DNA of 64,000 bases, from positions 1-64,000 of the forward strand of contig NZ_RKLQ01000002.1 in NCBI RefSeq assembly GCF_019599405.1, read 5' to 3'. Below, piece by piece: positions 1-64,000 of the stretch (its first letter is position 1; each line of letters starts with the position of its first letter). A model generated the notes under the pieces. That model was not told the DNA's origin and ran no database searches. It saw only the letters and a list, made by a program, of their open reading frames with translations. The DNA is from Haloarcula salinisoli (GTDB lineage: Archaea; Halobacteriota; Halobacteria; Halobacteriales; Haloarculaceae). The position numbers were made by a program, and so were the translations under genes.

Positions 1-184
1 ACGAGTCCAGTGGACGCCTGGATCGCACGTACACACGGTTTCATACTCGCCCCCAAGGTGGTGGATGGTGGGCGAATCGACCCTTCCCAACCTCGGTTTT
101 ACCCGGGATGGTGCATCTGTCGTCGTACCATATCCCATCGCCGTCCCACACTTAAGGGGCACGGTTCGGGGCTGGCACGTCGTA
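1..184 (-). other. 16S-23S internal transcribed spacer (part)
   Basis: Spacer DNA between the tRNA-Ala gene and the 23S gene, which must lie to the left of the window. I do not see the conserved haloarchaeal 23S 5' end, so 23S is not included. The spacer holds a promoter-like element and presumably one arm of the 23S processing stem. No protein-coding gene is credible here. Confidence 0.8.
141..170 (-). promoter_or_regulatory. Spacer promoter reading toward 23S rRNA
   Basis: On the minus strand a CTTAAG(TGTG) TATA-like box lies at 151-156. It has the same core as the tandem promoters upstream of 16S (2167-2172 and 2246-2251). Promoter-like copies in the 16S-23S spacer are known in haloarchaea and could give extra transcription of 23S. 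The assignment rests on sequence similarity only. Confidence 0.6.
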
Positions 185-256
185 TGGACCCACTGGGATT
201 TGAACCCAGGGCTTCCTCCTTGCAAAGGAGGTGCTCTGCCGCTGAGCTATGGGCCC
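185..256 (-). tRNA. tRNA-Ala (anticodon TGC)
   Basis: The minus strand folds as a 72-nt cloverleaf. The acceptor stem GGGCCCA pairs with TGGGTCC and is followed by discriminator A. The anticodon stem CTCCT/AGGAG carries a TTTGCAA loop (anticodon TGC), and the T arm is CTGGG-TTCAAAT-CCCAG. No CCA is encoded, as expected in haloarchaea. The gene sits between 16S and 23S, the standard euryarchaeal place for tRNA-Ala, and is co-transcribed with the rRNAs. Confidence 0.97.
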
Positions 257-270
257 GGCAGATCCGCAGG

Positions 271-324
271 TGTGAGCCCTGATAGTTCATAGGTGCCCGG
301 TCGGTGAGTAGTTCTCGAACACCC
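271..324 (-). repeat. 3' arm of the 16S rRNA processing stem
   Basis: Bases 271-288 are an exact 18-bp reverse complement of 1965-1982, and 314-324 an exact 11-bp reverse complement of 1930-1940. Between them the two arms pair imperfectly. The two flanks of 16S can therefore form the long helix that carries the bulge-helix-bulge cut by the archaeal splicing endonuclease, whose gene endA is at 11967-12962 of this window. Confidence 0.9.
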
Positions 325-392
325 GTGACTGGCGCGTATGAACGCACCAGTCGATGTAGGTGGGTCAGGCCAGAGGCCTGATCCCGATCAGT

Positions 393-1863
<1,471 letters not shown>

Positions 1864-1929
1864 GTATCCCGGCACAAGGCCGGGGGGTTAGGCGGGTCAC
1901 ACTCCAGATGGAGTGTGGTCGCTATCGAA

Positions 1930-1982
1930 GGGTGTTCGAGGACACTCGCCGACCGAGTGTCACCGAACTATCAGGGCTCACA
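1930..1982 (-). repeat. 5' arm of the 16S rRNA processing stem
   Basis: Partner of the arm at 271-324 (18-bp and 11-bp perfect blocks around an imperfect centre containing CGCCGACCG). It lies in the 16S leader, between the most proximal promoter and the mature 5' end. Confidence 0.9.
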
Positions 1983-2049
1983 TCAGATTCCATCTTGACG
2001 GCGGACCGCAGGGGTGGAATCCTCATTTCTCCGGACCTGCATATTCTCC

Positions 2050-2075
2050 CGAAGCCATCTTAAAGGCTTCGAGTT
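2050..2075 (-). promoter_or_regulatory. rRNA operon promoter, proximal copy
   Basis: A CTTTAAG TATA-like box at 2059-2065, read on the minus strand, lies about 200 bases upstream of mature 16S. It is the least conserved of four regularly arranged boxes. Calling it a promoter is inference from position and from its likeness to the three distal copies. Confidence 0.6.
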
Positions 2076-2124
2076 CCGATGGCGAGTTGCCTCGCCGCAG
2101 TGTGTGGCCAGGTTTCGTCGGCCC

Positions 2125-2182
2125 CGGCCAGGCCTCGTTCGCGTTCAATCCGAGTGCCCTGTTACACTTAAGGGCATCGGAG
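2125..2182 (-). promoter_or_regulatory. rRNA operon promoter, copy 2
   Basis: Minus-strand CCCTTAAGTGTAACAGGG with the TATA core at 2167-2172, followed by a conserved TCGGATTGAACGCGAA start region. A near-identical block lies 79 bases further upstream, which marks these as duplicated rrn promoters of the kind known in Halobacterium and Haloarcula. Confidence 0.8.
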
Positions 2183-2203
2183 TTCGCTCGCGTCGAACCG
2201 CAC

Positions 2204-2262
2204 GACGTGAGCGACCTTCGCGTTCCATCCGAACACCCTGTTACACTTAAGGGCGTCGGTTG
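2204..2262 (-). promoter_or_regulatory. rRNA operon promoter, copy 3
   Basis: Minus-strand CCCTTAAGTGTAACAGGG with the TATA core at 2246-2251 and the start-site region TCGGATGGAACGCGAA. It is almost identical to copy 2, including the bases downstream of the box. Confidence 0.8.
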
Positions 2263-2294
2263 GGATGAGGCCCGACCGGGGAAGTGTCGTCCCC

Positions 2295-2345
2295 GACCTC
2301 GTTCGCATTAGACTCGATGGGAGTGCCATACTTAACCCCGTCGGA
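2295..2345 (-). promoter_or_regulatory. rRNA operon promoter, distal copy
   Basis: Minus-strand GGGGTTAAGTATGG with the core at 2331-2336, 85 bases upstream of copy 3, and a similar ATGCGAACGAGG stretch downstream. It is the most distal of the four. The 210 bases between it and the MC1 gene hold no other feature I can support. Confidence 0.7.
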
Positions 2346-2555
2346 CCACGGCCGCTTCGGCAGGCGATTACACGGGGCAGTGACTCTCATACGGTAGACA
2401 GCAACACGGTAGTCGAACTGCAGACTGCGAACAGCTGGCAACCAGTCAATGCACGCTCTACGTGTGTGCGCGCTCACGCGCGAGATAGCCATTGGGAACT
2501 TGCACACTGGCCACAGCGAGCGGTATCGTCTACAAAAAGTCCGTGCCGAAGGGAA

Positions 2556-2864
2556 CTAGATGTCGTCGAGGTGTTCGACACCCTCTTTCGAGACGTTCCC
2601 CTTCGTGATGTCGCCCGGCATCCAGTCCGGTTTGTCGTCGGGCGCTGTTTCGACCCAGGCCCACGCCTCGTAGATGTGGACCTTGTGGGTGCCCTTCTCC
2701 CGGAGCCGTATCTCCTGTCGGTCTGCTTCGTCCTCGCTGTCGGCCGGGTCGAGCCGCCGGGCGGCCTTCAACGCAGCCTGCCGGGGTGTCCCGCCTGAGA
2801 AGACGCTCGATTCGTCACCATCCTCACGGAGCGCAAAGTTGCGCTTGTCGCTGTCGCGTGCCAT
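2556..2864 (-). CDS. MC1-family chromosomal DNA-binding protein
   Basis: A 102-residue protein of the archaeal MC1 family, a monomeric protein that binds and sharply bends DNA and helps to pack the chromosome. The family signature is clear: KRNFALREDGDE near the start, then RQAALKAARR, IRLREKGTHKVH, YEAWAWVETA and KPDWMPGDITKGNV, in the order and spacing of Methanosarcina MC1. An extra acidic stretch (DPADSEDEAD) sits between the second and third blocks, a usual haloarchaeal change. A strong TATA box lies 41-49 bases upstream of the start. It is a single gene with no operon partner, beside the rRNA operon. The family assignment is secure. Confidence 0.95.
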   Translation of the reverse strand: MARDSDKRNFALREDGDESSVFSGGTPRQAALKAARRLDPADSEDEADRQEIRLREKGTHKVHIYEAWAWVETAPDDKPDWMPGDITKGNVSKEGVEHLDDI

Positions 2865-2904
2865 GGTTTTCTCCGCTCCATGTCAACTCAAAACATGGCA
2901 CAAC

Positions 2905-2913
2905 ATAAATATA
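2905..2913 (-). promoter_or_regulatory. TATA box of the MC1 gene
   Basis: Minus-strand TATATTTAT in a GC-rich setting, 41 bases before the MC1 start codon. A start site about 25 bases downstream would leave a leader of roughly 15-20 bases. Confidence 0.7.
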
Positions 2914-3092
2914 CCCCCCGAATCGGCCTCCGTCACGGGATACGTTTATATATTAGAAGTCGAGAGAGGCTGTATTCGGCCACGATTGGGCCAGAAACGC
3001 CGCCCTGAAAGCGCGTGCGCACTCGAGTTCGGGACACGCCGCACGGTAGACTTAAGTGTATCCTACGGCGATGCACGGAATAGGATAGCGCG

Positions 3093-3290
3093 ATGGTGCG
3101 AAAGAAGAAGCTTAGCCCGAGTGGCGCCAAAGACGAAGACGGCGAGTACCACAACGTACATATCAACATCCACGAAGACGAACTCGCCGTCGCCGGCATG
3201 GAGATCGGCGACGAGGTGTTCGTTCGGGTGCGTGACAACAAGATCATCATTCAAAAAGCCGACCCCGAAGAGGTCGAACACGATTTCTGA
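3093..3290 (+). CDS. Small AbrB-like (swapped-hairpin) protein
   Basis: A 65-residue acidic protein with a basic start (MVRKKKLSPSG). The core VHINIHEDELAVAGMEIGDEVFVRVRDNKIIIQKA has the beta-strand pattern of SpoVT/AbrB swapped-hairpin domains (hydrophobic strand, GxxxGDEVxV turn, strand rich in Ile). Such domains usually bind DNA, often as antitoxins or global regulators, but the target here is unknown. A TTAAG box at about 3051-3058 fits a promoter. The gene is divergent from MC1 and 51 bases before pyrD on the same strand. Function is inferred from fold resemblance only. Confidence 0.75.
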   Translation: MVRKKKLSPSGAKDEDGEYHNVHINIHEDELAVAGMEIGDEVFVRVRDNKIIIQKADPEEVEHDF

Positions 3291-3341
3291 CGTGCTGTCG
3301 CTACCCCCCGGCGGCTGTCGGGGGGCGACTCGAACTCCCCA

Positions 3342-4394
3342 ATGAGACCCTACGATATCGCCAAACCGGTTCTGTTCTCACTCCCGGCCGAGACAGCCCA
3401 CAGCGCCGTCCACGGCCTGCTAGAGGCGGCACAGGGAACCCCGATAGCGGCCGCGATGGCCGACCGGTACACCGTCTCCGACGACCGCCTCGCCGCCTCC
3501 GCGTTCGGCCAGTCGTTCGACAACCCCGTCGGCGTCGCTGCGGGCTTTGACAAGAACGCCACAGTGCCAAACGCCTTGGGGGCGATGGGCTTTGGCTTCG
3601 CCGAGGTCGGCGGCGTCACGGCCGAACCACAGGCCGGCAACGCCAGGCCCAGGATGTTCCGCCTGCGCGAAGACGACGGTATCATCAACCGAATGGGGCT
3701 GAACAACGAGGGGGCGGCCGCCGTCGGCGAGCGGCTGGCGAAGACGGACGCTCCCTTCCCGCTGGGCGTCAACATCGCCAAGAGCGAGCACGTCGGTACC
3801 AGCGGGGCCCCGGCGGACTACCGCGAGACGTACGAGCACGTCGCCGAGGGCGGCGATTTCTTCGTCGTCAACGTCTCCTGTCCCAACTCACAGGGGTTCG
3901 AGGAGCTCCAGAACCGCGATGCGATGACTGCCATCTTCGCGGAGCTCCAGGATGCGGGCGCCGCGCCGCTGCTGGTGAAGCTCTCGCCGGACCTCCCCGA
4001 ACCGGCGGTCGAGGACACGCTCGACCTCGTGACCGAACTCGACCTCGACGGCGTCGTCGCGACCAACACGACGACCGAGCGCCCCGAGGGGTTGCGCTCG
4101 CCAAACGCCAGCGAGACGGGCGGGCTCTCCGGGAAGCCAATCGAGGACAGAGCGACAGATATGGTCCAGTTCGTCGCCGAGCGCGTCGACGTCCCCGTCG
4201 TCGGCGTCGGCGGCGTCGCCTCGGCCGAGGGCGCCTACCAGAAAATCCGTGCCGGCGCCTCGCTCGTCCAGCTCTACACCGGGCTGGTCTACGAGGGGCC
4301 GTCGCTCGCTCGGGACATCAACGAGGGGCTACTCGACCTGCTGGAGCGGGACGGCTTCGACAGTGTCGAGGATGCCGTCGGCGCGGACCTGTAG
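3342..4394 (+). CDS. pyrD: Quinone-dependent dihydroorotate dehydrogenase
   Basis: Oxidises dihydroorotate to orotate with FMN and passes electrons to membrane quinone, the fourth step of pyrimidine synthesis. The 350-residue length and an N-terminal helix before the barrel (MRPYDIAKPVLFSLPAE) mark the class 2 (membrane-associated) type. Family blocks are DNPVGVAAGFDKNA near residue 60, FGFAEVGGVTAEPQ, INRMGLNNEG, VNVSCPNSQGF with the catalytic Ser, LLVKLSPDL, VATNTTTERP and VVGVGGVASAEGAYQKIRAGASLVQLYTG for phosphate binding. A GC-rich hairpin (3304-3326) separates it from the preceding small gene. The assignment is firm. Confidence 0.96.
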   Translation: MRPYDIAKPVLFSLPAETAHSAVHGLLEAAQGTPIAAAMADRYTVSDDRLAASAFGQSFDNPVGVAAGFDKNATVPNALGAMGFGFAEVGGVTAEPQAGNARPRMFRLREDDGIINRMGLNNEGAAAVGERLAKTDAPFPLGVNIAKSEHVGTSGAPADYRETYEHVAEGGDFFVVNVSCPNSQGFEELQNRDAMTAIFAELQDAGAAPLLVKLSPDLPEPAVEDTLDLVTELDLDGVVATNTTTERPEGLRSPNASETGGLSGKPIEDRATDMVQFVAERVDVPVVGVGGVASAEGAYQKIRAGASLVQLYTGLVYEGPSLARDINEGLLDLLERDGFDSVEDAVGADL

Positions 4395-4444
4395 CGGACC
4401 ACAGTAACGGGGGATTTTAGCGTCGAGGAGCGAACACGTCGAGC

Positions 4445-5200
4445 GTGAGCTGCGACGCTATCTACCGATACGCCCGCCGGGCGCTGGTCTGGCTGGTCGC
4501 CGTCGGCGTCCTCACAGCGGGGGCGGGCGTCCTCTATTTCGGCACGCCACACCACGCGTCCGACGCGAGCGTCGCCAGCGTCGAGGCGGACCCGAACGTG
4601 ACGGTCACCGAGCAGGGCGGGACGTACACACTCGAACCGTCGGGTCGAGAGTCGACAGTGGGGCTCGTCTTCTACCCGGGCGCGCGGGTCCACCCGGACG
4701 CCTACGTCGCGTCGCTCGCACCGCTTGCCAGCGAGGCCAACGTGACCGTCGTCGTCCCGAAGCTACGGCTGAACCTGGCTGTGCTCGAACAGGGCGCCGC
4801 CAGCGGGTACGTGACCGGTTCCAGGGTCGAAAACTGGTACGTGGGCGGGCACTCGCTGGGCGGGGCGATGGCCTGTCGCTACGCGGCCCAGAACCCCGAG
4901 GCGGTCGAGGGCGTGGTGCTGTACGCCTCGTACTGCGACCGGGACATCTCCGAGACCGGACTCGCGGCCCTGAGTGTCACCGGCAGCGCGGACACCGTCC
5001 TCGACAGCGATTCCTACGAGGAAAACCGCGAGAACCTCCCTGCCGACACCACAGTCCGTACGCTCCCGCTGAACCACACCCAGTTCGGGAGCTACCGCGG
5101 CCAGCGCGGCGACGAGCCGAGCAATCTCAGCTACGCCACCGCCCACGACCGGCTGGCCAACGTCACCGTCGCGTGGGTCCGGTCCCAGGGAGACACCTGA
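4445..5200 (+). CDS. Secreted or anchored alpha/beta hydrolase
   Basis: A 251-residue protein starting at GTG, 50 bases after pyrD. One hydrophobic helix (ALVWLVAVGVLTAGAGVLYF, residues 13-32) suggests export or an N-terminal anchor. The hydrolase part has GLVFYPGARVHPDAY (oxyanion strand), the nucleophile elbow GGHSLGGAMA, VVLYASYCD, a VTGSADTVL strand with its acid, and LNHTQFG supplying the catalytic His. This matches the alpha/beta-hydrolase group common as exported proteins in haloarchaea; the substrate is unknown. The sequence before residue 10 is weakly supported, so the start could be slightly different. Confidence 0.8.
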   Translation: MSCDAIYRYARRALVWLVAVGVLTAGAGVLYFGTPHHASDASVASVEADPNVTVTEQGGTYTLEPSGRESTVGLVFYPGARVHPDAYVASLAPLASEANVTVVVPKLRLNLAVLEQGAASGYVTGSRVENWYVGGHSLGGAMACRYAAQNPEAVEGVVLYASYCDRDISETGLAALSVTGSADTVLDSDSYEENRENLPADTTVRTLPLNHTQFGSYRGQRGDEPSNLSYATAHDRLANVTVAWVRSQGDT

Positions 5201-5243
5201 ACAGAACCATCGGGGACTCCGTCGTAGCAGTCGGCGCGGACCG

Positions 5244-5456
5244 CTATCGGCACTCCTCGATCGGAATCGCGGCCTGGATATCGGCCGACAGCCACGCCGT
5301 CTGGCTGTCGCCGGTCCCTGGGACGATGGTGAGCACAGACGGGGCGTCCGGGTCGTCGACCAGCCAGTCGAGCTCGAACCACGGATACGTCTCACAGGCC
5401 GGGTTGCCGTAGCGGTCCGGGTCGCCACAGTCGGAGTGTCTGTCGGTGACTGCCAT
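5244..5456 (-). CDS. Conserved haloarchaeal small protein (70 aa)
   Basis: The ATG at 5456 opens a 70-residue acidic protein, MAVTDRHSDCGDP..., with two Cys, a WFELDWLVDD segment and LTIVPGTGDSQTAWLSADIQAAI. The final part resembles the C-terminal pattern of a short haloarchaeal domain of unknown function (I recall DUF7511-type proteins, without certainty). A longer frame exists to 5690, but its upstream part reads antisense through pheT and is Arg/Ser-rich, so it was cut at this ATG. It is convergent with the hydrolase. No function is proposed. Confidence 0.65.
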   Translation of the reverse strand: MAVTDRHSDCGDPDRYGNPACETYPWFELDWLVDDPDAPSVLTIVPGTGDSQTAWLSADIQAAIPIEECR

Positions 5457-5568
5457 TGTCCCTCTGTGTGGTACTACGTGGCAATGAGGGAAAAATACCC
5501 CGCAACGGTCCGGTAAGTCGGTTACGAAAAGGTAACAGTAGCCGAAGGTACTGACGGCCCTTCGCGCC

Positions 5569-7425
5569 CTACTCCAGCGCGTCCAGCCGGAACTCGAAGG
5601 CCGCCACCGGCAGTTCCAGGTCGTGCTCGACGAGCACTTTCGGATGCACCTCGCCGATGACACCGACCGTCTCCCCGTCCAGCACGACATCGGCCACGCG
5701 GCCGTCGATGAACGTCGGGTGGCTCGTCGCGGGCGTCTCGAGGTCTTTCCCGAACGCCTCGGCGACGGTCTGTAGGCGGGCCTTGGCGTCCTCGTATGAG
5801 GCGTCAGTGCGGGCGAGTGCCCCGGCGACGGTGCGGTGTTCGCTGACGCCAGTGTTCTGGCCCTCGTCCAGGCCCGCGGCGAGCCCGATTTCGGCGAGGT
5901 CCTGCGAGTACCGGCGGTGGGTGTTGTTCTCCAGGACCATCATGAGCGATGGGAGCGCCCACGTCCGGAGGATGGTGTAGTCCTCGCTGTAGGGTTCCTG
6001 AATGGTGACCGGGTCCGCGAGGCCGACCAGCGCGTCGTCGGCCGCCGCCGCGTCGGGGTCGGAGAGGTTCATTCTGCTGAAGTTCTCCGCCTCGTTGGTC
6101 ATGTGGAAGTTCAGCAAGTCCTCGAAGCCAAGTCCCACGAGGGTATCACGGGCGGCGTCCTCCAGCACGGAGCGGTCGTGGCGGCCGCCGACCGTCGAAA
6201 CGTCAGGGTATGTCGGTTCGAGGCTGTTGAACCCGAGCGCACGACCGATGTCGTCGACGATGTCCAGCGGGTGGATGACGTCGACCCGGTAGGGCGGAAT
6301 CTCGACCTCGAAAGAGACGCCGTCGTCAGTCACGACCCGCGTGGCGTCCAGGCCGGCCCGTTCCGCGTAGTCGATGATCTGCTCGGGCTCGAGGTCGACG
6401 CCGAGCAGGGACTCGATGCGGTCCTGGGTGACTGTCTTCGTCCGGGTCTCGAAGTCGGGACGCTCCAGTGTCCGGCCGGCGTACTCGCCGGCGGCGTCGT
6501 CGGCGTACTCGACGTTCACGCGCTCGATGGTGCCGCCGCGGGCCTCCAGCGCGTAGCAGACAATCGAACACATGTGGTCGATGGTCCACTGGTCGGTCCC
6601 GGTCAGCTCGATGAAGAGGTCCCGGGAGTCCTCGCTGACCTCCGTCCGGCGGCCGTTGATGACCGGCGGGAACGAGAACAGCCCGATAGCGTCGTAGATG
6701 GCGGGCACCTTCTCGAAGTCTGCGACGAGGTCGCCGTATTGCTGGCCGGTGTCGTGGCGCTCGATGACCTCGTTCGGAGTCATCTCGGCGTCGGACTCCA
6801 GCGGGACGAAGGTGGCCTCGTCGGGGTCTGCGCTCGTGTACGTAATCGCGTTGGCGCCGGTGGTTTCGACGGTGGCGTCGCCGACCATTTCGTCCTGGGG
6901 CTCTTCGCTGGCTTCGGTCGGGTCCTGTCCGCCCGAGAGGTCCAGACTGCTCGATTGCTCGTCGGTCGGGCGGAGGTCGGTTCCTTTCAGCATCGTCAGG
7001 TCGTGGACCCCGATAGCGCCCTTCGCGCGCTTGCGACCCATCGTCGCGTGGAGCTTCTCCTGCAGTTGAATCAGCGATTCGAGGGCGCCCTCGCTCATGT
7101 CCAGCCCGCGGACGACCGCGCCGGTGACGTAGGGCCGGCCCTCGGGCTGGTCCTCTACCTCGATAGTCCACTCGGCGCTGTTCGTGTTGGGGACGTAGAC
7201 GCCCCGGTCGTCGCCGTAGTGATACCGCAGCGAGCGGGCGACGCCCTCGACGGAGAGGCGGTCCAGTCTGTCGGGCGCGAACTCCAGCTGGAACTCGTCG
7301 TCTTCGGTCCAGCCCTCGAACTCCAGGCCCAGATTGAACAGGTCCGATTTGAGTTCGTCGTCGTCCTTCTCGTCGTGACCGGTCAGGTATCGCAGTTCGT
7401 CGGGGTCAACATCGACAACGGGCAT
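5569..7425 (-). CDS. pheT: Phenylalanine--tRNA ligase beta subunit
   Basis: The beta subunit of the (alpha-beta)2 enzyme that charges tRNA-Phe; it carries tRNA-binding and editing parts. 618 residues, archaeal type. It begins MPVVDVDPDELRYLTG, has the B3/B4 editing region in the middle (IYDAIGLFSFPPVINGRRTEVS), the B5 domain (RTKTVTQDRIESLLG...) and the B-subunit synthetase-like fold (YPDVSTVGGRHDRSVLEDAARDTLVGLGFEDLLNFHMT). An acidic, Asp/Glu-rich insertion around residues 165-190 makes it a little longer than the usual archaeal PheT. Its start overlaps the pheS stop by one base (TGATG), which suggests translational coupling. Confidence 0.96.
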   Translation of the reverse strand: MPVVDVDPDELRYLTGHDEKDDDELKSDLFNLGLEFEGWTEDDEFQLEFAPDRLDRLSVEGVARSLRYHYGDDRGVYVPNTNSAEWTIEVEDQPEGRPYVTGAVVRGLDMSEGALESLIQLQEKLHATMGRKRAKGAIGVHDLTMLKGTDLRPTDEQSSSLDLSGGQDPTEASEEPQDEMVGDATVETTGANAITYTSADPDEATFVPLESDAEMTPNEVIERHDTGQQYGDLVADFEKVPAIYDAIGLFSFPPVINGRRTEVSEDSRDLFIELTGTDQWTIDHMCSIVCYALEARGGTIERVNVEYADDAAGEYAGRTLERPDFETRTKTVTQDRIESLLGVDLEPEQIIDYAERAGLDATRVVTDDGVSFEVEIPPYRVDVIHPLDIVDDIGRALGFNSLEPTYPDVSTVGGRHDRSVLEDAARDTLVGLGFEDLLNFHMTNEAENFSRMNLSDPDAAAADDALVGLADPVTIQEPYSEDYTILRTWALPSLMMVLENNTHRRYSQDLAEIGLAAGLDEGQNTGVSEHRTVAGALARTDASYEDAKARLQTVAEAFGKDLETPATSHPTFIDGRVADVVLDGETVGVIGEVHPKVLVEHDLELPVAAFEFRLDALE

Positions 7426-8936
7426 CAGTGAAGCACCTCCGTGGTCCGCAGCAGTTCGAGGTCACACAACGTCCCGTGGACGTCACGGATGTCCTCGAAT
7501 CCGTACATCAACATGAGCAAGCGTTCGAGCGAGAGCCCCCACGCCATCACGTCGCAGTCGACGCCCAGCGGCGAGAGCACCTCCTCGCGGAAGATGCCCG
7601 AGTTGCCGACCTCGACGACCTCGCCGGTCTCGGGATGGGTGCCAAAGAGTTCGAAACTTGGCTCCGTGTATGGGTTGTAGTGGGGCTTGAACTCCAGGTC
7701 GGTGATGCCAAACTGCTCGTAGAACTCCGTGAACGTGCCCATCAGGTCACGCACGGAGAGGTCCTCGGCCATGACCCACCCCTCTATCTGGAAGAACTCC
7801 AGTAAGTGCGTCGGGTCGAGCGTGTCGTTGCGGTACACCTTCTCGACGCTGAAGAATCGCTTCGGTGGCTCCAGCTCGCCGATTTCCTCGCCGGAGAGAT
7901 GCCGCATCGACAGCGACGTGGTGTGGCCCCGCAGGTCCAGCCCGCGGGCAACGTCTTCTTCCCACGGTGAGTGATACCCCTCACCGTCGGGACCGACGCC
8001 CTCCTTGTGTGCCGAGCGGACACGGTCGACGAGGTCCGCGGGCAGTTCTCCAATTTCGTCCGGTCGCTCCAGCGCGAACTGGTCCCAGTGTGTCCGTGCG
8101 GGATGGTCCTGGGGCATGAACAGGCAGTCGTTGATCCAGAACTGCGCGTCGACGTGGGGGCCTTCCATCTCCTGGAACCCCATTCCCACGAGGGTATCTT
8201 TGACCCTGTTTGCGGTCTGGCGGAGGATATGCTCCTTGCCGTGGCTCACGTCTTCGGCGTCGGCCTCGACGTTGTACTCGGTGAACTCGACGTCCGCCCA
8301 CTCGCCGCTGGTCAGTAGCTCGGCGGTGAGCTGGTCGACGGTCTCGGCGGCCTCGACGCCGGCTTCGAGGGCAGCGACGCCCTCGTCGGTCAGCTGCACG
8401 GAACGGACGGTCTCCTCGCGGACCTCCAGCAGGCCACGCCGTTCGAGCTGGTCGAGCGCGTCGGCGTCGGCCTCGTCGAGCTGGTCGTCGGCGACCGCTT
8501 CGAGCGCCAGCATCTCCGCGTCCTGCCCCGGTTTCGCGTCCGGGTCGGCGGTTATCTCGCCGCTGTCTATCTCGCCGTACCCCTTGCGGGCGTAGTTCGA
8601 CAGCGCGATGTCGACGGCGGGGCCTTCGAGCCCGGAGGCACCGATGACCTGCCCCATCTGGACCGGCTCCTCGTCGGCGCCGGCGTCGATTGCGGCCTCG
8701 TAGAGGTCCTGTTCCGGGAGGCTCTCGAAGACGTACTGGGTGCCCTCGTCGGTCAGCGTGTAGTGTTCGACGGTCTCCTCGGTGACGGAAAGCAGGCCGT
8801 CGTCTTCGAGTTCGAACGCGGCCCGTGTCGCCGTCTCGGGTTTGAGGCCGGCCTCGTCGGCCACCTCGTCGATGCGCCTGGGGTCGTCTGCGTCGGCGGC
8901 CTGGAGGACGGCCACCTGTGCCTGTGGTCGCTTCAT
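7425..8936 (-). CDS. pheS: Phenylalanine--tRNA ligase alpha subunit
   Basis: The catalytic alpha subunit (503 aa). The N-terminal 220 residues are stacked winged-helix modules of the archaeal/eukaryotic type (KPETATRAAFELEDDGLLSV; LDQLERRGLLEVREE). The class II synthetase core follows: motif 1 MGFQEMEGPHVDAQFWINDCLFMPQDHPAR, motif 2 region RFFSVEKVYRNDTLDPTHLLEFFQIEGW, the Phe-binding NPYTEPSFELFG, and motif 3 MAWGLSLERLLMLMYG. First gene of the pheS-pheT pair. The leader and the region to trpS (8937-9443) hold a hairpin and a dispersed repeat but no other gene. Confidence 0.97.
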   Translation of the reverse strand: MKRPQAQVAVLQAADADDPRRIDEVADEAGLKPETATRAAFELEDDGLLSVTEETVEHYTLTDEGTQYVFESLPEQDLYEAAIDAGADEEPVQMGQVIGASGLEGPAVDIALSNYARKGYGEIDSGEITADPDAKPGQDAEMLALEAVADDQLDEADADALDQLERRGLLEVREETVRSVQLTDEGVAALEAGVEAAETVDQLTAELLTSGEWADVEFTEYNVEADAEDVSHGKEHILRQTANRVKDTLVGMGFQEMEGPHVDAQFWINDCLFMPQDHPARTHWDQFALERPDEIGELPADLVDRVRSAHKEGVGPDGEGYHSPWEEDVARGLDLRGHTTSLSMRHLSGEEIGELEPPKRFFSVEKVYRNDTLDPTHLLEFFQIEGWVMAEDLSVRDLMGTFTEFYEQFGITDLEFKPHYNPYTEPSFELFGTHPETGEVVEVGNSGIFREEVLSPLGVDCDVMAWGLSLERLLMLMYGFEDIRDVHGTLCDLELLRTTEVLH

Positions 8937-9088
8937 ATGAGTGTCTCGGTCGTTGTGGGGAGTACCGCGGGTCGCTCAGTTAACGGTTCTTACTTGCTGC
9001 GAAGGGCTAGTGGACGGCCCACGCACCGGGTGATTTCGTCGGGACCACCGCGGCCCCGAGTCCGCCACCCGTCAGACCGCGAAGAAAA

Positions 9089-9147
9089 ATCCGAATCCCG
9101 GACGCACGGCTGGCTGGACGGCGACACTGGCAGCGTGGGATTCGGAT
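9089..9147. repeat. Perfect 11-bp inverted repeat (hairpin)
   Basis: ATCCGAATCCC (9089-9099) and GGGATTCGGAT (9137-9147) are exact reverse complements around a 37-base loop, 150-210 bases upstream of pheS. It could be a structured leader of an upstream transcript, an unannotated small RNA, or a remnant of a mobile repeat; nothing in the sequence decides between these. Confidence 0.5.
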
Positions 9148-9240
9148 GCCATGTGAGAGCGATTGGCGTGCCTTAACAAAAGGATTGTGAAGTGTGAAAC
9201 TGCGGGTCGAGGTTTTGAATCAGTCAGACCGGCTGCTAAC

Positions 9241-9402
9241 AGCCAGAAAGCCCCCGACCGCTCGACTACTGCGACTCGCTGTGCTCCTCGGTCACTTCGT
9301 TCCCTGCGGTGCTTACATCGTCTCGAACGTCGAGCGGCCGGCCCCTTTCAGTCCGCCCGTAACCGGTTGGCCAGCCGGCATGGGTGGGGCTTTCTGGCTC
9401 TC
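9241..9402. repeat. Dispersed repeat with inverted ends, copy 1
   Basis: Starts AGCCAGAAAGCCCC (9241) and ends with the inverted partner GGGTGGGGCTTTCTGGCT (9382-9399). The inside (CGACTCGCT.TGCTCCTC...GGTGCTTAC.TCGTC) matches copy 2 near 13045, and the terminal part, including GGTTGGCCAGCCGGCATGGG, matches copy 3 at 45638 in inverse orientation. It lies between the 3' end of trpS and the 5' end of pheS and has no coding content. It looks like a MITE-type or REP-like element. Confidence 0.6.
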
Positions 9403-9443
9403 AGCGAAAGCAGCAGGTCAAAAAACACCGACTCCAACAGTTC

Positions 9444-11126
9444 CTAGCCCCGCGTTCGGTGCGAGTCCAGGTCGATGTCGAGTTCGTCCAGTTTGTCCTC
9501 CCACTCGGCGCGTTTCTCCTGGTGCTCTTCCAGGAAGGCTTCCATCAGCTCCGCCGCTTGCTCCTTGCAGCCGCCACAGAGCCGTTCGCCGCCGACACAC
9601 TCCTCGTACACTTCCTCGGCGAACTCGTCGTCGTCGCCAGAGAGCAGGTACGCGTACAGTTCGTAGACGGGACACTCGTCAGCCTTCCCGCCCTTCTCGC
9701 GCTGTTCCTCGGCAGTCGCCCGGCCGCCAGTCGTGGCGGCTTTCACCTTGTCGTAGCCCTCTTCGGGGTCGTCGAGCAGCGAGATGTGTGAGGCCGGAAT
9801 CGAGGAGGACATCTTCCCGCCGGTCAGTCCGGTCATAAAGCGGTGGTAAATCGAGGAGGGGGGCAGGAAGCCGTAGCCGCCGGTGTCGAGTTCGACCTGA
9901 CGGGCGAGTTCGTCGGCCTCGGCGTGGTCCAGGTCGAATGCGTCGACGTGCTCGTCGTAGACGCGCTTCTCGCCGTCGACGGCCTCGATGAGCGCCTCGA
10001 AGGCCTCGTCGGTGGCGTTGCGGTCGAAGATGCGGGTCCGTGGCCGAATCGGCTCCTTCCCTGCGTTGTCGAGTTTCTCGGCGACGGACTCGCGGGCGTC
10101 GGCGGGCGCCGGCTCGTGTTCGCGCAGGTAGTCGGCGGCCTCGACACAGCGGGGCATCTCGGGGTCCTCGGCGTACGCTTCGCGTGCGTCGTAGGCCTGG
10201 CCCAAGAGAGTGCGCTCGACGGCCTCGGCCTCGAAGCTGGCGAAGGCCTCGGTGACGCCGAAGTAGCGCATCCGCGCCGCCAGGTCCCGCGCGAGCCGCA
10301 TGTGGGGGTCCTGGTCCGGGCCGACCGGAATCACCGTCGGCTTGGGTTCCTCCAGTTGCGGGTAGAGGATGTCGGCCATCTGCGTGACGACCGACTGCAT
10401 GTGCGAGACGTCGGTCTCGCCGTCGAAGTCGTAGATGGCCTGCAGCTCCGAGAAGTTCGTCTCGGCGCCGAGTTCGAACGCGAGGTCCTGCAGCTCGCGG
10501 TTGTCCGATTGGCGATACAGCTCGCCCTCCTCCGGGTCAAACCCGAGCGCGAGCAAGGAGAGGATGTAGCTCTCGGCGTGTTCGTCGATTTCGCTCCAGG
10601 AGAGCTCGCGGGCGGCGTGGGCCTCCAGGTCGGCGATGAGGGCGTAGGCGTCGGCGCCCTGCTCCTGGTGCCAGATTATCTCGTCGAACACCATCTTGTG
10701 GCCGATATGGGGGTCGCCGGTCGGCATAAAGCCCGACAGCGAGGCGAAGGGCTCGTCGTTGCGCATGGCTTCGGCGACCGGTGAGTAGTCACGGTGGCCG
10801 AAGATGACGCCCCGGCGCATCAGGTAATGCGGGTTCGGGACCGCCGGGAGCACGTCGTCGAACTCCTCGATGCCGAACTGCTCGAACAGCTTGCGGTAGT
10901 CCGCGACGGTCGAGGAGCCCCACGGGTCGAGGACGGCCTCGTCGGCGCCGGCGGCATCGGTGCCACCATCGGAGCGAAGCTCCGATGAGGTTCGTCTCAC
11001 CGTGTTCGACTCACCACCGTCAGAGCGGAGCTCTGACGAGGCTCGCTTCGTGTCGCTTGGCTCCCCGTCGTCCGTCCGGGGCTGCTCGTCTGTCGGTTCG
11101 TCGTCGGTGTGTGAATTTCGCGTCAT
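9444..11126 (-). CDS. trpS: Tryptophan--tRNA ligase
   Basis: Class I synthetase that charges tRNA-Trp. 560 residues: an N-terminal acidic tail of about 70, then YRKLFEQFGIEEFDDV, RRGVIFGHRDYSPV, the HIGH motif as GDPHIGHKMVFDE, VIPVGPDQDPHMRLARDLA, SSIYHRFMTGLTGGKMSSSIP (the KMSKS motif) and a Cys-containing C-terminal part (CPVYELYAYLL, CVGGERLCGGCK) typical of archaeal/eukaryotic TrpRS. The tail holds two 17-residue repeats beginning RASSELRSDGG and RTSSELRSDGG, each encoded by a 21-bp palindrome, absent from ordinary TrpRS. The start at 11126 is the first ATG; a shorter start is possible, since the tail is not conserved. Confidence 0.96.
   Translation of the reverse strand: MTRNSHTDDEPTDEQPRTDDGEPSDTKRASSELRSDGGESNTVRRTSSELRSDGGTDAAGADEAVLDPWGSSTVADYRKLFEQFGIEEFDDVLPAVPNPHYLMRRGVIFGHRDYSPVAEAMRNDEPFASLSGFMPTGDPHIGHKMVFDEIIWHQEQGADAYALIADLEAHAARELSWSEIDEHAESYILSLLALGFDPEEGELYRQSDNRELQDLAFELGAETNFSELQAIYDFDGETDVSHMQSVVTQMADILYPQLEEPKPTVIPVGPDQDPHMRLARDLAARMRYFGVTEAFASFEAEAVERTLLGQAYDAREAYAEDPEMPRCVEAADYLREHEPAPADARESVAEKLDNAGKEPIRPRTRIFDRNATDEAFEALIEAVDGEKRVYDEHVDAFDLDHAEADELARQVELDTGGYGFLPPSSIYHRFMTGLTGGKMSSSIPASHISLLDDPEEGYDKVKAATTGGRATAEEQREKGGKADECPVYELYAYLLSGDDDEFAEEVYEECVGGERLCGGCKEQAAELMEAFLEEHQEKRAEWEDKLDELDIDLDSHRTRG
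10967..11038 (-). repeat. Two palindromes inserted in frame in trpS
   Basis: CATCGGAGC-GAA-GCTCCGATG (10967-10987) and CGTCAGAGC-GGA-GCTCTGACG (11018-11038) have perfect 9-bp arms, 3-base loops and a spacing of 51 bases (17 codons). They code for SELRSD in both copies. Similar palindromes lie inside pdhC (31630-31648) and the Taw2-like gene (near 60700). Confidence 0.85.
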
Positions 11127-11522
11127 GTGTCGTGTGTCGTGTCGGTGTGCAGTCGAGGCCAGGGCAGAGAAAGCGGAGGGAGCATCGTCGGCCTCGCCGA
11201 CGGGTTACGCCCGCCGGACGGGAACCGCGAAACTGTCCACTCTCCGGGCGTGCCAGCGCCAGCCGTCGACGGGAGTGGACACCATGTTGGGGACATGCGC
11301 GAACACGGTCTTATTCCTTCCGGGTCCGTTCGAGCGCGACCACAGCGACAGCACCGCGTGATCCGACCGGCTGTCCCATTTTCTCATAGCGCGCTGGGGC
11401 GGCGGACGAACGTCGCCGCCTCGACCGTGCCGGGCGTCTCAAGAACGGGGATGACAGTCGCTGCTACGGCTTACGGTATCACTGGAGGACATTTTTGTCC
11501 AATCACCGACACAGGTTCCGAT
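11127..11522. other. Intergenic region between divergent trpS and a membrane protein
   Basis: About 400 bases between two divergent genes. The plus-strand frame stays open from 11127, but its reading before 11523 is rich in Arg, Ser and Pro and unlike the acidic membrane protein that follows, so I treat it as non-coding. I see no clear TATA box, repeat or RNA structure. Confidence 0.5.
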
Positions 11523-11963
11523 ATGGTGGCACGAATCCGCCGGGTACTGCTGGGAGCGGGCGAACACGGCCCGCGGACGTTTCTCGTCCTGATACTCACA
11601 GCGGGGGCACTCACCATCGGCGGATACGCGCTGGACCTCGTCGGCGTCGACGGGATGGTGATCGTCCCGATAGTGGGTGGCCTGGTGGGGTTCGGGGTGG
11701 CCACGGCGGTCGGCTACCTGCGTGGCGGTGTCGTCACCGCAGTGCTCGGGGCGTACCCGCCGCTTGTCGGGCCGCTCATCGAAGGAACAGTACGGCGGAC
11801 GGACGGGACAGTCCCGGAGCGACTCGCGGTGATAGACCCCGAATACTTCGCGTTCCTTGGGGTCATCGCGTTCCAGACCGGCATCGCCGGCGTCGTGGTC
11901 GGCTATCTGGCACGGACCGGGGTCGAGTTCGTCCGTCGGTCGGGGACCCCCGTCAGACCCTGA
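11523..11963 (+). CDS. Small integral membrane protein
   Basis: A 146-residue protein opened by the ATG at 11523, after which composition becomes strongly hydrophobic. Three to four likely membrane helices: FLVLILTAGALTIGGYALDLVG, MVIVPIVGGLVGFGVATAVGYL, VVTAVLGAYPPLVGPLI and FLGVIAFQTGIAGVVVGYLA, with short charged ends. Residues such as VIDPEYFAF lie in the loop before the last helix. No known domain is recognised. It is convergent with endA, only 3 bases apart at the ends, so the two probably do not share regulation. Confidence 0.7.
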   Translation: MVARIRRVLLGAGEHGPRTFLVLILTAGALTIGGYALDLVGVDGMVIVPIVGGLVGFGVATAVGYLRGGVVTAVLGAYPPLVGPLIEGTVRRTDGTVPERLAVIDPEYFAFLGVIAFQTGIAGVVVGYLARTGVEFVRRSGTPVRP

Positions 11964-11966
11964 CGT

Positions 11967-12962
11967 TCAGGGCGTCAACCGCCGTGTCTCGACCCACTCG
12001 ACTGTCTCGTCCACGAGCGCGAACACCATCGTCTTCCGGACGCCGTGGGCCAGCCGGACGTCCAGCGCGAGGTCCCGCGGTTCGAAGTCGTGGTCGGCAG
12101 GCAACACTCGGACGAGCAGTTCGGAGTGGCCCAGGTCGTCGACGCTCTCGACGTCGGCGTAGGTCCGAAAGTCCGCACCGAACTTGAACCCCGTTTTGGG
12201 GACGACACCCGAGTCCCGCAGGGCGGCGTAGACGGCCAGCCGGCGGTCGAAACGGTCGCCCTCGACGTCGCGGCCGCGCTCGACCACCGCAGCGTCATCC
12301 CCGTCGACCGACAGCACCCCTTCGCGAGCCAGATACGCCGCCTCGACGAGCGAGAGCTGGACGGCGTCCTCGTCCAGTTGCTGGCCGTAGAAGGCCTGCT
12401 GGTAGAGCGCCGCCGGCGGGTCCCAGCACAGCACGCGCTCGGCGAGCAGCGTCCCCTCGACGGCGGGCACGTCGGCGGCACTGGTCCCCTCGACGGTCCG
12501 TCGGCTGGTGTCCAGATAGGTGAGTTCGCTCTCCTCGTCGACGACGGCCAGCACGCAGTCGCCCAGCGACGACGCGGGGACGTCGTCGCGCTCACCGACG
12601 ACCCGGACGCGGTGGGCCACGGCGTCGTCCCACGGCCCCTTACCACGCGGGTAGACGACGAAGTCCACGCCAGCGGGCTCGTCGACCCATCCCTCGCGGG
12701 CGGGCGTGAGATAGAACCCCCGGTCGCGCAGGTCCTTGTAGACCAGAAAGTCCACGGCCGAGACGGCCCCGGAGGCGAGCAGTTCCTGGACGCCCATCCC
12801 GTCGACGGCGTCGATGTCGCCGCGATAGCACAGATGGGCGGCCTCGACAGGCGCGAGGTCGAGGTCCCCGTCGCGAGCGTGGCCGTAGCCACGGGAGTCG
12901 TAGAACCGCTCGCGAGCACGGTTCCCGGCCCGGACCACGTCGCCGTCGAGCGTGAGTTGCAT
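11967..12962 (-). CDS. endA: tRNA-splicing endonuclease
   Basis: Cuts the bulge-helix-bulge motif in tRNA introns and in pre-rRNA processing stems. The 331 residues from the ATG at 12962 correspond to the long euryarchaeal form, in which two EndA units are fused: an inactive-type N-terminal half (VEAAHLCYRGDIDAVDG... DFLVYKDLRDRGFYL) and a catalytic C-terminal half with the triad Tyr (about 268, FRTYADV), His (about 279, LGHSELL) and Lys (about 310, VRKTMVF). The longer frame to 12989 adds nine uncharacteristic residues and was not used. One substrate is visible here, the 16S stem at 271-324/1930-1982. Confidence 0.95.
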   Translation of the reverse strand: MQLTLDGDVVRAGNRARERFYDSRGYGHARDGDLDLAPVEAAHLCYRGDIDAVDGMGVQELLASGAVSAVDFLVYKDLRDRGFYLTPAREGWVDEPAGVDFVVYPRGKGPWDDAVAHRVRVVGERDDVPASSLGDCVLAVVDEESELTYLDTSRRTVEGTSAADVPAVEGTLLAERVLCWDPPAALYQQAFYGQQLDEDAVQLSLVEAAYLAREGVLSVDGDDAAVVERGRDVEGDRFDRRLAVYAALRDSGVVPKTGFKFGADFRTYADVESVDDLGHSELLVRVLPADHDFEPRDLALDVRLAHGVRKTMVFALVDETVEWVETRRLTP

Positions 12963-13044
12963 ACAGGTTGGTGGTCGACCGAGGGTCAAATCCCCTGCGG
13001 GTTCGGGCTAGCAGTGGTGTGGGGAGTGGACGAGAGACTTCGAA

Positions 13045-13172
13045 CAGTCAGAAAGCCCCGCCTGGCTCCGGTCGGGGGGACTCGCTGCGCTCCTCACTCG
13101 CTACGCTCGTTCCGGTGCTTACGTCGTCCGCCTTCCCGGAGCCAGCCGCCCCTTTCCGGCTCTCTGAAATCA
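13045..13172. repeat. Dispersed repeat, copy 2
   Basis: CAGTCAGAAAGCCCCGCC... followed by GACTCGCTGCGCTCCTC, CGTTCCGGTGCTTACGTCGTC and GCCGCCCCTTTCCGG, matching the order of blocks in copy 1 (9241-9402). It sits in the 240-base gap between endA and the zinc-ribbon gene, again just past the 3' end of a minus-strand gene. I do not see the right-hand inverted end here. Confidence 0.55.
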
Positions 13173-13204
13173 GTACGCCGAACCAACCACTCCAGCCCGG
13201 CCAA

Positions 13205-13927
13205 TCACCCGCTTTCCTCACAGCCGCTGTCGAGACACCGCCGGCCGCCGCTGGTCTCGAACGTGGGGAGGCCACAGTCACAGTCGTCGACGACGACCCC
13301 CGACGGGACGGCGTAGCCGGTGTCACACTCGGGGTAGTTCTCACAGCCCGCCAGCAGGCCGCCACGGCGCAGAATCCGCAGGTCGCCGTCGCAGTGCTTA
13401 CACGTCCACTCGCGGTCGAAGGCGGCCTGGACGCGCTCGTCGAGTGACTCACAGTCGCGGTCGATGCAACACTCGATGGCTTCGCCGCGTTCGACCCGCA
13501 TCGTCGGCAGCGCACAGTCCCCACAGCGACCGCCGGTGACGGCGGCGTCGGTCGGCAGCCCGTAGCGCTCGCCACAGCCGGTACAGGTCACGTCACCGCC
13601 CGCACGCACCAGTGTCCCCGGACAGTTCGGACAGTCGCCGACCGGGACGCCGGCCTCCGAGGCCGGGAACCGGGCGCTGCCGTGTTCCTCGTGGGCGACG
13701 ACGCGGAGGAACTGCTCGCCGTCGCGGGCGGTGACAGTCCCGTCCTCGACGGCGACGCTCTCGGCCCTAGTGAGCCACGCCACCGGTTGGTACCCCCCGG
13801 CGTCGTGGACCAGCACCGTGTTGTCGGGCTTGACCACCACCAGCACGTCGCCGCGCTGTTCGCGCTCGCGGGACCCCTCGAAGACAGTCGTACACTCGCC
13901 GGCCATCACGCGCGTTCCGTCGTGCAT
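13205..13927 (-). CDS. NucS-N-terminal-like protein with C4 zinc ribbons
   Basis: 240 residues. The first 100 (GTRVMAGECTTVFEG..., DVLVVVKPDNTVLVHDAGGYQPVAWLTRAESV) look like the beta-rich N-terminal ssDNA-binding half of NucS/DUF91 endonucleases. The rest is a row of Cys motifs: CPNCPGTLV...CTGCG, CGDC...CCIDRDC, CKHC...GCENYPEC and CDCGLPTF...CLDSGC, like topoisomerase I C4 zinc fingers. The NucS nuclease domain is missing. A role in binding single-stranded DNA or repair is inferred, not shown. The start at 13927 was chosen because everything upstream reads antisense through the HAD gene. Confidence 0.75.
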   Translation of the reverse strand: MHDGTRVMAGECTTVFEGSREREQRGDVLVVVKPDNTVLVHDAGGYQPVAWLTRAESVAVEDGTVTARDGEQFLRVVAHEEHGSARFPASEAGVPVGDCPNCPGTLVRAGGDVTCTGCGERYGLPTDAAVTGGRCGDCALPTMRVERGEAIECCIDRDCESLDERVQAAFDREWTCKHCDGDLRILRRGGLLAGCENYPECDTGYAVPSGVVVDDCDCGLPTFETSGGRRCLDSGCEESG

Positions 13928-14026
13928 AGCGGGTGTGGCTCCGTTTCGGTATGTAAACTCTCGGCCGGCGGTAGCGACGCCGGTCGAGCGCAAGGGGCAA
14001 ACCGCTCGGGTGAGTGAGAGACGGTA

Positions 14027-14677
14027 ATGAGCGACGCGCCGACTGCAATCTGTTTCGACATGGACGGTGTCCTCGTCCAGTCCGAGGACCACTGGGTCAG
14101 TATCCAGCGCGAGCACATCCTGCCGACCGTCGCGCCCGACGACGACATCCCGCTGTCGGCTATCACCGGCCGCGATTACACCGAGGTGTATCCGGACCTC
14201 GACGGAGAGTACGAGCTCGCCGTCTCCCGCGAGGAGTACGAGCGTCTCTTCGAGGAGGCGGGCAGGGAGATATACAGCGAGCACGCGACGATGCTCGACG
14301 GCGTGGACGACCTGCTGGCCGACCTGCGCGAGGCCGGCACGTCGCTGGCGCTGACGACCTCGGCGCCGTGGGACTGGATCGACGTCATCGAGGACCGCTT
14401 TGGCCTGCTCCACCATTTCGACACGGCCGTGAGCGCCCAGGACATCGACGCGCCGGGCAAGCCCGAGCCACACATCTACGAACACGGCGCGAGCGAGCTG
14501 GGGGTCGAGCCGACGAACTGCTGGGCCGTGGAGGACTCCCACGCCGGCGCGAGCGCGGCCGTGGCCGCGGGGATGACGACCGTCGGCTTCCAGGGCGACG
14601 GCGCGGCGACGGAGCTCCCGATGGTCCACCATCTGGCCGGCGACGCGGCGGAGCTACGCGACGTGCTGTTCGGGTAG
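14027..14677 (+). CDS. HAD-family phosphatase
   Basis: 216 residues, haloacid dehalogenase superfamily, subfamily I with a helical cap. Motif I is ICFDMDGVL (nucleophile Asp 11, acid Asp 13), motif II LALTTSAPWDW, motif III GKPEPHIYEHGA and motif IV WAVEDSHAGASAA. The order resembles phosphoglycolate phosphatase and beta-phosphoglucomutase-like enzymes that hydrolyse small sugar phosphates; the substrate cannot be read from sequence. Divergent from the zinc-ribbon gene (99 bases apart). Confidence 0.88.
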   Translation: MSDAPTAICFDMDGVLVQSEDHWVSIQREHILPTVAPDDDIPLSAITGRDYTEVYPDLDGEYELAVSREEYERLFEEAGREIYSEHATMLDGVDDLLADLREAGTSLALTTSAPWDWIDVIEDRFGLLHHFDTAVSAQDIDAPGKPEPHIYEHGASELGVEPTNCWAVEDSHAGASAAVAAGMTTVGFQGDGAATELPMVHHLAGDAAELRDVLFG

Positions 14678-14726
14678 CGTTTCCAGTGAAGGGGGGAGTC
14701 GAAGAGTGCGGGACAGTCGAGGGGAG

Positions 14727-14975
14727 TCAACTGTCCGCGCGGTAGCCTCGGCCCACAATGAGACCGAGGACGTTGGCGAAGAACACACCGGTTAGCAGGA
14801 GGAGGCGGCTCCGTCCGTCCAGTGGACTCGTGAGAACTGCCAGATACGCCAGTGGGGCCACGACGGCGGTCCAGAACCCGACGAACTGGACCGGTCGGAC
14901 GGCCATCGTTCGGACGTCGGCGCGTCCGCTGGGGAGTACGTCAGTGGGCAACCGAAGGGGCGAAGCACTGGACAT
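14727..14975 (-). CDS. Small two-helix membrane protein
   Basis: 82 residues from the ATG at 14975 (a further in-frame ATG lies 5 codons upstream). Two hydrophobic helices, PVQFVGFWTAVVAPLAYLAVL and LLLLTGVFFANVLGLIVG, are joined by the short loop TSPLDGRSR. A small conserved-looking haloarchaeal membrane protein with no named domain. It is convergent with the HAD gene. The 225 bases upstream, to the helicase gene, are AT-rich (15040-15140) and hold no other gene. Confidence 0.6.
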   Translation of the reverse strand: MSSASPLRLPTDVLPSGRADVRTMAVRPVQFVGFWTAVVAPLAYLAVLTSPLDGRSRLLLLTGVFFANVLGLIVGRGYRADS

Positions 14976-15201
14976 TGGGTTCCTCCTCACACGACTGTAT
15001 GACCGATACCCCCATATAAACGAACGACGGTTGTGGTTAATTCGCTCGGATACGTTTCGTTTGATTGATTTTAGCTGGTTTCACTGTCACCATTTACACT
15101 CGATTAGACCGCCCTAGGTGCCGTTATAAATTTTATTCAGCCCTATGAGGCGGTTATCCGGAATTGGACGAAGACGGCGAGACACACCGACAGTCTGCCC
15201 G

Positions 15202-17598
15202 TCACTCGACGCTGACCGTCCGAGTGGAGGTGACCGGGTCGAGGGGCTGGTCCGGGAACGTCACTTCGACGGTGAAGGTCAGCTCGTCGGCGTCGGCACC
15301 GAAGACGGCGACCGGAAGGTTGGTCTGGCCGAGGTAGGCGGGTTTGGCCGTCATCTCGCGGCCGTTGACCGTCACGCGCAGTCCCGCCCGGGCGCCGCCG
15401 CCGTTGTTCGCGACGGTCACTTCCCGCATGTCGTGGTCGCCGGCGGCGATAGCGTCGGGGAACTCGCCCCAGTCGACGACGACGACGGGAAGGTCACGGG
15501 CGTTCGAGACGACCTGCTCGGCGACGCCCTCGGAGAGCCCGGCCGAGACCAGTCCGGAGACGCCGGCCCGGACGATGTCGCCCGGGCTGGACAGCCCCGC
15601 AGCGGCGAGTTTGCCGGCACGGCCCGAGCCGACGCCGTCGATGGCCGTCAGCCCGACCGCGTCGTCGCTGATACCGTGTTCGACGCGGGCCTCGACGCGG
15701 CAGGCCAGGTTGGCGAAGCGACCCGGCGCGAGGTTGTCGAGGAACTCACGCAGGGCCGCCAGCAGGCGCAGGGCGTTCTGGCGGATGACCCAGGCGTCGC
15801 TCTTGAGTTCCGTCGGCGTGGTGCCGGTCATCCCGGAGCGAAGGATGGCCAGCACCTTCCGCTGGCCGGCGTCTAGCTCGTCTGGGGCATCCCCGAGTAC
15901 TGCCGTCACCGCGTCCTGCTCGTCCGAGCGGGCGCTGACGCTGTCGAATTCGGTCGCACCCGCGACCGTCGAGAGCAGCGTCTCGGCGTCGATTCGGTCC
16001 GCGTCACCCTCGCTTGCGGCCGCCTCACAGCGCTCGGCCAGGTCGGCAAAGCGGCGGGCGGTCTCCAGCCGCAGGTAGAACTTCGAGGCGAGCTGGCCCA
16101 GCCGGGTGGCCTCGATGCGGAGACCGTCACGCTCGACGAAGCCGTCGGCGACGAGCTGGGAGAGCTCGTTGGACACCCGTTCCCGGAGGGCGCTGCCGGC
16201 GTCGTAGGCGTCGGGGGCCGATTTGGCGCGGGCGTAGTAGAACGTCGTCTCCAGCCAGCTCATCACGTCGTCGATGTCCCGAATCGTACCCAGGGCGATT
16301 TCGGCGTTGAGGTGGGCGTCGAGTTCGCCCGCGAGCCGTGACTCTATCTCCTTGCCGTCACGCAGGAGGCGACGATACTTGTCCGCGTCCGAGCGGTCAC
16401 AGACGACCCACGCGTAGCCCATGTCGTCGTAGCCCGGCCGGCCCGCCCGCCCGAGCATCTGGAGGACGTCCAGCGGGCTCATGTCGACTTCGCCCTCCAG
16501 CGGGTCGTGGAGCTTCGTGTCCCGGATGACCACACAGCGGGCCGGGAGGTTCACGCCCCAGGCGAGCGTCGAGGTCGAGAAGAGGAGCTGAATCTTCCCC
16601 TGCTTGAACCACTCCTCGACGCGGTTCTTGTCCTCACGGGAGAGCCCGGCGTGGTGAAAGCCCACGCCGTCCAGCACCGACTGGCGGAGCGTGTCGTTGC
16701 TCAGGTCCGCAGCGTCGTTGTGGAAATCGTAGTCCCCGCGTGCGCCCATCGGGATGTCCCGTTCGGTGAGTTCGTCGAGGGCCTTCTTGGCGGCCTGGAC
16801 GGTGTCCTGTCGGGAAGAGACGAAGACGAGCGCCTGGCCCTCGTCGCGGATGTGTGGCTCCGCGAGGTCCAAGGCCCGGTAGAGCCGCCGGTACTTGTCG
16901 GCGAAGGCGTTCTCGCCGTGGGAGTAGGTCTTCACGTCGGCGTTCAGGGGAACGGGGCGGAACTCCTCGCCGAAAGCGAAGGTCGTGTCGCCGGGAGCGT
17001 CGAGCCAGTCGGCCACGTCGTCGATGTTGGGCATCGTCGCCGAGAGGGCGACGACGCGGGGGTCACAGAGCCGGCGGAGTCTGGAGACTGTCACTTCCAG
17101 CACCGCCCCACGTCTGTCCGAATCCAGCAGGTGGACCTCGTCGATGACACAGCAGTCCGCGTCCGTGATGAAAGAGTAGCGAGCCGTCTCGTGTTTTCGC
17201 GTCGCGGAGTCGGCCTTCTCCGGCGTCATCACGAGGATGTCGGCGCGTTCGGCACGGCGCGGCGAGAGGTCGCGTTCGCCGGTGACGACGTACACCGAGT
17301 AGCCCAGCTCCTCGAAGCGTTCCCACTCGCTTTCCTTCTCGTTGGTGAGCGCGCGCAGCGGCGCGAGAAAGAGCGCCGTCCCGCCCTCGGCGAGGGTCTT
17401 GCAGATGGCCAGCTCCGCCAGGGCGGTCTTCCCGCTGGCGGTGGGCGCGCTGACGACGACGTTGTCCTCGCGGTTCAACAGGGCGGGCAGCGCCGCCGAC
17501 TGCATCTCGTTGAACCGCTCGAATGGGAAGGCGCCGACAAAGTCCGGCAGGACCTCCTCGACCGCCACCGTCGGCTCGCTGTCGGCTCTGCGTGGCAC
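15202..17598 (-). CDS. Hel308/Ski2-type DEAD-box DNA helicase
   Basis: 798 residues from a GTG at 17598; no ATG lies before the conserved FERFNEMQSAALP (Q-motif) region, and everything upstream is antisense to the P450 gene. Helicase motifs in order: SAPTASGKTA (I), APLRALTNEK (Ia), VIDEVHLLD (II), LSATMPN (III), VFVSSRQDT (IV), FSTSTLAWGVNLPA (V), QMLGRAGRPGYDD (VI). A winged helix and a helix-hairpin-helix (TAIDGVGSGRAGKL) follow, then an extra C-terminal beta-rich part (about 130 aa). Hel308 enzymes unwind lagging strands at stalled forks. The C-terminal extension is less usual and makes a Ski2-like paralogue possible. Confidence 0.88.
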   Translation of the reverse strand: MPRRADSEPTVAVEEVLPDFVGAFPFERFNEMQSAALPALLNREDNVVVSAPTASGKTALAELAICKTLAEGGTALFLAPLRALTNEKESEWERFEELGYSVYVVTGERDLSPRRAERADILVMTPEKADSATRKHETARYSFITDADCCVIDEVHLLDSDRRGAVLEVTVSRLRRLCDPRVVALSATMPNIDDVADWLDAPGDTTFAFGEEFRPVPLNADVKTYSHGENAFADKYRRLYRALDLAEPHIRDEGQALVFVSSRQDTVQAAKKALDELTERDIPMGARGDYDFHNDAADLSNDTLRQSVLDGVGFHHAGLSREDKNRVEEWFKQGKIQLLFSTSTLAWGVNLPARCVVIRDTKLHDPLEGEVDMSPLDVLQMLGRAGRPGYDDMGYAWVVCDRSDADKYRRLLRDGKEIESRLAGELDAHLNAEIALGTIRDIDDVMSWLETTFYYARAKSAPDAYDAGSALRERVSNELSQLVADGFVERDGLRIEATRLGQLASKFYLRLETARRFADLAERCEAAASEGDADRIDAETLLSTVAGATEFDSVSARSDEQDAVTAVLGDAPDELDAGQRKVLAILRSGMTGTTPTELKSDAWVIRQNALRLLAALREFLDNLAPGRFANLACRVEARVEHGISDDAVGLTAIDGVGSGRAGKLAAAGLSSPGDIVRAGVSGLVSAGLSEGVAEQVVSNARDLPVVVVDWGEFPDAIAAGDHDMREVTVANNGGGARAGLRVTVNGREMTAKPAYLGQTNLPVAVFGADADELTFTVEVTFPDQPLDPVTSTRTVSVE

Positions 17599-17675
17599 GT
17601 CAGATGGGCGGCACCGCGACGGCAAAGGCGTTTCTATGGCGGAGTGGAAGTGGTCGGGCCGCCTGTCAGGACGGG

Positions 17676-18989
17676 CTACCGCCGATGGACCGTCGCCGTA
17701 ATGTCCTGCTCGGGCCGGAGCGACAGCGAGGGCGTGAACGTGAGCGGGCCGTCGACCTCGACGTCCAGCGCCACTCGGCCCACCATCGTCGCCAGTGCGA
17801 GGGTCAGCTCCCGGCGCGCGAAGTCGGCGCCGATGCAGGCGCGCGGGCCCGCACTGAACGGGATATAGGCGTGGTCGGGTCGCGTCGTGTCTCGCGCCCA
17901 GCGGTCGGGGTCGAAGCGCTCGGGGTCGGTCCAGAACCGCTCGTCGCGGTGGAGCACCCACTGGGGGACAAACAGCTGCGAGCCGGCCGACAGCGTGTAG
18001 CCGTCGAGTGTCACGTCGGTCGTCGCCATCCGGTTGACGCCGGTCGTGGGCGGGTAGAGCCGGAGCGTCTCCCGGACGACGTTGCGGGTCCGGGTGAGCG
18101 CCTCGAACTCCGCAGCCGTCGGTCGGTCACCGTCGACGACCGCGTCGTACTCCGCGACGAGTTCGTCGAGAACGTCCCCGTGGTCGCTCAGCAGGCGCCA
18201 GGCGGACGCGAGCGCGTTCGACGGGGACTCGTGTCCTGCGAGCAACAGCCCGACGAGGTTGTGTCGCACCTCGGCCATCGAGAGGTCGCCCCGCTCGTGG
18301 GCCTCGAGCAGCACCGACAGGACGTCCTCGCCCGCGCCCGCCTCGCGGTCCGCGAGCAGCCCGTCGACGAGCTCGTCGAGTTCGGTCACCGACCGCCGGA
18401 ACCGCCGGTCGGTCGGCGTCGGGACCCAGTCGGGGAGCAACTGGCCCGGCCGGCGGAAGTTCGTCCGGGCGACGAGCGCGTCGGCGGCCGCTATCACCAC
18501 GTCCTCCTCGCCCCGGAGGTCGGCACCGACCAGCGAGTCGGCGAGCAACTGGACCGCGAGCGCTCGCATGGCCGCCGTCAGGTCGAGCCGGTCCCCCTCG
18601 GCCCAGTCGTCGACGAACCGGGCGGTCACCGCGGTCATCCGGTCGCCGTACTGCTGGAGGCGGTCGGGGGTGAACGCGGGGTGGAGCGCGCGCCGGAGTC
18701 GTTTCCACCGGTCGCCCGTCGCCGTCGTCACGGCGTGGTCCTCGATACCCTCGAAGGTCGCCTGCTGTCGCGGGCCGATGGTGAACCGGTCGTGCTGGTC
18801 GACGAGTATCTGTTCGACCAGGTCGGGCCCGCTGACCATGTACAGCGACTGGCCGGGGAACCGTAGCTCGACGAGGTCCCCGTGGTCGGCCCACGATTCC
18901 ATCGCGTCCACCGGGCGCCGCGAGAACGCCCAGCCGTTCCCGACAAGCGGGAGCCCGGGCGGTGTCGGTGGGGAATCAGCCCTGCTCAT
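17676..18989 (-). CDS. Cytochrome P450
   Basis: A 437-residue haem monooxygenase. The N-terminal proline-rich PPGLPLVGNGW, I-helix LLLAGHESPSNA, K-helix ETLRLYPPTTGVNR (ExxR), PERFDPDRW and the haem-binding FSAGPRACIGADFA with the proximal Cys at 385 are all intact. No membrane anchor, so it is soluble. It resembles the CYP174 group described in haloarchaea. The substrate is unknown, and no ferredoxin or reductase gene is adjacent. It lies divergent from a Bat-type regulator (82 bases between starts), which may control it. Confidence 0.93.
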   Translation of the reverse strand: MSRADSPPTPPGLPLVGNGWAFSRRPVDAMESWADHGDLVELRFPGQSLYMVSGPDLVEQILVDQHDRFTIGPRQQATFEGIEDHAVTTATGDRWKRLRRALHPAFTPDRLQQYGDRMTAVTARFVDDWAEGDRLDLTAAMRALAVQLLADSLVGADLRGEEDVVIAAADALVARTNFRRPGQLLPDWVPTPTDRRFRRSVTELDELVDGLLADREAGAGEDVLSVLLEAHERGDLSMAEVRHNLVGLLLAGHESPSNALASAWRLLSDHGDVLDELVAEYDAVVDGDRPTAAEFEALTRTRNVVRETLRLYPPTTGVNRMATTDVTLDGYTLSAGSQLFVPQWVLHRDERFWTDPERFDPDRWARDTTRPDHAYIPFSAGPRACIGADFARRELTLALATMVGRVALDVEVDGPLTFTPSLSLRPEQDITATVHRR

Positions 18990-19040
18990 ACCCGAGCGTT
19001 GGGCCGACGGCCCCGTCGGGTTTCTGTCGAAGCACCTAGC

Positions 19041-19050
19041 TATTTTATTA
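19041..19050 (+). promoter_or_regulatory. TATA box of the Bat-type regulator
   Basis: TATTTTATTA centred 26 bases before the GTG at 19072. This puts the transcription start at the start codon (leaderless) and supports the GTG choice. Confidence 0.65.
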
Positions 19051-19071
19051 CAGCGGCCGTAGCGACCGGCC

Positions 19072-19758
19072 GTGAAGTATCTCGACGTCGAGATACGGCT
19101 CCCCGAGGAGCTGTTACATCCGATGGCCGCCTTCGTCCGTGACTCCGAGGCCGTCAGCTACGAGGAGCTGCTGGCCTGGAACGTCGACCCGTCGGCGGGC
19201 GTCGAGCAGGTGCTGTTCTACGTCGAGGGCGACGCCGACCGCTACCGGGACCAGGTCAGCACGGTCGAGACGATACAGTCGGTGCGGGTCGAGCCCATCG
19301 ACGACCAGTCGCTGCATCTGTGGGCACGCGAGGAGATACGGCCCGAGACCGCGGCCTGGCGGGGGAGTTTCGCGGGGCGTCAGCTCGTGGTCGTCCCCCC
19401 GATTCGGTTCGACGCCGACGCAGCCATGTCGATGACGGTGGTCGGCGACGGCGGCGATATGCAGGCCGCCCTCGCGGCGCTGCCGCCGGCCGTCGACGTG
19501 ACGGTGCGAGAGGTCGGCAGCTACGACCGACGCGGCGGCGGCCTCGCGGGCTCGCTCACCGACCGCCAGCGTCGGGCGCTCGCGACGGCCCACGAGGTCG
19601 GCTACTACGACGTGCCACGGACCGGGACGCTGGCCGACGTGGCCGAGGCGATGAGCTGTGCCCAGAGCACGGCCTCGCTACTCGTGCGGCGGGCCGAGCG
19701 CGACGTCGTCGGGTCGCTGGTTTCCCACCTCCGGACGCCCACGCTCGACCCGGCGTGA
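19072..19758 (+). CDS. Bat-type HTH transcriptional regulator
   Basis: A 228-residue protein with a C-terminal HTH of the bacterio-opsin-activator type: LTDRQRRALATAHEVGYYDVPR, then TLADVAEAMSCAQSTASLLVRRAERDVV, a pattern very common in haloarchaeal regulators. The N-terminal 150 residues are an unnamed sensor-like beta/alpha region (MKYLDVEIRLPEELLHPMAAFV). The GTG start is decided by the TATA box 26 bases upstream. It is divergent from the P450 gene, so control of that gene is a reasonable guess. Confidence 0.87.
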   Translation: MKYLDVEIRLPEELLHPMAAFVRDSEAVSYEELLAWNVDPSAGVEQVLFYVEGDADRYRDQVSTVETIQSVRVEPIDDQSLHLWAREEIRPETAAWRGSFAGRQLVVVPPIRFDADAAMSMTVVGDGGDMQAALAALPPAVDVTVREVGSYDRRGGGLAGSLTDRQRRALATAHEVGYYDVPRTGTLADVAEAMSCAQSTASLLVRRAERDVVGSLVSHLRTPTLDPA

Positions 19759-19862
19759 CCGCCCGCCGAACTGCACGCTTCTGTCCGGCCCGAGTTCCAC
19801 GGACACGCCAGACAGGTACAGCCCTTCGGCGTCCGGTCGCAGAGCTCTGTTCTGTTCACAAA

Positions 19863-19870
19863 ACTTATTA
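19863..19870 (+). promoter_or_regulatory. TATA box of the secreted protein at 19898
   Basis: ACTTATTA in an AT-rich stretch (19858-19890), centred about 31 bases before the ATG; a second candidate ATTAAATA lies at 19872-19879. The bases just before the ATG (TTTTGCA) resemble those before the surface protein at 23227. Confidence 0.5.
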
Positions 19871-19897
19871 CATTAAATATAATATCCAGATTTTGCA

Positions 19898-20713
19898 ATG
19901 AAGCCCTCCAGACAGTCAGTAATCGAACGTGCGAAACGGACAGGGACGCGACGAACTGGCCGCACACTGTTGCTCGTGCTGGCCGCAGTCGTGGGAACGA
20001 CGGTGGCAGTCGCGGGTGGCGCAGCGGCCGTGGACAGCGGTGACGGGCCCGCCAGCGTCCAGACGGCAGACGGTGACGAGGCGACGCCGGCGTTCGGGGA
20101 GAACGTCTACATGGGCGAGCGCGGCGAGCCAGTCGACCTCACCATCGACGTGGGCGAGACCGACGTCGCGACGCTGCAGGTCGGCCTCACTAGCGAGCAC
20201 AACTACTCCGCCACCGCCGAGGTGACAGACCAGAACGGCGACGGGACCGTCGTCGTCACCTTCGACAGCGGCGCGGCCGGCAGCGACGGTGAGGTCCTCT
20301 TCGCGCCCGAGGAAGACGATGCGGTGGGCAACGTCTCCCAGGCCGGCGAGTTCGCCGGAGCCAACGAGTCGACCGGCAGCGACGTCCTCGAGGCAGGCGA
20401 GTACAACCTACTTCTCAAATCGGGCGAGAAGAACGCGTCCCAGCTCGCGGCCGACGACGCCGACGAGCGAGCGACGCTGTCGCTGTCGGTGAGCCAGAGT
20501 GACACGGACACGCCGACCGACACGGACACGCCAGCTGACACGGACACGCCAACCGACACGGACACGCCTACCGACACGGACACGCCGACCAACGACGGGA
20601 CGGGGATGCAGACCGAGACCGGAACGTCCGGCGGCTCCGGCCCCGGCTTCGGTGTCCTCGGGGCGCTCGTGGGGATAGTCGCGGTCGCGCTACTCGCCCG
20701 ACGGTCAGTCTGA
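19898..20713 (+). CDS. Secreted PGF-CTERM surface protein
   Basis: 271 residues. A signal peptide (TLLLVLAAVVGTTVAVAGGAAAV, residues 23-45) is followed by an acidic, beta-rich domain (MGERGEPVDLTIDVGETDVATLQVGL... EAGEYNLLLKSGEK) of the type repeated in haloarchaeal S-layer-like proteins. Then come a Thr/Asp tether with six tandem DTDTP units (18-bp repeats at about 20500-20590, probable O-glycosylation) and a C-terminal sorting signal, GSGPGFGV plus hydrophobic helix plus RRSV. The PGF-CTERM signal marks it for archaeosortase A cleavage and lipid attachment. Its ligand or role is unknown. Confidence 0.85.
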   Translation: MKPSRQSVIERAKRTGTRRTGRTLLLVLAAVVGTTVAVAGGAAAVDSGDGPASVQTADGDEATPAFGENVYMGERGEPVDLTIDVGETDVATLQVGLTSEHNYSATAEVTDQNGDGTVVVTFDSGAAGSDGEVLFAPEEDDAVGNVSQAGEFAGANESTGSDVLEAGEYNLLLKSGEKNASQLAADDADERATLSLSVSQSDTDTPTDTDTPADTDTPTDTDTPTDTDTPTNDGTGMQTETGTSGGSGPGFGVLGALVGIVAVALLARRSV

Positions 20714-20810
20714 CCGACGCCCGCCGAGCCGCTCTCCCGCCCGCCGCCACAGCGCATATTCGTCGGAGTCCGGGCGCGGTGACGGTCCACCGGGGAACCC
20801 CGGCGTGTAG

Positions 20811-20819
20811 TTTTAAATA
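20811..20819 (+). promoter_or_regulatory. TATA box of the gene at 20844
   Basis: TTTTAAATA, centred 29 bases before the ATG of the acidic duplicated protein. This spacing suits a leaderless transcript. Confidence 0.65.
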
Positions 20820-20843
20820 CTACATAGCCGTCCCGAAAACAAG

Positions 20844-21980
20844 ATGGGCATTTTCGACGTACTCCGGGCGCTGTTCGGCGGTGGACAGCCGACAGCAGAC
20901 GACGGGAGAACGGAGCCGACCGACGACGAAAGCGCGACGACACCCGACGACGACGGGGCGGAGTCGACCGACGACGGCGGATTCAGGATACCGGAAAACA
21001 CCACGCGGGACGAGCGCGTCCCCTTTGGCGCACTGGCGGCCACGAACCGGGCGGAGCTCCACGAGAACGCCGAGGAGTTCGCCGAGTTCTGGAGCGAGTA
21101 CGAGCTGGATTTTACACCGTCGTCGATACCGGACGTCGATGCGATGGTCGCGACACAGCAAGAGCGCGCGAACTACCTCTCGATAGACCTCGGCGACGGC
21201 TACGAGGGAGCGGTGGCGCCCATGGCCAGCGAACCGGCCGCGTACTTCGGCGAGGTGATGGTGCGCAACTACGATGCCGAGTGGACCTTCGACGAGGACT
21301 TCGGGTGGGCACTCCAGTTCGGCAACGGCCAGATAGTCAATATCTTCAAGACCGCCCATCAGGCCCTCGAGGGCGACCCACCCTTCGTCATGCTCCACGA
21401 CACGTTCGTCGAGGACGTCGGACTGGACGGCGACCTGCTCGACACAGATGGCGGGCGCGCCGCGGTCATGGACGTCGACGAGGGTATCGACCCCGACGAT
21501 TTCGACGACGAGGCGATAGCGGCGGCCGCCGGCGAGCGGGACGCCGAGGAGCTAATCGAGGACGTTCGAGGCGACGCCGAGGACCACGTCGAGGCGTGGC
21601 CGGCCTACGAGTTCGACTACTCCGTCGAGTCGCTCGAGCGGCTGGACGAACTCGTCACAGCGGAGTTCTCCGGGCCGGCCTTTGCCGACGCCGAGGTCGG
21701 GTCGACCGACGACGAGGCCTCGATACTGCTGACTGCTCACACGGTCAATGCCGGGTCCTACTTCGGTGAGGTGCTCCGTCGCGAACTCGGCGGGTCGTGG
21801 CGTCACACGGAGACGGACGGGTTGCAACTCGAACTCCCAGTCTCGGACGGTGCGGCGCGTGTCAGCCCGATTGCGATGGCCGAGTCCTGCCTGGCCGGTG
21901 ACGATACGTTCACCGACAGATACGCGGGCGTCCGCGAGGTCCTCGACGAGGTCGGAGAGCAGCTAGAGAGCGGGGACTGA
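20844..21980 (+). CDS. Acidic protein with an internal duplication, unknown function
   Basis: 378 residues, no signal peptide. After an amphipathic start (MGIFDVLRALFGGG) and an Asp/Thr-rich linker, two similar halves follow. The first, near residues 65-190, has AEFWSEYELDF, EPAAYFGEVMVRNYDAEW, ALQFGNGQIVNIFKTAHQALEGD. The second, near 240-375, has EAWPAYEFDYS, NAGSYFGEVLRRELGGSW, LQLELPVSDGAARVSPIAMAESCLAGDD. The shared YFGEV...W...L/Q pattern and the order of elements point to a duplicated fold like that of uncharacterised bacterial DUF3806-type proteins, without certainty. I cannot assign a function. Confidence 0.75.
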   Translation: MGIFDVLRALFGGGQPTADDGRTEPTDDESATTPDDDGAESTDDGGFRIPENTTRDERVPFGALAATNRAELHENAEEFAEFWSEYELDFTPSSIPDVDAMVATQQERANYLSIDLGDGYEGAVAPMASEPAAYFGEVMVRNYDAEWTFDEDFGWALQFGNGQIVNIFKTAHQALEGDPPFVMLHDTFVEDVGLDGDLLDTDGGRAAVMDVDEGIDPDDFDDEAIAAAAGERDAEELIEDVRGDAEDHVEAWPAYEFDYSVESLERLDELVTAEFSGPAFADAEVGSTDDEASILLTAHTVNAGSYFGEVLRRELGGSWRHTETDGLQLELPVSDGAARVSPIAMAESCLAGDDTFTDRYAGVREVLDEVGEQLESGD

Positions 21981-22018
21981 ACCCAACGGCTTTTGTCCCG
22001 ACAGTCCAACTGCCGACA

Positions 22019-22900
22019 ATGAGTCGTTCGCGAAAGCCCGACTGGCTCAAGACGGCGCCGCCGTCGGGCGAGCGGTTCACGGATATCAAGCGGAGCCTCC
22101 GCGAGCGGGACCTCCATACGGTCTGTGAGGAGGCCAACTGCCCGAACATGGGCGAGTGCTGGAGCGGCGAGTCGGGCCCCGGGACGGCGACGTTCATGCT
22201 GATGGGCGACCGCTGCTCGCGGGGGTGTAACTTCTGTGACGTCGAGACGGGCGGCATGGAGGCGCTGGACAAAGAGGAACCCGCAAACGTCGCCGACGCC
22301 GTCGCCGACATCGGCCTCGATTACGTCGTCCTGACCAGCGTCGACCGCGACGACCTCCCCGACCAGGGGGCGGGCCACTTCGCCGAGACCATCCGGGAGA
22401 TAAAGCGGCGCGATTCCGATATTCTCGTCGAGTGTCTGATTCCCGATTTCCGGGGCGAGCCCGACCTCGTCCGGAAGATAATCGACGCCGAGCCGGACGT
22501 GCTGGCTCACAACATCGAGACCGTAGATAGGTTACAGTGGCCGGTCCGGGACCGGCGGGCGGGCTACGAGCAGTCACTGTCCGTGCTCCGGCAGGCGAGT
22601 CGGGAGAGCGATATCTTCACCAAGACCAGTCTCATGCTGGGCGTCGGCGAATACGCCCACGAGGTGTACCAGACCCTCTCGGACCTGCGACAGGTCAGCA
22701 CCGATATCGTCACCTTCGGCCAGTATCTCCAGCCCTCGCGGTCGCATCTGGAAGTCTCGGAGTACGTCCATCCCGACGTCTTCGACACCTGGCAGCGGGT
22801 GGCCGAGGAGGAGTTCGACTTCCAGTACTGCGCCTCTGGCCCGATGGTCCGGTCGTCCTATCGGGCCGGGGAGCTTTTTGTCGAGAGCCAGCTCGCGTAG
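22019..22900 (+). CDS. lipA: Lipoyl synthase
   Basis: A radical-SAM enzyme that inserts two sulphurs into an octanoyl group bound to a lipoyl domain. 293 residues, close to the family length. The auxiliary cluster Cys are 36, 41 and 47 (VCEEANCPNMGEC), the radical-SAM Cys 66, 70 and 73 (CSRGCNFC), and the C-terminal RSSYRAGE contains the Ser that ligates the auxiliary cluster. LTSVDRDDLPDQGA and HNIETVDRLQ are also typical. Its likely client in this window is the E2 protein encoded at 30761 (lipoyl Lys 42). No lipB or lplA gene is adjacent. Confidence 0.96.
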   Translation: MSRSRKPDWLKTAPPSGERFTDIKRSLRERDLHTVCEEANCPNMGECWSGESGPGTATFMLMGDRCSRGCNFCDVETGGMEALDKEEPANVADAVADIGLDYVVLTSVDRDDLPDQGAGHFAETIREIKRRDSDILVECLIPDFRGEPDLVRKIIDAEPDVLAHNIETVDRLQWPVRDRRAGYEQSLSVLRQASRESDIFTKTSLMLGVGEYAHEVYQTLSDLRQVSTDIVTFGQYLQPSRSHLEVSEYVHPDVFDTWQRVAEEEFDFQYCASGPMVRSSYRAGELFVESQLA

Positions 22901-23192
22901 CGACCTCGGGTCCGAACGAGAATCGACGGCGAAGCGTACGAGAGCAAGCTTGCGTCGGGAACAGGGGAGCATCGCAGGGCAACCGGCAGTCTGTCGAGAC
23001 ACGGAGCCATCTCGCACCGCTGACCCAGATGTGCCGCTCGCGCCGAAACGCCGAAATTTTCGACGGTGCAGGGATTTACCGGCGGCGAAGTGAAAGAAAG
23101 GTAACGTTGCAGCGAGTTTACTTGCAAACTACCCGCTCGGAGCCTCTCTTACCTTCTATATAATGCAATATTGTGCGCCAGTTTACACAAAG
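22901..23192. other. Intergenic region upstream of the surface protein
   Basis: About 290 bases without a supported gene. The first half is GC-rich. The second half (23095-23190) becomes AT-rich and contains ATATAATGCAATA near 23157-23170, which may be an extra upstream promoter element. Confidence 0.45.
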
Positions 23193-23200
23193 AATTTATG
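23193..23200 (+). promoter_or_regulatory. TATA box of the surface protein
   Basis: AATTTATG centred 30 bases before the ATG at 23227, in a strongly AT-rich block that contrasts with the GC-rich genes around it. Confidence 0.6.
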
Positions 23201-23226
23201 CAAATTACTTGAATTTTTGATTTGCA

Positions 23227-25266
23227 ATGTCGAAAGAAAGCTCTCCAAAACGCGCCATCGGCTGGCGTACTGCCCTTTCGAAGGGCAGCGTGTTCCTCAC
23301 GACACTGCTTGCAGTCGTGGGGTTGACAGTCGCGGCAGCCGGCGGCGCAGTTGCCCTCCAGTCAGACGGTGAACCGGTCAATTCAGAGACCACCTACTAC
23401 ACCGGACAGGCGGTCACCGTTGACGGCCTTGACGCAAACGAGACGTATCGTGTCCGACAAGTGAACGCCGACGACGAGCCCGGAACGCTCCAACGCGTGC
23501 TTGAAAACAACGCGGGTACCATCGAGTTCACGCTCGACGGCACCCTCTCCGAGGGCGAGTTCGTCATCGTCAACGAGAGTGGGTTCGTCGTTCCGGTCGA
23601 CCAGGGGACTGCGGAGACCCCGCTGAGCCCCAGCCCGTCGCACACCCGATCTGCTGCCTTCGAAGTCGTCACGCAGGACCTGTCGACCGAGTTCGAGGAC
23701 CAGTCGACCAGCAACGATGGCACGGCAGCCACCGTAGAGTACGAGATTAGCTCCGACGTCCGGAACAACTACGCTGTGAACGTCTCCGCCGACGGACTGA
23801 ACGTTGACGACCTCAACGGCATCTTCGGCGACGCGAACACTACGCAAGAGTACCCCGACGAAGACACGGTCACGGTCAACCGCGGCACCACCGCCGAGGG
23901 GACCTACGACCTCGACTTCACGAACATCAGCGCCGACACCTACACGTTCGAAGTGAGCGTGACGGACGCCGATGCCTCCGACTCCGAGACCATCGAGGTC
24001 ACGGACACGGGCGACGCCCACCAGCCGGACGGCGAACCGCTCAGTTCCGACTCCACCTACTACACCGGACAGGCGGTCACCGTTGACGGCCTTGACGCAA
24101 ACGAGGCGTATGGTGTCCGACAAGTGAACGCCGACGACGAGCCCAGAAGGCTCCAGCGCGTGCTTGAAACCGACGCGGGTACCGTCGAGTTCACGCTCGA
24201 CGGCGCCCTCTCCGAGGGGGAATTCGTCATCGTCAACCAGGATGGATTCGTCGTTCCGGTCGACCAGGGGACTGCGGAGACCCCGCTGAGCGCCAGCGCG
24301 TCGCACACCCGATCTGCTGCCTTCGAAGTCATCACGCAGGACCTGTCGACCGAGTTCGAGGACCAGTCGACCAGCAACGATGGCACGGCAGCCACCGTGG
24401 AGTACGAGATCAGCTCCACCGTCCGGAGCAAATACGCTGTGAACGTCTCCGCCGACGGACTGGATGTTGACGACCTCAACGACATCTTCGGCGACGCGAA
24501 CACTACGCAAGAGTACCCCGACGAAGATACGGTCACGGTCAACCGCGGCACCACCGCCGAGGGGACCTACGACCTCGACTTCACGAACATCAGCGCCGAC
24601 ACCTACACGTTCGAAACGAACGTGACGGACGCCGACGCCTCCGACTCCGAGACCATCGAGGTCACGCACGGTGAGGCCGGCACGGAGGCCAGTCTCGACT
24701 ACGAGGGAGACACCCTCAACGTCAAGAACACCGGCGGCCAGACGATTTCCGGGAACACGACGCTCGATCCCGGTACCGTACTGTCGGTCCGTATCGAGAG
24801 CACCGACGACACCGACCAGTTCGTCTTCGAGTCCGAGGCGATGGTTCAGGAGGACGGTAGCTTCAGCGTCACAGGGGACTTCTCCGAGTACGACTCCGGC
24901 ACCGAGTTCGAAGTGACCGTCCTCGACGGTGACACCGAGCTGACTTCCGCCGACGGCGAAGTGGTGGCACCGACACACCTCGTGTACGACGGTGACACCC
25001 TCAACGTCCAGAACTCGGACAATCAGACGGTCTCCGGGAACACGACGCTCGATTCCGGAACTGAGCTGACGGTCCGTATCCAGAGTACCGACGACACCGA
25101 CCAGTTCGTCTTCGAGTCCGAGACGACCGTCCAGGACGACCACAGCTTCAGTGTCAGCCAGGACTTCTCCAGCGCCGAGCCGGGTACCGAGTTCGAGGTG
25201 ATCGTCCTCGACGGTGACACCGAACTGACTACCGCCGAGGGGGAGGTCGCCGAGAACGAAACCTAG
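23227..25266 (+). CDS. Repeat-built S-layer-like surface protein (prematurely stopped)
   Basis: 679 residues up to a TAG. A signal peptide (SVFLTTLLAVVGLTVAAAGGAVAL) precedes two nearly identical 221-residue units (663-bp direct repeats starting at 23365 and 24028, each with YYTGQAVTVDGLDANE, FVVPVDQGTAETPLS and DFTNISADTYTFE). Two BGTF-like units of about 95 residues follow (GDTLNV.N...TISGNTTL, TDDTDQFVFESE, GTEFEVTVLDGDTEL). Many N-x-S/T sites suit N-glycosylation. The same frame continues beyond the TAG for 178 codons with coherent protein (next entry), so this is probably a 5' part of a decayed or variable gene. The C-terminal anchor is not in this part. Confidence 0.85.
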   Translation: MSKESSPKRAIGWRTALSKGSVFLTTLLAVVGLTVAAAGGAVALQSDGEPVNSETTYYTGQAVTVDGLDANETYRVRQVNADDEPGTLQRVLENNAGTIEFTLDGTLSEGEFVIVNESGFVVPVDQGTAETPLSPSPSHTRSAAFEVVTQDLSTEFEDQSTSNDGTAATVEYEISSDVRNNYAVNVSADGLNVDDLNGIFGDANTTQEYPDEDTVTVNRGTTAEGTYDLDFTNISADTYTFEVSVTDADASDSETIEVTDTGDAHQPDGEPLSSDSTYYTGQAVTVDGLDANEAYGVRQVNADDEPRRLQRVLETDAGTVEFTLDGALSEGEFVIVNQDGFVVPVDQGTAETPLSASASHTRSAAFEVITQDLSTEFEDQSTSNDGTAATVEYEISSTVRSKYAVNVSADGLDVDDLNDIFGDANTTQEYPDEDTVTVNRGTTAEGTYDLDFTNISADTYTFETNVTDADASDSETIEVTHGEAGTEASLDYEGDTLNVKNTGGQTISGNTTLDPGTVLSVRIESTDDTDQFVFESEAMVQEDGSFSVTGDFSEYDSGTEFEVTVLDGDTELTSADGEVVAPTHLVYDGDTLNVQNSDNQTVSGNTTLDSGTELTVRIQSTDDTDQFVFESETTVQDDHSFSVSQDFSSAEPGTEFEVIVLDGDTELTTAEGEVAENET

Positions 25267-25803
25267 AACAACGAAACGGGCGGGAGCAGCACGCTCTCGA
25301 TGACGGCCACGTCGAACCCGACCCTCGACGGGACCGTCCGCGTGCAGTTCACCGTCGAGAACACCGGGAGGGAGACCACCCCGGTGATCGTCAACGCCAG
25401 TGACGTGGTCGCGCCGGACGCGCTGTCGCTCAGCAACCACTCGAGCCAGGGCGGCGTCTGACGAGCGTCCGCACACACGTGGCTGTTCCAGGACCTCGAA
25501 CCCGACGAGAGCGTGACGGCATCCGTCGACGTCGCGGTCGATTCGAACGCCAGCGACCATACCGTGACCGGCACGGCAAGCGGGAACGGCCAGACGGTGT
25601 CGGCGACTACAACGGTCGACCGCGACGGGCTGGCGACGGTCCAGGCGGTCGACAGTAACGATGACGATACCCTCGACAACGCCGAGGTCGTCCAGCCGAT
25701 CAACAGCTGGCGAAGCGACGACCCGGTCGGCGACTCCAACGAGACCATCACGAACGACGAGAGACGGGAGATAATCAACCTCTGGGAGCAGGGAGGCGCC
25801 TGA
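25267..25803 (+). pseudogene. In-frame continuation of the surface protein, with a second stop (TGA 25459-25461)
   Basis: Same frame as 23227. After the TAG (25264-25266) it reads a NEW3/CARDB-like domain (FTVENTGRETTPVIVNASDV...), then TGA, then RASAHTWLFQDLEPDESVTASVDVAV, and ends in a dockerin-like tail (VDSNDDDTLDNAEVVQPINSW... ITNDERREIINLWEQG). The next gene has GGVWRDDRSWLFQSVEAGGSV where this one has GGV-stop-RASAHTWLFQDLEPDESV, so the TGA replaces a conserved Trp (TGG). The last 96 codons could be translated from an internal start at 25513. Its stop overlaps the next start (TGATG, 25801-25805), so they once formed one operon. Confidence 0.75.
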
Positions 25804-26351
25804 TGAGATGGGGAACGACTGCCACCGTGGCGATGCTGCTGGTCGTGCTGGCCACAGCTCCCGTCACAGCCCAGTCGGACGCCACCAGCCTGACGGCCAC
25901 CGCCGGCGAGGCGACGCCCGGCGAGACGGTCACGCTGACCTTCGAGTTCGCAAACAACGGTGACGAACCGATTGCGACTATCGTCTCCGTCAGCGAACTG
26001 CCCGACGACTGGACCGTCCAGTCCCACGCGGACGACGGCGGCGTCTGGCGCGATGACCGCTCGTGGCTCTTCCAGAGCGTCGAGGCCGGCGGTTCGGTCG
26101 CGCCCTCGATAACGGTGGCCGTGCCGGACGACGCGACGGACCCGGTCACTGTCGCGGGGAACGCGATGGTTGGTAACAAGACCGTGACGGGCCAGACGAC
26201 GGTCACGGTTGCCGAGAGCCAGGCGACGGCGACCGGCGAGTCCAGCCAGACGCCGACCGGGACGAGCGACGGCTCCGGCCCCGGGTTCGGGGTCGGCACA
26301 GCCCTCGCGGCGGCGCTCGGACTGGCGCTCGTCATCGGCCGGTCACAGTAG
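25803..26351 (+). CDS. Secreted PGF-CTERM protein with NEW3/CARDB-like domain
   Basis: 182 residues. A signal peptide (TATVAMLLVVLATAPVTAQS) is followed by one beta-sandwich domain (TLTFEFANNGDEPIATIVSVSELPDDWTV, GGVWRDDRSWLFQSVEAGGSVAPSITVAV), a Thr-rich linker and the sorting signal GSGPGFGVGTALAAALGLALVIGRSQ. It should be lipid-anchored by archaeosortase. The start codon overlaps the stop of the dockerin-like end of the preceding reading frame by one base, and the domain is a paralogue of that frame's 3' part. The pair suggests a cohesin/dockerin-like surface assembly, which is an inference. Confidence 0.83.
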   Translation: MRWGTTATVAMLLVVLATAPVTAQSDATSLTATAGEATPGETVTLTFEFANNGDEPIATIVSVSELPDDWTVQSHADDGGVWRDDRSWLFQSVEAGGSVAPSITVAVPDDATDPVTVAGNAMVGNKTVTGQTTVTVAESQATATGESSQTPTGTSDGSGPGFGVGTALAAALGLALVIGRSQ

Positions 26352-26561
26352 CCGACCGGCCGCTGTGGCCACGGCAGACCGAGTGCGTCGGGACCGGTCG
26401 TCATACCGTGCCGGGGTACCATTCGTTGAGAGTGGTCGCCGGGAAAGAGCCAGGACGGCGAGCGCAGGCGAGCGACTGAGTACTTAACAGTTTCTACGGT
26501 CTGCAGCCGGCTGCCGAGCGACAGCCCGGTTTAACATAGTTGCCGAGTAGTTACCAGACAG

Positions 26562-27806
26562 ATGTCGCCTTCACCTGACACCCGCCTCTCGCGCCGGGCG
26601 GCGCTCCGTGCCGGCGCCGCGGCGGTGACTGCCACGGCACTGACCGGCTGTAGCGGCCTCCCGCCGCTGGGGTCGAAAGTCAGATACGGCACCGTTCCGG
26701 CGCCCGACGCGCGGGCCCCGACCTACCGCGAGTGGCTCCCCGCGGCCGACGCCTTCCCCGATTCCGCGGACGCTGACGGCGCCTACAACGTCCACGCATA
26801 CGAGCCCCCACCTGCTGACGCGCCGGCCTGGACCAGAGGGAGCGTCGCGCGGACCCGCGTCGCCACGCAGTCCGACTACGTTGGCCTCCACGTCGACGAC
26901 GTCGACGTCGCGGTCGGCATCAGCAACCTCCTGGCGGAGAGCATCGCACTCGTACTGGCCGGCGACGTCGACCGGGGAGCCGTCCGGGAGACGGTCGCCG
27001 AGACCAGCTACGAGGCCGGCGACACCGAGAACGGATACAGTGTCTACACACGGCCCGACGCCGACCGCGTGCTGGGCGTCTCGGCGGACGGGCTGGTGTT
27101 CGCCAGCGGCCCGAGCGCACGGGAGATTATGACCACCGTCGCGGACGCGCGACGGAGAGAGGTAAAGCGGTACCACGAGGTGTCGGCGGACTTCGCGGAG
27201 CTGTCGGCCGGCGCGGGCAGCCGCCGGTGGACGTGGCTGATGCCGGGGACGATACGGAGCGGCGACCAGCAGTCGACGGACACGGTGTTCTGGGACACCG
27301 TGGGCCGAGCGTACGCGTTCAGTCACGACGACGACACCGCCTACAGCGTCCGGACGTGGCTGTTCCCGGACGGATACGACGTGACGGTGGGGGAGGTGAA
27401 GACGGCGCTCGAGCGGCGCGCACGGGCGAACGAGGCCGACGCGGTCGAGGTCAGCGTCGACGGGCGGGTCGCGACGATGGAGCTCTCCCGGCCGCTGGAG
27501 GAGTACCGCGAGGACACCACGACACTCGTGGTCCCCCACGTGGCGTGGCGTACCGAATACGACGTGGCCGCCGAGAGGCTGTCCTTCCACCACGAGGCCG
27601 GCGATACGATCGAGACCGACCGCCTCGTCGTACGGGCGCCCGGCATCGACGACAGAGCCGACTTCGACGTGGGCGACACCCTCGAACCGGGCGAGGCATT
27701 GACCGTCTCGACGGCTGGCGTCGACTCCGGCGAGACCGTCCAACTCGTGTACGAGAGTCCGGACGGCGACGCGACCGCGACGCTGGCCCACTGGGAGCGA
27801 CCATGA
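26562..27806 (+). CDS. Tat-exported lipoprotein, unknown function
   Basis: 414 residues. The twin-arginine signal (SRRAALRAGAAAVTATAL) and lipobox TGC show export by Tat and lipid attachment at Cys 29. The mature part has no domain I recognise. It contains VGLHVDDVDVAVGISNLLAES, DRVLGVSADGLVFASGPSAREIM, WTWLMPGTIRSGD, and ends with an Ig-like part, VGDTLEPGEALTVSTAGVDSGETVQLVYESPDGD, like pilin and archaellin C-termini. Its TGA overlaps the start of the next gene (ATGA), so it is probably co-expressed with the HTH and small membrane genes that follow. Confidence 0.78.
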   Translation: MSPSPDTRLSRRAALRAGAAAVTATALTGCSGLPPLGSKVRYGTVPAPDARAPTYREWLPAADAFPDSADADGAYNVHAYEPPPADAPAWTRGSVARTRVATQSDYVGLHVDDVDVAVGISNLLAESIALVLAGDVDRGAVRETVAETSYEAGDTENGYSVYTRPDADRVLGVSADGLVFASGPSAREIMTTVADARRREVKRYHEVSADFAELSAGAGSRRWTWLMPGTIRSGDQQSTDTVFWDTVGRAYAFSHDDDTAYSVRTWLFPDGYDVTVGEVKTALERRARANEADAVEVSVDGRVATMELSRPLEEYREDTTTLVVPHVAWRTEYDVAAERLSFHHEAGDTIETDRLVVRAPGIDDRADFDVGDTLEPGEALTVSTAGVDSGETVQLVYESPDGDATATLAHWERP

Positions 27807-28231
27807 GACAGCCACACCGGGTCGGACGACCGAACCCGGCCCGCACGACACTGACAACTATGACACCAGCACGCGACGACACGGGCGTGCCGGCCGACCC
27901 GACGCTCGAAACGGTCGTCGCGCTCCTCGACGACGACCACGCACGGGCCATCCTCACCGCGACGAGCGACGACGCCCTGAGCGCGAAGGAGCTGAGCGAG
28001 CGCTGTGACATCTCGCAGGCGACGGTGTACCGACGGGTCGACCGCCTGACAGACGCCGGGCTGGTCACCGAGCGGACGCGCCCGCGGGCCGACGGCCACC
28101 ACGACACCGTCTACGCGGCCACGCTCGACGAACTGACCGTGCGCCTGCGCGACGGGGAACTCGAGTTCGAACTCGACCGGGTCGGCGACGACGTTGCCGA
28201 CCGACTCACGCGGCTCTGGGAGGAGTTCTGA
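27803..28231 (+). CDS. Winged-helix transcriptional regulator
   Basis: 142 residues if started at the ATG overlapping the lipoprotein stop (a second in-frame ATG at 27860 gives 123). The HTH_20/ArsR-like winged helix is clear: LETVVALLDDDHARAILTATSDDALSAKELSERCDISQATVYRRVDRLTDAGLVTE, followed by a wing and RLWEEF. In many haloarchaea such a gene is followed directly by a small membrane protein, as here, 1 base after its stop. It may sense a membrane or envelope signal with that partner, an inference. Confidence 0.85.
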   Translation: MRQPHRVGRPNPARTTLTTMTPARDDTGVPADPTLETVVALLDDDHARAILTATSDDALSAKELSERCDISQATVYRRVDRLTDAGLVTERTRPRADGHHDTVYAATLDELTVRLRDGELEFELDRVGDDVADRLTRLWEEF

Positions 28232-28232
28232 G

Positions 28233-28568
28233 ATGGTGCTCGACCAGTTCACGCCGCTGGGGCTCGCGGAACTTGCCGTGACCGCCCTCACCTCGCTGGT
28301 GGGACTGTACATCGGCTATCAGGCCTACCGCGGGCTCCGGCGACACGACAGCCCGCCGATGCGGTATCTCTCCGCCGGGCTCATCCTCCTCTTCGGTGTG
28401 ACCTACGTCATCGCCTTCACCGGCAACGCGCTGTTCCGACTCGGGACGGTGCCGCTGTGGTATCAGGGGTACTTCCGGCTCGCCGTCAGGGTGATTCAGC
28501 TCGCCGGTGTGGGCTGTATCGCCTACTCGCTGTATCTCACTCGCAGCGACGGTGTCGTCGCGGGCTGA
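28233..28568 (+). CDS. Small three-helix membrane protein (DUF7521-like)
   Basis: 111 residues from the ATG one base after the wHTH stop. Helices are about residues 8-28 ([22 protein letters not shown]), 41-62 ([22 protein letters not shown]) and 76-98 ([21 protein letters not shown]). The R[16 protein letters not shown] loop is typical of the short haloarchaeal family that accompanies winged-helix regulators. A signal-receiving partner role is likely but unproven. Confidence 0.75.
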
Positions 28569-28650
28569 TTCTCACGACAGAATCGGCATCGCTGGCCGCG
28601 AAAACCCTAAGCATGGTGCGTGCCAACGTCTAGCGTATGTATCGCGCAGG

Positions 28651-29766
28651 GTGGTCCCACTGAGCGTCCTACAGCGCGAGCCCGGCGACCGGGTACAGAT
28701 ACTCGACGAGGACGGGCAGGTCGTCGACGGGGCGACCGTCCCCGACCTCTCCGACGACGCCCTCGTCGAGATGTACCGGTATCTCAAGCTCGGTCGGCAC
28801 TTCGACCAGCGCGCCGTCAGTCTCCAGCGCCAGGGCCGCATGGGCACCTACCCGCCGATGGCCGGCCAGGAGGCCTCCCAGGTCGGCAGCGCGATGGCCC
28901 TCTCGGATGGGGACTGGACGTTCCCGAGCTACCGGGAACACCTCGCACTCGCGGTGCGGGGCTGGTCGCTCTCGGACGACCTGCTGTACTGGATGGGCAA
29001 CGAGGCCGGCAACGCCCCGCCGGAGGACGTACAGGTGTTCTCGATGGCGGTGCCCATCGCCACCCAGATACCCCACGCGACGGGGGCGGCCTGGGCCGCC
29101 AAACTCCGCGGTGACGACGCCGTCGTGCTCACCTACTTCGGCGACGGGGCGACCAGCGAGGGGGATTTCCACGAGGGACTGAACTTCGCGGGCGTCTTCG
29201 ACGTGCCCGCTGTCTTCTTCTGTAACAACAACCAGTGGGCCATCTCCTTGCCCCGGGAGCGCCAGACTGCCAGCGCGACGCTCGCACAGAAGGCCGCGGC
29301 CTACGGCTTCGACGGCGTGCAGGTCGACGGGATGGACCCACTGGCGGTGTACCAGGTCACGAGCGAGGCCGTCGCGAAGGCGCGGAATCCACCGGACGGG
29401 GAGCTGCGGCCGACGCTCATCGAGGCAGTGCAGTACCGGTTTGGCGCCCACACGACCGCCGACGACCCCTCGGTCTACCGCGAGGACGAGGAGGTCGAGC
29501 GCTGGAAGCGCAAAGACCCCATCCCCCGGCTGGAGACGTTCCTGCGCGAGCGGGGGGTACTGGACGACGAGCGGGTCGGCGATATCGAGGAGTCGGTCGC
29601 CGACGAGGTGGCCGACGCCATCGAGACCGCCGAGTCGACCGAGCGGCCCAGCCCCGAAGCGATGTTCGCCCACGTCTACGCGGAGATGCCCAAACGCCTC
29701 GAACAGCAACTCCAGTATCTGCGCGACCTGCGCGACCGTCACGGCGACGAGGAGCTGTTCCAATGA
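28651..29766 (+). CDS. pdhA: Pyruvate (2-oxoacid) dehydrogenase E1 alpha subunit
   Basis: 371 residues from the GTG at 28651, the first start that gives the family N-terminus [18 protein letters not shown]. ThDP-binding motif [20 protein letters not shown]...NNNQWAIS, phosphate/substrate region [20 protein letters not shown], and [14 protein letters not shown] in the loop region. It belongs to the pdh/oadh family described in haloarchaea, which may act on pyruvate or branched-chain oxoacids. The operon continues with pdhB (ATGA overlap) and pdhC. A TATA-like AACCCTAAG at 28603 would leave a short leader. Confidence 0.92.
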
Positions 29767-30758
29767 GTTCCGAGAGCGCCACCCAGAACCTCACGCTCGT
29801 CCAGGCCGTGCGCGACGGCCTGTATGGCGAGATGGAACGGGACGACGACGTGCTCGTCATGGGCGAAGACGTCGGGCGCAACGGCGGCGTCTTCCGGGCG
29901 ACACAGGGCCTCTACGAGGAGTTCGGCGCCGACCGCGTCGTCGACACGCCACTGGCCGAGTCGGGCATCGTCGGCACCGCTATCGGCATGGCGGCCTACG
30001 GCCTGCGGCCGGTCCCCGAGCTCCAGTTTGCCGGGTTCATGTACCCCGGCTTCGACCAGATTGTGAGCCACGCGGCCCGCTTGCGCACCCGAAGCCGGGG
30101 CCGCTACACGTGCCCGATAACGATTCGGGCGCCCTACGGCGGCGGCATCCGTGCGCCCGAACACCACTCCGAGTCCAAGGAGGCCTTCTACACCCACGAG
30201 CCGGGGTTGAAAGTCGTCGTGCCGTCGACGCCGGCCGACGCCAAGGGGCTGCTCGCCGCCGCCATCCGTGACCCCGACCCCGTGGTCGTCCTCGAACCGA
30301 AGCTCATCTACCGGGCGTTCCGCGAGAGCGTCCCCGAGGAGCCGTATACAGTCGAGCTAGGTACTGCCGAAGTCCGCCGCGAGGGCGAGGATATCTCGGT
30401 GTTCACCTGGGGCGCGATGGTCCGGAAGACGTTGGACGCCGCCGAGGAACTCGCCGAGGACGGCGTCGACGTGGAGGTCGTCGACCTCCGCACACTGAAA
30501 CCGATGGACACCGACACTATCGTCGCCTCCTTCGAGAAGACCGGCCGCGCCGCCGTGGTCCACGAGGCACCGAAAACCGGCGGGCTGGCCGGCGAGATCA
30601 TCGCCACCATCCAGGAAGAAGCGCTGCTGTATCAGGAAGCGCCGGTGACGCGAATCACGGGCTTCGACGTCCCCTTCCCACTCTATGCGCTGGAGGACTA
30701 CTACCTCCCCGAGACTGCCCGCATCAAAGACGGTATCACCGAGGCCGTCGAGTTCTGA
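29763..30758 (+). CDS. pdhB: 2-oxoacid dehydrogenase E1 beta subunit
   Basis: 331 residues from the ATG that overlaps the pdhA stop (ATGA). Typical transketolase-like beta subunit: [20 protein letters not shown] near residue 31, [67 protein letters not shown] and the C-terminal transketolase domain [18 protein letters not shown]...[15 protein letters not shown]. It forms the E1 heterotetramer with PdhA. The frame open upstream to 29235 is antisense-like and Arg-rich, hence rejected. Confidence 0.95.
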
Positions 30759-30760
30759 CC

Positions 30761-32497
30761 ATGTTCGAGTTCGAGTTGCCCGACCTGGGTGAGGGGGTCG
30801 CAGAGGGTGAGGTGCTTGCCTGGCACGTCGCGGTCGGCGACGCGGTCGCCGAGGACCAGGTGCTCGCCGAAGTCGAGACCGACAAGGCCGCCGTCGACGT
30901 CCCGTCGCCGGTCGACGGCGTCGTCCGCGAACTGCACGCCGAGGTCGGCGATATCGTCGCCACCGGCGAGGTGCTGGTCTCCATCGAGGAGGGCGTCGAA
31001 GCAGAGAGCGCCGAGACGGCCGAAGGCGGCGGAGAGGCCGCCGGCAGCGAGGCGGCCAGCGACGAGACGGCCGCCGACAGCCGCGCCTTCGCCCCGCCGA
31101 GTGTGCGACGGCTCGCCCGCGAGCAGGGTGTCGACATCACCGCCGTCGAGGGGTCCGGGCCGAGCGGCCGCATCACCGAGGCCGACGTGGAAGCGGCCGC
31201 CAGCGAGGCGGCCGACGACGACGACGGCCCGACGTCGGTCGTCTCGCAGGTCGACGAGGGCGAGCGTGACGGTCCGACCTCGGTCGTCTCGAAAGTGAGC
31301 GACGACGAGGACGACGACAGTGGCCCGACGTCCGTGGTCTCGAAAGTGAGCGACGACGACGGGCCGACGAGAGTTATCTCGCCCGTCGAGGACGACGGCG
31401 ACACCGAGACGACCGTCGTCGACCTCCGGGACGACGGGCCGGCCGTCAAGTCCGCCGTCCGGCGGGCGACTTCCGACCCGATGGCCGAGCGCCGTGACCA
31501 CACGCTGGCGACGCCGGCCACGCGTCGGCTCGCCCGCGAGCTGGGCGTCGACATCGACGCCGTCCCGACCGACGAGACCCGCGAGGGCGAGCCCTACGTC
31601 GACGCGGCGGCCGTGCGCGCTGTCGCCAGCGAGGCGCGAAGCGCCTCGGATAGCGCGAACGGTGAAACCGTGAGCGAGCGCGAAGAGGTATCCGGCGAGA
31701 TTACCGACGAGGACGTTCGCGAGGTTGCCCAGCGAGTGGTCTCGGAACTCCAGGAGACGGCAGCCGAGGTCGGCGCGGAGCCGACGCCTGTCGAGGCGAG
31801 CGACGCGGACCGGCGGGAGCCATATCGCGGGGTCCGCCGGAGTATCGGCGAGCAGATGGCCCGCTCCCGGCGCGAGGTCCCCCACGCGACCCACCACGAC
31901 AAAGTGGCCGTCCCCGGGCTCGTCGAGGCCCGCGAGCGACTCCAGCCGCTGGCCGAGAAAGAGGGCGTCGAGCTCACTTACACGCCGCTGGTGCTGAAAT
32001 GTGTCGCCGCCGCGCTGGAGGAACACCCGATTCTCGCGACGCAACTGGACACGGAAGCCGAGGAGATTGTCTACCGGAGCGACCGCGATATCGGGGTGGC
32101 GACGGCGACCGACCACGGGCTCGTCGTCCCCGTCGTCGAGGACGTCGACGAGAAGGGGCTGCTGGAGCTCGCCGCAGACACAAGTGAACTCGTCTCCCGC
32201 GCGCGCAATCGCGACATCGACCGCGAGGAGATGCAGGGGGGCGTCTTCACCGTCACGAACTTCGGCGCCATCGGCGGGGAGTACGCCGACCCCGTGATCA
32301 ACGTCCCCGAGACGGCCATCCTGGGCGTGGGCGCACTGAAAGAGCGGCCGGTCGCCAGGGACGGCGAGGTCGTCGCGGAACCGACGCTGACGCTCTCGCT
32401 GGCCATCGACCACCGGGTCATCGACGGGGCCGACGCCGCGCGGTTCATGAACACGCTGAAAGAGTATCTCGCGGACCCGACGCGGCTGCTGGCGTAA
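30761..32497 (+). CDS. pdhC: 2-oxoacid dehydrogenase E2 (dihydrolipoamide acyltransferase)
   Basis: 578 residues. A lipoyl domain (1-78, modified Lys 42 in ETDKAAVDVP) precedes an E1/E3-binding domain (about 107-145, APPSVRRLAREQGVDITAVEGSG). A long acidic linker has four GPTSVVSxV-like units (156-209). A second binding-domain-like block (249-289, TPATRRLARELGVDIDAVP) and a short palindrome-coded insert (288-310) come before the catalytic domain (from 351), with GVRRSIGEQMARS and active-site DHRVIDG. The linker is longer and more repetitive than in usual E2 proteins. No E3 (lpdA) gene follows, although it often ends this operon. Confidence 0.93.
   Translation: MFEFELPDLGEGVAEGEVLAWHVAVGDAVAEDQVLAEVETDKAAVDVPSPVDGVVRELHAEVGDIVATGEVLVSIEEGVEAESAETAEGGGEAAGSEAASDETAADSRAFAPPSVRRLAREQGVDITAVEGSGPSGRITEADVEAAASEAADDDDGPTSVVSQVDEGERDGPTSVVSKVSDDEDDDSGPTSVVSKVSDDDGPTRVISPVEDDGDTETTVVDLRDDGPAVKSAVRRATSDPMAERRDHTLATPATRRLARELGVDIDAVPTDETREGEPYVDAAAVRAVASEARSASDSANGETVSEREEVSGEITDEDVREVAQRVVSELQETAAEVGAEPTPVEASDADRREPYRGVRRSIGEQMARSRREVPHATHHDKVAVPGLVEARERLQPLAEKEGVELTYTPLVLKCVAAALEEHPILATQLDTEAEEIVYRSDRDIGVATATDHGLVVPVVEDVDEKGLLELAADTSELVSRARNRDIDREEMQGGVFTVTNFGAIGGEYADPVINVPETAILGVGALKERPVARDGEVVAEPTLTLSLAIDHRVIDGADAARFMNTLKEYLADPTRLLA
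31630..31670 (+). repeat. In-frame palindromes inside pdhC
   Basis: CGAGGCGC-GAA-GCGCCTCG (31630-31648) with 8-bp arms, followed by a smaller ACGGT-GAA-ACCGT palindrome near 31660. Both use GAA as the loop, as in trpS (10967-10987). They code for SEARSAS...NGETVSERE in the linker. Confidence 0.7.
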
Positions 32498-33919
32498 CTA
32501 CGTCTCGGGCGCGATGTTCTGGTTCAGGTGGAACAGGTTCTCGGGGTCGTAGGTCGTCTTCACCGCGACCAGTCGGTCGTAGTTCTCGCCGAACAGGAGG
32601 TTTGCGGGGTCCTGGGCGAAGCCCGGGAAGTTGCCGTAGCGGCCGCCCGAGACGGCCAGGTCCTCCGCGGCGGCAAAGCCCGTCCGGGCCCACTCGACGT
32701 TTGGGTCGTCCGCGTCCGGGTCCTCCCAGTTGGCCTCGAACGTCAGCATGAACGGCTTGTCGCGGTGCCAGAACGCGGTCCCGTCCTGGGACACGTCGGC
32801 GACGGCACCGCCGAGCCACCAGATGTCGACCGTCGAGAGGTCGGAGGGGGCGCTGTCGTTGTACCGCACCATCAGGTCGACGACCTCGTCGGTCAGGTCC
32901 GCCAGGTAGAGCGACTTCCAGTAGTACCTGAGCCCGTCGGGGTAGTCCTCGTCGAGCAGCGCCTGCAAGTCCTCGAAGTGAGTCCGTTCGCTGAGGTCGA
33001 CGATGGGGTCGCCGTCGGTCAGCGGGCCCAGCACGTCGTCGAACGTCTCCGGGTCGCCCCGATAACAGCCGAAGAAGACGAGCGCCGGCTCGCCCCACGC
33101 GTCCTCGGGGAACGGCCCCTCGTCGGGAACCTGCGCGAGGAAGGGGAGGACGGCCACGTGTCGTGGTGCCGACTCGGTCCACTCGCGGAAGGTCGCCATG
33201 CGCCCGGCGGCCTCGTCTGCGTGGTACCAGACGAACAGCTGGGACACCTCCGGGCCGACCTCGTGGAGTTGGTATTCGAGCGACGTGACGACGCCGAAGT
33301 TGCCACCACCGCCTCTGATGGCCCAGAACAGGTCTTCGTGCTCGTCCTCGCTGGCCGTCCTGACCTCGCCGTCGGCGGTGACGATGTCCACCTCGCGGAG
33401 GTTGTCCGCCGCCAGCCCGTACTCCCGCGAGAGGTGGCCGTAGCCGCCGTTGAGCGTGAGCCCGGCGACGCCCGTCTCCGTCACGACGCCCAGCGGCGTC
33501 GCGAGACCGAACAGCTGAGTCTCGTGGTCGACGTCACCGAGGAGCGCGCCGGCGCCGGCCCGGACCGTCTCGGCCTCGGGGTCGACGTGGACGCCGTTCA
33601 TCAGCGAGAGGTCTATCATCAGGCCGCCGTCGGCGACGGCGCTCCCGGAGACGTTGTGCCCGCCGCCGTGTATCGACACGTCGGCGTCGGTCTCCCGGGC
33701 GAAGTCGACGGCCGCGACGACGTCCGCCGTCCCGGTGCACTGGACGACGACGGCGGGGTAGTTGTCTATCATCCCGTTCCATATCGTCCGGGCCTCGTCG
33801 TAGCCGTCGTCGCCGGGTTCCAGCACCGTCCCCCGGACGCGCTCGGCGAGTGACCGGATGGTCCCATCGGCGAATTCGGTGACCGTTCGCTGTCGCTCGT
33901 GGTTGGCTGTCTCTCCCAT
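32498..33919 (-). CDS. FAD-binding oxidase, berberine-bridge type
   Basis: 473 residues, soluble. FAD-PCMH domain (VVVQCTGTADVVAAVDFARETDADVSIHGGGHNVSGSA; His of HGGGHN is the expected covalent flavin site), GLATPLGVVTETGVAGLTLNGGYGHLSREYGLAADNL, IRGGGGNFGVVTSLEYQLHEV, and the C-terminal BBE motif YGNFPGFA...NLLFGENYDRLVAVKTTYDPENLFHLNQNI. The second covalent Cys found in plant and fungal bicovalent members is absent (the position reads VAGLTL). It probably oxidises a sugar or other alcohol with O2; the substrate is unknown. It is convergent with pdhC, with no spacer. Confidence 0.88.
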   Translation of the reverse strand: MGETANHERQRTVTEFADGTIRSLAERVRGTVLEPGDDGYDEARTIWNGMIDNYPAVVVQCTGTADVVAAVDFARETDADVSIHGGGHNVSGSAVADGGLMIDLSLMNGVHVDPEAETVRAGAGALLGDVDHETQLFGLATPLGVVTETGVAGLTLNGGYGHLSREYGLAADNLREVDIVTADGEVRTASEDEHEDLFWAIRGGGGNFGVVTSLEYQLHEVGPEVSQLFVWYHADEAAGRMATFREWTESAPRHVAVLPFLAQVPDEGPFPEDAWGEPALVFFGCYRGDPETFDDVLGPLTDGDPIVDLSERTHFEDLQALLDEDYPDGLRYYWKSLYLADLTDEVVDLMVRYNDSAPSDLSTVDIWWLGGAVADVSQDGTAFWHRDKPFMLTFEANWEDPDADDPNVEWARTGFAAAEDLAVSGGRYGNFPGFAQDPANLLFGENYDRLVAVKTTYDPENLFHLNQNIAPET

Positions 33920-34112
33920 GGTACTAGTTGACTATGAGGCAGCAAAGCTATGTGCCGGCTGCCGGGGAGTAGGGCGCCGTTAGCGACGAAACGGGCCGAA
34001 TTACTTCCAGCAATCCACGAGACGACACTACTGCTGGGCCGGTATCGTGGGCGAGGGGGTAGCCGCCGAGGCGAACGGTTCGTTTATGCCGGGCCCACGC
34101 CACCCCTGATAC
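33920..34112. other. Divergent intergenic region between the FAD oxidase and rfcS
   Basis: 190 bases without a gene. It has GGCGAACGGTTCGTTTATGCC just before rfcS; GTTTATGC (34080-34087) could be the rfcS TATA box, 26-33 bases before its ATG. No repeat or RNA is visible. Confidence 0.5.
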
Positions 34113-36395
34113 ATGAGTGAGGCCGACGCCGAGTCGCGGGCGGGACGGGAAGAAGTGTGGATAGAGAAGTACCGCCCCGAGTCACTCGACGACGTGATGG
34201 GTCACGAGGACATCGTCGGGCGCCTGCAGAGCTACGTCGACCGCAACGACCTGAGCCACATGCTGTTCAGTGGTCCGGCCGGCACTGGAAAGACGACCAG
34301 TGCGACCGCCATCGCCCGGGAGCTGTACGGCGAGGACTGGCAGGAGAACTTCCTCGAACTGAACGCCTCCGACGAGCGCGGTATCGACGTGGTCCGGGAC
34401 CGCATCAAGAACTTCGCGCGCACGAGCTTCGGCGGCTACAACTACCGCATCATCTTCCTCGATGAGGCAGACGCGCTGTGCGTTCCTCCGGGTACCGAAG
34501 TCGTCACCGGGTACCCGTCGTCACCGGAGGTAAAGCCGATAGAAGAGGTCGCCGAAGACGGCGAACCAATTCCGTCCGTCGACTTCGACACAAACGAGGT
34601 CCAGTCAGACAAGGGGAAACTAGTCGACTCGGGTATCGCGGACTTCTTCGAACTCGAACTGGCGGACGGACGAACGATGCGTGCAAGTCTCTCCCATCCG
34701 TTCTTCGTGGTCGATGAGAACGGGAAACTGGTCGAAAAAGAGCTACAGGAGCTATCTCTTGGTGACGAAATCGCCGATTTCAAAACGGATATTGGCGTCT
34801 CACGGTGCGAGGTCTGTGGCGACTGGACTGCTGGGAGATTCTGTTCCCTCGATTGCAAGAACGAGGGTCACAGCCGCCGGATGCAAGGAGACGGCAATCC
34901 GATGCACGGCACGGAATGGTCCGAAGAGCGACGTGAGAAAATCGTCGAAAAACTCTCCGATGGGCGGTTTGCTGGAGAGAACAACCCCAATCATGGCGGG
35001 GAGTTCCACGGTGTTTCAGTGTGGGAGATGGACGAAACGGCGATCGAACAGTTCCGCGAAAAGATTAGCGAGAGACGGTCTGGAACCTCGTGGGAGGAAT
35101 GGGTCGTCGATGCAGACGCCGAAGAAGTCAAAGAAGACATCGGACGTGCCTGCGCAGAGTGGTGGGAGAGTATAGACGATGATGAAAAAGAGCGGATAAT
35201 CGAGAAAGCCACCGAAAACTGCGATTATCCCGTCTGTGACATTACCGGGGACAACAACCCGATGCGTGACCCCGAGGTTGCACAGAAAGTCTCGGAAGCA
35301 CTGCAAGGTCACAAGCCGACGGGTGGAAATATCCGACACAGCGACGAACTTGGCCATCTCGTTCGGTCCGACTGGGAGTACGAAGTCGCGAAGGCCCTGC
35401 AAGACGCCGGAGTAGAGTACCAGTACGAACCGGAGTTCGAACTGTCCGACACCGTCTTCCGCCCCGACTTCATCATCGACGACACGGTCATCGAAGTCAA
35501 GGGTTCCGCCGAGCTGTGGGGTCAAGTAGAGAAAGTAGAAGAGTTCCTAGAGACGTACGGCGACGAGTATACGTTCATCGTCGTTGGGGACGAGGAACTT
35601 CCACACCACGAACACTACGATAGAAACGAGTTCGAACCGGCGCTTGTCTCCGACGGTGGCGTTCAGACAGTTGAAACCGTCGAAGTGCGGAATATCGAGT
35701 ACAGCCACCGTGGGAAAGCGTACAACATCAGCATGGAGGGGACGCCGAACTTCATGCTCGCAAACGGGATACTGACTCACAACACCTCAGACGCTCAATC
35801 AGCACTCCGCCGGACGATGGAGCAGTTCTCGAACAACGTCCGCTTTATCCTCTCGTGTAACTACTCCAGTCAGATTATCGACCCTATCCAGTCTCGCTGC
35901 GCAGTGTTCCGCTTCTCGCCACTCAGTGACGACGCCGTCGAGGAAGAGATTCGCCACATCGCCAGCGAAGAGGACATCGAACTGACCGACGACGGGCTGG
36001 ACGCGCTCGTCTATGCCGCCGGCGGGGACATGCGCAAGGCCATCAACGGGCTGCAGGCCGCCTCGGTCAGCGGCGACGTGGTCGACGAATCGGCGGTGTA
36101 CGCCATCACCTCCACCGCGCGACCGGAGGAGATACACGGGATGGTCCAGTCGGCCCTCGACGGGGACTTCACCGCGGCGCGGGCGACACTGGACCGCCTG
36201 CTGACCGAGGAGGGTATCGCCGGCGGCGACATCATCGACCAGTTGCATCGCTCCATCTGGGAGTTCGAGGTCGAGGACCGCGCGGCGGTTCGTATCCTCG
36301 AACGGGTCGGCGAGACCGATTACCGAATCACGCAAGGGGCGAACGAACGGGTCCAGCTGGAAGCGATGCTGGCCTCGCTGGCGAACACCGAATAG
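34113..36395 (+). CDS. rfcS: Replication factor C small subunit with an intein
   Basis: 760 residues, of which 325 are RfcS (N-extein 1-122, C-extein 558-760) and 435 an intein. RfcS is the AAA+ subunit of the clamp loader that puts PCNA on primed DNA. Walker A is SGPAGTGKTT (about 53-62) and Walker B FLDEAD (115-120); the intein begins right after it, at DEADAL/C. The C-extein resumes TSDAQSALRRTMEQFSNN and contains SCNYSSQIIDPIQSRCAVFRF (sensor I, arginine finger) and DMRKAINGLQAAS (sensor II). Extein length equals the usual RfcS, so splicing is needed for a working protein. Transcription is single-gene; the next gene is an archaellin. Confidence 0.95.
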   Translation: MSEADAESRAGREEVWIEKYRPESLDDVMGHEDIVGRLQSYVDRNDLSHMLFSGPAGTGKTTSATAIARELYGEDWQENFLELNASDERGIDVVRDRIKNFARTSFGGYNYRIIFLDEADALCVPPGTEVVTGYPSSPEVKPIEEVAEDGEPIPSVDFDTNEVQSDKGKLVDSGIADFFELELADGRTMRASLSHPFFVVDENGKLVEKELQELSLGDEIADFKTDIGVSRCEVCGDWTAGRFCSLDCKNEGHSRRMQGDGNPMHGTEWSEERREKIVEKLSDGRFAGENNPNHGGEFHGVSVWEMDETAIEQFREKISERRSGTSWEEWVVDADAEEVKEDIGRACAEWWESIDDDEKERIIEKATENCDYPVCDITGDNNPMRDPEVAQKVSEALQGHKPTGGNIRHSDELGHLVRSDWEYEVAKALQDAGVEYQYEPEFELSDTVFRPDFIIDDTVIEVKGSAELWGQVEKVEEFLETYGDEYTFIVVGDEELPHHEHYDRNEFEPALVSDGGVQTVETVEVRNIEYSHRGKAYNISMEGTPNFMLANGILTHNTSDAQSALRRTMEQFSNNVRFILSCNYSSQIIDPIQSRCAVFRFSPLSDDAVEEEIRHIASEEDIELTDDGLDALVYAAGGDMRKAINGLQAASVSGDVVDESAVYAITSTARPEEIHGMVQSALDGDFTAARATLDRLLTEEGIAGGDIIDQLHRSIWEFEVEDRAAVRILERVGETDYRITQGANERVQLEAMLASLANTE
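34479..35783 (+). mobile_element. RfcS intein with a putative NUMOD3 / PD-(D/E)xK homing endonuclease
   Basis: 435 residues (123-557 of the precursor). Splicing blocks: A, Cys 123 (CVPPGTEVVTG); B, about 186-200 (GRTMRASLSHPFFVV, with Ser-x-x-His in place of the common Thr-x-x-His); F/G, about 536-557 (AYNISMEGTPNFMLANGILTHN), then Thr as +1. No LAGLIDADG motif is seen. The insert has a zinc finger (Cys 232, 235, 244, 248), NUMOD3-like GDGNPMHG (259), GENNPNHGG (288) and GDNNPMRDPEVAQKVSEAL (379), and a PD-(D/E)xK-like nuclease: SDWEYEVAKAL (419), YEPEF, RPDFII (Asp 452), VIEVKG (Glu 461, Lys 463). Codon use is more AT-rich than in the exteins, suggesting recent arrival. Confidence 0.9.
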
Positions 36396-36448
36396 AACGC
36401 AGTAGGTCGCTACCTGCTGTTTTCACCGCCGATAATTGCTCACGCAGC

Positions 36449-36456
36449 TTTATACA
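36449..36456 (+). promoter_or_regulatory. TATA box of the archaellin gene
   Basis: TTTATACA centred 35 bases before the ATG at 36487, in a run of GCTTTATACAAGTGCAA. It places transcription start close to 36478 and supports the later ATG over the longer frame starting at 36436. Confidence 0.65.
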
Positions 36457-36486
36457 AGTGCAACTACCAAGCTATCAGTAACTGAA

Positions 36487-37116
36487 ATGTACAGCTTGAA
36501 TGACCAAGCACCCGACGACAGGGGGCAGGTCGGTATCGGGACACTCATCGTGTTCATCGCGATGGTGCTGGTCGCGGCCATCGCCGCTGGCGTGCTCATC
36601 AACACGGCTGGGTTCCTCCAGAGCGGCGCCGAAGCGACCGGCCAGGGCGCGAGCGACGCGACGTCGAACCGCATCCAGGTCGTCAGTACGACGGGGACCG
36701 ATCTGGACAACAGCACAGTGGGCGTCGTGAGCCTCGTGGTAAAGGCCGGCCCCGGCGCGAGCAACATCGACCTCGAGACGACGACAGTGCAGTGGGTCGG
36801 ACCGAACGGCTCGTTCTACCAGCTCGCGGAGAACAGCACCGGTGGGAATCCAGATGGGTACTTCGCCGTCGCGACCGTCCAGGACAGCGACGGGTCGAGC
36901 CCGGTGTTGAACGACCAGGAAGACCGCCTGAAGATACAGCTGGAACTCGGTGAGGGCGACAACGAGACTCTCATCGACGGCGCCGAACCGTTCGGCAGCG
37001 AAATCGGGGAGGGCGAAAGCGCGACCATACGCATCACGACGGCCTCGGGTTCACAGACGACCGAGGAGATTCTCGTCCCCGAGACGATATCGGGCACGAC
37101 CGCGGTGCGACTGTAG
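36487..37116 (+). CDS. Archaellin (archaellum filament protein)
   Basis: 209 residues. Class III (type IV pilin-like) signal [11 protein letters not shown]: cleavage by prepilin peptidase is expected after the Gly, leaving [25 protein letters not shown], the hydrophobic filament core of archaellins. The rest is a beta-rich outer domain ([29 protein letters not shown]..., [21 protein letters not shown]) with N-x-S/T glycosylation sites (NSTVG, NGSF, NSTGG, NETL). It starts with ATG 36487, decided by the TATA box. No other arl/fla gene is nearby, so assembly machinery must come from elsewhere. Confidence 0.92.
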
Positions 37117-37243
37117 TCAGTTGCTGCTACGGACCGTTGTAGTGATGTGCCGGTATACGCCGACCTCGGGTCGGAAATAATCTACAACGATCCGTAGACC
37201 CCTTCGGAACAGTTTTACCCGCTGCTGGGCGAACGTTACGCCA

Positions 37244-40027
37244 ATGAGCGACCTCGACGAGGCCTACCAACTCGACTACTTCGAGGAGGCGGGATTCCAC
37301 CGGCAAGAGTGTGCCGAGTGTGGCGATATGTTCTGGTCGCGGGCCGACCGCGACACCTGTGGCGAGCCCCCGTGTGCCGAGTACGGCTTCATCGACACGC
37401 CCGGATTCGACGAGGAGTACGCCCTCGGCGAGATGCGCGAGGCGTTCCTCTCTTTCTTCGAGGAGCGAGACCACGAGCGCATCGACCCGTACCCGGTCGC
37501 GGCCAACCGCTGGCGTGACGACGTCCTCCTGACACAGGCGTCTATCTACGACTTCCAGCCGCTCGTCACGAGCGGGACGACGCCACCGCCGGCCAATCCC
37601 CTCTGTATCTCCCAGCCGTGCATCCGGATGCAGGACATCGACAACGTCGGCAAGACCGGCCGACACACGATGGCCTTCGAGATGATGGCCCACCACGCCT
37701 TCAACGCCAAGGAGGACATCGAAGACCCCGGCGAGTACGCCTACGAGGGTGAGGTGTACTGGAAGGAGGAGACCGTCGAGTACTGCGTCGAGCTGTTCGA
37801 GGAGCTGGGCGCGGACGTCGACGAGCTCACCCTCATCGAGGACCCGTGGGTCGGCGGCGGCAACGCCGGGCCCGCCTTCGAGGTCATCTACCAGGGCGCA
37901 GAGCTGGCGACGCTCGTGTTCATGTCCCTAGAGCAGGACCCCGGCGGCGAGTACGAGATGAAAGACGGGAACCGCTACTCGGAGATGGACACCTACGTCG
38001 TCGACACCGGCTACGGGCTCGAACGATGGACCTGGGTCTCCCAGGGCACCCCGACGGTGTACGAGGCGGTCTACCCCGAGATGATAGCCTTCCTCAAGGA
38101 CAACGCCGGCATCGAACTCACCGACGAGGAGGCAGCCATCGTCCACAACGCCGCCAAACTCGCGGGCCGGATGGATATCGACGAGGCCGAGGACATCGAG
38201 GCCGAACGGGACACCATCGCCGAGCAGGTCGGCGTCGACGTCTCCGAGCTGCGCGACCTCGTCGCCCCGCTGGAGGAGATATACGCCATCGCCGACCACT
38301 CCCGCACCCTGGCGTACATGCTCGGGGACGGCATCGTCCCCTCGAACGTCGGAACGGGCTATCTCGCGCGGATGGTCCTCCGGCGCACCAAGCGGCTGGT
38401 CGACAGCGTCGGCGTGGACGCCCCTCTCGACGAGCTCGTCGACATGCAGGCCGACCGGCTGGGCTACGAGAACCGCGACACGATTCGGGACATCGTCCGG
38501 ACCGAGGTCGAGAAGTACCGCGAGACCCTCGACCGCGGGGGTCGCCGCGTGCGCCAGCTGGCCGACGACTACGCTGAGAAAGGCGAGCCCATCCCCACGA
38601 CAGAACTCGTCGAGCTGTACGACTCCCACGGCATCCAGCCCGACATGGTCGAGGAGATAGCCGCCGAACGGGGCGTCGACGTGGACGTACCCGACGACTT
38701 CTACGCCGTGGTCGCCGACCGCCACGGCGGGGAGACCGCCGCGGCCGAGGAGTCGGGCGTTCCCTACGCCGACCGACTCGCCGAACTGCCCGACACCGAC
38801 CGGCTCTACTACGAGGACCAGCAGCGCATGGAGTTCGAGGCCGTCGTGTTAGAGGTGTTCGACCGCGAGGACGACCGCTTCGACGTGGTGCTCGACCAGA
38901 CGATGTTCTACCCCGAGGGCGGTGGCCAGCCGCCGGACCACGGCACGCTCTCGACGGACGACGTAACCGTCGAAGTCGAGGACGTCCAGCGGTACGACGG
39001 CGTCATCTGCCACACCGTCGACGACGACCCCGGCAAGGGCGAGTTCGTCCGCGGGCAGGTCGAGGCCACCCGACGCAAGCGGCTGATGCAACACCACACG
39101 GCGACCCACATCGTCGTCCACGCCGCCCGGCAGGTGCTGGGCGAGCACGTCCGCCAGGCCGGCGCCCAGAAGGGCGTCGACTCCTCGCGAATCGACGTCT
39201 CCCACTACGACTCCGTCTCCCGCGAACAGGTCAAGGAGATAGAGTCACTGGCCAACGACCTCGTCCAGGACAACGTCCCGGTGACCCAGCAGTGGCCCGA
39301 CCGCAACGAGGCCGAGGCCAAACACGGCTTCGACCTCTACCAGGGCGGCATCCCCGCCGGCGAGCAGATTCGGCTCATCCAGGTGGCCGACGACATCCAG
39401 GCCTGCGGTGGCACCCACGTCGCCCGCACCGGCGACATCGGGACCATCAAGCTGCTGAACACGGAACGGGTCCAGGACGGCGTCATCCGCCTCACGTTCG
39501 CGGCCGGGGACGCGGCCATCGAGGCCACCCACCGAACCGAGGACGCCCTCTACGAAGCCGCTGACACCCTCGACGTGGCCCCCGGCGACGTCCCCGACAC
39601 CGCGGCCCGCTTCTTCGACGAGTGGAAGGCCCGCGGCAAGGAGATAGAGGAGCTGAAAGAGCAGCTCGCACAGGCCCGCGCAGCCGGTGGCGCGGACACG
39701 GAGGAGGTCGACGTGGCCGGGACCACCGCGGTCGTCCAGCGCATCGACGCCGACATGGACGAACTGCGCGCCCAGGCCAACGCCGTCGTCGAGCAGGGCC
39801 AGATAGCCGTGCTCGGCTCGGGCGATTCCGGCGCTCAGTTCGTCGTCGCCGTCCCAGAGGGCGTCGAGGTCAACGCCGGCGAAGTCGTCGGCGAACTCGC
39901 CGGCCGCGTCGGCGGCGGTGGCGGCGGCCCCGCTGACTTCGCCCAGGGTGGCGGTCCCGACGGCGAGAAACTGGACGACGCGCTCGACGACGCCGAGTCG
40001 ATTCTCCAGTCCGTCGCGAACGTCTAG
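37244..40027 (+). CDS. alaS: Alanine--tRNA ligase
   Basis: A 927-residue archaeal AlaRS. The N-terminal zinc motif is [26 protein letters not shown]; the class II core contains [59 protein letters not shown], and motif 3 [14 protein letters not shown]. The editing domain carries HHTATHIV and [15 protein letters not shown] (HxxxH...C-x-x-x-H zinc site), and the C-terminal dimerising/C-Ala part follows. This enzyme charges tRNA-Ala, the very tRNA encoded at 185-256. Single gene with no operon partner. Confidence 0.97.
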
Positions 40028-40153
40028 CGCTTTCGGGCTATTCCAGCCTGCGCCCAATTCTTGCGTCTGTTCACCGTACTGAGCGGCGCCTCCGGCGTCA
40101 CTACGCCCGAGAGTGATACCCGCAGGTGTCAATATATAATGTTCTAGAAAAAG

Positions 40154-40161
40154 AATTTATT
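40154..40161 (+). promoter_or_regulatory. TATA box of the Tat-exported small protein
   Basis: AATTTATT centred 29 bases before the ATG at 40187, in an AT-rich stretch (40130-40185). Confidence 0.6.
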
Positions 40162-40186
40162 AATTTTCACTACGTGCCATAATTTG

Positions 40187-40603
40187 ATGTCACGGAAAGA
40201 TAAGCTAACCCGGAGAAGTGCTATCAAAAAGGGCGCGGTCACTGCAACCCTCCTGACTGGTGGGATTGCTGCTACCAGTACGCCAGCGGCCGCATCGACA
40301 ACGTACGCGTCGATCAGTTTCTGGACTGACGGTAGCGAGGGTGACATCGATATCAGTATCGAAGTCGACGAGTACGACTCGGATCCGGAGGAAAAGATCA
40401 CGGTCTATGGCAATCCGATCGACCCGACAGGGCCACGTGCGGAGCGGAATCTCCGGGGGTACCAGTATTACGCCACGGTTGCTGGGCAGAAAAACGATCC
40501 CGACACCCCCGATAACTACGTCGATTTGTGGGTCGAGGGCTACGAGGACCACGGAATCCGCTCGATAGACAGTAACGTGTCGTACGACGTAGACACCTAC
40601 TGA
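40187..40603 (+). CDS. Tat-exported small protein
   Basis: 138 residues from the ATG at 40187 (a TTG lies 3 bases upstream). A twin-arginine signal TRRSAIKKGAVTATLLTGGIAATSTPAAAS leads to a mature domain of about 100 residues: YASISFWTDGSEGDIDISIEVDEYDSDPEEKITVYGNP, RNLRGYQYYATVAGQKNDPDTPDNYVDLWVEGYED and a Ser/Asp/Tyr end. Its regularly spaced beta strands suggest a small beta-sandwich. No lipobox is seen, so it is freely secreted. Function unknown. Codon use is slightly less GC-rich than the neighbours, as if recently acquired. Confidence 0.75.
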   Translation: MSRKDKLTRRSAIKKGAVTATLLTGGIAATSTPAAASTTYASISFWTDGSEGDIDISIEVDEYDSDPEEKITVYGNPIDPTGPRAERNLRGYQYYATVAGQKNDPDTPDNYVDLWVEGYEDHGIRSIDSNVSYDVDTY

Positions 40604-40908
40604 CGGCAAGCCATCTCGACCGAACCGGGTCGAACCCTGTAGTAACAATTGAAACGATTTACACACCGACCGCACCGTCGTCGTGCGATCGGGTGTGCAT
40701 TGATTTTCAATGGCGAGTATACCAGACGCCACTGGGTAGTACCGGGGGGTACCCCACAGTGCTCTCCCGCAGTTTTCTCGAAGAATCGAGGCAAAACCCC
40801 GCCCCGCAGGGCGGGGCGGATGTCATCGTTCCGGACGCGGACAGATCGGTGGGTTGCCAGGTCGCGAATCGAAACAGCCACGCGCCCACCACCAGAACCA
40901 CCAGCCAG
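40604..40908. other. Intergenic region with IS-like hairpin
   Basis: 305 bases with no supported gene. It contains the hairpin CCCCGCCC-CGCA-GGGCGGGG (40797-40816) followed by CGGATGTC, a form seen at the right ends of IS200/IS605-type elements in haloarchaea. Left of it are GGGTAGTACCGGGGGGTACCCCAC (40734-40757) and an AT-rich patch. No transposase gene remains, so this could be a remnant. The promoter of the hydrolase must also be here. Confidence 0.45.
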
Positions 40909-41679
40909 ATGGCGACCACAACCAAAGACGGCGTCAGCCTGCACTACGAGACCACCGGCGACGGGCCGACAGTAGTGTTTCTCAACGACATCGGCTACGG
41001 GGCGTGGCTGTGGGGCTGGCACCACGACGCCATCGCCGGGCCCTACGAGGCGCTGGTGTGGGACCTGCGGGGCACCGGCGACTCCGACGCGCCGAGTGGT
41101 GCGTACTCCGTCCAGACCCTCGCCGCCGACCTCGAAGCGATCCTGGCCGACCACGGCGTCCGGAGTGCCCACCTCGTCGGCGCGGGCCTGGGCGGGATGG
41201 TCGCGCTACAGTATGCCCACGAGTACAATCGGGCGCGGACGCTGACACTGTACAACACGGCGGCCGATGGGGGCGACATCGACGCCGACGCGCTCGATTC
41301 GCTCGCACTGGACAACGGCCCCGAGCGGTCCCTCGACGGCGCGTTCTCGCCGCAGTTCCGGGAAGCGGCCCCCGACCTCGTCGACCGCATCGTCGGGTGG
41401 CGCGAGGCCGAGGACGCGACCGGGGACGCCTTCGCCGCCCAGGCGGCGGCCATGACCGACTTTTCGGCGCCGCCGCTGTACGAGGTGACCCAGCCCGCCG
41501 AGGTGTACTACGGCGTCGACGACCCCGTCGTGCCGACCGCGGCCGCCGAATCGCTGGCCGCGGATTTGCCACGGGGAAGTGCCGAGGCCGTCGAAGGGCG
41601 CCATCTCTCCTTCGTCGAGTACGCGACCGCGGTGACCGACCGGCTGGTGGCGTTCCTAGACGAGTACGCCGCCGAGTGA
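40909..41679 (+). CDS. Alpha/beta hydrolase
   Basis: 256 residues from ATG 40909; the open frame upstream reads non-protein-like DNA. Family pattern: DGVSLHYETTGDGPTVVFLNDIGYGAWLWGWH (oxyanion region), VWDLRGTGDSDAPSGAYSVQTLAADLEAIL, nucleophile elbow HLVGAGLGGMVALQYA, VYYGVDDPVVPTAAAESLA (acid) and VEGRHLSFVEY (His). The elbow reads GAGLGG, not GxSxG, so the usual Ser nucleophile is missing; the protein may be inactive as a hydrolase or use another residue. It resembles 3-oxoadipate enol-lactonase-like and haloperoxidase-like proteins. Confidence 0.85.
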   Translation: MATTTKDGVSLHYETTGDGPTVVFLNDIGYGAWLWGWHHDAIAGPYEALVWDLRGTGDSDAPSGAYSVQTLAADLEAILADHGVRSAHLVGAGLGGMVALQYAHEYNRARTLTLYNTAADGGDIDADALDSLALDNGPERSLDGAFSPQFREAAPDLVDRIVGWREAEDATGDAFAAQAAAMTDFSAPPLYEVTQPAEVYYGVDDPVVPTAAAESLAADLPRGSAEAVEGRHLSFVEYATAVTDRLVAFLDEYAAE

Positions 41680-41758
41680 TACTGCCGGCTGTACGAGCGA
41701 CGTGACGGTGTTACGACGACGCCCAAGTTATTTCAGTGAGGCTTGTTAATTCAAGTTC

Positions 41759-41920
41759 ATGGAGAGGCTAACGAAAGAGGACCGGAGGGGTATCGGGTCG
41801 GTGTTCGCAGGGGGGCTGATACTCGTGTTCGCGGCGAATACACCGGCGAAAAGTGGCGTTCTGGCACTGTTCGGGGCAGTCGCGTTCCTCATCGGGCTAC
41901 TACTGATTCGATTCCAGTAG
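41759..41920 (+). CDS. Small membrane protein (53 aa)
   Basis: Reading frame of 53 codons, MERLTKEDRRGIGSVFAGG... to ...LLLIRFQ, with a charged start and two hydrophobic helices (VFAGGLILVFAAN and LALFGAVAFLIGLLLI) joined by TPAKSG. The TTATTTCAG stretch at 41728 can serve as an AT-rich promoter. A tiny haloarchaeal membrane protein is likely; nothing shows its role. Confidence 0.55.
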   Translation: MERLTKEDRRGIGSVFAGGLILVFAANTPAKSGVLALFGAVAFLIGLLLIRFQ

Positions 41921-42089
41921 CTGCCGACGGTTCGACGCCCGGGTTCGACAGCCCTGTGCGGCAACAGTCGCAGTGGCAGGCGCGGGGCGAGACGACAGCT
42001 GTCGAAAAGCGACAGCCCCTCCGTCAACCGCATCACCGCGTGGCTCGACGAGTATACGGCCACTGATCTGCAGCAACAGCGAAGAAAAA

Positions 42090-42097
42090 CTATATTC
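42090..42097 (+). promoter_or_regulatory. TATA box of the gene at 42122
   Basis: CTATATTC centred 29 bases before the ATG at 42122. It rules out the longer ATG at 42107, which would then lie before the transcription start. Confidence 0.65.
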
Positions 42098-42121
42098 GCC
42101 ACCTGAATGTACGTTGATACG

Positions 42122-42463
42122 ATGAGTGCGGCCTCCGCCAAGGTACATTCGTTCGTCAAATCCGTACCACCATTTCTCATTGGGGGGGTACTCTCGATAC
42201 TGGTGGGCGTCACACAGTCGACGCCATCGACGTACTTTGACGCGTTCTATATCCTCGTCGGTCTGGGGATGGTCGGTCAAGCGTGGCTCTACTGGCGGGA
42301 CGAGCGGCCGAAGAAGCTGGGTGTCAGCCACGTCACGTTCGCCATCGCGTTCGGTGTGCTGGCCTATTTCAGCCGGACAGCGGAGCCGTTCATCGCACGC
42401 CTGAGCGTGATAGCCTGCCTCTGGATACTTGCCGTCGTCGGGTATCGGAGCTGGCGTCGGTGA
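42122..42463 (+). CDS. Small integral membrane protein
   Basis: 113 residues. Four probable helices: FLIGGVLSILVGVTQ, TYFDAFYILVGLGMVGQAWLYW, SHVTFAIAFGVLAYFS and IARLSVIACLWILAVVGY, ending in SWRR. The YWRDERPKKLGVS loop is basic, so the positive side is probably inside. No domain is recognised. It stands 61 bases upstream of the amidotransferase on the same strand, which may make a two-gene transcript. Confidence 0.7.
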   Translation: MSAASAKVHSFVKSVPPFLIGGVLSILVGVTQSTPSTYFDAFYILVGLGMVGQAWLYWRDERPKKLGVSHVTFAIAFGVLAYFSRTAEPFIARLSVIACLWILAVVGYRSWRR

Positions 42464-42524
42464 CCGTGGCAGAAATCACCGCGGAAACGTGGCCTTTTGG
42501 TGCTCCACCTGTTGCATACAGACA

Positions 42525-43238
42525 ATGAGTCTGCGTATCGCCCTGCTGAACGCGGCCCACGACGGCGAGGACAACCGCCGGAACTTCCGGCGGGAGCTCG
42601 ACGCCGACCTCGTGGAGTTCGACGTCACCGAGCGCGAACTACCCGAGAGCTTCGCGTTCGACGCCTGTCTCGTCACCGGTTCGCGGGCCTCTGTCTACTG
42701 GGACGAGCCGTGGATCGCCGACCTCGAGTCGTGGGTCGACGACGCCATCGACGAGGGGGTCCCCTTCCTGGGGGTGTGTTTCGGCCACCAGCTGCTGGCG
42801 CATACGCTGGGCGGTACCGTCGCACCGATGGACGACTACGAGATTGGCTACCGGACCGTCGAACACGACGGGGCGAACCCGCTGCTTTCGGGTGTCGACG
42901 AGGAGTTCACCGTCTTCACGACCCATTCGGACCACGTCGCGGAGCTGCCGCCGGGCGCGACGCAGTTCGCCGAGAACGACTACGGTGTCCACGGCTTCCG
43001 GAAGGGGGACGTCTTCGCGGTTCAGTTCCACCCCGAGTACGACCCCGCGACCGCCGAGGACGTGGCCTCGGGCAAGGACCTCCCCGACGAGCGTATCGAG
43101 CGCGTCCTCGACGGCATCACCGACGAGAACTACCGGGCGGCCTGCGAGGCCAAGCGGCTCTTCGACAACTTCACCGACTACGTCCGCGGGCAGCGCGTCG
43201 CCGCCACCGAGAGCGAGCAGGTCGCAAGCGACGACTAG
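42525..43238 (+). CDS. Class I glutamine amidotransferase-like protein
   Basis: 237 residues from ATG 42525. GATase1 fold: VTGSRASVYWDEPWI, GVPFLGVCFGHQLLAHTLGG with nucleophile Cys 85, FTTHSDHVAELPPGA, and VFAVQFHPEYDP with catalytic His and Glu. The domain stands alone, like the GMP-synthase-type stand-alone proteins that hydrolyse glutamine or gamma-glutamyl amides; the acceptor is unknown. Its stop overlaps that of the convergent HPP gene in a shared CTAG. Confidence 0.87.
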   Translation: MSLRIALLNAAHDGEDNRRNFRRELDADLVEFDVTERELPESFAFDACLVTGSRASVYWDEPWIADLESWVDDAIDEGVPFLGVCFGHQLLAHTLGGTVAPMDDYEIGYRTVEHDGANPLLSGVDEEFTVFTTHSDHVAELPPGATQFAENDYGVHGFRKGDVFAVQFHPEYDPATAEDVASGKDLPDERIERVLDGITDENYRAACEAKRLFDNFTDYVRGQRVAATESEQVASDD

Positions 43239-43714
43239 ACAAGGCGGTTCAACAGCGCCTGTTCTCCGACCAGTACACCGACGGCCAGCATGATAATCGC
43301 GCCCTCCAGTGGCGCGGCGAGGATACCCAGCCCGACGATGAGCGTCGTCGCACAGGCCGGGGCGTGGCCGGTGTCGGTGAGAGTCATCCCGGCCGTGGTG
43401 AGCGCGACGGCGACGACCCCGCTGGCCGCGAGTCTGAGGCCGTCCATCGAGGCGGGCCCCATCGACGCGGTGATGATTACCTCGCCGGCGATGGCGTGAT
43501 ACGCCACGAGCCCGGCGATGACGCCGACGGCGTGTCCGCCCAGCACCCGCCGGGGCGCCGACTGCCGGGCCGACGGCTGGGTGGCAAAGAGGTACGCCGT
43601 GGGGCCGAGACTCGGGAAGAGAAATGGGAGCCCGCTGAGCCAGACGACCGCGCCCAGCGCCGAAAGCAGGGCGCCGGCGTGGCTCGCCTGTCGGGCCCAT
43701 GAACCGTCGGTCAC
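43235..43714 (-). CDS. HPP-family membrane protein
   Basis: 159 residues with four hydrophobic helices: ALLSALGAVVWLSGLPFLFPSLGPTAYLF, VLGGHAVGVIAGLVAYHAI, RLAASGVVAVALTTAGMTL and TTLIVGLGILAAPLEGAIIMLAVGVL. The family signatures FPSLGPTAYLF and TDTGHAPACATTLIVGLG (the HPP-like His-Ala-Pro) are present. HPP proteins are thought to act in nitrite transport in some plants and bacteria, but the substrate here is unknown. Confidence 0.82.
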   Translation of the reverse strand: MTDGSWARQASHAGALLSALGAVVWLSGLPFLFPSLGPTAYLFATQPSARQSAPRRVLGGHAVGVIAGLVAYHAIAGEVIITASMGPASMDGLRLAASGVVAVALTTAGMTLTDTGHAPACATTLIVGLGILAAPLEGAIIMLAVGVLVGEQALLNRLV

Positions 43715-43829
43715 TGTGGCCGAAGGTCCCCCTGGGAAGGTAAAGATGTAGCGTTCGACGGCAGTCAGTTCTAGCAGGAGAGAATTGACGTATGGACTGG
43801 TCTTCCGTTATCGAGTGGACGAACGGTCG

Positions 43830-43994
43830 CTATTCCCGCCGGTCGATGTCGAGTTCTTCGTCGAGATCCTCGAGCCAGTCGGCGTTTTCGAGTTCGGCCA
43901 TCTGCTCGCGGAAGTGCGTCTTGCAGACGCCGACCTTGACCCCGTCGCTGTCGACGGCGATGTCCGCGTCACGGTCGCAGTAGTGACACTGCAT
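43830..43994 (-). CDS. Small zinc-finger protein (54 aa)
   Basis: A 54-codon frame starting MQCHYCDRDADIAVDSDG and continuing VKVGVCKTHFREQMAELENADW. The CxxC...C-x-x-H pattern (Cys 3, Cys 6, Cys 24, His 27) makes a compact zinc site, and the DLDEELDIDRRE tail is acidic. This matches a conserved haloarchaeal family of tiny Cys/His proteins (DUF6757-like in my recollection). The longer opposite frames here are Arg/Ser-rich shadows. Confidence 0.7.
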   Translation of the reverse strand: MQCHYCDRDADIAVDSDGVKVGVCKTHFREQMAELENADWLEDLDEELDIDRRE

Positions 43995-44077
43995 ACGCGA
44001 ACGTTTGACCCGTGGGGCATTGAACCCTCGGATTCCGTCTGCCGGCCGTCAGACGGAGCGGGGCGGCGAGAGCGGGC

Positions 44078-44851
44078 TCAGACGAGACGCTCCCGGACCC
44101 GCGCCCAGGCATCACCGTCGAGGCCACTGACGCCGAGTTGTCGGTCGTGAGCGTCGCTCCCGCCGGTCGGCAAGAGGTCGTACCGCTCGATGGCGTCCGC
44201 GAGCCGGTCGATGTCGACGGACCGCCCGTATGGGTACCACCGCTCGACGGCGTCCAGGTCCCGACAGCGGTCGAGCGCGGCCCCGGTGTCGCGATACCGG
44301 AAGGGGTGGGCCAGCCCGACCAGCCCGCAGGCGTCGGAAAGCAACTCGCGGCCCCGGTCGAAGTCGGGGACCTCGCGGGGGACGTAGCAGGGGCAGTCAT
44401 CGCCGATGATGTCGTCGAACGCCCCCTGGTAGCTGTAGTCGGTCGCCTCGGCGATGGCCCGGGCGATGTGGGGTCGGCCCAGCCCCGCACGGGGTTCGAC
44501 CGACAGCGAGACGTCCAGGCGGGCCTCGACGCAGTCGATGATGGCCCGACCGCGCTCGCGACGGTTGCGCTGGATGCGGGCACACGCGGCGACCAGCGCG
44601 TCGGTGGGCTCGACGCCGTAGCCCAGCAGGTCGAGCCGCTGGTCGCCGGCGTCGACGCGCAGCTCGATACCGTGGACGAGGGTGAGACCGTCGCGGGTCG
44701 TCACCGGACCGTCGAGGGCGGGCTGGACCCGGTCGTGGTCGGTGACCGCGACCACATCGACCCCGGCGTCGGCGGCCGCGTCCGGGAGCGTCGAGAGCGT
44801 GAGCGAGCCGTCCGAGCGCGTCGTGTGTACGTGGAGGTCCGCGACGACCAT
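44078..44851 (-). CDS. PHP-domain metal-dependent phosphoesterase
   Basis: 257 residues from the ATG at 44851. PHP motifs DLHVHTTRSDGSL, VVAVTDHDRV, VHGIELRVD, LVGLAHPFRY and TGGSDAHD are all present and supply the metal ligands. Such proteins hydrolyse phosphate esters (histidinol phosphate, 3',5'-bisphosphate or RNA ends). An extra 27 codons upstream are not PHP-like. The AT-rich 90 bases upstream also contain the promoter of the divergent gene at 44977. Confidence 0.88.
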   Translation of the reverse strand: MVVADLHVHTTRSDGSLTLSTLPDAAADAGVDVVAVTDHDRVQPALDGPVTTRDGLTLVHGIELRVDAGDQRLDLLGYGVEPTDALVAACARIQRNRRERGRAIIDCVEARLDVSLSVEPRAGLGRPHIARAIAEATDYSYQGAFDDIIGDDCPCYVPREVPDFDRGRELLSDACGLVGLAHPFRYRDTGAALDRCRDLDAVERWYPYGRSVDIDRLADAIERYDLLPTGGSDAHDRQLGVSGLDGDAWARVRERLV

Positions 44852-44945
44852 ACGTCCGAATCGCAATCCAGCGGCAAGCCAGTTCCCCCGTGGCACGCCG
44901 ACCCAATTAATGCAATTAAGGAATATTATCATTATAAACCATGAA

Positions 44946-44953
44946 GTTTATAT
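44946..44953 (+). promoter_or_regulatory. TATA box of the gene at 44977
   Basis: GTTTATAT (44946-44953) centred 27 bases before ATG 44977. It shows that the frame starting at 44941 is too long: the earlier ATG lies within the promoter. Confidence 0.7.
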
Positions 44954-44976
44954 CCCATCACCCGCTCCCCTGTGGT

Positions 44977-45264
44977 ATGACGATGTGGACAGACGCGGAG
45001 GCGGCGTTCGACGCACAGCAGTACCCAATGACCACCGAAGAGCTCATCGAGGCCGAGGGCGACCTGACCCTCGAACTGCCAAACGGCACCGAGAAACTGG
45101 CCGACGCGCTCTCGCGGTCGGCCCCCGAGACGTTCGAGACGGCCGAAGACGCACGCTTGACGGCGCTGGCCGGCGTCTCGGGCAAGGCTATTGGCCGGAA
45201 GGGCTACTCGGACCGGGACCCAGTCTGCATGGGCGAGGACGGCCCGGAAGAAGTCTCCTTTTAG
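44977..45264 (+). CDS. DUF5789-like small protein
   Basis: 95 residues: MTMWTDAEAAFDAQQYPMTTEELIEAEGDLTLELPNGTEKLADALSR, then APETFETAEDARLTALAGVSGKAIGRKGYSDRDPVCMGEDGPEEVSF. The DELI...LELPNGTEKL and GVSGKAIGRKGYSDRDP blocks are the marks of a small haloarchaeal family of unknown function. The TATA box gives a leaderless transcript. Confidence 0.8.
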   Translation: MTMWTDAEAAFDAQQYPMTTEELIEAEGDLTLELPNGTEKLADALSRSAPETFETAEDARLTALAGVSGKAIGRKGYSDRDPVCMGEDGPEEVSF

Positions 45265-45317
45265 AGCGGCGGCGGCCCCAGCTACACTTTTTTCGCGCGA
45301 TTGACCCCCAGCGACAG

Positions 45318-45554
45318 CTAGAACCCGTAGTCGTCGTCCATCTGGGCGGGGTCCTGCTGCTCGGCCGCGGTCTGGCCGAACATCTCGTCGTCGACCGGCT
45401 CCTCAGACTCTTCTGTGGTGACGTTGTACGCCGAGATACCGCGTTTCAGCAGGTCCTCGACGGCCTGGTCGCGGTTCAAGAACTCCCCCTGGTCGACGAG
45501 ACGCTGGATGTCGGAGTCGACCTGGTCCGGCAGCGACAGTTTGATTCGGCTCAT
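45318..45554 (-). CDS. Ribbon-helix-helix (CopG-like) regulator
   Basis: 78 residues. MSRIKLSLPDQVDSDIQRLVDQGEFLNRDQAVEDLLKRGISAY has a beta strand followed by two helices, as in CopG/MetJ-type dimeric DNA-binding proteins. A 35-residue acidic tail (TTEESEEPVDDEMFGQTAAEQQDPAQMDDDYGF) follows. It probably regulates itself or neighbours; no toxin-like partner is adjacent. Confidence 0.8.
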   Translation of the reverse strand: MSRIKLSLPDQVDSDIQRLVDQGEFLNRDQAVEDLLKRGISAYNVTTEESEEPVDDEMFGQTAAEQQDPAQMDDDYGF

Positions 45555-45944
45555 GTGAGCCGGCTTATCCTGTCGAGTATATAACCCTGTTGCCGAGGGC
45601 GGCGGCAGTGGTTACTTTAGCAGCGATTGGTTCTGAGAGCCAGAACGCCCCACCCATGCCGGCTGGCCAACCGGCTACGGGTGGGGCTTTCTGGCTGTTC
45701 GAACTCGAAGTCTCCTAACTAAATACGAACAGGGCGGCCGGGCACGCCGCGCGGCTCTCCGGCTCACTGCTCTCCGGCTCCCTGCGGTCGCCGGTTCGCT
45801 TCGAGACCTCCCGCTCTGGTCGGTCTCGCCACGGTCGCCGGTTCGCTACGAGACGCTTCACTACGTTCAGCGTCTCGCTATTCCTCCGCGGGTCACTTCG
45901 TTCCCCGCGTCGGTATCCGAGATATCGACTCAGTCGATATCTCG
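45555..45944. other. Repeat-rich intergenic region
   Basis: 390 bases with no gene. It holds the dispersed-repeat copy 3, two copies of CGGTCGCCGGTTCGCT[T/A]CGAGAC (about 45786 and 45829), a palindrome CGAGACGCT/AGCGTCTCG (45849-45857 and 45869-45877) and a 13-bp palindrome CGAGATATCGACT/AGTCGATATCTCG (45918-45930 and 45932-45944) ending one base before the stop codon of the next minus-strand gene. Confidence 0.7.
45638..45696. repeat. Dispersed repeat, copy 3 (compact, with inverted ends)
   Basis: AGCCAGAACGCCCCACCC (45638-45655) and GGGTGGGGCTTTCTGGCT (45679-45696) form an 18-bp inverted repeat with one mismatch around ATGCCGGCTGGCCAACCGGCTAC, itself nearly palindromic. The right-hand half is the same as the end of copy 1 (9382-9399); the inner block occurs there in inverse orientation (9364-9381). 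Confidence 0.75.
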
Positions 45945-46355
45945 CTATCTGTCCAGAAACTCGGGGCGGTCAACCGGCTCGGTGCTGTCGACCTCCTGCT
46001 TGTCGAGCAGCTCCCCCGAGTCGAGCGCTTCGGGGAGGCTCTCACGCTTGGGCTCTGGGATGTCGTCGGGGTCGACCGTCGTCACTTCGCCTTGGACGAG
46101 TTCGGCCCAGACGGCGTCGCCGTCGTCGCTGTTGGGGTCGGCCGCGGCCTTGGCCTCGTTGCGACCCTCCTCGTAGGCGAGTTCGACCATACTGCGGTGG
46201 TACGCCGAGTCCATCTCGGCGTAGATGGCTTTCAGCTCCTCGCGGTTGCGTTCGCCCAGCCGCTCTGCGACGCCGATAGCGTAGGCCCGCGTCGTCGCCT
46301 CGTCCTTCCCGAGTGTCTCCCACCCGGTCTCGAACTCCCGTTCGTAGCGGCTCAT
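45945..46355 (-). CDS. Conserved hypothetical protein (136 aa)
   Basis: A helical, acidic protein: SRYEREFETGWETLGKDEATTRAYAIGVAERLGERNREELKAIYAEMDSAYHRSMVELAYEEGRNEAKAAA with a possible coiled coil, then an Asp/Pro/Glu-rich C-terminal half (GDAVWAELVQGEVTTVDPDDIPEPKRESLPEAL). No signal peptide or domain is recognised. It follows the KaiC-like ATPase on the same strand with 67 bases between, so it could be co-transcribed. Confidence 0.7.
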   Translation of the reverse strand: MSRYEREFETGWETLGKDEATTRAYAIGVAERLGERNREELKAIYAEMDSAYHRSMVELAYEEGRNEAKAAADPNSDDGDAVWAELVQGEVTTVDPDDIPEPKRESLPEALDSGELLDKQEVDSTEPVDRPEFLDR

Positions 46356-46422
46356 ATTGATTCCTGTGGCGGTTTACCGGGACGCGCCGACCCTGTCCGG
46401 AAACAATCTGCGAGTGTCACTA

Positions 46423-47136
46423 TCATGAGTCGATTTTCTCGTCGGCGTGGACCTGCAGGCCGCGGTCGGAGAAGGAGATCTTGCGGATATCGCAGTCGAT
46501 GGCCGTGCCACGCATCTTGATGACCTGTACGCCGCGGGTCATGCTCCCGCCCTCCAGGAAGTTGTGGAAGAAGATGACGCCGTGGGCCAGATAGTGCTCG
46601 TCGCTGTAGGAGGAGGGGTCGGTCATCTCCGAGATGAGCAGGGTGGTCGCGTCGGTCTGTTTCAGCGCCGAGAGAAAGCCCGTTATCTCGCTGTCGATGT
46701 CGTTCATGAAGTGCTGCAACAGCATGGTCGAGTCGATGACCACCCGCTGGATGTCGTTCTGCTCGATGTAGGCCACCAGCCGGTTCGTCAGGCCGCCCTC
46801 GGTCCCGAACTGCGTGATGGTGCGCTTGCCGCTCTCGGTGACGAGATTGAGAAACTGGACGGCGTCGGACTGCATCGCCCGGTCGAACCCGAACTCGTAG
46901 CCGGCCATGTCCTGCATCAACTCCTCTTTCGTCTCGTGCATCGTCACGTAGAGACAGGTCTCGCCTTCCTTGGCGCCCTGCGTCATGAACTGCGAGCAGA
47001 AGGTGGTCTTCCCGCTGCCTGGCGGGCCGCTGACGACGTACAGTCGGTCGGGCAGCAAGCCCCCCTCGACGAGTTCGTCGAATCCGGGGACCCCCGTGGA
47101 GAGTCGCATAGTCTCAGCATCGACGCCTCTGGACAT
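46423..47136 (-). CDS. KaiC/RAD55-type RecA-like ATPase
   Basis: 237 residues from the ATG at 47136. LSTGVPGFDELVEGGLLPDRLYVVSGPPGSGKTTFCSQF has the Walker A motif (37-45); VVIDSTMLLQHFM is the Walker B region; GVQVIKMRGTAIDCDIRKISFSDRGL is the C-terminal KaiC-like end. It has a single RecA domain, as in haloarchaeal RAD55/KaiC-like families used in signalling and gene control. A frame open beyond 47136 covers the next gene's antisense and was not used. Confidence 0.87.
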   Translation of the reverse strand: MSRGVDAETMRLSTGVPGFDELVEGGLLPDRLYVVSGPPGSGKTTFCSQFMTQGAKEGETCLYVTMHETKEELMQDMAGYEFGFDRAMQSDAVQFLNLVTESGKRTITQFGTEGGLTNRLVAYIEQNDIQRVVIDSTMLLQHFMNDIDSEITGFLSALKQTDATTLLISEMTDPSSYSDEHYLAHGVIFFHNFLEGGSMTRGVQVIKMRGTAIDCDIRKISFSDRGLQVHADEKIDS

Positions 47137-47185
47137 ATGTGTTGGTGTCACGTTTTCACTGGTGATAACTCTCCCGGCCGGCCCG

Positions 47186-47893
47186 TCAGTCGAAGACGGC
47201 GCCGGGATAGTCGTCGGCGAAGTCGAGCAGCTCCGCCGTGGCGTCCGCGTCGAAGCGCATCGGTCGGCGCCACCAGGGGCCCTTCCCGGAGTCCGAGGAC
47301 CGCTCGGTGACGAGCCAGTTGGCGTCCGTCCCGCCGGCGGGCGCCGACAGCGGGACGACCGTCTCGTACAGCCGCGACCCGTCGGGGTCGCCCAGCAGGA
47401 GGACGCGGGCGTCGAAGTCGGCCCGCTTGACGTGGGCGTTCGAGTCGAAGACGGCCCGCTCCTCGGCCGGGAGGTCACGATACGATTCCCCAGTGACCGG
47501 GTCCCGGGCCAGCCGGAAGTGACCAATGACGTGAGCGCCCCACTGAGGCGGTGCCCAGTCGGGTGGCTCGCCGGTCGTCGACAGCGTCGCGTAGAAGAGG
47601 AGGTAGTCACCGGCCGACAGCTCCGAGAGCGGCCCGGCCTTGACGCCGTGTTCGTCGCCGTAGGTGTAGCGCTCGCCGCCCACTTCGGGGAACTCGGGGT
47701 CGAAGTGGACGGGGCGGTCGGCGACGCCGCTCACGTCGGTGTCTACGTCGAGGTCGGCGTAGGTCGGAACCGGTTCGGCGGTCGGTTTCGCCTCGGGAAT
47801 CGGGATGTACTCAAAGGTTCCGTCGGGGAAGAGTGGGCCGCGAAAACCGGGTTCGTTGGTGTTGGCACCGACGTTGATGGCGATGGCCCGCAT
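47186..47893 (-). CDS. Possible Nmad3-like protein
   Basis: 235 residues. MRAIAINVGANTNEPGFRGPLFPDGTFEYIPIPE is a strong N-terminal block, followed by VHFDPEFPEVGGERYTYGDEHGVKAGPLSELSAGDYLLFYATL, GAHVIGHFRLARDPVTGESY, SNAHVKRADFDARVLLLGDPDGSRLY and RFDADATAELLDFADDYPGAVFD. This order recalls Nmad3, a domain predicted to act with DNA nucleotide modification systems, but I cannot confirm it. No methylase or other Nmad gene is adjacent. Function unknown. Confidence 0.55.
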   Translation of the reverse strand: MRAIAINVGANTNEPGFRGPLFPDGTFEYIPIPEAKPTAEPVPTYADLDVDTDVSGVADRPVHFDPEFPEVGGERYTYGDEHGVKAGPLSELSAGDYLLFYATLSTTGEPPDWAPPQWGAHVIGHFRLARDPVTGESYRDLPAEERAVFDSNAHVKRADFDARVLLLGDPDGSRLYETVVPLSAPAGGTDANWLVTERSSDSGKGPWWRRPMRFDADATAELLDFADDYPGAVFD

Positions 47894-47923
47894 AGTCGAA
47901 CGTCCCCGTGGCCGGCCAAAGGC

Positions 47924-48172
47924 CTACCGGAGGGACTCGGCACAGCTCCCACAGTACCGAATCATCCGGTGGGACTCGTTCACAGCGCCGCAGTGTTCGC
48001 AAGCGATGGTCTCGGCCGTGTCACTGGTGACTCGTCGGCCACCGTCGGCCCGCGCGGCGCGGCCCTCGGTGGGCTGGGGAGACGTCGTCTGCCCGCTGAA
48101 ATGCCGGTAAAGCAGTATCTGCAACAGCCCGAACCCGAGGACGTACGCCGTGAGCCACACCCAGGGTTGCAT
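47924..48172 (-). CDS. Membrane protein with C-terminal zinc ribbon
   Basis: 82 residues: one N-terminal helix (VWLTAYVLGFGLLQILLYRHFSG), a Thr/Pro/Glu linker, and CEHCGAVNESHRMIRYCGSCAESL, a CxxC...CxxC zinc ribbon. It resembles a family of small haloarchaeal proteins with this layout (DUF7577-like in my recollection). Possible role in membrane protein quality control or as an adapter; no evidence beyond architecture. Confidence 0.7.
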   Translation of the reverse strand: MQPWVWLTAYVLGFGLLQILLYRHFSGQTTSPQPTEGRAARADGGRRVTSDTAETIACEHCGAVNESHRMIRYCGSCAESLR

Positions 48173-48253
48173 GAGTGGTAGTGGGCGAGAATACTACTTT
48201 GGTGTTACCCGCCAATTTTCAGATGTGATACTTGGGCGGGAGATTCCGCGCTC

Positions 48254-49156
48254 TCAGCGGTCCGGCGGCGAGAGGTCGCGCTGGAACTCGTCGAAGACGG
48301 TGATGTCGTCGGGAATCTCGACGTCGAGTTCGCGCTCGGCGCGGCGGTCGACGTTGGCGCTCTCCAGCGGGTCGGCGACCGACTCCCAGCCCTCCTTGAC
48401 AGCGATGGACTTGGCGGGTGTCCCGGCCGCGATGTGGTGGGCCGGAATGTCCTTCCCGGCGATGGATTTGGCCGCGAGGATGGCGTTCTCGCCCACCCGG
48501 ACGCCGGCCCGGACCATCGAGTCGTAGGTCAGCCGCACGTCGTCCTCGATGATGGTGTGATAGTTGTCGACGTGGGTCTGGTCGACAGCGTCGTGGTCGT
48601 GGCTGTAGACGTGGGAATCGTCCGAGATAGAGACGCGGTCGCCGATGGTGAGCTTCCCGCGGTCGTCGAGGTGGACGTCGTCGTGGACGACGACGTTGTC
48701 GCCGAGTTCGATGTTGTGGCCGTAGGTAAAGGAGATGTTCTTGAAGAATCGGCATCCCTCGCCACAGGACTCGAAGAGGTGGTCGGCGAGCATCCGGCGA
48801 AAGCGCAGCGCGAACTCGACGTTGTCGGCCATCGGCGTCGCGTCGAACTGTCGCCAGAGCCACTGGAGGTGTTTCGAGCGTTTGAACCGCTCCTCGTCTT
48901 TCTCGGCGTAGTACTCGCTCTCTAGGGTCGTGTTGCAGGGGTCATAGCCCTGGAGGCGGACGCGTTCGGCGGGGGAGATGTCCTCGCCAGCCTGCCAGCG
49001 CTCGTAGGCCTCGCGGTCGCCGTGGAGGTCGATGAGCACGTCGGTGACCACGTCACAGGTGTCCTCCTCGCCCGAGAGTCGCTCGTCGACCTCGTCGATA
49101 AAAGCCCGGAGACCCTCCTCGGCCAGCGGCGGCAGCGACACGTGGCGCTTCGTCAT
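48254..49156 (-). CDS. Left-handed beta-helix acetyltransferase (maltose O-acetyltransferase type)
   Basis: 300 residues from the ATG at 49156. The N-terminal part is helical (PPLAEEGLRAFIDEVDERL, GDREAYERWQAGEDISPAERVRLQGYDPCNTTLESEYYAEKDEERF), with an acetyltransferase-type cap (LADHLFESCGEGCRFFKNISFTYGHNIELGDNVVVHDDVHLDDRGKLTIGDRVSIS) and hexapeptide repeats through VRAGVRVGENAILAAKSIAGKDIPAHHIAAGTPAKSI. It uses acetyl-CoA to modify a sugar or polyol; the acceptor is unknown. The N-terminal extension is longer than usual. Confidence 0.85.
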   Translation of the reverse strand: MTKRHVSLPPLAEEGLRAFIDEVDERLSGEEDTCDVVTDVLIDLHGDREAYERWQAGEDISPAERVRLQGYDPCNTTLESEYYAEKDEERFKRSKHLQWLWRQFDATPMADNVEFALRFRRMLADHLFESCGEGCRFFKNISFTYGHNIELGDNVVVHDDVHLDDRGKLTIGDRVSISDDSHVYSHDHDAVDQTHVDNYHTIIEDDVRLTYDSMVRAGVRVGENAILAAKSIAGKDIPAHHIAAGTPAKSIAVKEGWESVADPLESANVDRRAERELDVEIPDDITVFDEFQRDLSPPDR

Positions 49157-49315
49157 GTCACAAGCCTGGCCGCGAGGGCAGATAGTGGTTTCCGTTACGT
49201 CGCCACCAGTGGGTAACACCGGTGTCACTACCCCATCGTCCCCCTGTTCGGGCGACCGGGTATCCCGCGTGCCGCAGTGGCGACAATATAAACCGCCGCC
49301 GGCCGTCACACCGAC

Positions 49316-50326
49316 ATGGCCAGGTCGGATTTTATCATGGAGATACGGGGCTACCTCGTCAACCCCGCCGAGAAGCGCCTCCGGGCACCGTGGCGAATCG
49401 GCCTCTGGATACTGCTGGCCGGCTTCGTTACCGTCCTGTTCACGCTTCTCTTTGCCGTCGTCCCCGCGCCGACCGGGGAGACTGGACTGGCCGGAGCGGT
49501 GTACGCCCTGAGCGAACTCGGCTGGGGCTTTCTCGCGATGGGTGCTGCCGGGCTCGGTGTCGGCTATCTGCTGGACAGGCGCACGCTCGCCGACTTCGGG
49601 CTGGGGCTCGACGGCCAGTGGTGGCGCGACGCCGGCTTCGGTGTCGCGCTCGGTGTGGGGCTGCCGACTGCCGTGCTTGCCACCCAGCTCGCGGTCGGCT
49701 GGACCGCCATCACCGCCGTGCTCCCGACGACCACGGGTGGGACCTTCGGTCTCGGCTCGACGAGCGCAGTCATCGGGCTGGCGCTGCTCGTCCCCTTCTT
49801 CGTCGTTCAGGCGACCGCCGAGGAGATTCTCGTCCGGGGCTATCTCCTGACGAACCTCGCGGAGGGTGCCGCCGGCGCCATCGGCAAGGCGGCCTCGACG
49901 GTCGCCGCCACCGTCCTGACCGGTGCGCTCTTTGGCCTCCTGCACTGGACCAACCCCAGCGCGACGCTGCTGTCGGTGACGAACATCACGCTCTACGGCG
50001 TCCTGCTCGGGGCCTGCTACGTCCTCACCGGCCGACTCGGCATCGCCTGTGGCTTCCACGTCGCCTGGAACTACGCCCTCTCGATGTGGGACTTCCCCGT
50101 CAGCGGCCTCGACACCGGCGTCGCACTGGTCGGCACCGAGTCGATGGGGCCCGAACTGGTGACGGGCGGCGCGTTCGGCCCCGAGGGCGGCCTCGTCGCC
50201 CTCCCGCTGCTGGCGCTGGGGTCTGGGGCGCTCTACTGGTGGGTCCGCCGGGAGTACGGCCGCGTCGAGATTCTGGACAGTATCGCCGTCCCGGAGCTCC
50301 GGATTCCGACGCGCGGTGGGGAGTAG
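49316..50326 (+). CDS. CPBP-family intramembrane protease
   Basis: 336 residues with about eight hydrophobic helices. The CPBP (CAAX/Rce1-like) signatures are complete: AEEILVRGYL (Glu 169, Glu 170, Arg 174), FGLLHW (His 210), HVAWN (His 248, Asn 252). It cleaves membrane substrates inside the lipid bilayer; haloarchaeal members are often linked to bacteriocin-type immunity or unknown processing. Start at 49316 or the internal ATG at 49337 both fit. A neighbour on the opposite strand (acetyltransferase) is divergent, 159 bases away. Confidence 0.87.
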   Translation: MARSDFIMEIRGYLVNPAEKRLRAPWRIGLWILLAGFVTVLFTLLFAVVPAPTGETGLAGAVYALSELGWGFLAMGAAGLGVGYLLDRRTLADFGLGLDGQWWRDAGFGVALGVGLPTAVLATQLAVGWTAITAVLPTTTGGTFGLGSTSAVIGLALLVPFFVVQATAEEILVRGYLLTNLAEGAAGAIGKAASTVAATVLTGALFGLLHWTNPSATLLSVTNITLYGVLLGACYVLTGRLGIACGFHVAWNYALSMWDFPVSGLDTGVALVGTESMGPELVTGGAFGPEGGLVALPLLALGSGALYWWVRREYGRVEILDSIAVPELRIPTRGGE

Positions 50327-50396
50327 CGACACCGGCGCGGCAGGTTTCGACGGACGAACCAAGAGCGATAAGTGTGGACCGCCCTAACACGCCCTC

Positions 50397-51449
50397 ATGA
50401 AGTACGATACGCTCGGGAACACGGGAATCGAAGTCTCGGAGGTCGGCTTCGGTGCCTGGGTCGTCGGCACGGACTGGTGGGGCGACCGAACGCACGACCA
50501 GGCTATCGAAATGGTGCAACACGCCGTCGACCAGGACGTGACGTTCTTCGATACCGGTGACGTCTACGGCCACGGCGACAGCGAGGAGCTCGTCGGCGAG
50601 GCCCTCGCCGAAGTACGGGACGAAGTGACCGTCTCGACGAAGGTCGGCTACGACTTCTACAACAACCCGCAGGCGGGCCACGGTGAACTGCCGAAGAAGG
50701 TCACGCCCGAGTGGATTCGCACCGCGTTAGACCGCTCGCTCGACCGGCTGGACATGGACCACGTGGAACTCCTGATGCTCCACAACGCCAACGTCGACGA
50801 GGTGACCCCCGACGTGCTGGAGACGCTCGACGAACTGCGCGAGGAGGGGAAAGTCGAGGCCATCGGCTGGGCGCTTGGCCCCTCTATCGGCTGGCTGGCC
50901 GACGGCGACGCCGCCGTCGCCAACGAGTTCGACGCGCTCCAGACCGTGTTCAACCTCTTCGAGCAGACGCCCGGCCAGCATTTCATCGACACCATCCGCG
51001 AGCAGAACGCGGACACGTCGGTACTCGCTCGGGTCCCCCACTCCTCCGGACTGTTGAACGAGCAGGTCACCCCCGACACCGAACTCGAAGAGGGCGACCA
51101 CCGCGGCCACCGACCCACCGAGTGGTACGAGACCGGCTGGGAGAAGGTGGAGACGCTCCGGTTTCTGGAACGCGATGGGGAACGCACAATGGGCCAGGCC
51201 GCCATCCAGTGGCTGCTCGCCCACGACGAGGTCGCGTCGGTCACGCCCACTTTCCGGACGAACGCCGACATCGACGAGTGGGCCGGCGCGCCCGACACCC
51301 CGCCGCTGTCGGACGAAGAGTACGACCGCGTTCAGGAGCTGTACGCGGACAACTTCGGTATCGACCGCGACGACGGGATGGACGCGCTGCGTTCCTCGGT
51401 CGGCGGCGAGGACTTAGACGGCACCGGGATGAAGTCTGCAGGGGACTAG
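50397..51449 (+). CDS. Aldo/keto reductase
   Basis: 350 residues. TIM-barrel oxidoreductase with a catalytic tetrad at Asp 52, Tyr 57 (FDTGDVYG), Lys 82 (STKVG) and His 129 (LLMLHN). NADP(H)-binding region near RVPHSSGLL...AIQWLLAHDEVASVTPTFRTNADIDEW. Similar to the bacterial general-stress and sugar-alcohol-type AKR; substrate unknown. The last codons lie inside the first copy of the 56-bp tandem repeat that follows, so the end of the protein may have been altered by it. Confidence 0.9.
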   Translation: MKYDTLGNTGIEVSEVGFGAWVVGTDWWGDRTHDQAIEMVQHAVDQDVTFFDTGDVYGHGDSEELVGEALAEVRDEVTVSTKVGYDFYNNPQAGHGELPKKVTPEWIRTALDRSLDRLDMDHVELLMLHNANVDEVTPDVLETLDELREEGKVEAIGWALGPSIGWLADGDAAVANEFDALQTVFNLFEQTPGQHFIDTIREQNADTSVLARVPHSSGLLNEQVTPDTELEEGDHRGHRPTEWYETGWEKVETLRFLERDGERTMGQAAIQWLLAHDEVASVTPTFRTNADIDEWAGAPDTPPLSDEEYDRVQELYADNFGIDRDDGMDALRSSVGGEDLDGTGMKSAGD

Positions 51450-51600
51450 TCACGGAGGCGGTGTATCGCCGACGCATCGGCCACTGCAGACAGGCAGGGG
51501 ACTAGTCACGGAGGCGGTGTATCGCCGACGCATCGGCCACTGCAGACAGGCAGGGGACTAGTCACGGAGGCGGTTTATCGCCGGCGGCCCGGTCAACAGA
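51441..51600 (+). repeat. 56-bp tandem repeat (about 2.7 copies)
   Basis: Units start GGGGACTAGTCACGGAGGCG at 51441, 51497 and 51553. Copies 1 and 2 are identical over 56 bases, and the third diverges after about 25 bases (GGTTTATCGCCGGCGG for GGTGTATCGCCGACGC). The first copy includes the TAG stop of the aldo/keto reductase. Too few and too short-spaced for a CRISPR array. Confidence 0.9.
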
Positions 51601-51904
51601 ATCAGCGAATCTGCAGTCGTTGAGCTACCCCTCCCTATACCATCGTGTCGAGTTGCCGTCGTGTGGTTTTCGGTCACAACCCCCTCGTTTCGACAGGAGA
51701 TGTATCGCCGTCCGGCGGTTTGCTGGCGTGGGAACCACTTTCACTGCGGTGCGTCAGACGCCCGCAAGACGCGAGACGGCGCCGGGTTCCAATTGAAACA
51801 GAGGGGTTCGGGGTATGGGGACACGACCCAGACAGCACACAGACCGGCACTGCCGCTCACCGAGACAGCACAAAAAAAGAACAGAGCGGAAACGGCCCGT
51901 CTCG
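51601..51904. other. Intergenic region between tandem repeat and radA
   Basis: 300 bases. Imperfectly matching arms ACCCCCTCGTTTC (51678-51690) and GAAACAGAGGGGTT (51796-51809) could form a stem; the run CACAAAAAAAGAACAG (51868-51883), read on the minus strand as a T-rich stretch, is a possible terminator region for radA. I see no gene here. Confidence 0.45.
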
Positions 51905-52954
51905 CTACTCGTTTTTCAGGCCAGCGCCCTCGACGCGCATGACGCCCTCGCCGTCGGGGAGGTTCGGCGCGTCGACGAGCTTGACGATGCGCTTGTTCCC
52001 CTTGGACTTGCGCAGGTAGATGCGGAAGGTGGAGGTGTGGCCGAGGATGTTCCCACCGATGGGCTGGGTCGGGTCACCGAAGAACGAATCGGGGTTCGAC
52101 GCGACCTGGTTTGTGACCAACACGGCGGTGTTGTTGAGGTCGCCCACGCGCATCAGGTCGTGGAGGTGTTTGTTGAGCTTCTGCTGGCGGTCGGCGAGCT
52201 GGCCACGACCGACGTACTCCGCACGGAAGTGTGCCGTCAGGGAGTCCACCGCGAGCAGCCGGACCGGGAACTCGTCGTCCTGGCTCTGGCTGGCGATCTC
52301 CTGGGCCTTCTCGGCCAGCAGAATCTGGTGGTTGGAGTTGAACGCCTTCGCGACGTGAATCTTGTCGAGCACCGACTCGACGAGGTCGGCCATCAGGTCG
52401 TCGTCGGTCGCGTCGGCGGCCTCGTCCTCGCCGACGATACCGTGGAGCTTCATCATGTCTTCGAGCGCCTCGTCCTCCTGGCCCTCGACCATCTGCTCGA
52501 TACGCTCGGGGCGGAACGTGTCCTCGGAGTCGATGAAGATGGCGCTACCCTCGAGCCCGCCGTGTTCGGCGGGGAGCTGGACGTTGACCGCGAGCTGGTG
52601 GGTCACCTGGGACTTCCCGGCCCCGAACTCGCCGTACACCTCGGTGATGGACTGGGTCTCGACGCCGCCGCCGAGCAGCTCGTCGACCTCGTCGACGCCC
52701 CAGGAGAGCTTGCCGATCTGTTCCCGGCGCTCCAGGACAGTCGCACCCGTCTCGAACCCGCCGATGTCGGCGGCGTCGCGAGCGGCGTTGATGATATCTG
52801 AGGCCGAAGACTCGCCGATGTCGGCGGTGTTCGACAGTTCGCTGGGGGAGGCGACGGCAATCCCCTGGTAGGAGTCGAATCCGTTCTCTTTGAGCTTCTC
52901 CGCTGTTGCTGGCCCCACACCCGGCAGGTCTTCGAGGTCTGCTGCTTCGGACAT
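51905..52954 (-). CDS. radA: DNA repair and recombination protein RadA
   Basis: The archaeal Rad51-type recombinase (349 aa). N-terminal helix-hairpin-helix ([34 protein letters not shown]), Walker [14 protein letters not shown] (108-120), Walker B region [25 protein letters not shown], the DNA-binding loop region [45 protein letters not shown]. No intein, in contrast to rfcS in this window. A TATA box lies just upstream (52976-52985). Confidence 0.97.
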
Positions 52955-52975
52955 GGATGTGGCTTACGCCCGATG

Positions 52976-52985
52976 GGATATAAAC
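52976..52985 (-). promoter_or_regulatory. TATA box of radA
   Basis: Minus-strand GGTTTATATC centred 27 bases before the ATG at 52954, giving a leaderless transcript. Confidence 0.75.
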
Positions 52986-53083
52986 CCCCGTTAACAGTGT
53001 AGTGAAAGTGAAACTGGCAGACGGAAGCGGGAGACGAGAGCACGGTATCGGGACTTTTAGAAGCGAAGGGGCGACACGGTGGG

Positions 53084-53500
53084 TCAACCGACGACCAGCG
53101 AGAGGAGGATACAGCCGAAACCGAGGAAGATGAGCCCGTTGACGGCCAGCGGTGACAGCGCCAGCAGGCCGACGTTGGCGAGGGTACCGACCACCGCCAT
53201 GAGGACGCCAGCGATCATGAGCGGGCCGCCCGCCCGGAGCGACCAGTAGGCTCCGCTGACCACCGAGCCGACCGTTCCGAGGAGACCGCGGTTGCCGTCC
53301 GGGTTCTCGACCGTCTCGAAGGTAGAGAGCGTCTCGTGGGAGACGGTGACCACCTCGCCCGTGTTCGCGCGCCGGCCGTCGCCGTCGGAGACGCGCAGGA
53401 GCGTCACGCTCTCAGGGCGGGTGCCGACGACGCGGTAGACGGCGTCGTCGTCATCGGGGTCGGTCGAGCGAAGGTGGTCGTAGACAGCGATGTCCTGCAT
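53084..53500 (-). CDS. PspAA-like / small membrane protein
   Basis: 138 residues from the ATG at 53500. An N-terminal cytoplasmic half (QDIAVYDHLRSTDPDDDDAVYRVVGTRPESVTLLRVSDGDGRRANTGEVVTVSHETLSTFETVENPD) is followed by two or three helices (MIAGVLMAVVGTLANVGLLALSPLAVNGLIFLGFGCILLSLVV). It starts one base after the PspAB gene ends on the same strand, so they are almost certainly co-transcribed. The relation to actinobacterial PspAA is only by position. Confidence 0.65.
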   Translation of the reverse strand: MQDIAVYDHLRSTDPDDDDAVYRVVGTRPESVTLLRVSDGDGRRANTGEVVTVSHETLSTFETVENPDGNRGLLGTVGSVVSGAYWSLRAGGPLMIAGVLMAVVGTLANVGLLALSPLAVNGLIFLGFGCILLSLVVG

Positions 53501-53501
53501 A

Positions 53502-54119
53502 CTACTCCCAGGGGTGGTCGCCCGCGCGGTCGGGCCACAGCGGGTACCAGAAGGCCTTGTCGTCCTCGACGCTGAGTTCGCCGTCGAGCTTGCTCTCCAG
53601 TTTGAACTCCGTCGCCTGGTCGCGCTCGTGGTCGGTGTCGGGGTCCGGCGCGAACGGGTAGTACGCCCCCCGGCGGAAGGAGTACACCCAGTAGGCGGGG
53701 TCACCGGTGCGGTCATCTCCGAATGCGAAGAGGGCGGCCAGCAACCGCGAGCCGTAGCGCCGCTCGATGAGCGTGTCGGCGGCGAAGTGGATAGAGGTGA
53801 CGAGGTCGTCGAAGTCCGCGTCGTGGAGGACGACCCAGCGGTAGCCGTGGCTGTCGCCGACAAAGTCGGCCACCGTGCCGGTCTCGGCCTCGCCGGCGTC
53901 GAGGATGGCCTCGACCTCGTCCGTTGCCGCCGCGAAGTCCGTGCTGTCCACGTCCCCGAAACACAGCGCCGCGTCGCCGGTCGGCTCGTAGCCAAGCTCG
54001 GCCTCCATGGTGACGTGGGCCGTCGACATCCCGAAGAGGTCGTCGGGGTCGGCGTCCCGGGTCGCGTCGGCCTCCGCACGCATCCCGAGGACGCTCTTGA
54101 GTCCGGAAAGCAGTCCCAT
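53502..54119 (-). CDS. pspAB: PspA-associated protein PspAB
   Basis: 205 residues. GLLSGLKSVLGMRAEADATRDADPDDLFGMSTAHVTMEAELGYEPTGDAALCFGDVDSTDF is the characteristic N-terminal half, and DSHGYRWVVLHDADFDDLVTSIHFAADTLIERRYGSRLLAALFAFGD plus VYSFRRGAYYPFAPDP the C-terminal part. PspAB homologues accompany PspA membrane-stress proteins in Actinobacteria and archaea. Here the neighbours are a small membrane protein and, 490 bases further on, HtpX, which fits a membrane-integrity module. No pspA gene is in the window. Confidence 0.75.
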   Translation of the reverse strand: MGLLSGLKSVLGMRAEADATRDADPDDLFGMSTAHVTMEAELGYEPTGDAALCFGDVDSTDFAAATDEVEAILDAGEAETGTVADFVGDSHGYRWVVLHDADFDDLVTSIHFAADTLIERRYGSRLLAALFAFGDDRTGDPAYWVYSFRRGAYYPFAPDPDTDHERDQATEFKLESKLDGELSVEDDKAFWYPLWPDRAGDHPWE

Positions 54120-54248
54120 ACCGAACGATAGGGTGCGAGCGGTAAGGCGGTTGCCGTCCCGGCGGTACCGAGTGGCGGACTGCGAACGAGCGACGCAGGC
54201 CCCCTGTCAGTGTCGGGCCGCTACTCGGGAGGCCGGTGTCGGCCGTCG

Positions 54249-54530
54249 TCAGTTGCGGCGTCGTTGTCGCCGCTGTCCGGCGGTATCTATCGTCGAGTCA
54301 TCGAGACGGCGACTGACGCGAATCCGGCCGTGGCCTCCGACACGAATCGTACAGTCGGCGTAGGTGAACGTACAGGTCCCCGAGAACTTCCCGTCCAGGA
54401 GCGCGTCGAGCGAGTCGACGTCGATGGTCTCCTGCAGCGGCGGGAGCGCCGTCAGCTCCACGTCTCGGATCGCTGCGACGCGGGTGACTATTGTGCGGGC
54501 GGCGTCTTCCGGAGGGGTTTCTGTCGGCAT
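54249..54530 (-). CDS. HalOD1 output-domain protein
   Basis: 93 residues. The HalOD1 signature TALPPLQETIDVDSLDALLDG... GTCTFTYADCTIRVGGHGRIRV matches the small haloarchaeal output domain found after sensor or stand-alone. Alone here, with a basic C-terminal tail (AGQRRQRRRN). Role in signal response inferred from domain name. It lies between PspAB and HtpX on the same strand. Confidence 0.8.
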   Translation of the reverse strand: MPTETPPEDAARTIVTRVAAIRDVELTALPPLQETIDVDSLDALLDGKFSGTCTFTYADCTIRVGGHGRIRVSRRLDDSTIDTAGQRRQRRRN

Positions 54531-54612
54531 CGTGGATTACCATTGACAACTGTTCACATATGAAAATGTCGCTTGGATTGTAAGTTATGATAATCGGAGC
54601 GGCGCTGTAACC

Positions 54613-55485
54613 TTACAGTTCCCGTTCCAGCGCGCGCAATCGCTCGATTCGCTTCTCGGTCGACGGGTGCGTCGAGAACAGCCGGCCGACGAACCCGGAG
54701 CGGATGGGGATGATGAAGAACGCGTTCATCTCCGACTGGCCCCGCAGGTCCTCCTGTGGCACTTTCTCCATCCCGCTGTCTATCTTCATCAGCGCGGTCG
54801 CCAGCGCCGCGGGGCGACCCGTAATCGAGGCGCCGCCGCGGTCGGCGGCGAACTCGCGGTACCGAGAGAGCGCGCGGATGAGCAGGAACGAGACGACCCA
54901 CACCACCAGCGAGAGCAGGATAGCGACGAAGACGGGCGCCTGCTGCTGGCCGCCACGCGAGCGCCCGCCCGAGAACAGCCAGCCCCACCGGACCACGAGG
55001 AAGGCGATGGTCGAGAGGAAGGAGGCGATAGTCATCACCATCACGTCGCGGTTCTTGATGTGGGCGAGCTCGTGGGCCAGGACCCCCTCCAGTTCCTCGT
55101 CGTCGAGGAGGTTCATGATGCCCGTCGTCACGGCGACGGCGGCGCTGTCCTGCGAACGTCCGGTCGCGAAGGCGTTGGGCGTCCGTGAGTCGGCGACGGC
55201 GATCTTCGGTTTCGGGAGGTCGGCCTGCTGGGCCAGCCGCTCGACTTGCCGGTGGAGCTCGGGGTACTCGTCGGGGTCGACCTCGCGGGCGCCCATCGAG
55301 TACAGGGCGAGCTTATCGCTGAAGAAGAACTGCGCGCCCATGAACAGCGCCATCACGAGGATGATGAGCGCGATGCTATCGAAATACAGCACGAGGACGC
55401 CGAGGAAGGCGATGTAGAGCCCGAAGAGGAGGAACATCGTCAGGGCCATGCGCCCGCGGAGTCCCCAGTCGGTTTGCCACTGCAT
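54613..55485 (-). CDS. htpX: HtpX-type membrane zinc metalloprotease (M48)
   Basis: 290 residues. Two N-terminal helices (MALTMFLLFGLYIAFLGVLVLYF; IALIILVMALFMGAQFF), zinc site VLAHELAHIKNRD (His 138, Glu 139, His 142) with third ligand Glu 210 in REFAADRGGA, two further helices, and STHPSTEKRIERLRAL. It degrades misfolded membrane proteins. Adjacency to PspAB suggests joint membrane-stress function. Confidence 0.93.
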   Translation of the reverse strand: MQWQTDWGLRGRMALTMFLLFGLYIAFLGVLVLYFDSIALIILVMALFMGAQFFFSDKLALYSMGAREVDPDEYPELHRQVERLAQQADLPKPKIAVADSRTPNAFATGRSQDSAAVAVTTGIMNLLDDEELEGVLAHELAHIKNRDVMVMTIASFLSTIAFLVVRWGWLFSGGRSRGGQQQAPVFVAILLSLVVWVVSFLLIRALSRYREFAADRGGASITGRPAALATALMKIDSGMEKVPQEDLRGQSEMNAFFIIPIRSGFVGRLFSTHPSTEKRIERLRALEREL

Positions 55486-55592
55486 ATGTTAGCTAAGTGA
55501 CCAAGCGGCTAAAACCCCGCTATCGTGTTTGCATGACACACTCTCCGTCCGCCGCCCGCAGGCATATGTACGAACGCCTACAACGGCAGGGC

Positions 55593-56486
55593 ATGACCGA
55601 GACAGTCGTCGTCACGGGCGGGCTGGGTCGTTCGGGCCGCTGGATATGTGACCGCCTCGCCGAGGACTACCACGTCGTCTGTGTCGACCTCGACCACCCC
55701 GGCTGGGAGATAGCGACCCGCGAGGGCATCGAGTTCCGCGCGGCGGACGTGACCGACGGCGGCGAGGTCCGAGACCTCGTGAGCGAACTCGCCCCCGCCG
55801 CCGTCGTCCACTGGGCGGCGCTCCCCTCGCCAGAGCGACACGCTGGGAGCCGCGTGTTCGAGACCAACCTCGAGGCGACCTACACCGTCCTCGACGCGGC
55901 CGGCCGCGCGGGCGCCGATATCGCCTGGGCGTCCTCCGAGAGCGCCTACGGCCTGGCCTTCGCCGAGGAGACGCCCCTGCCGGCGTATCTCCCGATGGAC
56001 GAAGACCACCCGATGGCCCCCGAGGACCCCTACGGCACCTCGAAGGTGGCCGGTGAGGAGGTCGCGAAGATGGTCGCCCGGCGAGACGGCGTCAGTGTCG
56101 CTTCCATCCGGCCCTCCTGGATTCAGTACCCCGGCGAGTACAACTGCCGCGACGTGGCCGAGGGCGACCTGTCAGGGGGTGCCGGCAACTGCTGGTCCTA
56201 CGTCGACGTACGCGACGTGGCGGGCGCCGTGGCGGCTGCACTGGACGCCGAGTTCGGGGGTCACGAGGCCTTTCACGCCGCCGCAGCAGAGAACTACGTC
56301 GGCCGCCCGACCGCCGACCTCGTGGAAGCCCACTGGGGCGAGGTGCCCGCACGCTGTGAACTCGACGGTGAGCAGTCCGCCCTCTCGACGGCGAAAGCCG
56401 ACGGGCTGTTGGACTGGGCACCCGAGCACACCTGGCGAGATGGGGCCGACGCGACCGTCGACGAGCCGAGCCTGCTGGGAGAGTGA
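55593..56486 (+). CDS. NAD-dependent epimerase/dehydratase
   Basis: 297 residues, started at the ATG before TETVVVTGGLGRSGRWI (the NAD-binding GxxGxxG). Extended SDR: VHWAALPSPERHAG, ASSESAYGLAF, catalytic YxxxK as PYGTSKVAGE, and IRPSWIQYPGEYNCRDVAEG. It probably modifies a nucleotide sugar or related carbonyl. Its last 30 codons were copied to a site 1.2 kb downstream (57603-57671). The in-frame upstream ATGs (55533, 55566) give a less typical start. Confidence 0.88.
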   Translation: MTETVVVTGGLGRSGRWICDRLAEDYHVVCVDLDHPGWEIATREGIEFRAADVTDGGEVRDLVSELAPAAVVHWAALPSPERHAGSRVFETNLEATYTVLDAAGRAGADIAWASSESAYGLAFAEETPLPAYLPMDEDHPMAPEDPYGTSKVAGEEVAKMVARRDGVSVASIRPSWIQYPGEYNCRDVAEGDLSGGAGNCWSYVDVRDVAGAVAAALDAEFGGHEAFHAAAAENYVGRPTADLVEAHWGEVPARCELDGEQSALSTAKADGLLDWAPEHTWRDGADATVDEPSLLGE

Positions 56487-56495
56487 CGACCCCCC

Positions 56496-57548
56496 TCAGA
56501 GCCTGTAGGCGACGGCCCTCGTACCGTACATGACGACGGTCCGGCCCGACCCGGTGGCCCCGCGCCAGCCCCCTCCCGTGTCAATCGAGTCGATCTGCCG
56601 TCCGGTTTCGTGCTCATAGGCCTGTGGGCGGTCTGCGCCATCGAAGACGATGCCCGACTCCAGCACGACCGGCGGGAAGGCGTAGCTATCGGTGTCACCC
56701 TCCTTCCATCGCACTGCCCCAGTATCGGCGCTGAGCGCGTAGAACGTGTCCGTGGGGCGGGTTGCCCCCCCTCCCCACGGGTAGACAAACACCGTGTCGT
56801 CGGTCGTAGCGGTCTTGGCGTGGGGCAACCTGCCGCTCACCTCGGTCGTCCAGGCCTGGGTGCCGCCCTCGAGGTCGATGCCGACGAACGTCCCGTTGCC
56901 GCCGCCGACGACCGTCGACCCGACGACGGGGGTCAGCCAGTTCAGCGAGACATCGTCGACGGTCCACTGGGCCGTCCCGTCCGGGTCGTAGGCAGTCACC
57001 GCTGAATCCTCGGCGACCACGAACTGCCCGTCCCAGGCTCTGACCGAGTTACCATCGGCCTCGGTAGGTTGTGCGGTCTGCTGGCCTGATTCCTTCTCGA
57101 AGACGAAGACCGCGCCCGCGCCGCTGACGGCAACGTGCTCGTCCGTGGTCGCAACCAGACTGTATCCCGTACTTTTGTCGGCCGTCGTCGTCCAGCGGGA
57201 CTCGCCTGTGTCCGGGTCGATTCGCTGCATCGTATTGCTATACAGTATGAACAGCCCGTCGTCGTCGATAGTCACCCCGCCGAGGTAGGTGTCCAGCGGC
57301 AGCGCCCACTGCTCGGTACCGTCCTCGAGCGACAGCGCGGTCAGTTCGGATTTCGTGCCGAGGTACGCCGTCTCCCCGTCGCCGGTCGCTCTGAAAGCCC
57401 AGATCGGGCCGTCGTCGTCCTCCAGGCCGGTCTCCCACAGTTTCTGGAAGTCGACGCTGTCGGTCTGGCGCTCCGTCTCCCCGAGCCGTCCCACACAGCC
57501 CGCCAGCGAAGCACTCCCCACCAGCGCCACGTACGTCCGTCGTCGCAT
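56496..57548 (-). CDS. PQQ-type beta-propeller lipoprotein, copy 1
   Basis: 350 residues with the lipobox SLAGC (Cys 18 after RRRTYVALVGSASLAG). Beta-propeller repeats of the PQQ/YncE kind follow: GDGETAYLGTKSELTALSLEDGTEQWALPL, DPDTGESRWTTTADKSTGYSL, VFEKESGQQTAQP, AYDPDGTAQWTVDDVSLNWLTPVVGSTVVGGGNGTFVGIDLEGGTQAWTTEV and YALSADTGAVRWKEGD. No PQQ-binding enzyme residues are evident, so it is probably a scaffold or binding propeller. It is a tandem paralogue of the gene at 57696. Confidence 0.85.
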   Translation of the reverse strand: MRRRTYVALVGSASLAGCVGRLGETERQTDSVDFQKLWETGLEDDDGPIWAFRATGDGETAYLGTKSELTALSLEDGTEQWALPLDTYLGGVTIDDDGLFILYSNTMQRIDPDTGESRWTTTADKSTGYSLVATTDEHVAVSGAGAVFVFEKESGQQTAQPTEADGNSVRAWDGQFVVAEDSAVTAYDPDGTAQWTVDDVSLNWLTPVVGSTVVGGGNGTFVGIDLEGGTQAWTTEVSGRLPHAKTATTDDTVFVYPWGGGATRPTDTFYALSADTGAVRWKEGDTDSYAFPPVVLESGIVFDGADRPQAYEHETGRQIDSIDTGGGWRGATGSGRTVVMYGTRAVAYRL

Positions 57549-57602
57549 GCCACTGGATACAGCCGAGAGAGTGATAAGATTACTTCTGCAAAGATAGAAA
57601 GG

Positions 57603-57671
57603 AAAACCGACGGCCTGCTGGACTGGTCGCCCGAGCACGCGTGGCGGGAGGGCGCCGTGGCGACGGTGACG
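57603..57671 (+). pseudogene. Duplicated C-terminal fragment of the epimerase gene
   Basis: Reads KTDGLLDWSPEHAWREGAVATVT on the plus strand, matching KADGLLDWAPEHTWRDGADATVD near the end of the epimerase (56394-56462). It is 1209 bases from its source, the same period as the two PQQ lipoproteins (their stops are 1200 bases apart). It lies between them, facing the second copy as the original faces the first, and has no start codon. Confidence 0.85.
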
Positions 57672-57695
57672 CGCCGAGCAGTCCGCCGACGCCGG

Positions 57696-58829
57696 TCAGA
57701 GCCTGACGGCGGCTGCCCTGGAATCGTATATGACGGCGGTGCGGCCCGACCCGGTGGCCCCGTACTGGTACCCTCCCTCGTGGGTGGAATCGATCACCGT
57801 TCCGGTCGTGTGCTCGTAGGCCCGTCCGCGGGAGCCGTCGTGGATGACGACCCCCGACTCCAGCGCGACCGGTGGGAAGGCGAGGTCCGAATCGACACTC
57901 TGCTCCCATCGCACCGCCCCAGTGTCGGCGTCGAGCGCGTAGAACGTCTCCCCGTCGAACGGCCCCGGGTAGACGAACACCGTGTCGTCGGTCCCAGCGG
58001 TCATGGGATTTTCGAGCTCGCCGTCTACCCCAGTCGTCCAGGCCCGGGTACCGCTCTCAAGGTCGACGCCGACGAACGACCCGCGGCCGCCGCCGACGAC
58101 CATCGACCCGGCGACGGGGGTCAGCCAGGACGCCGAGGCGTCGGCGGTCCACTGGGCCGTCCCGTCGGGGTCGTACGCAGCCACCTCGTTGGAATCGGCG
58201 ACCACGAATCCCCCGTTCCAGCCTCTGGCCTGGCTGTTGGGCGCAGCGGGGAGTCGCCCGGTCTGCTGGCCCGATTCCTTCTCGAAGACGACGACCGTTC
58301 GGTTGCCGCCGCCGGCTGCGACGTGGTCGTCCCCGGTCGTCACGTAACTGGTGTACAGTAACTTGTCGGCAGTCGTCGACCAGCGGGACTCGCCAGTGTC
58401 CGGGTCGACCGCCTGCACCGTTTTCTCCTGCAGTGTGTAGAGTCCGTCGTCGTCGACAGTCACCCCGTCGAGGGGAGTATCCAGGGACAGCGTCCACTGC
58501 TCGGTGCCGTCCGCCAGCGACAGCGCGGTCAGTTCGGATTCCGTGCCGAGATACGCCGTCTCCCCGTCGGCGGTCGCCTGGTAATCCTCGAGACTAATCC
58601 TGCCCTCGTCGTCCGGCAGGTCGGCCGCCCACAGTTTCTGGAATTCGAGGTCTTCGGTATCGTACGTCGGCTCCTCGTCTGTCGCCACCGCATCTGTCTC
58701 CGCCTCGTCCGTCTCCGCCTCATCTGGCTCTTCCTCGTCTGTCTCCGCCTCGTCCGTGTTCCCGGGCCGTCCCACACAGCCCGCGAGCGAAGCACTCCCC
58801 AGCATCGCCACGTACGTGCGTCGTCGCAT
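57696..58829 (-). CDS. PQQ-type beta-propeller lipoprotein, copy 2
   Basis: 377 residues, Tat-independent lipobox SLAGC after RRRTYVAMLGSASLAG. It is longer than copy 1 by an acidic repeat (EAETD, EPDEAETDEAETD) just after the lipidated Cys. The propeller blades match copy 1 closely (LGTESELTALSLADGTEQWTLSL, DPDTGESRWSTTADKLLYTSY, ASWLTPVAGSMVVGGGRGSFVGVDLESGTRAWTTGV, YALDADTGAVRWEQSV). Copies 1 and 2 likely arose by tandem duplication, with the fragment of the neighbouring epimerase marking the junction. Confidence 0.85.
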   Translation of the reverse strand: MRRRTYVAMLGSASLAGCVGRPGNTDEAETDEEEPDEAETDEAETDAVATDEEPTYDTEDLEFQKLWAADLPDDEGRISLEDYQATADGETAYLGTESELTALSLADGTEQWTLSLDTPLDGVTVDDDGLYTLQEKTVQAVDPDTGESRWSTTADKLLYTSYVTTGDDHVAAGGGNRTVVVFEKESGQQTGRLPAAPNSQARGWNGGFVVADSNEVAAYDPDGTAQWTADASASWLTPVAGSMVVGGGRGSFVGVDLESGTRAWTTGVDGELENPMTAGTDDTVFVYPGPFDGETFYALDADTGAVRWEQSVDSDLAFPPVALESGVVIHDGSRGRAYEHTTGTVIDSTHEGGYQYGATGSGRTAVIYDSRAAAVRL

Positions 58830-58931
58830 ACCGGCCTACTCTGACGGCTTGATTTAAAACGGTTGGGCTGCACAGATAACAGCAGCCGACAGAACGCAAT
58901 ACGTAACAGCCCGAATCCAGTACACAGGGTA

Positions 58932-60059
58932 ATGAGCCGGTCTGGAGCCTTCTGTCCGAAGTGTGGCGACGAGTTCGAGCCACCGGAGGACCGCCCCGCG
59001 CTCCCGGGCCCGAAGCGGGACTCCGAGCGGGTCCTCTGTGACGCCTGCTACTTCGAGGAGTTCGACCTGGTGGACGCCCCCGAGACCATCGAGGTCCGGG
59101 TGTGTTCCCAGTGCGGGGCGGTCCACAAGGGGAACCGCTGGGTCGACGTTGGCGCGGACGACTACACCGACATCGCCGTCGAGCAGGTCAGCGAGGCCCT
59201 GGGCGTCCACGTCGACGCCGAGGCCGTCGACTGGCAGGTCGCGCCCGAACAACTCGACCGCAACAACATCCGGATGCACACGGAGTTCTCGGGCGTGGTT
59301 CGGGGGACGCCGGTCCACGAGCAGGTGAGTGTCCCGGTGCGCATCTCGCGCCAGACCTGCAAGCGCTGCGGGAAGATTGCGGGCGGCTCCTTCGCCAGCG
59401 TCGTCCAGGTGCGCGCCGACGGTCGGGACCCGACCGACGAGGAGGTCGAGCGGGCAAAGACCATCGCACAGGAGTACATCGCCGAACGCGAGGCGACGGG
59501 GGACCGCAACGCCTTCATCACCGAGACCAACGAGATCGACGACGGGCTGAACATGAAGATATCGACGAACCAGATGGGCCACGGTATCGCCAAGCGCATC
59601 ACGGCCCAGCTGGGCGGGGGCTACTCCGATTCGAAACGACTCATCACCGAAGACGAGGACGGGCAGAAGCTCTACCGGATGACCTACGCGGTGCGACTGC
59701 CCCGCTACCGCCAGGGCGAGATAATCGACCCCGAGGACGGCGACGGGCCGGTCCTCGTGACCTCGGTTCAGGGGAACCTGAAAGGGGTCCAGCTGGCGAC
59801 CGGTGAGAAATACGAGGCCCAGTTCGAGGAGGGCGAAGCGCCCGACGCCCGCCGGCTGGGCTTTCGCGAGGACGGCCAGCCGACGACGCTCGTGGCGGTC
59901 GAGGACGAGAACGCCGTCCAGGTGTTAGACCCCGAGACCTTCGAGAGCGTGACCGTCCCGCGGCCGGCGTATCTGGACACCGACGCCGACGAGGTGCCAG
60001 TGTTCAAGAGCCACGCGGGGCTGCACGTCCTGCCGGCGGCCGAGAGCGACGATGAGTGA
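58932..60059 (+). CDS. nmd3: NMD3-family protein
   Basis: 375 residues. FCPKCGDEFEPPEDRPALPGPKR, CDACYFEEFDLVDAP, VCSQCGAVHKGNRWVDV and QTCKRCGKIAGGSFASVVQVRADGR are the four Cys pairs of NMD3; the remaining region (LNMKISTNQMGHGIAKRITAQLGGGYSDSKRLITEDEDGQKLYRMTYAVRLPRYRQGEII) follows. In eukaryotes Nmd3 exports 60S subunits; the archaeal protein is believed to act on the large ribosomal subunit. Overlaps the next gene's start by 8 bases. Confidence 0.93.
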   Translation: MSRSGAFCPKCGDEFEPPEDRPALPGPKRDSERVLCDACYFEEFDLVDAPETIEVRVCSQCGAVHKGNRWVDVGADDYTDIAVEQVSEALGVHVDAEAVDWQVAPEQLDRNNIRMHTEFSGVVRGTPVHEQVSVPVRISRQTCKRCGKIAGGSFASVVQVRADGRDPTDEEVERAKTIAQEYIAEREATGDRNAFITETNEIDDGLNMKISTNQMGHGIAKRITAQLGGGYSDSKRLITEDEDGQKLYRMTYAVRLPRYRQGEIIDPEDGDGPVLVTSVQGNLKGVQLATGEKYEAQFEEGEAPDARRLGFREDGQPTTLVAVEDENAVQVLDPETFESVTVPRPAYLDTDADEVPVFKSHAGLHVLPAAESDDE

Positions 60060-61188
60060 GGACGGCGACGGGTCGGCGGACGCCGACTCGGAGGCCGAGG
60101 CCGACCTCGATACCCGCCACCTGGCCGTCGTCGTCGCGAAACCCCGCGCGGAGTCGGTCATCGACGCACTCGAAACGGAGGGCGTCTACGACGACGGCCG
60201 GAGCGTCCAGTCGTGGGACGACGACGGCGTCGCCCTCCCGGTGACCGCGCCGCCCGAGACCGTCGAGGTTCGGGACATCGTCCAGCAGGTCGGCGAACGC
60301 CGGCTCCGGAGTCTCGACGACCACCTCCGCCAGCGCGGGTGGACCGACGAGGAACTCGACGCCGCGCCCTCGTCGTGGGCCGTCGTCGGCAGCGTCGTCC
60401 TGGTAGCGATGGGCGAGGCCCCCCGGCCCACCGAGGTCGGCGAGGCGCTGCTCGCGCTCCACGGCGAGGCCGACACCGTCCTGGCCCGCAACGGTATCAG
60501 CGGCGCCCACCGGGAACCCGACGTGACCGTCGTCGCGGGCGAGGGCGACACGGAGACCGTCCACACCGAACACGGCACCGAGTACGCGCTGGACCTCGCC
60601 GAGGTGATGTTCTCGCCGGGGAACAAGGCCGAGCGGGCGCGGATGGGGGAGGTTGTCCGCGAGGGCGACGGAGCGGTAGCGACAGAGCCCTCGGAACGAG
60701 CGAGCGGTGCAACCGCGAGCCAGCCCGGAGAGCGCGTACTGGACATGTTCGCCGGCATCGGTTACTTCACGCTGCCGATGGCACGGGCCGGCGCCGAAGT
60801 CACCGCCGTCGAACACAATCCGACGGCGTTTCGCTATCTCGTCGAGAACACGATGCGAAACGGCGTCGACGGGCTGGTCCACCCGTATCGGGCGGACTGT
60901 CGCGAGGTCGTTGCGGCGGGCCTCGACGGCGGCCCCGTCGACCGGGTGGTGATGGGCTACTACGAGTCCTGGGAGTATCTCGACCACGCGCTGGCCGCGC
61001 TCACGCCGGGCGGCACCCTCCATATGCACGAGACCACGCCCGAGCATCTCGTCTTCGACCGGCCGATAGAGCGGCTGGAGGCCGCCGCGGCCGAGGCCGA
61101 CCGCTCGGTCGAGATACTGGATACGCGCCGCGTCAAGAGCCACAGCGAAGGGGTGGTCCACGTGGTCGTGGACGCGAGAATCGACTGA
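60052..61188 (+). CDS. tRNA wyosine-pathway Trm5/Taw2-like enzyme
   Basis: 378 residues. N-terminal Trm5/TYW2-type domain (DTRHLAVVVAKPRAESVIDALETEGVYDD), middle LDLAEVMFSPGNKAERARMGEVV, then the SAM-binding part VLDMFAGIGYFTLPMARAGAEVTAVEHNPTAFRYLVENTMRN and VVMGYYESWEYLDHAL, where Trm5 has an NPP-type motif; the MGY form points to Taw2 (aminocarboxypropyl transfer in the wyosine pathway of tRNA-Phe). A palindromic insert around residues 215-228 (ERASGATASQPG) lies between two conserved parts. It overlaps NMD3 by 8 bases. Confidence 0.82.
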   Translation: MSEDGDGSADADSEAEADLDTRHLAVVVAKPRAESVIDALETEGVYDDGRSVQSWDDDGVALPVTAPPETVEVRDIVQQVGERRLRSLDDHLRQRGWTDEELDAAPSSWAVVGSVVLVAMGEAPRPTEVGEALLALHGEADTVLARNGISGAHREPDVTVVAGEGDTETVHTEHGTEYALDLAEVMFSPGNKAERARMGEVVREGDGAVATEPSERASGATASQPGERVLDMFAGIGYFTLPMARAGAEVTAVEHNPTAFRYLVENTMRNGVDGLVHPYRADCREVVAAGLDGGPVDRVVMGYYESWEYLDHALAALTPGGTLHMHETTPEHLVFDRPIERLEAAAAEADRSVEILDTRRVKSHSEGVVHVVVDARID

Positions 61189-62340
61189 CTAGAACAGCGG
61201 TTTCAGTTCACCGTCGCCGCTCCACAGCAGGTCCGAGAGCCGGTCGTCGGCCGTCTCACTGACCTCGCGCATCGAGCGCTGGGTCTCGATGGCGATAGCC
61301 TGCAGTTCCTTGACCCGCGGAATATCACTCACCCCGGAGAGCAACACCGCCGCCGACACCTCGTCGGCGTCGGGTACTGGGAAGTCCCCGCCGCGGACTT
61401 CCCTCGTCCCGGTGGCCTCCTCCAGCCAGCTGCGGGCCTTCTCGACGCCGCTGCGTGAGAGCATCTCGGGCGGGCCGGCGACGACGACCAGCGCGCGCTC
61501 GGCGCTGGTTATCTCACAGGGCAACGTGAGCCGGCCGAGCGTGGCCTGGCGCACGAGTGCGAGAATTCTGGGCGTGGCGTCGCTGACGTCGGGGCGGCCC
61601 TTGCCGCCGAAGAGACCCCGCTTGCGCTCGATGGGCGAGCTGGCGTACCCAAAGGTCGAGACGCCGCCGCTGCCGAGCGTGTTGATTATCTCGCTGGCGT
61701 CGACGACCTGCTCGGGGACGGCCGAGCCGTCCGTCTCGCCGGCGGCAAAGAGGACGCCAAAGCGCCGGGCCAGTTCCTCGTTGGCCCTCGCGAAGCCGCC
61801 CGCGAGGCTGTCGGTCCCACTGGCCATCGTGTCGTTGTCGTAAACGACGAGGTTGTCGACCTCGCGGACGAACGTCTGGAACGAGCGGGCGGCGTTCAGG
61901 GTGTAGATACCCCCCTCGTCTTTCCCCGGGAGCAGCCCCAGCCCGTACACCGGCTCCTCGTACCGGCGGCGCAGTTCCTTCGCGAGGTACGGCGCGACGC
62001 CCGAGCCCGTGCCACCGCCCAGCCCGGCGACGAGCAGGAACGCGTCTATCTCGTGACTGGGCATCCCCGCGACGGCGTCCATGACGACTTCGCTGTCGGC
62101 CGCAGCGATGTCGGCCCCGAGTTCGTTGTCGGCGCCGACGCCGTGGCCCTTGACGCGGTCGGTCCCGATGAGCAGCCGCTTCGAGACCGGAATCCGGTCG
62201 AGTCCGAGCAGGTCGGCCTTGGCGGTGTTGACAGCGAGCGCGTCGACGACGATGTCGCTGTCCGTCCGGTCGGCGTACTCCAGGAACGCTTCGGTCACCT
62301 TGCCGCCCGCCTGTCCAACCCCGATAAGTGCGAGACGCAT
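61189..62340 (-). CDS. cetZ: CetZ-type tubulin/FtsZ-family protein
   Basis: 383 residues. N-terminal LALIGVGQAGGKVTEAFLEYA, tubulin signature LVAGLGGGTGSGVAPYLA (GGGTGSG at 108-114), DNDTMASGTDSLAGGFARANEELARRFGVLF and STFGYASSPIERKRG. CetZ proteins polymerise with GTP and shape haloarchaeal cells. It begins one base after the Taw2-like gene on the opposite strand (convergent). The number (CetZ1, 2, ...) cannot be told from sequence. Confidence 0.92.
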   Translation of the reverse strand: MRLALIGVGQAGGKVTEAFLEYADRTDSDIVVDALAVNTAKADLLGLDRIPVSKRLLIGTDRVKGHGVGADNELGADIAAADSEVVMDAVAGMPSHEIDAFLLVAGLGGGTGSGVAPYLAKELRRRYEEPVYGLGLLPGKDEGGIYTLNAARSFQTFVREVDNLVVYDNDTMASGTDSLAGGFARANEELARRFGVLFAAGETDGSAVPEQVVDASEIINTLGSGGVSTFGYASSPIERKRGLFGGKGRPDVSDATPRILALVRQATLGRLTLPCEITSAERALVVVAGPPEMLSRSGVEKARSWLEEATGTREVRGGDFPVPDADEVSAAVLLSGVSDIPRVKELQAIAIETQRSMREVSETADDRLSDLLWSGDGELKPLF

Positions 62341-62462
62341 ATGGAGACTGTGTGGGAGTGTCGGCTTAACAGTATGGAGGGCATCTGGAACCGACGAACA
62401 GGGGTCGACGACACGTGTCGGCCTGTCGTAACGCCTAATTGGGAGTCGGCAAAAGGAGCGGT

Positions 62463-62549
62463 ATGGACAGACAGCAGATTATCGCTATCATCCTCGTCTT
62501 CCTGATGGTCGGCTCTTCGTTCGTCTACGGCGCGGCCTTCCTCATCTAG
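62463..62549 (+). CDS. Tiny membrane peptide (28 aa)
   Basis: A 28-codon frame from ATG 62463: MDRQQIIAIILVFLMVGSS followed by FVYGAAFLI. A charged start followed by one hydrophobic segment, as in small haloarchaeal single-helix proteins that begin with a basic or polar start and RQQ. It sits 122 bases upstream of cetZ's start on the opposite strand and its stop overlaps the stop of the helicase in a shared CTAG (62546-62549). Confidence 0.5.
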   Translation: MDRQQIIAIILVFLMVGSSFVYGAAFLI

Positions 62550-64000
62550 TCCCACACGTCGGAGAGGGGGTGGCTGTCGCCGGACCGGGACCCCGAGCGG
62601 CTGTGCCGGCGTTTCGCACTCGCCGAGATGCCCGCGAGCGCCCGGTCCGGTGCGAACGCTGGCAGGTCGGGCTCGGAGAGGCGGTCGACCTGCTCGGCGA
62701 ACCAGTCGGGCATATCGGTGCGGGCGCGCTCGAAGAGGTCGACCAGCGACGCGTCGGCCAGATAGGTCGCGCCGTGGTCGTCGGGTGCACGCACCACGCG
62801 CCCGCAGGCCTGGATGACGGTCCGCAACGCCGTCCGGTAGTACCAGCCCCACTGGCCGTCCTCCAGACGCTGGGCCACCCGTGAGTCGCGGGTGTTGGGG
62901 TAGGGAGCCTTGCAGAGCACCTGCCACCGGCACAGATCACCCTCCAAATCGAGGGCCTCCTCCATCTTCACCGAGAGAAAGCAGTCGGGATTGTCGCTGC
63001 GCTTCCAGGCCGACAGCGCCCCGTCGCGGTCCTCGGAGTCGTGGCTCCGCACGCGGGGCCCGACACCGAACTCCGTGAGCAGTTCGTCCAGTTGCTCCTG
63101 AATCGCATACGAGTGACAGTGGACCAGCCCCTTCTCGTCGGGGTGGCGGGCCATCGCCCGGACGATAGCGCGCGCAACTTTTGGAAGCGTCTCGTCGCGG
63201 TGCTCGTAGGTCATCTTCCCCTGGGTGATGTCGTACAGCGGGCGGTTCTGGACGGGGAAGGTGTGGCCCACCTCGACGAGGGCCACGTCGGCGGGGTCGA
63301 GGCCGACGTTCCGACAGAAGGCGTCCTTGTTCAGGATGGTGGCCGAGAGGAGGGCAAAGCGGTTCCCGCGGTCCCAGACGGTGTGTTTGAGGTACTTCTC
63401 GGGGTTCATCGGCTTGACCGTCACGGGCGCGCCCTCGCCGCCGTTCTGGTCGACGACCCACGTGGTCGCGCTCTCGGGGTCCCGGTAGTCCTCCTGGAAC
63501 CACGAGAGGTCGCTGCGGAGCTTGTTCAGCGAGTCCCGCTCGGCCACCTCGTCGGGCGAGAGCTCGGCGTTGCCCCGCAGCTCCTTGACGCGGCGTTCAG
63601 TGACGTGCTCGATACGTTCGGCGAAGTTGACGGCCTGGTCGAGCCCGTCGAGGTCGGGCACGTCCAGTTCGCCCCAGAACGGAATCGTCGACGGCGACAG
63701 CTCGATGGTGGCGTACATCTCGGCCCACTCACCCAGCCCGTGGGCCTCGTCGACGACGACCACGTCCCGCTTGCCGAAGACGTCGCTGCCGGCGGTCTGC
63801 ATGAAATAGGCCAGCGTCATCGCGGCGATTCGCCGATTGGAGGCGATAGCGCGGTCGGAGAAGTACGGACACCGATGCTTGACCTGGCAGTCGAACTCGC
63901 GTTCACGGACACAGGGGGCCTGGTCGACCGGCGTGTCCGTCTCGCCCGGCAGGATACAGTCGTAGTTGTTCTTCCCGCGGATGACACAGAGGTCTTCTAG
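62546..64000 (-). CDS. DinG/XPD-type Fe-S DNA helicase (C-terminal part, cut by the window)
   Basis: At least 484 residues; the N-terminus is beyond 64000. The visible N-terminal part has the four-Cys Fe-S region (LCVIRGKNNYDC...CVREREFDCQVKHRCPYF), then VVVDEAHGLGEWAEMYATIEL (DEAH, motif II), ALLSATILNKDAFCRNVGLDP, VHCHSYAIQEQLDELL, CFLSVKMEEALDLEGDLCRWQVLCKAPYPNT and QACGRVVRAPDDHGATYLAD (motif VI). This is the XPD/Rad3-DinG superfamily of 5'-3' helicases involved in repair. Window-edge truncated, otherwise intact. Confidence 0.9.
   Translation of the reverse strand, partial: LEDLCVIRGKNNYDCILPGETDTPVDQAPCVREREFDCQVKHRCPYFSDRAIASNRRIAAMTLAYFMQTAGSDVFGKRDVVVVDEAHGLGEWAEMYATIELSPSTIPFWGELDVPDLDGLDQAVNFAERIEHVTERRVKELRGNAELSPDEVAERDSLNKLRSDLSWFQEDYRDPESATTWVVDQNGGEGAPVTVKPMNPEKYLKHTVWDRGNRFALLSATILNKDAFCRNVGLDPADVALVEVGHTFPVQNRPLYDITQGKMTYEHRDETLPKVARAIVRAMARHPDEKGLVHCHSYAIQEQLDELLTEFGVGPRVRSHDSEDRDGALSAWKRSDNPDCFLSVKMEEALDLEGDLCRWQVLCKAPYPNTRDSRVAQRLEDGQWGWYYRTALRTVIQACGRVVRAPDDHGATYLADASLVDLFERARTDMPDWFAEQVDRLSEPDLPAFAPDRALAGISASAKRRHSRSGSRSGDSHPLSDVWD

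What the first reader, a model, noticed from the sequence alone, without database searches (positions are those of the whole stretch)
23227..25803. Surface-protein gene with two in-frame stops, one replacing a conserved Trp
From 23227 a single frame continues to 25803, broken only by TAG (25264) and TGA (25459). The text on both sides is coherent: signal peptide, duplicated domains, BGTF units, a NEW3/CARDB-like domain, then a dockerin-like tail. The paralogous next gene has GGVWRDDRSWLFQ where this one has GGV-TGA-RASAHTWLFQ, so TGA arose from TGG. TAG fits a CAG (Gln) origin (ENET-Q-NNE). Both changes are transitions of the C-to-T type on one or the other strand. The open frame's stop overlaps the next start (TGATG), so loss has polar consequences unless read-through or internal starts occur.
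Basis: partly seen in the sequence, partly recalled or inferred. Interest (0 to 1): 0.65.

Follow-up and report, generated by a model that had tools for sequence, protein, structure and literature searches.

The report
Broken S-layer-like gene beside its anchor
In a salt-loving archaeon (genus Haloarcula), a gene resembling the cell's protein-coat (S-layer) gene carries two stop codons that cut off its last fifth, including a tail that probably fastens the protein to a membrane-anchored partner made by the next gene; this looks like ordinary recent gene decay, though the tail-and-anchor pairing recurs in related organisms and seems little studied.

Summary
In detail: one frame runs 23227-25803, broken only by TAG (25264) and TGA (25459). 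They are the only stops in the 64 kb window flanked by coding signal on both sides, so they are neither chance nor general assembly noise. No suppressor tRNA, tRNA-Sec or PylRS was found in the genome, so stop reassignment is unlikely. Gene 1 is a paralogue of the genome's intact S-layer glycoprotein: its N-terminal domain is duplicated (recently, dS 0.08) and it has two BGTF units, but a NEW3 domain and a dockerin-like tail replace the usual PGF-CTERM anchor. Gene 2 (25803-26351) is signal peptide + NEW3 + PGF-CTERM. A Haloarcula MAG keeps the tail intact (67% identity; dN/dS 0.39) followed by the same overlap and gene 2. Across haloarchaea, 15 of 53 C-terminal tails are followed directly by a NEW3 gene, against 0 of 98 other ORFs. 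So the frame naturally continues beyond the TAG; gene 1 is most likely a recently truncated gene or early pseudogene beside an intact anchor gene. A third pair in this genome has also lost its gene-1 body while keeping gene 2. TGA from TGG is well supported; a CAG origin of the TAG is not shown. Sequencing error cannot be excluded from one assembly.

The parts
23227..25263 (+). open part of gene 1, 679 aa: signal peptide, S-layer-like N-terminal domain in two tandem copies (codons 44-266 and 267-480), two BGTF surface units (about 485-678)
25264..25266 (+). first in-frame stop, TAG, in the linker after the second BGTF unit
25267..25458 (+). NEW3 domain, first half, in frame after the TAG
25459..25461 (+). 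second in-frame stop, TGA, at the position of the NEW3 aromatic residue (Trp in close homologues)
25462..25635 (+). NEW3 domain, second half, and linker
25636..25800 (+). dockerin-like C-terminal tail (about 55 aa)
25801..25805 (+). TGATG: stop of gene 1 overlapping the start of gene 2
25803..26351 (+). gene 2: signal peptide, NEW3 domain, PGF-CTERM membrane-anchor signal (182 aa), intact

Best explanation
Gene 1 is an S-layer-derived surface-protein gene whose product was held on the cell in trans: instead of its own PGF-CTERM it carries a NEW3 domain and a dockerin-like tail, and the overlapping gene 2 encodes a small NEW3 protein with a PGF-CTERM lipid anchor. In this strain two nonsense substitutions have recently cut off the NEW3 domain and tail. 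Only a 679-residue, anchorless protein can be made, so it is lost from the cell surface or degraded; translation of gene 2, which starts at the old stop codon, probably now depends on its own initiation. Shown: the stops, the coding character beyond them, the intact tail and overlap in a relative, the recurrence of tail plus NEW3 gene pairs, the lack of stop-decoding machinery. Inferred: docking of the tail to the NEW3 partner, loss of anchoring, effect on gene 2.
For: Stops unique in the window. Post-stop region keeps codon usage and frame to TGATG. A Haloarcula MAG has an uninterrupted tail with the same overlap; dN/dS 0.39 over 93 codons, p 0.0015, so the tail was under selection for most of the divergence. 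Tail-to-NEW3 adjacency: 15 of 53 C-terminal tails against 0 of 98 other ORFs; among tails not used to build the model 6 of 35, p 0.0002, or three independent lineages, p 0.017. No suppressor anticodon, and no tRNA-Sec or PylS above cut-off. The genome has an intact S-layer gene with its own PGF-CTERM, so gene 1 may be dispensable. A second damaged gene 1 beside an intact gene 2 lies at G000:C2:969k: signal-peptide start joined directly to the tail.
Against: No intact orthologue of the whole of gene 1 was found: the MAG contig begins inside the NEW3-tail region, downstream of the TGA position, and no other tail protein in the fetched loci carries S-layer-like or BGTF domains, so the fusion itself is unconfirmed elsewhere. 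One assembly only; a sequence error cannot be ruled out. Both stops lie in the last 21% of the frame (chance about 0.04 for two random stops, own arithmetic), which may mean that the 679-aa product is still useful rather than decaying.
Confidence: 0.7

Rival explanations
1. Module swap: an S-layer-like cassette replaced the front of an older NEW3-and-tail gene, and the TAG is the real end of the new protein; the downstream frame is a remnant.
For: No other protein joining S-layer or BGTF domains to this tail was found; bodies of tail proteins differ widely; a collapsed gene 1 exists at G000:C2:969k.
Against: The two parts are in frame (1 in 3 by chance), the TAG lies inside a uniform ENET-x-NNETGG linker rather than at a break, and the S-layer-like part has no anchor of its own.
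Confidence: 0.15
2. Sequence or assembly error at one or both stops in an otherwise intact gene.
For: Only one assembly is available and no reads could be inspected; the frame is otherwise clean with no frameshift.
Against: No other coding-frame stop in 64 kb; two independent substitutions within 200 bases would be needed; the stops do not lie in the repeated part of the gene.
Confidence: 0.1
3. Programmed or ordinary stop read-through yields some full-length anchored protein.
For: The region after the stops still looks like coding sequence.
Against: No suppressor, Sec or Pyl machinery found; two different stops would have to be read; homologues have an aromatic sense codon, mostly Trp, at the TGA position.
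Confidence: 0.04

Closest known systems
Haloarchaeal S-layer glycoproteins with BGTF domain and PGF-CTERM (NCBIfam NF041335, TIGR04216, NF045517)
   Same: N-terminal domain 52% identical to the genome's own S-layer glycoprotein, and BGTF units
   Different: middle domains missing, N-terminal and BGTF parts each doubled, no Thr-rich stalk or PGF-CTERM; NEW3 and tail instead; two stops
Cohesin-dockerin surface attachment, reported for archaea such as Archaeoglobus and ANME (PMC9012536)
   Same: short C-terminal calcium-loop-like tail on varied surface proteins, paired with an anchored beta-sandwich partner
   Different: partner domain is NEW3 (NPCBM_assoc), not a recognised cohesin; tail matches no dockerin model, only weak EF-hand; binding untested
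Ordinary nonsense pseudogenes, common in some haloarchaea (for example Haloquadratum, PMC3119063)
   Same: point stops in a paralogue of a gene that is intact elsewhere in the genome
   Different: damage limited to the 3' fifth of the gene; partner gene intact

Membership tests
ArtA-dependent haloarchaeal S-layer glycoprotein | full-length match to the equivalog model | tested here: not met
   96 bits against a cut-off of 1100; the genome's own S-layer paralogue also misses the cut-off, at 268 bits
ArtA-dependent haloarchaeal S-layer glycoprotein | C-terminal PGF-CTERM sorting signal | tested here: not met
   absent from gene 1, present in gene 2 and in the paralogue
BGTF surface-domain proteins | NF045517 domain above cut-off | tested here: met
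   142.7 bits against 40, two stretches
dockerin-bearing proteins | match to a curated dockerin model | tested here: not met
   six tails, no dockerin hit in Pfam or NCBIfam; weak EF-hand only
cohesin-type anchor (gene 2) | cohesin fold specifically | tested here: inconclusive
   confident Ig-like sandwich; one cohesin-containing entry among many generic matches
NEW3 / NPCBM_assoc domain (gene 2) | PF10633 above gathering score | tested here: met
   30.7 bits against 24.4
pseudogene | in-frame disruption relative to an intact homologue | tested here: inconclusive
   two stops; the relative's tail is uninterrupted, but its contig does not reach back to the two stop positions, so only domain-level homologues cover the TGA site
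pseudogene | loss of function or expression | not testable with these tools
   needs transcript or protein data

The most novel reading that the evidence does not exclude
Haloarchaea use a two-gene anchoring scheme in which secreted or surface proteins, here even an S-layer-like protein, carry a dockerin-like tail that docks to a NEW3 protein lipid-anchored by archaeosortase and encoded by an overlapping gene; loss of the tail by nonsense mutation turns an anchored protein into a released one.
Probability: 0.3. Interest if true: 0.6.

Novelty: new member of a known kind. Interest (0 to 1): 0.3.

Why it matters
As a broken gene it is ordinary. It matters mainly as a pointer: the intact relatives show a recurrent tail-plus-anchor gene pair, a simple testable idea for how haloarchaeal surface proteins without their own lipid anchor stay on the cell.

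Tried and rejected
Stop reassignment or suppression: rejected for lack of any suppressor tRNA, tRNA-Sec or PylS (one intron-type tRNA-like hit, L189, could not be assigned by ARAGORN, but by eye its candidate loop holds no stop-reading anticodon). General assembly noise: rejected by the window-wide scan. Close copies in viral contigs and plasmid records: none found. Structure of the NEW3-plus-tail piece: tail too poorly modelled to use. Fold search of gene 2 gave only a generic Ig-like sandwich. The dN/dS of NEW3 between genes 1 and 2 printed was run in a wrong frame and is not used. Promoter and terminator scan gave nothing useful for an archaeon.

Full report
Observation. The frame from 23227 reads through 858 codons to a TGA at 25801-25803, with TAG at 25264 and TGA at 25459 as the only interruptions. 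A codon-usage score trained on this window stays high before, between and after the stops, and a scan of every stop codon on both strands for coding signal in the same frame on both sides returned only these two.

What gene 1 is. The N-terminal 272 residues are 52% identical to the genome's own S-layer glycoprotein at G000:C1:1664579, which is intact, 759 aa, and ends in PGF-CTERM. In gene 1 that N-terminal domain occurs twice in tandem, with dS 0.08 and dN 0.06 between the copies, so the duplication is recent. Two BGTF units follow. The S-layer middle domains, the Thr-rich stalk and the PGF-CTERM are missing. Instead, beyond the TAG, there is a NEW3 domain and a 55-residue dockerin-like tail.

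What gene 2 is. 25803-26351 encodes a signal peptide, a NEW3 domain (PF10633, above its gathering score) and a PGF-CTERM signal. Its NEW3 domain is about 41% identical to that of gene 1 and is predicted with high confidence as an Ig-like sandwich. It has no damage. A homologue in G008 stands alone after an unrelated gene, so gene 2 does not strictly need a gene 1 next to it.

Does the frame naturally end at the TAG? The nearest relative, a Haloarcula MAG (L049, same as G010), has the tail uninterrupted for 93 codons from its contig start, then the same overlap with a 76% identical gene 2; its contig does not reach back to the two stop positions. Between the two tails dS is 0.47 and dN 0.18 (ratio 0.39, p 0.0015), comparable with gene 2 (0.55), so the tail was under selection for most of the separation. 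In more distant haloarchaea, proteins with this tail have very different bodies, but 15 of 53 C-terminal tails are followed within 260 bases by a NEW3 domain in the next gene on the same strand, against 0 of 98 other ORFs in the same loci. Several of these were used to build the tail model; among those that were not, 6 of 35 have the neighbour (p 0.0002), from three independent lineages (p 0.017). So a tail followed by an overlapping NEW3 gene is a recurrent layout, and the sequence after the TAG belongs to it.

Origin of the stops. At the TGA, nine of ten close NEW3 homologues have Trp; in a wider set of 37 the column is mostly aromatic (W 13, Y 9, F 5). TGG is the best precursor. For the TAG nothing aligned identifies the codon: GAG is used 56 times and CAG 28 times in this gene and both fit the acidic linker.

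Can the stops be read? Of 42 tRNA hits in the genome, 41 have ordinary anticodons and none reads a stop; one intron-type hit is unassigned. tRNA-Sec and PylS gave no match above cut-off in this genome, while known users among the controls did. Two different stops in one gene make a dedicated read-through system unlikely.

Mechanism. The most likely reading is a surface protein meant to be held in trans by the anchored gene 2 product, now truncated to 679 residues with no anchor. The docking of tail to NEW3 is inferred from gene pairing and from the EF-hand-like loop in the tail (weak sequence matches); no dockerin or cohesin model matches, so membership in that family is not claimed. The literature held here describes cohesin and dockerin pairs in other archaea, including S-layer proteins with dockerins in ANME (PMC9012536), and dockerin-annotated enzymes in haloarchaea (PMC10963439); I found no account of a tail-NEW3 pair, within the limits of an open-access library.

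A parallel case. In the same genome two further pairs are intact (G000:C2:688k and 972k), and a third at 969k has a gene 1 reduced to its signal-peptide start joined to the tail, 98 aa, overlapping an intact gene 2. Gene 1 bodies therefore seem free to decay while anchor genes persist.

Limits. No intact full-length orthologue of gene 1 was found, and no other tail protein in the fetched loci has S-layer-like domains, so a module swap with the TAG as true end remains possible. Both stops fall in the last 21% of the frame, which has a chance of about 0.04 for two random stops (own arithmetic) and could mean that the 679-aa part is still kept. Reads were not available, so a sequence error stays possible.

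Noticed in passing
G000:C2 about 969400-970030 (L115, minus strand; L064): A 98-aa ORF in which a Tat-type signal start is joined directly to a dockerin-like tail, overlapping an intact NEW3 anchor gene: the body of the surface protein has been deleted.
   Followed up: partly
L132 (G083:C2:1244500-1264400) and L145/L053 (G013:C1:1019000-1026000): S-layer-like BGTF proteins with a NEW3-like domain at their N-terminus, encoded next to proteins with the dockerin-like tail; suggests that the S-layer itself may be the docking partner in some species.
   Followed up: no
L117-L120, L123, L128, L129 (several genera): Very long proteins (about 2100-2600 aa) with the dockerin-like tail motif in their middle rather than at the C-terminus.
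   Followed up: no
window 23356-24669: Recent tandem duplication of the S-layer-like N-terminal domain (215 aligned codons, dS 0.08, dN 0.06) with no indel or stop inside the copies.
   Followed up: partly
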